Below are positions 1 through 22,235 of a stretch of 22,235 nucleotides of DNA, one piece after another. The position numbers were made by a program, and so were the translations under genes. The number at the start of each line of letters is the position of its first letter. Position 1 is the first letter of the stretch. The notes under the pieces are model-generated. The model saw only the letters and a program-made list of their open reading frames with translations. It made no database searches and was not told the DNA's origin. Origin of the DNA: a virus; the IMG/VR virus record IMGVR_UViG_3300031974_000724, positions 1 through 22,235 of that record, one strand, 5' to 3'.

Positions 1-2
1 AC

Positions 3-764
3 TTTGGTGAACGAATGAAAGATGCCCTGCGATCTTGGGCTAGGCCACCTAAGAGAGATTCATCTTTTAGTATACGTATGTCTAACATAGGTAAGCCTTC
101 TCGCAGGTTGTGGTTTGATAAGAACAATGATCTCGCTCCAGAGACTCAGCATCCCAAGACTTTCATAAAGTTTTTGTACGGTCACCTTCTTGAAGAGGTG
201 GTGCTGATGCTTGCTAGGTTGACTCCTAATGACGTTGACTCTGAGCAGAAAGAGGTTATGGTTGATGGTGTGTCCGGTCACATGGACTGCAAAATAAATG
301 GGGAGGTTGTCGATATCAAGACTGCCTCTGGTTTTTCATTCAGGAAATTTAAGGAGGGAAAGCTGAGAGAGGATGATCCTTTTGGATACATCCCTCAGTT
401 AGCAGGATATGAAGCAGCAGAAGGAACAGATCAAGGAGGCTTTCTTGTCATCAACAAAGAAAACGGTGATCTTTGTTTCTATGTACCTGACGATTTGGAT
501 AAGCCTATTGTCAGTGACCGTATTGCCAAACTTACCAAAGATCTAAATCGAAAGACACCTCCACCTGATCTGTGTTATGAGCCTGTTGATGAAGGAAAGA
601 AGGGCAACAAGAAACTGCACAAGAACTGCACGTTCTGTCCCCATAAGTTTGAGTGTTTTAAGAACGCTAACGATGGTCAGGGTCTAAGGATATTTGATTA
701 CACCAGAGGCCCAGTGTACTTTACAAAAGTTGTAGTGCCTCCTAGAGTTGAGGAAATTGTATGA
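3..764 (+). CDS. Cas4/RecB-like PD-(D/E)XK exonuclease, probably 5'-partial
   Basis: Likely a single-strand DNA exonuclease of the Cas4/RecB nuclease superfamily, used in phage recombination or host DNA breakdown. Numbered from the ATG at 15, the core is visible in order: GHLLEE (56-61), GHMD (88-91), the catalytic DIK (100-102) and the QxxxY motif (Q128, Y132). The C-terminus holds CTFC plus a third Cys (C205, C208, C214; spacing C-x2-C-x5-C), as in the Fe-S cluster of Cas4. The N-terminal Cys of Cas4 is absent: GKPSRRLWF has Ser at that place, and C187 may supply the fourth ligand. The frame is open to the left edge of the window, and the residues before the ATG at 15 (FGER) look like protein, so the true start is probably outside. 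If not, GGTGA just before 15 could serve as a ribosome site. The stop overlaps the next gene by ATGA. Confidence 0.85.
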   Translation, partial: FGERMKDALRSWARPPKRDSSFSIRMSNIGKPSRRLWFDKNNDLAPETQHPKTFIKFLYGHLLEEVVLMLARLTPNDVDSEQKEVMVDGVSGHMDCKINGEVVDIKTASGFSFRKFKEGKLREDDPFGYIPQLAGYEAAEGTDQGGFLVINKENGDLCFYVPDDLDKPIVSDRIAKLTKDLNRKTPPPDLCYEPVDEGKKGNKKLHKNCTFCPHKFECFKNANDGQGLRIFDYTRGPVYFTKVVVPPRVEEIV

Positions 765-1036
765 ACGGATTGCGGTCTAAGCTAGTACGGCTAAGGGCTA
801 AAGAGTTGCTGCTTCAGTGGATGCAGTCACTGGTTGATGAAGATTCTGCTAGTAAGTACACACTTAAAAACGTGTTGTCTTTTTCTCCAAAGCAAACTCA
901 TCTCTACTATAATGATGGTTCGTATCATCTAAGCGCATACACTTTCAAGTGGTTTACTCAGCAGGTAAAAAAGCTTAGTAAAACTAAAGAGATAGCAGAC
1001 ATTTCTATAGAAGATTGTAAGGAAGTGTCTAAGTGA
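761..1036 (+). CDS. small basic hypothetical protein (91 aa)
   Basis: I do not recognise this protein. It is 91 residues, Lys/Leu-rich, with a predicted helical N-terminus (about 1-25) and no Cys motif, signal peptide or membrane segment. Its ATG overlaps the nuclease stop codon (ATGA), and an AGGA lies a few bases before the start, so it is translationally coupled to the nuclease. Its own end overlaps the GTG of the resolvase gene by four bases. The position between two nucleases suggests a role in DNA metabolism, but that is only inference from context. Confidence 0.75.
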   Translation: MNGLRSKLVRLRAKELLLQWMQSLVDEDSASKYTLKNVLSFSPKQTHLYYNDGSYHLSAYTFKWFTQQVKKLSKTKEIADISIEDCKEVSK

Positions 1037-1470
1037 AAATACGAAAAGGCTATCGCAAGAAGCGTGTAGTGCGTCCAGTTGAGAAGGATGTGCCGGAATC
1101 TTATGACTCTAAGTGGGAGTACTCTCTACACAAGGGGCTTCTAAGAAACTGGGAGCATCACAGCGACACTGTAGATTACGTCATCAAGCACAAGTACCAT
1201 CCTGATTTTATCAAGATCATTGATGGTAAGACTATTCTGTTAGAAGCAAAGGGTAGGTTCTGGGATTACCAAGAGTACAACAAGTACACTTGGATCAGGA
1301 AAGCTTTGCCTAAAAATACAGAGCTAGTGTTCTTATTCTCTGATCCATACGCACCAATGCCACAGGCAAAGAAAAGGAAGGACGGTAGCAAGCGATCTCA
1401 CGCTGAGTGGGCAGAGGCTAACGACTTTACTTGGTACACTGAAGAGAATTTACCAGAGGAAATGCAATGA
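1033..1470 (+). CDS. T7 endonuclease I-like Holliday-junction resolvase
   Basis: Structure-specific endonuclease expected to resolve branched DNA before packaging and to help break down host DNA. The match to T7 gp3 is visible by motif: a SKWE near the N-terminus for the first acidic residue (RSGLE in T7), then HPDF followed about a dozen residues on by LEAKGRFW, the D...ExK catalytic core (PDF...ETKGLW in T7). After these come a VFLFS strand and a C-terminal HAEWAEANDFTWY block that parallels the T7 SYGEFCEKHGIKF. At 145 aa it is about the same size as T7 endonuclease I (149 aa). The start is GTG in a GTGA overlap with the preceding stop, so no other start is needed. It ends in an ATGA overlap with the DUF3310 gene. 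I am confident of the family; exact substrate preference is not visible. Confidence 0.88.
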   Translation: MKIRKGYRKKRVVRPVEKDVPESYDSKWEYSLHKGLLRNWEHHSDTVDYVIKHKYHPDFIKIIDGKTILLEAKGRFWDYQEYNKYTWIRKALPKNTELVFLFSDPYAPMPQAKKRKDGSKRSHAEWAEANDFTWYTEENLPEEMQ

Positions 1471-1727
1471 GTTTTGATGATGTAAGTAAGCCCGAACACT
1501 ACAACAGTGGTGACATAGAATGTATTGACGCAATAGAGGCTGCGTCTACATGGGAAGAATATCAAGGATATTTACGTGGGAATGTGTTAAAATATATCTG
1601 GAGATACAGATACAAAGATAATGTAAAGGACTTAAGAAAAGCTAAGTGGTATCTCGAAAGGCTTATTAAGTTTATTCAAGATGGTCAAAAATCTGAACCC
1701 TTAAACTTGGATTATCTACAAGAATGA
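1467..1727 (+). CDS. DUF3310 (nucleotide kinase-like) protein
   Basis: Short phage protein of the DUF3310 family. The family signature is easy to see: KPEHYNSG near the N-terminus (8-15), ECIDAIEA (18-25), then YLRGNVLKYIWRYRYK followed by DLRKAKWYLERLI. Members are often annotated as nucleotide kinase-like, but no catalytic activity can be deduced here. It is 86 aa, usual for the stand-alone form. It is coupled to its neighbours by ATGA overlaps at both ends and sits just ahead of ribonucleotide reductase, which fits a role linked to nucleotide or DNA metabolism. Confidence 0.88.
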   Translation: MSFDDVSKPEHYNSGDIECIDAIEAASTWEEYQGYLRGNVLKYIWRYRYKDNVKDLRKAKWYLERLIKFIQDGQKSEPLNLDYLQE

Positions 1728-1924
1728 AAGGCGAAATGTTTTTTACTGATATTGATGGCGATGTGTGGCAGTACGAACTACGGACTAACCCTCCAGAGGC
1801 TATGTACTGGGACACATATAAGCTAAAGGTAACAGATATAAAAGTCCTGACTGACGCTAACAGAGAAACAAAAACCAGAGTGCGTCAGGAGATTTATAGA
1901 GATATAGAAAATGTGGGATCGTAA
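1724..1924 (+). CDS. hypothetical protein (66 aa)
   Basis: Not recognised. A 66-residue acidic/basic mixed protein beginning MKGEMFFTDIDGDVWQYE, probably a small beta-rich fold, with no Cys, signal peptide or membrane segment. The ATG overlaps the DUF3310 stop (ATGA). The next certain start (nrdA) is 62 bases downstream; a short basic reading frame spans that gap. The tight coupling supports a real gene. Confidence 0.65.
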   Translation: MKGEMFFTDIDGDVWQYELRTNPPEAMYWDTYKLKVTDIKVLTDANRETKTRVRQEIYRDIENVGS

Positions 1925-2042
1925 AGAAGAAAGACGCTCAACGTACAAACGAAAGAAGAGTAAGTATAACAGGAAGCACAGACACAATGACGCAGACAAA
2001 GATAGGCGAACAAGATTACTTAGGAATAAAGATCAACTATGA
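1911..2042 (+). CDS. possible 43-aa very basic protein overlapping nrdA
   Basis: A reading frame that starts with ATG 14 bases before the stop of the 66-aa gene, fills the only sizeable gap in the + operon and runs 56 bases into nrdA. Its product is dominated by Arg, Lys, His and Asn (for example YKRKKSKYNRKHRHN). Overlapping starts are the rule in this operon, which makes it plausible. However, it has only a weak purine-rich ribosome site, and its second half may be a frame artefact of nrdA. If not coding, 1925-1986 is simply the nrdA leader, with AGGAAG about 10 bases before its ATG. Confidence 0.25.
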   Translation: MWDRKEERRSTYKRKKSKYNRKHRHNDADKDRRTRLLRNKDQL

Positions 2043-3900
2043 TGCAGAAGAACGACTAGATTCTTTTGCACTAGCAACTATAAAAGATAGATACCTTTGG
2101 GAGAATGAGACTCATGCTCAGGAAGCTTTTGCTCGTGCCAGTGTATTTGGTGCTACTTATCAAGGACACACTGATTACGATCTTGCACAGCGACTTTACC
2201 TATACGCTAGTCGTTTCTGGTTCATGTTTAGCACTCCTATCCTTAGCAACGGGGGAACCTCTCGTGGCCTACCTATCAGTTGCTTTCTTAACTATGTTCC
2301 TGATTCCCGCCATGGTCTATCTGATCACTATGATGAAAACATATGGCTTGCTAGTGGAGGTGGAGGCATCGGTGGATGTTGGAGTGGTGTTCGGAGTAAT
2401 GGTGTGGACACTTCTAACGGTTCTAAGTCTACTGGCTCTATCCCATTCATGCACGTAGTTGATAGCCAGATGTTGGCTTTCAATCAGGGTGTCACCCGCA
2501 GAGGAAGCTACGCTGCCTATACAGATATCTCTCATCCAGAGATTGAAGAGTTCATCAATATGCGTAAGACTACTGGCGGCGATCTAAACCGCAAGTGCCT
2601 GAACCTACACAACGGTGTTAGCATATCCAATGAGTTCTTGGAAGCTGTCAGATGCGACAAGGATTGGAGACTCATAGACCCCAAGACAAACACAGCAGTT
2701 AAAACTATGTCTGCTCGTGATCTCTGGTTCCAACTTATCCAAACCCGTATGGAAACTGGAGAACCTTATATAGTTAATCTGGATATCTGTAATGACATGA
2801 TGCCAGAAGAGCAGAAGAAACTGGGGCTTGCTATTAATCAGAGCAACCTCTGCTCAGAGATAACCCTGCCTACCAATGAAGAACGAACAGCGGTGTGCTG
2901 TCTATCAAGTGTTAATCTAGAACACTATGATGAGTGGTCTATAGAGGATAACTTCATCCCTGACTTGATCACTATGCTTGACAATGTACTCCAACATTTC
3001 ATTGATTATCCTCTTGAAAATAGTTGGCCTACCAACAATGAGTACATGGCAGACAGACCTCTTGACTTTGACACATTCAAGTCTATGTGCCGTGAGGATC
3101 GCAAGGGATACGCTAAGGCTGCGTTCTCTGCGTACCGTGAGAGAGCGGTTGGTCTAGGTGCTATGGGATTTCACAGCTATCTACAACGAAACAACATAGC
3201 CTTTGAGAGTATGTATGCTGCCTCATTCAATCACAAATCTTTTTCTCACATAAAAGATCGGGCTAGTGCAGCCACTCGTATGTTAGCTAAGGAGCGTGGA
3301 GATGCTCCGGATATGTTAGGCAGCGGCAAGCGTAACTCACACCTGATGGCTGTTGCACCTAACGCCTCAAGCTCTATCATTTGTGGAGGGACGAGTCCTT
3401 CTATAGAACCTATACGAGCTAACACCTACACTCACAAAACTCTTTCCGGTTCTTTCAGGGTACGCAATAAGTATCTTGATGATATCCTGTTTGAGTTGTA
3501 TCCTAACAATGATACCAGAGAGAAAGTGTGGAAAGATATCGCAGCCCATGAAGGATCTGTGCAGCATCTTGAAGATTTACCTGATGAAGTCAAAGAAGTT
3601 TTCAAGACTGCACCAGAGCTAAATCAGATATGGATTATCGAACACGCTGAGAACAGGCAGCAGTACATATGCCAAAGCCAAAGTGTGAATCTATTCTTTG
3701 TGCCTCCTAAGTCATCTGAAGATCAAGAGACTCACGATAGTTTTCTGCAATATGTAAGTGATGTTCATTGGGCAGGTGCTAACAAACTGAAGTCTATGTA
3801 TTATCTGAGGTCTGATGCCGCACGATCCACTGAGAACGTGAACATAAAGATACCTCGCATAAAGCTAGACGAGGAAGGGTGCTTGAGTTGTGAAGGCTAA
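1987..3900 (+). CDS. nrdA: class I ribonucleoside-diphosphate reductase, alpha subunit
   Basis: Large subunit of class I ribonucleotide reductase, which makes dNDPs for phage DNA synthesis together with the NrdB encoded at 4298. The active-site residues are all visible: C99 in GLPISCF and C305 in AVCCLSS (the redox pair), N287/C289/E291 in NQSNLCSEI (thiyl-radical Cys with its Asn and Glu), Y605-Y606 in SMYYLRS (radical transfer), and a C-terminal CLSC tail (C632, C635) for re-reduction by a thioredoxin or glutaredoxin. At 637 aa it is clearly shorter than E. coli NrdA (761 aa). The N-terminus begins at the helical domain, so the ATP-cone that lets dATP switch the enzyme off is missing. AGGAAG lies about 10 bases before the ATG. 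The end overlaps the next gene by 11 bases. Confidence 0.96.
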   Translation: MTQTKIGEQDYLGIKINYDAEERLDSFALATIKDRYLWENETHAQEAFARASVFGATYQGHTDYDLAQRLYLYASRFWFMFSTPILSNGGTSRGLPISCFLNYVPDSRHGLSDHYDENIWLASGGGGIGGCWSGVRSNGVDTSNGSKSTGSIPFMHVVDSQMLAFNQGVTRRGSYAAYTDISHPEIEEFINMRKTTGGDLNRKCLNLHNGVSISNEFLEAVRCDKDWRLIDPKTNTAVKTMSARDLWFQLIQTRMETGEPYIVNLDICNDMMPEEQKKLGLAINQSNLCSEITLPTNEERTAVCCLSSVNLEHYDEWSIEDNFIPDLITMLDNVLQHFIDYPLENSWPTNNEYMADRPLDFDTFKSMCREDRKGYAKAAFSAYRERAVGLGAMGFHSYLQRNNIAFESMYAASFNHKSFSHIKDRASAATRMLAKERGDAPDMLGSGKRNSHLMAVAPNASSSIICGGTSPSIEPIRANTYTHKTLSGSFRVRNKYLDDILFELYPNNDTREKVWKDIAAHEGSVQHLEDLPDEVKEVFKTAPELNQIWIIEHAENRQQYICQSQSVNLFFVPPKSSEDQETHDSFLQYVSDVHWAGANKLKSMYYLRSDAARSTENVNIKIPRIKLDEEGCLSCEG

Positions 3901-4144
3901 GGTGATAGAGGTTAAATGGGACGATGCTTGGATAGACACTGAAGATGTCTTGATAGCAGATGCTAAAAAGCTTAAGCCCATTTCTCGCTCAACTGTAGGT
4001 TGGTTGGTTGCCGACAATGAAAATGAGTTAATACTTTCTACTGATATGTATCACAACGAGAAAGACAAAGAGTATGTAAATGCTATAATGGTTATCCCGA
4101 AAGGGATGATCACTGACTACTGGGAGTACACTACGGACATTTAA
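3890..4144 (+). CDS. hypothetical protein between nrdA and nrdB (84 aa)
   Basis: Unrecognised 84-residue protein starting at a GTG inside the last codons of nrdA (11-base overlap). The sequence reads as a small beta-barrel-like protein: MKAKVIEVKWDDAWIDTED, then STVGWLVADNENELILS and IMVIPKGMITDYWEY, typical of strand-turn-strand patterning. Small phage proteins with this look are common in replication modules, but I cannot assign a family. No membrane segment, signal peptide or metal motif. Confidence 0.75.
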   Translation: MKAKVIEVKWDDAWIDTEDVLIADAKKLKPISRSTVGWLVADNENELILSTDMYHNEKDKEYVNAIMVIPKGMITDYWEYTTDI

Positions 4145-4149
4145 ATACT

Positions 4150-4317
4150 ATGGCATACAGACAGTGCGATAACTGTGGTTGTAAAATGACTGAGATATTA
4201 TTTTATGATCATAATGATGAAACAAAAAAACTTTACCATGAAGCATGGCAGTGTCCTTTCTGTCAGTTAAGGGTAGAGAAACCAAAGGAGAAAGCAAGTG
4301 AGCCTACTGGGGACTAG
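4150..4317 (+). CDS. 55-aa zinc-ribbon protein
   Basis: Small gene between the 84-aa protein and nrdB. The ATG at 4150 follows the previous stop by five bases. The product has two Cys knuckles: QCDNCGCKM near the N-terminus (C6, C9, C11) and QCPFCQL (C35, C38), a CxxC...CxxC zinc-ribbon arrangement with about 25 residues between knuckles, then a charged tail. Such ribbons usually bind nucleic acid or dock on a protein partner. Its last 20 bases overlap the start of nrdB, and the nrdB ribosome site (AAGGAG, 4285-4290) lies inside it, so the two are probably co-translated. Function beyond zinc binding is unknown. Confidence 0.7.
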   Translation: MAYRQCDNCGCKMTEILFYDHNDETKKLYHEAWQCPFCQLRVEKPKEKASEPTGD

Positions 4318-5266
4318 AGATTATTACAAACCTTTTGATTACCCTTGGATGTTTGATTACTACGTCCAACAGAATCAAATGATGTGGCTACCAGAAGATG
4401 TGCCACTACACAATGACGTTAAAGATTGGCAGGATATGTCTGATCAAGAGAAGAATCTTTTGACTCAGATCTTCAGGCTGTTCACCCAATCAGATGTGGA
4501 CGTTGCGTCTGGGTACATAGACAGATACATGAGGGTGTTCAAAAAGCCAGAGGCTAGGATGATGATGTCTTCCTTTGCCAACATGGAATCAATTCATCAA
4601 CACGCCTATAGCCTTTTGCTAGACACAGTAGGTATGCCAGAGATTGAGTACAAAGCTTTTGCGGAGTACGAGGCTATGGCTGACAAGCACGAGTATATTA
4701 GTAGCTCTCCCCTCAAGATAAAGGACAAGCACTCTATCGCTAAGAACCTAGCAATCTACTCAGGATTCACTGAGGGCTTGCAATTGTTCAGCAGTTTTGT
4801 TATACTATTAAACTTCCCACGCTTTGGTAAGATGAAGGGCATGGGACAGATTGTAACTTACAGTATTCGTGATGAGTCACTGCACGTTGAGGCAATGACA
4901 AAACTCTTCAGAGAGTTTATCAAAGAAAATGTAGATATCTGGACTGATGATTTCAAGAAAGAGATCTACTCTGTATGTAGAGAGATGGTGAAACTGGAGG
5001 ACAAGTTTCTTGACTTAGTGTTTGAGATGGGGGATATTGTGGGCTTGACTAAAGAAGAGATGAAGGAATACATTCGCTACATTGCTGACAGGAGGTTGTT
5101 GCAGTTGGGTCTAAAACCTAACTTTGAAGTTAGCGACAACCCACTGACTTGGTTGGATGATGTGCTTGGAGTCGAACATCAAAACTTTTTTGAAGGACGA
5201 TCCACTACATACATGAAGGCAGGTCTGAAAGGCAACATTGAGAATGTAAGTTTTGCCCATGTCTGA
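4298..5266 (+). CDS. nrdB: class I ribonucleoside-diphosphate reductase, beta subunit
   Basis: Radical-generating small subunit that pairs with NrdA. All six di-iron ligands align with E. coli NrdB at the expected spacing: D66, E97 and H100 (MESIH), E159 (GFTEG), E193 and H196 (DESLH). The radical tyrosine is Y104, four residues after H100 as in E. coli, so this is a Tyr-radical class I enzyme. At 322 aa it is slightly shorter than E. coli NrdB (376 aa). The start is GTG at 4298, seven bases after a good AAGGAG; this start is preferred because the protein then begins with the family-typical LLGTRDYYKPF. The C-terminus (TTYMKAGLKG...) would be the flexible tail that binds NrdA. Confidence 0.96.
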   Translation: MSLLGTRDYYKPFDYPWMFDYYVQQNQMMWLPEDVPLHNDVKDWQDMSDQEKNLLTQIFRLFTQSDVDVASGYIDRYMRVFKKPEARMMMSSFANMESIHQHAYSLLLDTVGMPEIEYKAFAEYEAMADKHEYISSSPLKIKDKHSIAKNLAIYSGFTEGLQLFSSFVILLNFPRFGKMKGMGQIVTYSIRDESLHVEAMTKLFREFIKENVDIWTDDFKKEIYSVCREMVKLEDKFLDLVFEMGDIVGLTKEEMKEYIRYIADRRLLQLGLKPNFEVSDNPLTWLDDVLGVEHQNFFEGRSTTYMKAGLKGNIENVSFAHV

Positions 5267-5483
5267 GCAGCAGTCTCAAGAGGGGAACCTCATATCATTC
5301 AAGGTTGTTATAACTCAGGAAGGTAATATCGTGTCTGAGCTTAGTCATCTTCCTCTAGGCCAAGCTCAGAAGATATTCCAGAAAGATGATTATGATATTA
5401 TCGCAAAGATAATAGGAGACTTGAAAGAAAAACTAGATCCTCTGCACGACTTTATAGAACAAGAAGTGCAGAGTATCATTTAG
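5259..5483 (+). CDS. hypothetical protein, last gene of the + module (74 aa)
   Basis: Unrecognised 74-residue acidic protein. I place the start at the ATG at 5259, giving MSEQQSQEGN; a TTG two codons upstream is possible but less likely. It begins eight bases before the nrdB stop. The first half looks like two strands (ISFKVVITQEGNIVSEL), the second half like a helical pair (IIAKIIGDLKEKLDPLHDF). No metal or membrane motif. Its stop codon overlaps the stop of the opposing - strand gene by eight bases, so it ends the rightward operon. Confidence 0.65.
   Translation: MSEQQSQEGNLISFKVVITQEGNIVSELSHLPLGQAQKIFQKDDYDIIAKIIGDLKEKLDPLHDFIEQEVQSII
5441..5472. terminator. weak candidate hairpin at the convergent junction
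   Basis: A perfect 7-bp inverted repeat, TCTGCAC (5441-5447) and GTGCAGA (5466-5472), with an 18-base loop, lies inside the last + strand gene. Read on the - strand it is followed after eight bases by TTTTTCTTT, so it might act as a terminator for the leftward transcript. On the + strand no T-run follows. The large loop and the gap before the T-run make this weak. Confidence 0.2.
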
Positions 5484-5805
5484 AAGAAGGCTTGTGCATA
5501 AACGCAGTTGCCCCCATATAAGTACCAACTATTCCGCACATAGAGAAATAGAAAAGACCAAGCAGGTCTGACAAAGCATTTACTCTACTGTCTGGGATGA
5601 TGGGAGTAAAGAGAACTATGGTAGTCGCTGTCATCACAAGGATAGCTAACCAAGCCATAAGCTTTTGCGCCTCTGACTTTTCTTCTCTTAACTCAAGGTC
5701 TATCATTTCTTTGGCACGTTCTATTTCAGAATCAGATACAACTCCATCTTTATCTAGATCATACTGAGCATACTTAGAATCAAGTTGTAGTTTCTTTGGA
5801 GACAT
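5476..5805 (-). CDS. EF-hand protein with two membrane segments
   Basis: A 109-aa protein with a canonical 12-residue EF-hand loop at 16-27 (DLDKDGVVSDSE: D1, D3, D5, G6, a hydrophobic residue at 8 and Glu at 12), then a charged helix, then two hydrophobic segments at about 48-70 and 82-104 and a short basic tail. Calcium binding is strongly suggested. The small two-TM build and the position at the end of the lysis-containing late operon would fit a membrane role such as a second holin, antiholin or Ca-responsive regulator, but this is inference. Its ATG overlaps the previous stop by one base (TGATG). It ends the leftward module and overlaps the + strand gene's stop by eight bases. Confidence 0.85.
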   Translation of the reverse strand: MSPKKLQLDSKYAQYDLDKDGVVSDSEIERAKEMIDLELREEKSEAQKLMAWLAILVMTATTIVLFTPIIPDSRVNALSDLLGLFYFSMCGIVGTYMGATAFMHKPSSK

Positions 5806-5987
5806 CAGTGTAGGTCTTCTTGTACCCCAGAAAATAATTCTTCTGGTCTAGACATTGCTACGAACTGAGCCTCAAATATATCTCTGTAGGTTTCAAAGTC
5901 TACAAAGTCTAGTTCTTTTGCCGCATGAACACGACAATATATTTGATAAGCTGCTCCTAGTTGTTCTTCTGTATAGAGTGCCAACAT
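5805..5987 (-). CDS. hypothetical protein (60 aa)
   Basis: Unrecognised small acidic protein, MLALYTEEQLGAAYQIYCR..., predicted mostly helical, with one Cys and many aromatic residues. No signal peptide or membrane segment. It starts three bases after the lipoprotein stop and is coupled to the EF-hand gene by a TGATG junction. Small soluble helical proteins in this place are often phage-specific, and no function can be offered. Confidence 0.65.
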   Translation of the reverse strand: MLALYTEEQLGAAYQIYCRVHAAKELDFVDFETYRDIFEAQFVAMSRPEELFSGVQEDLH

Positions 5988-5990
5988 AAA

Positions 5991-6182
5991 TTAAAACCTG
6001 TCTACTAGATAATCTACTGAGCAGGTGGGCTGTGAACGACAGCCTAGCCATTTCAGTTGAAGATTGTCTTGGTTGATGTAATTGAATGGTGGCTCGTCAT
6101 TAAACCAATCACCATCCGCTGCATTACAAGCTGTTAAAGTTCCTAAAAATATAATCGATAAAATTTCTTTAACGTATTTCAT
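5991..6182 (-). CDS. small lipoprotein (63 aa)
   Basis: The N-terminus MKYVKEILSIIFLGTLTAC is a bacterial lipoprotein signal: basic start, hydrophobic core and a lipobox LTAC ending at C19. Mature size would be about 45 residues, with Asn at +2, which is compatible with outer-membrane sorting. Two further Cys (C48, C54 in GCRSQPTCS) could form a disulfide in the periplasm. The gene overlaps the monooxygenase-like gene by 14 bases, so the two are probably translated together. Options are a small outer-membrane spanin-type lysis protein or an accessory lipoprotein for the exported haem/copper protein. It lacks the Pro-rich mature part common in Rz1, so I cannot choose. Confidence 0.75.
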   Translation of the reverse strand: MKYVKEILSIIFLGTLTACNAADGDWFNDEPPFNYINQDNLQLKWLGCRSQPTCSVDYLVDRF

Positions 6183-7467
6183 TTCTCTCGCTTAAGATCT
6201 CCTGATATTTGTCATCGTCAAGGTGTGTGACTGCGATCCAAGCGTGAGACATTTCATCACCAGTACGGCTTCCTCCATATACCCATTGATCAGGGTCAGG
6301 ATTGTTAGGATTGTCAGCGGTATTATCATACCATTGCTTAATTACTAGAACCTCCCCTGTAGCCAACACAGGAGCCTCTGAAGGGCTATAGATGTGGCTA
6401 TGATGCCATGTTGCACTCCAGTTAGATATTTGACTGACGGGCTTTGTGCGGCCTGTAAGCGGGTTAAATATCTCCAGAGAAGCGGCGTTCATACGGAGGT
6501 GACCGTGAGGTTGGAAGCTATCTATTCTGACAGGGTGATCAAAGCTATGAAAACCCTGTGTCATAGCGTAGCCGTGAGGTGGGATGATTAGATGCCCATT
6601 CTCATATCCCTCACGCAAAGGATATAGTCGCAAGTCCTGAAGGGATACGTCATTTTCCTCTGCATAGTTCTGTTCATGAAACCAAAGACCTATCTCTACT
6701 ACATTATCTTCGATCATGTCTCCTTCTGCTGTGGCTCCGACACCACCCGGAAACATATGAATGTCCCAACGAACTAGAGAGTTAGCAGGGAATGTACGGC
6801 ATACGCCTGAAGGCATGATCTCACCCCACTTACCCATAGCATACTCTGTCAACTGCCCGTACTGCTGTAGCTCTCCCTCGTCATCGTAGACATAAATGTC
6901 TGAGTTGGCATGGTGTACTACAGCGGCTGCGTCACCCTTTGGCTTGACTTGTACTGCCTTGATGCAGCGTGACTCAGCTAGTTGGGGATCGACAAACTCC
7001 TTACTCCAGAGATCATTGCCGTTGGCAGGGATATCATACGGAGAGGAAGGTATGATCAAATCAGGAGAACCAAACTCAGGCTCAAAGTTCCAAGACTCTA
7101 GGCTAGGAAGAACCGGAGGCGGTACTACACGATCTACATCCCCATAAGGAGAACCGGAGTTCACCCAGTTTACTATGGAATCTATCTCGTCCTGCTCTAA
7201 CCTCCAATCACCTTCTAGATTTTGAATACCGATATGTTGATCGTAGGCGTAAGGAGGCATCTCTCTGTTGGCTACCTTGTAAGATATCAGAGGACTCCAC
7301 GGACGTATTTGTTCGTAGTTCTCAAATGACATTGGGCCTATGCCACCTTCTCTGTGGCAGACAACACAGTTGTTGTTGATTATGGGAGCGACATCATCCA
7401 CGTATGTGATATCTTCAGCCATAACCATACCGCTACACAATGCAATAAACGGTGCTAGATATTTCAT
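6169..7467 (-). CDS. exported cytochrome c / copper type II (PHM-like) monooxygenase-family protein
   Basis: A 432-aa exported protein. The start is set at the ATG at 7467 because GGAG sits eight bases upstream and the product then begins with a clean signal peptide (MKYLAPFIALCSGMVMA, likely cut before EDI). A c-type haem site CVVCH (34-38) follows, with REMPPY at about 68-73 as likely Met ligand. The rest resembles bacterial copper ascorbate-dependent monooxygenases related to PHM: an HH pair (185-186), a WDIHMF His (237), HGH (321-323) and GDEMSHAW with Met 406, corresponding to the CuH and CuM ligands, plus a NTADNPNNPDPD stretch typical of the bacterial branch. Expected location is the periplasm, where haem would be attached by the host. 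The substrate is unknown. It is a rare gene type for a phage; rows I counted by hand are about 47-53% GC, against about 28-37% in two rows of the virion genes. Confidence 0.85.
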   Translation of the reverse strand: MKYLAPFIALCSGMVMAEDITYVDDVAPIINNNCVVCHREGGIGPMSFENYEQIRPWSPLISYKVANREMPPYAYDQHIGIQNLEGDWRLEQDEIDSIVNWVNSGSPYGDVDRVVPPPVLPSLESWNFEPEFGSPDLIIPSSPYDIPANGNDLWSKEFVDPQLAESRCIKAVQVKPKGDAAAVVHHANSDIYVYDDEGELQQYGQLTEYAMGKWGEIMPSGVCRTFPANSLVRWDIHMFPGGVGATAEGDMIEDNVVEIGLWFHEQNYAEENDVSLQDLRLYPLREGYENGHLIIPPHGYAMTQGFHSFDHPVRIDSFQPHGHLRMNAASLEIFNPLTGRTKPVSQISNWSATWHHSHIYSPSEAPVLATGEVLVIKQWYDNTADNPNNPDPDQWVYGGSRTGDEMSHAWIAVTHLDDDKYQEILSERNEIR

Positions 7468-7468
7468 A

Positions 7469-7837
7469 TTAGTAACTCCATACTGTAGGCCGTGGCCTTG
7501 CTGATGAATCTTCAAGATCATCTAAATGAATGAACCTACCAAGAGAGCCTTTCTGACTAACACCTATACCTGTGAAACCTGCCTGTAGTGCAGCGTCCAA
7601 AAGCATATGGGCCTTCTCTCCTTGTACCCCTATGTCTATAGCGTGTCCAGTAGAGTGCGCTCCGGGGCTACTCTTACGTGCTTCTATAGGATGCTCAGGG
7701 CAGCGGTAAGCACTGTTGACAGGAAAAGGAAAACCTAACTGCTCACGTAAGGCTTCTATCCTTATCATGAAATCCTTATCCATACCACTCTTACCGCAAT
7801 GGGTACATTTTAGTTCATCTTCTGTGAAGTATTTCAT
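7469..7837 (-). CDS. M15-family (M15_3) peptidoglycan peptidase, probable endolysin
   Basis: A 122-aa zinc peptidase of the DD-carboxypeptidase/L-Ala-D-Glu endopeptidase type that would cut peptide cross-links of host peptidoglycan during lysis. Zinc ligands are visible as H61 and D68 in GAHSTGHAIDIG and H104 in RFIHLDD, with the family SAYRCPEHP block before them (42-50) and RPTVWSY at the C-terminus. An N-terminal Cys pair (CTHCG, 11-15) is also present. There is no signal peptide, so release needs the holin encoded at 20565-20972. The ATG overlaps the stop of the 833-aa gene (ATGA), and the stop lies one base before the next gene's start. Confidence 0.92.
   Translation of the reverse strand: MKYFTEDELKCTHCGKSGMDKDFMIRIEALREQLGFPFPVNSAYRCPEHPIEARKSSPGAHSTGHAIDIGVQGEKAHMLLDAALQAGFTGIGVSQKGSLGRFIHLDDLEDSSARPRPTVWSY
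7476..7479 (-). promoter_or_regulatory. ribosome binding site deciding the monooxygenase start
   Basis: GGAG on the - strand, eight bases before the ATG at 7467 and inside the last codons of the M15 peptidase gene. It favours this ATG over an upstream in-frame start at 7521, which would put 18 extra residues ahead of the signal peptide. Confidence 0.6.
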
Positions 7838-10335
7838 GCTGCCCTCCCTCTAAGTCTACCTAAGACTCTGCCTCCGGTTGCATAGGGATATTTAGCTCTG
7901 TCCCCATACTTAGCGTTCTTAGCCAATACTAGTGGCCCTATCTGTATTACTTCATCTGCAAAATCTACGGGCTTCCCTGTAGCCCTGTCGTAAAAGTATG
8001 AGTGTCTTCGAGGATCAAATCCCACTTGTATCCACTCATCACTATCTATTGCTTCCAGAGCAAGAGCATAGTTTTCTCTAGCATCCCTATCAATATATTC
8101 CCCCATCATTTGTGCAAAAGGAGATTTAGCCCCACCTTCTGCTACACCTTGAGCCATTTCAGCAGTTGAGTATTTTGGTGTAGCACGTTTAGTAAAATCA
8201 ACATTCCTTAGTGATGCTGTGGCTTGATGTCCTACTGCCTTTTTACCAACGTGTATTGTAGGAACCCATGCAGAGTCTTCTGTTCTTAGATATGCGTTAA
8301 TATCTAATCTTAACCCTACCTCCTGACCTTCTTCAATTTGAGCATTTATCTTATCGCGTTGACCCGGACGTAAGGCCTTAAACATTGCGTCATCTGTTTC
8401 TGGAAGTGGTACTTTATCATATGGATAAATAGTGTTTAAAACAATCTTGTCGTATTCATCAGCAGTTATAAGTCCATCTTTTAAATCATCGTAAGCTTTT
8501 TTAACTTCAGGAATTGCTTCTTTCAGACTACCCTGCCTAATGTAAGGGGGCGGTTCTTCAAAAGAAGGTGAAGTTTTAGTGTCTCTCCATGCGTATACAT
8601 CATGTGGAAATGTTCTATCTTTAAAAGGATCGGTAATATCGTCGCCTCTAGGGCCAACGTCAACTACTCTCCTAGCCACTAGCACATGGTTTTTAGGAAG
8701 GCTTTGCGCCCTTCTATCAAACTCAAACATATCGAATCTTCGATACCCGTCTTTGTCTACAGTGACAGGAAACTCAACAATTTTTTCTGCAAAAACGTGC
8801 AGTGGGGTAATTGCTCCAGTATTAAATCCTTCTTCAAAGTCCGATACTCTAGGGCCAGAATAACTGGCAGCTACATTAGCAGATGGGGAAGCAAAACTAG
8901 CATAACCTTCTCTGGCTTTTCCTGACAAAGCACCTTCAGCAAACTCTCCATCAGAGCCAACTACCCCTCTATATAATACCAAGGGCGCACCACTCTTACC
9001 TTTTATTTTTTCTAGTCCTGCAACTTCTTCAGCAAACTCAGTAACAAACTGGTCATCTCTGAAGAGTATGTAGGAACTACCACCTGCTTGCTTTTCTGAA
9101 ACCCTCGCTAGTTCTCCTAAGTTCTTGTACTGGATGCTGTCAAATCCCAAGTCCTCAAGCATACGTCTTGTAATTGTATTTATTTGATGATCGTATGCAG
9201 CATTTAAAAGTTTACCTGCATTCAAATCTTTCTTTCTGAGGACAGAATCTATTTGAGTAGCCGCAGTGTCAACTATACTTGTGAACTGTTCAGGAGCTAT
9301 CTTAACCTGTGCCTCTAGCGCATCCACAAAAGACTGCGCCTGATCTGATAACCTCATAGTATTATCAGGATCATAGCCTCCCAAGAATTTCGCAGGGTTC
9401 CAGTTGATCATGTCAGTATCTAACACCAGAGGATTCTTTACGTTTATGAAACCCTCCCTTAGTGAAGGCGTAACACCAGTAGGTACACTCTGCATTAGCT
9501 CTGGCATTATAAAGTCTAAGACCTCATCAGGCACACCATCTTGAGACACAGCAACTCTAGCAGCCTGTTCAGTCATTCCCCTGTCCATATACATACGTGC
9601 GGCTACGCGCTCTACCATATTTTCTGAGAAAGGATATGCGCCTCTCATCAAAATAGTTTCAGCCTGTCCCTTAGTGCCAACGTGTAGCCCTAGCTCTCTG
9701 GGTAGTCTGACAGACAAAGGGTTATCATATCTTTCGGTTGAAAAGAAGCTACCGTTATACTGGGGCTTCTGCTCTACAGAATCTTTTAGAAACTCTTGCT
9801 TAGTTACAGAAGCTGCCGGAGGTGGGGAGCCTGACACTTTAGGGATACTTGTGAAGTACTCTTGAACTATGTCAACATCTTCTTCAGGTATACTATTTAT
9901 CTCATCATCAAGATCTTTAGATAACCTGTCACCTACTTCTTGTTTGGTTATGAAGTAAGTTTTATTAGGCTGCCTATATTCTACACGGTTACCATCGTTG
10001 TCTAAGCTAACCCTGCGTGAAGAATACTGCACATCTTCGGGGTCTACAAAGTTTTCCGGCTCGTTCGATCTAAACTCTAGCAGAGTACTGCGAGTGTCAT
10101 CGTCTATGTCAACTCTTGTAGTAGGACGTATATCATCTACTACATCATCAGCACTCCTAGTAAGTCTTTTTATTAACGTGACTAGTCCCGCTGCGGAAAA
10201 GCCCATGCGATCTTCTTCATCCACAAAAGCCCCACCTGCTTGCATATCATAGGGCAGGCCTGTCATTCTATCCACCCTTTCATCAGGCTCTTCGGGAGCT
10301 TGTGGTACGGATACTTTTTCGTAGTACTCTCTCAC
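7834..10335 (-). CDS. large virion-associated protein with two ART-like (polyvalent-protein) modules
   Basis: 833 aa. The centre carries two regions that look like ADP-ribosyltransferase domains of the polyvalent-protein type. Module 1 (about 216-430) has LHVGTKGQAE (H218), INVKNPLVLD (297-306), then LGFDSIQYKNLGE and SYILFRDDQF, the classic H...Y...E pattern and closing strand. Module 2 (about 452-590) has LVLYRGV, ASFASPSANVAASY, ITPLHVFAEKIVEFP and a closing DVYAW; Arg replaces the usual His. A third region (590-800) and the basic GGRV-containing C-terminus are not assigned. Such modules are known from phage proteins injected with DNA and act on host targets. Enzyme activity here is inferred from motifs only. 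The start is GTG, sharing one base with the stop of the 1243-aa gene (TAGTG), so the two are coupled. Confidence 0.8.
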   Translation of the reverse strand: MREYYEKVSVPQAPEEPDERVDRMTGLPYDMQAGGAFVDEEDRMGFSAAGLVTLIKRLTRSADDVVDDIRPTTRVDIDDDTRSTLLEFRSNEPENFVDPEDVQYSSRRVSLDNDGNRVEYRQPNKTYFITKQEVGDRLSKDLDDEINSIPEEDVDIVQEYFTSIPKVSGSPPPAASVTKQEFLKDSVEQKPQYNGSFFSTERYDNPLSVRLPRELGLHVGTKGQAETILMRGAYPFSENMVERVAARMYMDRGMTEQAARVAVSQDGVPDEVLDFIMPELMQSVPTGVTPSLREGFINVKNPLVLDTDMINWNPAKFLGGYDPDNTMRLSDQAQSFVDALEAQVKIAPEQFTSIVDTAATQIDSVLRKKDLNAGKLLNAAYDHQINTITRRMLEDLGFDSIQYKNLGELARVSEKQAGGSSYILFRDDQFVTEFAEEVAGLEKIKGKSGAPLVLYRGVVGSDGEFAEGALSGKAREGYASFASPSANVAASYSGPRVSDFEEGFNTGAITPLHVFAEKIVEFPVTVDKDGYRRFDMFEFDRRAQSLPKNHVLVARRVVDVGPRGDDITDPFKDRTFPHDVYAWRDTKTSPSFEEPPPYIRQGSLKEAIPEVKKAYDDLKDGLITADEYDKIVLNTIYPYDKVPLPETDDAMFKALRPGQRDKINAQIEEGQEVGLRLDINAYLRTEDSAWVPTIHVGKKAVGHQATASLRNVDFTKRATPKYSTAEMAQGVAEGGAKSPFAQMMGEYIDRDARENYALALEAIDSDEWIQVGFDPRRHSYFYDRATGKPVDFADEVIQIGPLVLAKNAKYGDRAKYPYATGGRVLGRLRGRAA

Positions 10336-13300
10336 TAGTCTTCCTCAGTCGGTGTGTTCAACAATGTCTGACTCATATCAGCGTATACTCTGGATAGCTC
10401 TACACGTATGTCTTTTGTATTTTTAGGACTATCACCCATCATGTTACTTATATCTCTAATTATGTCTGCTGATATTTCTTCGGGTTTAAAATATCCGTGT
10501 ATTAAGTGCATGGCTTCATCTTGACTAAGACCCCTATCAATTAACTGCTTCTTTATATCAACGGTGTCTCTAAAATATTGAGAGGCTTGTATGCTTCTAT
10601 AAAGCTCTCTTTGAGCCTCGTATCTCCGCTGTTGCCTGTTCTTATAATTTTGAACATAGTCCATAAACCCTGTAGTATAATCAGGGTAAACAGAAGATAT
10701 ATCACTTATCTTACTTTTGTAATCAGAAATTGTATAATTTAAACTTACCTCGGGATTCCATTCTGTCCACCTCACACCAGAGGCAAAAGAACTAAACTCA
10801 TTATTTAAATCATATTTTATTTCACCAGTAAAAGAATCCCTTTCTTCATCAGATGCTGTTATTATTCTATCAATACCTAGAACTGTTCCGGGTATAAAAG
10901 AATCCAATATATGATACCCTGAATCTGCTACTCTATCTGCAAAGCTATCATTAGGATTGAAAACTCTTTTACCGTCTGGATTCTCACCTGACTCACTCTT
11001 GGCGGCAAAGTAAACATCTGAAACTGCTTTAGTAAAAATTGCCTCTGACACAAAAGGAAGTGCTACCTTTTTAGTGCCTTCTACTACCGCTTTAAAGCCT
11101 GCCTCTGCAAAACTTTCTTCATCCATCTTACCCTCTTCATACTTTGCCATAGCAGCAAGCATAGGTTCTTTGATGGTGTTGTATGAGTCTAGATACTTTG
11201 TGTCACTATAAAATATTTTACCAGTGTCTTCATCTCTAGACCAAAGCCTAACATTTTCTGGGCCACTCCATTGTGTAGAGGCAAGCACTGTAGCAGCCTG
11301 TCTCTCATCTTCTGACCAGTTCAACGTACCCGCAGTCATCTCTCCTAGTTTTTCAAAACCAACCATAGTCCCAACAAGACCAGTGCTGCGTAGCCCACCT
11401 CTAGCTGCTAATGTAGCATTACCAGAAGCAAGTTCTTTAACCGCCTGCCTACCAATATTGTAAGTTGTTCTTAATATTTCGGCAGGGAAAGAAACAAATG
11501 TACCCATAGGCAGGTTTCTAAGAGCCTTGATACCCGGAGGAACACGATCATAGTTGGGCATTGTGTTCTTTACTACATCTGCCGCTTCTTGTTCTAGACT
11601 TGCTAGAGTTCTACCTGATCCTTTGTATGCTCTCTTAAGCCAATCAAGCTCGTTGTTAAAAGCATTTATCTTGAAGTAATCATCCGTAGCCATGTAGAGT
11701 TTTTCAGCACCTCTGGAAACTTTGTTAGAAAGTTTAGCCATTAGATTATCTACATCACTAGCATCTTTACCCTCATTAATCAACGCCCTAAAGTCACCTA
11801 TTCTTACGTTGGTGTTTATGATGCCAAGCTTTAAATACTTCTCATGCAAAGCCTCTAACCCTTCATCACCTCCTGCGGTAGCCTCATTGAGCAAAGTCCT
11901 GAAACTTTTACCAAGTAAGTAAGCACCTTCTTCACTAGCCAACTCAGGGTTCCTAAGAACTGTTTCGCTAAGAATGCCAGTTCTAAAAGGATTAGTTCCA
12001 TTAGCTAATCCAAACTGCACAGCACCCATGAAGTTTCTCATATGTGTAGTCCAGTTAAATACTGTCGCTGCTTTGTTTCCGAAACCCTTTAATGATAAAA
12101 AGTTTTTATATACAGGATTAGCTATCTCATCAGATACACCAAACAAACTTACTTGCTTGTTGTTCAGAACTTGTGCCATTCGTTTGGTCGTGTACTTACC
12201 ATTTAAATTTTTATTCTGAGTACCTGTAATCTTTACCAGATCCATACCTTCTGGTATCTCATCAAACAACCACTTTTGTTTTTGACCTATCTTATACATA
12301 TCATCCAAGAACCTAGCATTTTCATAGTACTTGGACATCTTATCAACAGTCAAGATCAACAAATCTTCGGGATCAGTTATCTCACCCAGTAACTCTCTAA
12401 TAGGTTGATCTATATCTTTTCGCTGTTTAAATATTTTTTTAACAGAACTTTTTCCTGTAAGTTCATCTAAGCTTCCTGCACCCATAACATCATCTACAGC
12501 CTTTCTAGCTTTCGATTCTAGCTGCTTCAGTGTTTTAGGTCTTGCATTCTTTCCAATCCTTCTAGCTTCCTCAACTCTGAAAGCATCGTCTTCTTGGAAA
12601 ACTCTAAGAAAATAATTGTAAGCTTTGTCAATAGTATTTTCCGTAGGTATAAAGTTATCGTCTTCAAACTTTTTGTAAGACCTACGCATATACACATTTA
12701 AGTTTTGATCTATAGTCTTTTTAATTTCGCTAGTTGGAGCATACTTCTTTAGCTCAATACTTAGCTCATCTATTAACCCTCTGGCTTGAGTAATGCTATC
12801 GGACAACTCTGCACTAAATCCAAAATCTCTGGAGTCATCAGCTTTTGTAGTCAGAGCTTCTAACACATTACTAACTGTATCCTCATCCTGAGCCTCTTTC
12901 AAAGCGTTATTTATAGTCTTCTGCAATCTAGCAGATATATGCTGCGCCCTATTCCTATATTTTCTAGCCGCCTGTGCGCTCTGCTCAAAAGCATCTTGTC
13001 CTGCATAAGTGTTGAAACCTCTGGATTGCGTAAACTTTTGCCACAGCCCACGTATGATTCCTTCCTGATTGAAAACCTGAGCCTGTTCTTTTGCATCATC
13101 AACTAGTTGATTACTGGATAACCTAGTCTCACCGCTGGCTAACTCTGCCTTAGTTCTTTTCAGACCCTGTAATCCTTCTTCTCCTAATTCTTCTGGAGTA
13201 AGCTCGTCTACAGACTTTCCATATTTACTTGAGATATAACTAGAACCAACACCAAGTATCCCACCAATTACAATTTCGGCAGGTAAGTTACCCAATAGCA

Positions 13301-14066
13301 GTTTAGTTCTTTTTTCTAGATCGGTATCATCTTCATCAGGAGCTTGTAGATATTCTCCTAATCCAAATATAGCAGAATCTGGAACATCTACTAGTGAAGC
13401 TGTTAGACTCGCATGGTTTGGGTTACTAAGCCATTGATCAACAGCAACTCCAGATACAACGCCACCTGCAAATTCTGACATATTAGGGTTCTTTCTAGCA
13501 AAAGACCTAAATGCTCTAGGTGAACTAGTAGCTAACCTACGCATACCATTGAGCAGTCCAAGTCCCCCTACTACGTAGCTGCCTACGTTTGCTATGTCAC
13601 CTCCCGTAGTTTCCATTTCAGTAACATAGCCATCTCTATCTGCGATAATGTCTAGCTCTTCAAGAGTCGGATCAAATGTAAACTTTCCTTCTGCTGCTCT
13701 TTCAGTGGCTTTCTCAGCCCTCGCTAAACGAACACGCTCCATTCTCTGACCTATTCCTAAGTCATAAAAATCTTCGCCATATAAATCCTGTGCAGTGTTC
13801 TGTAAATCAAAAGCAGCATCAACAGGAGCAATGGCTTCTGCAAACTCAGATGGTATTCCTACCATACTTCTAAATACTCTTTTTACATCTCTAGTACCTG
13901 CACCATATTCGGAAGCATCTCTAGGATCTATACGAGTACGAGGCTCTTCAAGAGAACCTGCGCCTTTCTTAAACCTCTCATATTCATCAAACGTGTTGAC
14001 AAACACAGGGACATCATCGTAAGTATCCCCGTTTTCAAAAGTAACTGTTTTTCTAGGAATAGGCAC
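10335..14066 (-). CDS. giant internal virion/ejection-type protein (1243 aa)
   Basis: A very long, mainly helical protein, probably an internal virion or DNA-ejection protein of a podovirus-like phage. Glycine-rich hydrophobic stretches occur near 158-172 and 258-275 and again in the second half (VGTMVGFEKLGEM), which could touch membranes during ejection. A block near 665-690 (FNWTTHMRNFMG...) resembles helical segments seen in large polyvalent proteins. The last 150 residues are strongly charged and helical. The start is GTG, about ten bases after AGGAG. The place between the 518-aa protein and the ART-like 833-aa protein, with no gap, suggests co-assembly. I see no catalytic lysozyme or transglycosylase motif, so the call rests on size, composition and context. 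Confidence 0.7.
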   Translation of the reverse strand: MPIPRKTVTFENGDTYDDVPVFVNTFDEYERFKKGAGSLEEPRTRIDPRDASEYGAGTRDVKRVFRSMVGIPSEFAEAIAPVDAAFDLQNTAQDLYGEDFYDLGIGQRMERVRLARAEKATERAAEGKFTFDPTLEELDIIADRDGYVTEMETTGGDIANVGSYVVGGLGLLNGMRRLATSSPRAFRSFARKNPNMSEFAGGVVSGVAVDQWLSNPNHASLTASLVDVPDSAIFGLGEYLQAPDEDDTDLEKRTKLLLGNLPAEIVIGGILGVGSSYISSKYGKSVDELTPEELGEEGLQGLKRTKAELASGETRLSSNQLVDDAKEQAQVFNQEGIIRGLWQKFTQSRGFNTYAGQDAFEQSAQAARKYRNRAQHISARLQKTINNALKEAQDEDTVSNVLEALTTKADDSRDFGFSAELSDSITQARGLIDELSIELKKYAPTSEIKKTIDQNLNVYMRRSYKKFEDDNFIPTENTIDKAYNYFLRVFQEDDAFRVEEARRIGKNARPKTLKQLESKARKAVDDVMGAGSLDELTGKSSVKKIFKQRKDIDQPIRELLGEITDPEDLLILTVDKMSKYYENARFLDDMYKIGQKQKWLFDEIPEGMDLVKITGTQNKNLNGKYTTKRMAQVLNNKQVSLFGVSDEIANPVYKNFLSLKGFGNKAATVFNWTTHMRNFMGAVQFGLANGTNPFRTGILSETVLRNPELASEEGAYLLGKSFRTLLNEATAGGDEGLEALHEKYLKLGIINTNVRIGDFRALINEGKDASDVDNLMAKLSNKVSRGAEKLYMATDDYFKINAFNNELDWLKRAYKGSGRTLASLEQEAADVVKNTMPNYDRVPPGIKALRNLPMGTFVSFPAEILRTTYNIGRQAVKELASGNATLAARGGLRSTGLVGTMVGFEKLGEMTAGTLNWSEDERQAATVLASTQWSGPENVRLWSRDEDTGKIFYSDTKYLDSYNTIKEPMLAAMAKYEEGKMDEESFAEAGFKAVVEGTKKVALPFVSEAIFTKAVSDVYFAAKSESGENPDGKRVFNPNDSFADRVADSGYHILDSFIPGTVLGIDRIITASDEERDSFTGEIKYDLNNEFSSFASGVRWTEWNPEVSLNYTISDYKSKISDISSVYPDYTTGFMDYVQNYKNRQQRRYEAQRELYRSIQASQYFRDTVDIKKQLIDRGLSQDEAMHLIHGYFKPEEISADIIRDISNMMGDSPKNTKDIRVELSRVYADMSQTLLNTPTEED

Positions 14067-14083
14067 TATTACTTAACTCCTGA

Positions 14084-15640
14084 TTATTGTACTCTTTGTC
14101 GTAGTAAGTTATAAAAATCACCTTCTCTAGTTGCAATATTAGCAAAAGAATTTCTAGCCATTATGTAATCAAGATGCGAGGTAGCTAAGGCTGAGTTTGC
14201 AAGGAAGAATTCAGAACTTATACCACTACTTGCATAATCTCCTATTTCAACTTTACCTAAATTAACATTTACTAAATGATTAAAAAGTTTTTGATATTCG
14301 GGATCATTTATCTTTTCACCCAAACCTTCTTTGCTCATTCTAAATCTTAAGTCTTGTATAGAATCATCTAGCTCAAACAATTCTATTCCTACTTTTAAAG
14401 ACTCTTCGTAAAACAGTTTATCTCTTTCTTCTTGCCCTATTAGATTAGAATTATTTTTCATAAAATCTAAATATTCATTTAAGACTAATCTATATTCAGC
14501 CATATTCCTCTCAGCACCCGGAACTATGACACTGTTATCTGATTCTCTTATGAAACGTGGATCTTCAGATAACTTGTTTATAAATTGTTCTTGAAAAGTT
14601 TGATCACCTACTAAACTAGAACCAATGGCTCTTACATTATAATTTGATCTAGCAGCCCGAACTTCTGCTCTTTCTTCTTCAGGAGTCATGCCACCTTCTA
14701 TTCCCGGTATTTTAGAAACAGTACCGTAAATTCTTTCACCTTTAGAACCATCCTGCATTATAGGAACTTTAAATGGTAGAGACATGACTGAACCATCTTT
14801 ACGATTTATTAACTGTTCGCCTACTTCTTCTCTAACAATTCTATTATTAAACTCTTCCATATCCAGAACAGCCTGACCGTAATCTATGGCACTAGTTAAA
14901 GTTCTTCCTTGGTTCAGTGCTGATTCAAATGAATTTAAAGCTGCTGCATTTTCAGAAAAATAGTGATTCTTTATATCAGCAATGGCCTGTGCTTGTAACT
15001 CTGCTGTAGATTTGCCACCAAAGAATTGATTTACTTTTCTAGCAGCCGCACCAACCAAAGTAGTTGGAGTAACATCTTTAAGTTCTTTTAAAACCATTGC
15101 GTCATATTCATCAGAAGAAACTACTTGATCAGCAGCCGACAAAGCTCTTCTATATGTCTCTGCTCTTTCTTGAGCAATCTCTCTAGCTATTCTATCAACA
15201 CTTCCAAGAAATTGTTGGTTTGTAATAGCACCAGTTTCTATATTTCTACCTAAAATATTTACACCTTCGCTTTGTTGCCTTGCTTCAGCTTCTCTAGTTA
15301 AATTGTCTAAAACAACAGGGCGCACAGAATCAAAATAAAAAGTCTCTTCATCTTTATCCGCAGCAGTCATTGCGTCACGAACCGCATAAATTTGATTAGT
15401 AAGTCTAGTTGCTTTTCGTTGCCCTCTGTTTGCTCCAAGCACTGGCTCACTTTGAAAAAAATCTTGCGCCTTTTGCATTAGGTTGTCTTTGATCAAAGCA
15501 CCTGCAACAGGAACGGCAATCTGAGCAGCAGCTAATCGTCTTTGATACCGCTCTTGCCTTTTTCTAATTTGATCTCGCCTAGCCCTGCCTTCATTAACAA
15601 GACCCCTGCCTATAACGTCAACAACAGTACGTTCACTCAT
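14084..15640 (-). CDS. probable internal virion protein (518 aa)
   Basis: 518-residue helical protein with a highly basic N-terminus (RARRDQIRKRQERYQRRL, about 18-35) followed by an Ala/Val stretch (AAAQIAVPVAGALI) that could be an amphipathic or membrane-touching helix. The rest alternates charged helices without Cys motifs or known catalytic residues. It lies in a series of large structural-type genes and starts one base after the stop of the 193-aa gene, with AAGG upstream. This organisation, several long helical proteins in a row before the lysis genes, is like the internal core proteins of T7-like phages; the sequence itself I cannot match. Confidence 0.65.
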   Translation of the reverse strand: MSERTVVDVIGRGLVNEGRARRDQIRKRQERYQRRLAAAQIAVPVAGALIKDNLMQKAQDFFQSEPVLGANRGQRKATRLTNQIYAVRDAMTAADKDEETFYFDSVRPVVLDNLTREAEARQQSEGVNILGRNIETGAITNQQFLGSVDRIAREIAQERAETYRRALSAADQVVSSDEYDAMVLKELKDVTPTTLVGAAARKVNQFFGGKSTAELQAQAIADIKNHYFSENAAALNSFESALNQGRTLTSAIDYGQAVLDMEEFNNRIVREEVGEQLINRKDGSVMSLPFKVPIMQDGSKGERIYGTVSKIPGIEGGMTPEEERAEVRAARSNYNVRAIGSSLVGDQTFQEQFINKLSEDPRFIRESDNSVIVPGAERNMAEYRLVLNEYLDFMKNNSNLIGQEERDKLFYEESLKVGIELFELDDSIQDLRFRMSKEGLGEKINDPEYQKLFNHLVNVNLGKVEIGDYASSGISSEFFLANSALATSHLDYIMARNSFANIATREGDFYNLLRQRVQ

Positions 15641-15641
15641 G

Positions 15642-16223
15642 TTATACCCTTCCTAGTAAACTAGCAGCAGGTGTTTCTTCAGGCTTTGATAACAAGCTAC
15701 CTGAAGGAAGTTCTTCTATCTGCGCTTCAATTTCTTTTGGGATGACTCCCTTTGGTATTTGTTTGGTAGTATTAAAACTCTGTAGTTCTTTTAGCTTTTC
15801 TTTGTTCATCTTCACATCAAACAGAGTGGCATCATCCTCGTCATCATTTTCTTCGCCTGAGTATATTTTAAAATCAATATCTGCCCTTTCTGCCAATGCC
15901 ATAAGCATATAGGTGGTAGGCTCTGCAAGCAGCATCATCAAGTCAGGATTCCATTTGCCCTCAGTAAACCCCTTGAACAAAATACCCTGTGTAATATTCA
16001 TCAAGGGTGTTCCATCATCTATCACATCCATAATAGATGTGTACATCGGAGGATCTATAAGCCTGCTAAACACATATTGAACACCTTCTTCTAGCTCTGT
16101 AAACTCAGGCGGCCTTTCCCAAGGATATGGATTTTCAGGATCGTTAGTAAGTCCCTGACCGGGTATCGGCCTATTAAGAGTAATAGTAGAGCTTACAGGA
16201 TTGTCCATATTATTTATTTCCAT
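15642..16223 (-). CDS. phage hypothetical protein, marine-phage type (193 aa)
   Basis: 193 aa. The first part (LNRPIPGQGL..., PYPWERPPEF) is Pro-rich. A helical region with GILFKGFTEGKWNPDLMMLL and a hydrophobic PTTYMLMALAERADI follows, then an acidic patch (EENDDEDD) and a C-terminal tail with SLLSKP and SLLGRV. I recall similar proteins next to virion genes in uncultured marine phages, without function. The first ATG has AAGGAG six bases upstream, better than the internal ATG at codon 6. A structural or assembly role is likely from position only. Confidence 0.7.
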   Translation of the reverse strand: MEINNMDNPVSSTITLNRPIPGQGLTNDPENPYPWERPPEFTELEEGVQYVFSRLIDPPMYTSIMDVIDDGTPLMNITQGILFKGFTEGKWNPDLMMLLAEPTTYMLMALAERADIDFKIYSGEENDDEDDATLFDVKMNKEKLKELQSFNTTKQIPKGVIPKEIEAQIEELPSGSLLSKPEETPAASLLGRV

Positions 16224-16233
16224 TTCTTACTCC

Positions 16234-17382
16234 TTATGCTGTGCCAGCCGTACCAACCATGTTCATATATTCAGCATACGTGTTTCTAGCTGTGGAGCCG
16301 TAGATACCCATAGGATCTCTGTTACCTGTGTAAGGTTCCATAGCTGCTTGAAAGAAGTTAGCTTGCTGTGAGGCTTCGTATACAGGAGCATACCCTAGAT
16401 CAATAACCTCTCCTCTATATTGTTGAGGAGGCTCACCAGCTAAAGCACCCATAGCCATTTGTGATGCTACATTAACTCCTACTTGAGTTGTTGCCTCACC
16501 TATTGTAGGCATACCTAGTAGACTACCACCACTTGTATCAGTAACCGCATCTGTGACAACATCTTCAGGTAATTTAAATGGAACATCTACAGTAGGTTTA
16601 GGAGTTATTGTTTCACCTGTCATCAAATTAGTATTTGGATCTAGTAAAGAAGGTACGTCTGGTTGAGTCATAGTAGCTGTTGACTTTAAAGGACTAGATC
16701 CAAACAACCTAGAAGTATTGTCTGGGTCTAAATTTATAACCCTTCCATCAATACTATTCCAATCACTAATTTGTGGATTCATTGCCTTTATTTCATCTAC
16801 AGGTTTAAAGGTACTGTCAGATAAACTTTCTAAAGTTGTATTAGAACCTGCTGTAATACTCTTTTTAAATGGGTCTAGAATGCTGTTAGCATTTTGAGAT
16901 ATGTTAGTAGTTACTTTATTCCAAGCATCTCCAAAGGTTTGATCAGCACCAGACTTAATCCAAGTATCAAAGCTGCCGCCCTCTTTCCATCCAAACTTAG
17001 TAGGATCAAAACCTATTTTATTTAAAGATGTCTTAGTAAACTCACTAGCAAAAGTTTTAATACCATCTGTGACAGTTCTAAAAGCATTCTTTGCTGTCCC
17101 TGCAAATTGACCTGCTTTACCTATAACAAACTTAGCACCCTTAACGATAGCCTGACCTGCTGGCCCTAAAGCATTTAAAGCTGTAGCTGCTATTCCTCCT
17201 ACGCCTTTTAACATTCCCGATAAGAATGGCCCTATGCCCGGTATAAACATTAATGCTATTTGACCTGCAATGCCAATTTTATCCATGAACTTACCAATGC
17301 CTTTAAAAACACTCTTGACACCTTTGCCAATCTTTTTAAAGACTTTCTTTACGCCCTTGAATATTTTACTAAAAAATCCCAT
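16234..17382 (-). CDS. virion protein with cationic amphipathic N-terminal repeats (382 aa)
   Basis: The N-terminus (1-35) is built of two tandem 11-residue units, KGVKKVFKKIG (9-19) and KGVKSVFKGIG (20-30), giving a strongly cationic amphipathic helix like membrane-active peptides. Hydrophobic and glycine-rich stretches follow (IALMFIPGIGPFLSGML, 42-58; GGIAATALNALGPAG, 62-76). The remainder is Ser/Thr/Asp-rich with low-complexity linkers and a C-terminal block containing QQYRGEVIDLGYAPVYEAS. This fits a protein packaged in the virion that inserts in the host membrane during DNA ejection, though function is inferred. AGGAG precedes the ATG by a few bases. It sits between the 1056-aa coiled-coil protein and the 193-aa protein. 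Confidence 0.75.
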   Translation of the reverse strand: MGFFSKIFKGVKKVFKKIGKGVKSVFKGIGKFMDKIGIAGQIALMFIPGIGPFLSGMLKGVGGIAATALNALGPAGQAIVKGAKFVIGKAGQFAGTAKNAFRTVTDGIKTFASEFTKTSLNKIGFDPTKFGWKEGGSFDTWIKSGADQTFGDAWNKVTTNISQNANSILDPFKKSITAGSNTTLESLSDSTFKPVDEIKAMNPQISDWNSIDGRVINLDPDNTSRLFGSSPLKSTATMTQPDVPSLLDPNTNLMTGETITPKPTVDVPFKLPEDVVTDAVTDTSGGSLLGMPTIGEATTQVGVNVASQMAMGALAGEPPQQYRGEVIDLGYAPVYEASQQANFFQAAMEPYTGNRDPMGIYGSTARNTYAEYMNMVGTAGTA

Positions 17383-17391
17383 TGCTTTCTC

Positions 17392-20300
17392 CTAGCTTAC
17401 TATTCCATCCACAATGTCTACGATAGGCTGAATACCCACAGCACCTGTGTCAATATCATTAGAGATTGCTGTAGCATACAAAGTAGTTTTACGTTGCTCA
17501 GTATTTTCGTATGCTTGTCTTAAATAAGCAGCCTCATCCCTAAGAGCTTGCCATATAAAGTTTTGTTCTGCTGATGTTATTTGAAAAGACCTAGCTACAT
17601 TTTCTTGATTAGCTGCATTAACTGCTGCTGTGTCAATAGTATTAGCTTGCCTACGCCATTGAATGTTAGATTGTTCAATAGCTTGAGCATTTGCAGCATT
17701 CCACTGATCTCTTTGCAAATCCATTTGCTCATTAAATTGTGCTAACTGCGTAGTTAATTGGTTGTTAAATTTTGCTACGTCTATAGCATTACCTGCGTTT
17801 ACTGCTGCAACTCTGTTAGCTTCTGTAGTATTAAACTGCGACATGGCATTACTTTGCATCGCATTGAACTGATCTACTTGTGCAGCTAAACTAGACATAA
17901 ACTGATTAATTTGATTTTCAGATGTAGCATTAAACTGCCTAGCAGCATTTTCAGCAGCCTGATTAGTAAGAAGACGTTGTTGTTCTTGCTGTGCATTTAA
18001 TATTAATGCTTGCTGCTCATTACTTAAATCAGCCATATCTCTTTGTAAAAAGTTTTGAGCTTGAGAAATAGCTAACTTAGTTCTTTGATCTGCTGCTGCC
18101 AAATCTAAACTAGCTAAAGCAGTTGCATTTTGCATAACAGCCTGTTGATTTGCATTGAAGTCTGTAAGAGTAGCAGTCTGCATAAATCTACTATTGGCTA
18201 ATTCAACTTGTTGTGCATCTGAAAACTTTGCTAAATCTAACCTAGCATTGGTAGTAGCATTAGTTATGGCTGCTTGCTGATCTGCATTCAGCAAAGCAAC
18301 TCCCATTGTCTCTGCTATCCTACCCTGCGCTATGTTAGTCTGCATACGTGCATTAAGATTAGCTAGTTCTGTTTGTTGCGCTGCACTAAGTGATTGAGCA
18401 TCTGCTTGATTCAAAGCAGTTAAATTAGCTAGTCTTGTTTGTTGCTCTGCACTTAAATTAGCTATTTGCATTTGTTGAGCAAAGGCAGCATTTCTAGATA
18501 AGAAATCAGCAGCAACTTGCATTTCTGCTAGCCGCTCTTGATTCTCAGCAGTCATGTTCTGTTGCTCAGTCTGATTCTTTATTTCAAGATTAGCAAGTTC
18601 AATTTGCTGTTGGTTACTAAGACTTTGAGCTTTAAAAGCATTTTCACTCTGATTATTTAACTCAGCAGTCCTCTGTGCATTTTGAAGATTCTGTAGTCTT
18701 GTTTGCTGCTGTTGCTGAAACGATAGTGCATCACGTTCTTGATTAAACTGACTCTGTAGTACATTTAAGTTTTGAGCAAACTGTGCTGACTGAGACTCTG
18801 CTGTCTGTCTATTTGCTAAGTTGTTTAATCTTTGTGTAGCAGATAGCTGTGCTTGTTGTAGATTAGCCTGCTGCTCATTTGATAGATTTTGTGCTGCCCT
18901 AGCCTGAAGAGCTTGAGCATTGCTTTGTGCGAGAGGAATAGCACTTTGTATAATTGCGTTAAACAAAGCATCTCGTCCCACTGTAGATACACTAAATCCT
19001 CTTTGAGCAAGATTAGCATTAACAGCATCATATGCAGGTCTAGCCCATGCAGGTATCTGACCTGTTTCCATACCAGCTAAGAGTGCTTCCATTTGAGAAG
19101 ATACCAAAGCTTCCTGTGGCAGCGCAGCTACTGCTGCTATAACTTCAGGTTCTTCTGTATCTATTTGGGCTGTAACTTTAGCAGGATCTTCTACAATAGT
19201 TCTTGCTAAGTTAGGATTTATTTGTGCTGCTTCAGCGGTAAAGCTAACTGCTGCATCTTTAGCGGCTGTTCCTGTAACTTCTCTGCGCTTGTAAGATTCA
19301 TAGTCAATAGTATCTGTAATACGCGCAGCTTCACTAGAAGCAGCTTCACCTGTTATAGCTTCTCTAGTTTGCTTTTCAGCTTCTTTAGTAGGCTCTAGTC
19401 TTATATCTTCTCTAAAAGCTACTTGGGGTACAAAAGCATCATCAGATAAACCAACATCTGTAACTCTTTGGGCCATGCCCTGTTGCATTAACTGCGTATC
19501 AAATGTAGCAGCTTGCGCTCTTTGAGAAAGATTTCTTATTTCATTTACAGTAACAGGAGGCCTATTTAAATCTTTTGCAAATCTAGGATTATTGTTTATT
19601 TCATTTACTAAAAAGGCGTTATAGTCTTCAGGACTTACTGCATTTTCTTTTATTGCTTCTGCTAGTGCTGCCTTAGCAGCGGTAAAAGATTCAGCACTAA
19701 CTCCAGTAGGCGGCGCAATATCTACATAGTCATCTATTTTTTCAATATCAGATGTAGGTGTTATTCCTACTGAAGTATCTAACTGAGCAGCACCTCTTTG
19801 ACCAGCCATAGCACCAGCATCTACTCTTCCATAATCTTTTACAATAGCACCGGGTACACGAGCAGTGGGGTCATCTACTCTAGTTAAATTAATATTTGCT
19901 AAAGAAGCGGCAGAAGCTTTTTCTCGTAATGCTGCTTTACTAGCCTCATATACTCCTTCAGGAAATGGATCTGGTTCTGTAACCTCTTCCCCTGCTCTCG
20001 CTTGATTTATTCTTGTAAGCTCTGCTCTTACTTGAGCAGGAGTAAATCCAAATTGTGAAGCTACTTGCTCTACTGTCATAGCACCAGAATTTAAAGCATC
20101 AGCTACCTGATTAACTTCAAACTGACTATAATCAGCATCAACTGGTATTGCAGCTATTGCAGCCCTTGCTTCTTCAGCAGCTTTAGCAGCAGCGGCTTGG
20201 TCAGCAGCAGCTTGATCGGCAGCAGCTTTATCTGCGGCAGCCTGTTGTTCGGCTTGTATCCTTTCATAATTAGAAGTTACAAAATCTGTAGATACCCCAT

Positions 20301-20562
20301 ACTGCTGTGCAAGTTGTTCAGGTGTAATAGTTCCAGAACTTAAACCAGCTACAGCTTCATTAATCTGATCTTGAGTAAAAGATGGAGTCTGAGCAGGAGT
20401 AACGGGAGGAGGAGCAAAAGTAGCCCTGTCAGCAGCCGCAGTAGCGTCCATTCCTTCTGTATCACCGTAGTAGTATTCGTCAGTTCTACCACCTACTTGG
20501 TAGCCAACTCTACCGCCTTTTCGGTAATCCATTCTTTTTGTGTATGCTCTTTTCCTAGCCAT
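17392..20562 (-). CDS. 1056-aa Gln/Ala/Asn-rich long coiled-coil virion protein
   Basis: The N-terminus is basic, with MDYRKGGRVGYQVGG. A duplicated helical unit follows: 61-104 (QINEAVAGLSSGTITPEQLA...) and 144-187 (EVNQVADALNSGAMTVEQVA...), joined by an Ala/Lys/Gln linker (105-138) like that of TolA. The middle is Ala/Glu-rich. From about residue 555 to 975 the protein consists of degenerate 22-residue units with a Q-Q-x-x-L-A-N core (SAEQQTRLANL, SAAQQTELANL, SDAQQVELANS), i.e. two hendecads per unit, predicting a long parallel coiled coil. The C-terminal 80 residues are more conserved-looking (NFIWQALRDEAAYLRQAYENT). I recall related proteins in marine phages. Likely an elongated tail, needle or internal virion component; host-attachment is another option. 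Confidence 0.75.
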   Translation of the reverse strand: MARKRAYTKRMDYRKGGRVGYQVGGRTDEYYYGDTEGMDATAAADRATFAPPPVTPAQTPSFTQDQINEAVAGLSSGTITPEQLAQQYGVSTDFVTSNYERIQAEQQAAADKAAADQAAADQAAAAKAAEEARAAIAAIPVDADYSQFEVNQVADALNSGAMTVEQVASQFGFTPAQVRAELTRINQARAGEEVTEPDPFPEGVYEASKAALREKASAASLANINLTRVDDPTARVPGAIVKDYGRVDAGAMAGQRGAAQLDTSVGITPTSDIEKIDDYVDIAPPTGVSAESFTAAKAALAEAIKENAVSPEDYNAFLVNEINNNPRFAKDLNRPPVTVNEIRNLSQRAQAATFDTQLMQQGMAQRVTDVGLSDDAFVPQVAFREDIRLEPTKEAEKQTREAITGEAASSEAARITDTIDYESYKRREVTGTAAKDAAVSFTAEAAQINPNLARTIVEDPAKVTAQIDTEEPEVIAAVAALPQEALVSSQMEALLAGMETGQIPAWARPAYDAVNANLAQRGFSVSTVGRDALFNAIIQSAIPLAQSNAQALQARAAQNLSNEQQANLQQAQLSATQRLNNLANRQTAESQSAQFAQNLNVLQSQFNQERDALSFQQQQQTRLQNLQNAQRTAELNNQSENAFKAQSLSNQQQIELANLEIKNQTEQQNMTAENQERLAEMQVAADFLSRNAAFAQQMQIANLSAEQQTRLANLTALNQADAQSLSAAQQTELANLNARMQTNIAQGRIAETMGVALLNADQQAAITNATTNARLDLAKFSDAQQVELANSRFMQTATLTDFNANQQAVMQNATALASLDLAAADQRTKLAISQAQNFLQRDMADLSNEQQALILNAQQEQQRLLTNQAAENAARQFNATSENQINQFMSSLAAQVDQFNAMQSNAMSQFNTTEANRVAAVNAGNAIDVAKFNNQLTTQLAQFNEQMDLQRDQWNAANAQAIEQSNIQWRRQANTIDTAAVNAANQENVARSFQITSAEQNFIWQALRDEAAYLRQAYENTEQRKTTLYATAISNDIDTGAVGIQPIVDIVDGIVS
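18358..18454 (-). repeat. two 31-bp direct repeats 66 bp apart inside the coiled-coil gene
   Basis: The segments at 18358-18388 and 18424-18454 share the pattern ATTAGCTAGT...TTGTTTGTTGC...CTGCACT with few mismatches and are offset by exactly 66 bases, equal to one 22-codon protein unit (LSAEQQTRLANL and LSAAQQTELANL). More divergent copies with the same period flank them across roughly 17,900-18,900. This marks protein repeat expansion rather than a non-coding repeat. Confidence 0.75.
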
Positions 20563-20564
20563 AA

Positions 20565-20972
20565 TTATTTCTCTCTCTGAACACCTTTAAGCTTCTCTAC
20601 GGTTCTGAGTCCACCCAAGCCTAACATACCCATCAGTACTGGCATCATGACATCTAGCTCAATCATTGGAACTACTACGCCAGTGTCCATCAAACTTAAA
20701 GCCATGTTTACGAAAGGGATAATTAAAAAATTTCCTGCCATACCAAGACAGCACACCCATCCAATCGCGGGCCTCCATCCGGCTACAAATAGACTAGTAT
20801 GTGCGGCCTCTGTTTTATTTATTTCTAGCTGACCTTTTATGACCTCTTGAGCATGACGCTCACTCATAGTGGCTATCTCATGGGCCAATGCAGCTTTTTG
20901 GTCTTTGTCTTCTATAAACTTATCGAGTACAGAAGATACAGGGCCAATTAATTTATCTACTAGTCCTAACAT
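20565..20972 (-). CDS. 3TM holin-family protein
   Basis: 135-aa membrane protein of the GTA/phage 3TM holin type. It has a charged amphipathic N-terminal half (1-55), then the hallmark FVAGWRPAIGW (62-72) leading into a hydrophobic segment (about 69-95), a second hydrophobic region (about 99-124, MMPVLMGMLGLGG) and a short basic tail. It would form the inner-membrane lesions that let the M15 endolysin reach the cell wall. AAGGA stands about six bases before the ATG. It is separated from the endolysin by the six large virion genes, so lysis genes are not clustered here. Confidence 0.85.
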   Translation of the reverse strand: MLGLVDKLIGPVSSVLDKFIEDKDQKAALAHEIATMSERHAQEVIKGQLEINKTEAAHTSLFVAGWRPAIGWVCCLGMAGNFLIIPFVNMALSLMDTGVVVPMIELDVMMPVLMGMLGLGGLRTVEKLKGVQREK

Positions 20973-20981
20973 ATTTTATCC

Positions 20982-21137
20982 TTAAATAGCTAAAGCTAAC
21001 AGCAAAGCTACAACAGCAACTGTTCCGCCAAGAACAATCTCTCTGTTTTTAAAATTTGATCGAGTATCAAGCCATGCCTTAGCAACTGCTAAAGAGTCTT
21101 GAAACTTTTCTAACATTGCGCTTAACCAAGTGAGCAT
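20982..21137 (-). CDS. 51-aa single-TM protein
   Basis: Short gene directly abutting its neighbour: its ATG follows the stop of the upstream gene with no gap (TAA-ATG). A very strong GGAGGAG ribosome site stands five bases upstream. The product starts MLTWLSAMLEKFQDSLAVAKAW, an amphipathic helix, and ends in a hydrophobic segment GGTVAVVALLLALAI (37-51) with almost nothing after it. Lying between a TM protein and the holin, it could be an accessory lysis or inner-membrane protein. The family is not recognised. Confidence 0.75.
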   Translation of the reverse strand: MLTWLSAMLEKFQDSLAVAKAWLDTRSNFKNREIVLGGTVAVVALLLALAI

Positions 21138-21380
21138 TTAATCTCCTCCCCATCCCATAAATATACCAACTGCTAGTGCAGTCAATACGGCTGTTGTAAA
21201 CATCTGGGCTACTGTTCGGCCTATAGTTTCTTTTGTAGCTCTCCAAGAATCTAAAAGACCACGTAGTTCTTTTACATCATCGTAGGCTTCACCATCACAC
21301 AAGCCAACTTCTTTAAGAGCTTGTCTAGCTCCCTCTTGAGCAGCTTTCTGTATTGCAACATCTAGTTCTTTTTCAGTCAT
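21138..21380 (-). CDS. DUF6127-like small membrane protein (80 aa)
   Basis: Starts MTEKELDVAIQKAAQEGARQ..., has the block DVKELRGLLDSWRATKETIGRT and ends in one C-terminal membrane segment (about 58-76). The ELRxLLxxWRxxK block followed by a terminal TM resembles DUF6127, a family often found beside holin-like genes. I prefer the ATG at 21380, which shares a base with the previous stop (TAATG); a GTG two codons upstream (21386) is possible. It lies in a cluster with two other membrane proteins just before the holin, so an accessory lysis role is plausible. Confidence 0.75.
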   Translation of the reverse strand: MTEKELDVAIQKAAQEGARQALKEVGLCDGEAYDDVKELRGLLDSWRATKETIGRTVAQMFTTAVLTALAVGIFMGWGGD

Positions 21381-21655
21381 TACCACTTAACCTTGTCAGC
21401 CCAGTATGCTGCACTCATCTTACCTTTCTTAATGTTCTTAGCATGACGGGCCTTAAAAGACTTACGCTTGGCCTTCATCTTTGCAGACTCACCTGACTTT
21501 GGCTTACCTGCTGTCTTTGCGCCTTGCTCTCCAAAACGTATTACTTTTTCTTTTCCATTGGCACACGCCTTTACAACGTGAGACTTCTTGGGATGAGATG
21601 GGGTACGCTTGGGTTTGTTACACGCCATCTTCTTTTTGTTTACTCTGGTAGCCAT
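21380..21655 (-). CDS. DUF5872-like basic protein (91 aa)
   Basis: Highly basic protein with a Cys pair (MACNKPKRTPSHPKKSHVVK, with a second Cys soon after) and the very recognisable ending KSFKARHAKNIKKGKMSAAY followed by WADKVKW, the mark of DUF5872 in marine phages. The KVIRFGEQGAKTAG block is also family-typical. It probably binds nucleic acid, judging by charge, but no function is established to my knowledge. The first ATG has AAAGG eight bases upstream; an internal ATG at codon 10 gives the MACNKP start seen in relatives and could be the real one. It follows the 156-aa gene by three bases. Confidence 0.85.
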   Translation of the reverse strand: MATRVNKKKMACNKPKRTPSHPKKSHVVKACANGKEKVIRFGEQGAKTAGKPKSGESAKMKAKRKSFKARHAKNIKKGKMSAAYWADKVKW

Positions 21656-21658
21656 ACG

Positions 21659-22129
21659 TTATGCCTTTAAACCTAATATAAATGATACTGAAGCAACTAG
21701 TGCTGTTATTGAACCTATAGCAATTAACAGTATTACTGTGCCATCTATCATCATTCTTCTTCTTTTTGCAATAGCTTGGGCTTTAGCTAGTCGTTGTTCT
21801 CTTATGCGCTTTCTGTCACGCATCATATCTTTGTAATGCTGTTCGCTCATATTCCAAACGATCAGCGTTCTAAGCTGTGCCTCCATCTGCTCCATCTGGT
21901 ATCGAGCATTGAGATTCTGTAGACTTTCTGCTTCCGGGCTGTTCCTTGAAAAATAATCTCCACTTTCTGCTTTTACTTCTGCTTCACGTATTGCATCGGC
22001 AAAGTTGTAAAACTGTTGAATTTTTCCTATGCACTGTTGGAAGTCTCCGTTAGCCTCTGCCACTGCGTTGCAAAATTGTACTGCTTTTCTAGCTCCGGCA
22101 ATCAGCATACCTATTTCAGCGATTGCCAT
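21659..22129 (-). CDS. hypothetical coiled-coil protein with C-terminal TM (156 aa)
   Basis: Begins MAIAEIGMLIAGARKAVQF, has a helical middle with a likely coiled coil (about 66-125, rich in Glu, Gln, Arg, Lys) ending in the basic AKRRRMM, then one membrane segment at about 128-153. The build, a cytoplasmic coiled coil anchored by a C-terminal TM, is seen in phage structural or lysis-region proteins of marine phages, but I cannot name it. GGAG stands about eight bases before the ATG. It is the first complete gene of the leftward cluster of small membrane proteins. Confidence 0.8.
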   Translation of the reverse strand: MAIAEIGMLIAGARKAVQFCNAVAEANGDFQQCIGKIQQFYNFADAIREAEVKAESGDYFSRNSPEAESLQNLNARYQMEQMEAQLRTLIVWNMSEQHYKDMMRDRKRIREQRLAKAQAIAKRRRMMIDGTVILLIAIGSITALVASVSFILGLKA

Positions 22130-22235
22130 ATATCTTTACTCCGTCTTGAGTTGGGTCTACTAGTATTGGCTTGCAGTAAGCTGAGATGGGGCTAGATGTA
22201 CTTGGAGATCCTCTCCATCTCAACTTGCTTGCAAA
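22116..22235 (-). CDS. C-terminal end of an upstream late gene (partial)
   Basis: A frame open from the right edge for 39 codons, ending in TGA at 22116-22118 and overlapping the 156-aa gene by 14 bases. The tail, with ISAYCKPILVDPTQDGVKIY, reads like real protein, and the other two leftward frames are interrupted in this stretch. The overlap matches the packing of the rest of the operon. The gene's identity cannot be told from this fragment. Confidence 0.5.
   Translation of the reverse strand, partial: FASKLRWRGSPSTSSPISAYCKPILVDPTQDGVKIYGNR

Follow-up and report, generated by a model that had tools for sequence, protein, structure and literature searches.

A host-derived gene for a predicted haem c-containing, PHM-like bicopper monooxygenase in uncultured phages

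The DNA analysed here, a linear IMG/VR virus record of 22,235 bases (the window), carries next to its endolysin gene an open reading frame (ORF) for a protein in which a c-type haem domain is joined to a bicopper domain resembling PHM and dopamine beta-hydroxylase (DBH). We consider it fairly probable that this is a host-derived auxiliary metabolic gene, coding for a periplasmic haem c-coupled bicopper monooxygenase that is expressed late in infection.

The gene is located on the minus strand, a detail not given in the preliminary description of this DNA, and runs from an ATG at position 7467 to a stop codon at 6169 (432 amino acids [aa]). An alternative in-frame start, the upstream ATG at 7521, would make a protein of 450 aa. 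The 432-aa form was favoured because its ATG is preceded at 8 nt by a GGAG Shine-Dalgarno site (7479 to 7476, minus strand, within the endolysin ORF) and because it begins with a predicted Sec signal peptide, MKYLAPFIALCSGMVMA (residues 1 to 17; 7417 to 7467, minus strand), which was read from the sequence and is matched by similar hydrophobic N termini in homologues. The preliminary description had placed the gene one base from the stop of an M15 endolysin, in overlap with a lipoprotein gene and within an operon of lysis and virion genes, all of which was confirmed on the sequence. The endolysin gene (7469 to 7837, minus strand; Pfam Peptidase_M15_3, E = 2e-12; PHROG 894, endolysin) is the immediate upstream neighbour, with a gap of one base between its stop at 7469 and the monooxygenase start. 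At its other end, the monooxygenase ORF overlaps by 14 nt that of a 63-aa lipoprotein (5991 to 6182, minus strand), assigned by alignment to a phage family with the signature CRSQPxC..L, and two further minus-strand ORFs of 60 and 109 aa (5987 to 5805 and 5805 to 5476) follow. Upstream on the minus strand are also genes for a tape-measure-like protein, a holin and two large proteins (833 and 1243 aa) that weakly resemble virion or lysis families; the 833-aa protein (7834 to 10335) weakly matched the ADP-ribosyltransferase domain of polyvalent proteins and an endolysin PHROG. The left part of the window is occupied by plus-strand genes for a Cas4-type exonuclease, an endonuclease, a nucleotide-kinase-like protein, NrdA and the ribonucleotide reductase small subunit NrdB (4298 to 5266), the last identified by reading the sequence. 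No promoter signal above chance was detected near the monooxygenase gene, and no Rfam RNA was found in the window.

The signal peptide and the CVVCH, MPPY, HH, HxH and DEM motifs were present exactly as previously described. The c-type haem domain (residues about 22 to 104; 7156 to 7404, minus strand) contains the haem site CVVCH (C34 to H38; 7354 to 7368, minus strand), whose CxxCH pattern is invariant, and the MPPY motif, in which M70 is the probable axial ligand. Pfam Cytochrom_C matched the window protein at E = 7e-4, 0.1 bit under the cut-off, and was found in 22 of 28 members (Cytochrome_CBB3 in 24 of 28). An exported CxxCH site within a cytochrome c-like domain is thus predicted, and the signal peptide supports the periplasmic export proposed before. 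The bicopper domain follows at residues about 132 to 420 (6208 to 7074, minus strand). Its predicted CuH ligands are H185 and H186 of the HH motif (6910 to 6915) and H237 of WDIHM (6757 to 6759), the third not having been named previously, and its predicted CuM ligands are H321 and H323 of HxH (6499 to 6507) and M406 of DEM (6250 to 6252; all minus strand). C34, C37, H38, M70 and all six copper ligands were invariant in 81 of 81 phage proteins of the same subfamily (subfamily A), and in bacterial homologues each was kept in 132 or 133 of 133 sequences (M406 in 132).

An AlphaFold model built from 28 sequences (pLDDT only 75) matched well only DBH and PHM (Foldseek E = 1e-10), with VIA Z scores of 15 to 18 versus 8.8 for the next, unrelated fold. 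The model predicts the two-domain PHM fold, and this structure prediction, which had been proposed as a check on both copper sites, supports together with the motifs the earlier view of a haem c domain followed by a PHM-like bicopper domain. Since one family profile (A1) gave no direct sequence link to PHM, only spurious SMC matches, a second profile (A6) was needed. A6, a profile of 14 family sequences that were mainly B-type and bacterial, matched DBH at E = 1.1e-7 and aligned HH with the DBH HH, the histidine corresponding to H237 with the HY motif and HxH with the HTH motif. The HH, H and HxH motifs are the established copper ligands of DBH and PHM. Both ligand sets are present, His, His, His for CuH and His-x-His plus Met for CuM, where the Met, outside the local DBH alignment, was placed only by the position of the PHM Met. 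The protein shares its fold, the order of these motifs and a Met in the expected place with PHM, DBH and tyramine beta-hydroxylase, which are type II ascorbate-dependent copper monooxygenases. However, it is about 11 to 14% identical to PHM and DBH, has an N-terminal haem c domain and an invariant WHHSH, and subfamily A gives no confident Pfam Cu2_monooxygenase match: in the window protein the copper region was called by neither Cu2_monooxygen nor Cu2_monoox_C, and Cu2_monoox_C weakly matched 6 of 28 aligned members. A search of NCBIfam returned nothing, and among the 50 viral structural matches listed from BFVD none had a TM-score (by query) above 0.25.

Five further histidines, H355, H356, H358, H408 and H415 (6223 to 6405), are likewise invariant among subfamily-A phage proteins, which suggests that the subfamily may hold an additional histidine metal site. 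Together with the haem c and copper sites, and with the cytochrome c and redoxin-cytochrome genes carried by some phages, these residues would suit a protein that handles electrons, copper or oxygen as a sink or reservoir and so protects the infected cell, monooxygenation being unimportant. We regard such a role as improbable, as the full catalytic ligand set is present at both copper sites and the gene is under strong purifying selection.

Periplasmic redox enzymes had been considered rare as viral auxiliary genes, an assessment that did not hold for this family: at least 249 stretches in IMG/VR encode relatives. In the best 80 of these, which were kept for study, the gene was full or nearly full length in all 80 viral contigs. 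By gene content, 37 of the 80 loci were podovirus-like, and in most of these the gene adjoins a lysozyme or M15 endolysin gene. Another 17 were T4-like, each with two or more marker genes (capsid, scaffold, tail-tube or similar) identified by reading. The gene thus occurs in two or more unrelated phage types. The remaining 26 loci were not typed on the stretch read, and a few of them may represent bacterial DNA filed in error. Subfamily B, with about 28% identity, is encoded in tandem at many of the T4-like and untyped loci, and some loci also have genes for a class-I cytochrome c of 104 aa, for a redoxin-cytochrome protein, so named from reading the sequence, and for a PHM-only protein. B-type proteins lack the five additional histidines. 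Subfamily A, the class-I cytochrome c, the redoxin-cytochrome protein and the PHM-only protein occur together in the T4-like cassettes L026 to L036 and L276, in which the redoxin part has no apparent CxxC. Neither the window protein nor the PHM-only protein had a tblastn match among isolated phages in INPHARED, and in the open-licence literature we found no report of a phage-borne PHM-like enzyme and no biochemical study of subfamily A.

NrdB served as an independent handle on related phages. All nine loci with NrdB at least 88% identical and enough downstream DNA carried the gene at the same site, a search at this locus in related contigs having been proposed as a check. Among the 51 loci with 2.5 kb or more downstream of NrdB, the gene was present in 14 and absent from 37. 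Two contigs (L176 and L186) showed a clean empty site, in which NrdB, a small ORF, the endolysin and the large virion gene follow each other with nothing between. A structural or virion component, which the preliminary description had raised as an option and which the location between virion and lysis genes and the beta-sandwich fold might suggest, is highly improbable. The protein has a signal peptide and catalytic ligands, is nested within bacterial enzymes and is lacking in relatives that have the same virion genes, and we saw no sign of a virion role. The bacterial origin of the gene could also point to an assembly chimera or to stray bacterial sequence in a viral contig, but the same gene order recurs in many independent contigs and the phage copies include a diverged phage-specific clade. 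Chimera or chance was ruled out by shared synteny and by the 80 independent viral contigs, many with the same neighbourhood, and we assign this explanation a negligible probability. Neither a chimeric segment at 6169 to 7467 nor consistent absence of the gene from homologous phages, either of which would have spoken against a genuine phage gene, was seen in these comparisons.

In a tree of 90 rows computed with a quick method, a phylogeny having been proposed earlier as a check, phage genes fell inside bacterial subfamily A at four or more positions. They formed two main clades, each mixing podovirus-like and other phages, and the presence of podovirus-like contigs in both suggests that one copy replaced another at that site. 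Bacterial homologues with 66 to 80% identity and the same domains and ligands came from assemblies labelled Pseudohongiella or SAR86/OM182 and from unnamed gammaproteobacterial ones; no curated family was found for them. Judged from these sequence relationships, the phage gene is derived from Pseudohongiella/OM182-type Gammaproteobacteria, and bacteria of this type are the putative phage hosts, an assignment based solely on this gene family. Of 59 genomes in the presumed host family, that of genome G001, 32 contained subfamily A, compared with 1 of 274 genomes sampled from its class, the one being G001 itself. The median dN/dS was 0.07 over 106 phage pairs, indicating strong purifying selection. 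The gene is thereby a host-derived gene in true phage genomes, dispensable among relatives and maintained by selection, as is characteristic of auxiliary genes.

The 13 host genomes examined (G001 to G013; 1.9 to 6.6 Mb) contained 13 to 40 family members each at E = 1e-10. In the commonest cluster, an MFS transporter, a redoxin-cytochrome-PHM-like fusion, a protein termed b1, one to four A copies and a cupin are encoded together, and in part of these loci the A copies are followed by gluconate-2-dehydrogenase subunit 3 and a GMC oxidoreductase. The fusion is divergent and has lost the HxH motif in two that were read. b1 is a 317-aa exported protein whose gene directly precedes the A genes in most of the host clusters (L082 to L155); it had no Pfam match, and its predicted fold was beta-rich with no useful structural match. 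At other host loci, copies adjoin PQQ, AMP-binding or molybdopterin (MoCo) enzymes. By their gene content, the host clusters look like modules for oxidation of small organic molecules. Whereas bacterial copies are found in such clusters, phage copies are single or form small cassettes surrounded by phage genes.

From this setting we infer how the enzyme might work. Sec would export it to the periplasm, where the host cytochrome c maturation (Ccm) system would attach haem at CVVCH and copper would be loaded. Electrons would reach CuH (H185, H186 and H237) via the haem and not from ascorbate, and CuM (H321, H323 and M406) would activate O2 and hydroxylate a small organic substrate. The host probably already oxidizes such compounds via its many related enzymes, clustered with the MFS transporter and with GMC, PQQ and other dehydrogenases, and the phage copy, expressed late with the lysis genes, would keep host electron and carbon flow running, much as suggested for phage pmoC. 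The enzyme thus probably boosts a putative substrate oxidation in the infected cell; for a gene that boosts metabolism, a late position linked to lysis is unexpected and counts against this reading.

Cyanophage psbA and similar auxiliary genes are host-derived, common to podovirus-like and T4-like phages and strongly conserved, features shared by the gene described here, although the chemistry differs. The closest precedent found is phage pmoC, a host-derived copper monooxygenase component for which a role in boosting host oxidation has been proposed (Chen et al. 2020, PMC7674155). In contrast to PmoC, which is one subunit of a membrane enzyme and needs host partners, the phage haem-copper enzyme is predicted to be soluble and complete in a single chain, to include a haem domain and to have a fold unrelated to that of PmoC. 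Host-derived copper monooxygenase genes were thus already known in phages for a methane enzyme subunit; the gene described here, present in many uncultured phages, is predicted to encode an entire, self-contained enzyme that differs in fold and has a haem of its own, and the Pfam, PHROGs and NCBIfam libraries that were tried did not detect it. Since the hosts have 13 to 40 related genes, the phage gene directs attention to an oxidation that matters enough to have been acquired by viruses on more than one occasion, and it makes the role of the host gene family a testable question. More tentatively, phages of Pseudohongiella/OM182-type bacteria may have repeatedly taken a complete haem-copper monooxygenase for O2-consuming oxidation in the dying cell, some T4-like phages together with another monooxygenase, a cytochrome c and a redoxin-cytochrome protein; combined with a possible additional metal site in subfamily A, this would amount to a widespread, overlooked class of viral oxidation modules.

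An active monooxygenase might instead act outside metabolism, either on the envelope or on peptides and small molecules in the periplasm or outside the cell, for example altering receptors or destroying toxic compounds. The late position beside endolysin or lysozyme genes, the activity of the closest solved structures on peptides and amines, and the frequent adjacency to a phage lipoprotein gene are consistent with this. Nevertheless, we consider it unlikely: the homologues occur in host clusters of catabolic appearance, evidence for PHM-type substrates is absent, and the lipoprotein is independent of the enzyme. A search with two subsets of the lipoprotein alignment gave only two weak, unconvincing matches in the 13 host genomes, and a dedicated partnership with the enzyme was ruled out because 34 of 62 lipoprotein loci had no such enzyme within the stretch read. 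Lipoproteins of this family are about 56 to 70 aa long, have a C-R-x-x-x-x-C near the end and are common to podovirus-like and T4-like contigs (L238 to L299); C19 (lipobox), C48, R49 and C54, numbered as in the lipoprotein of the window, are invariant.
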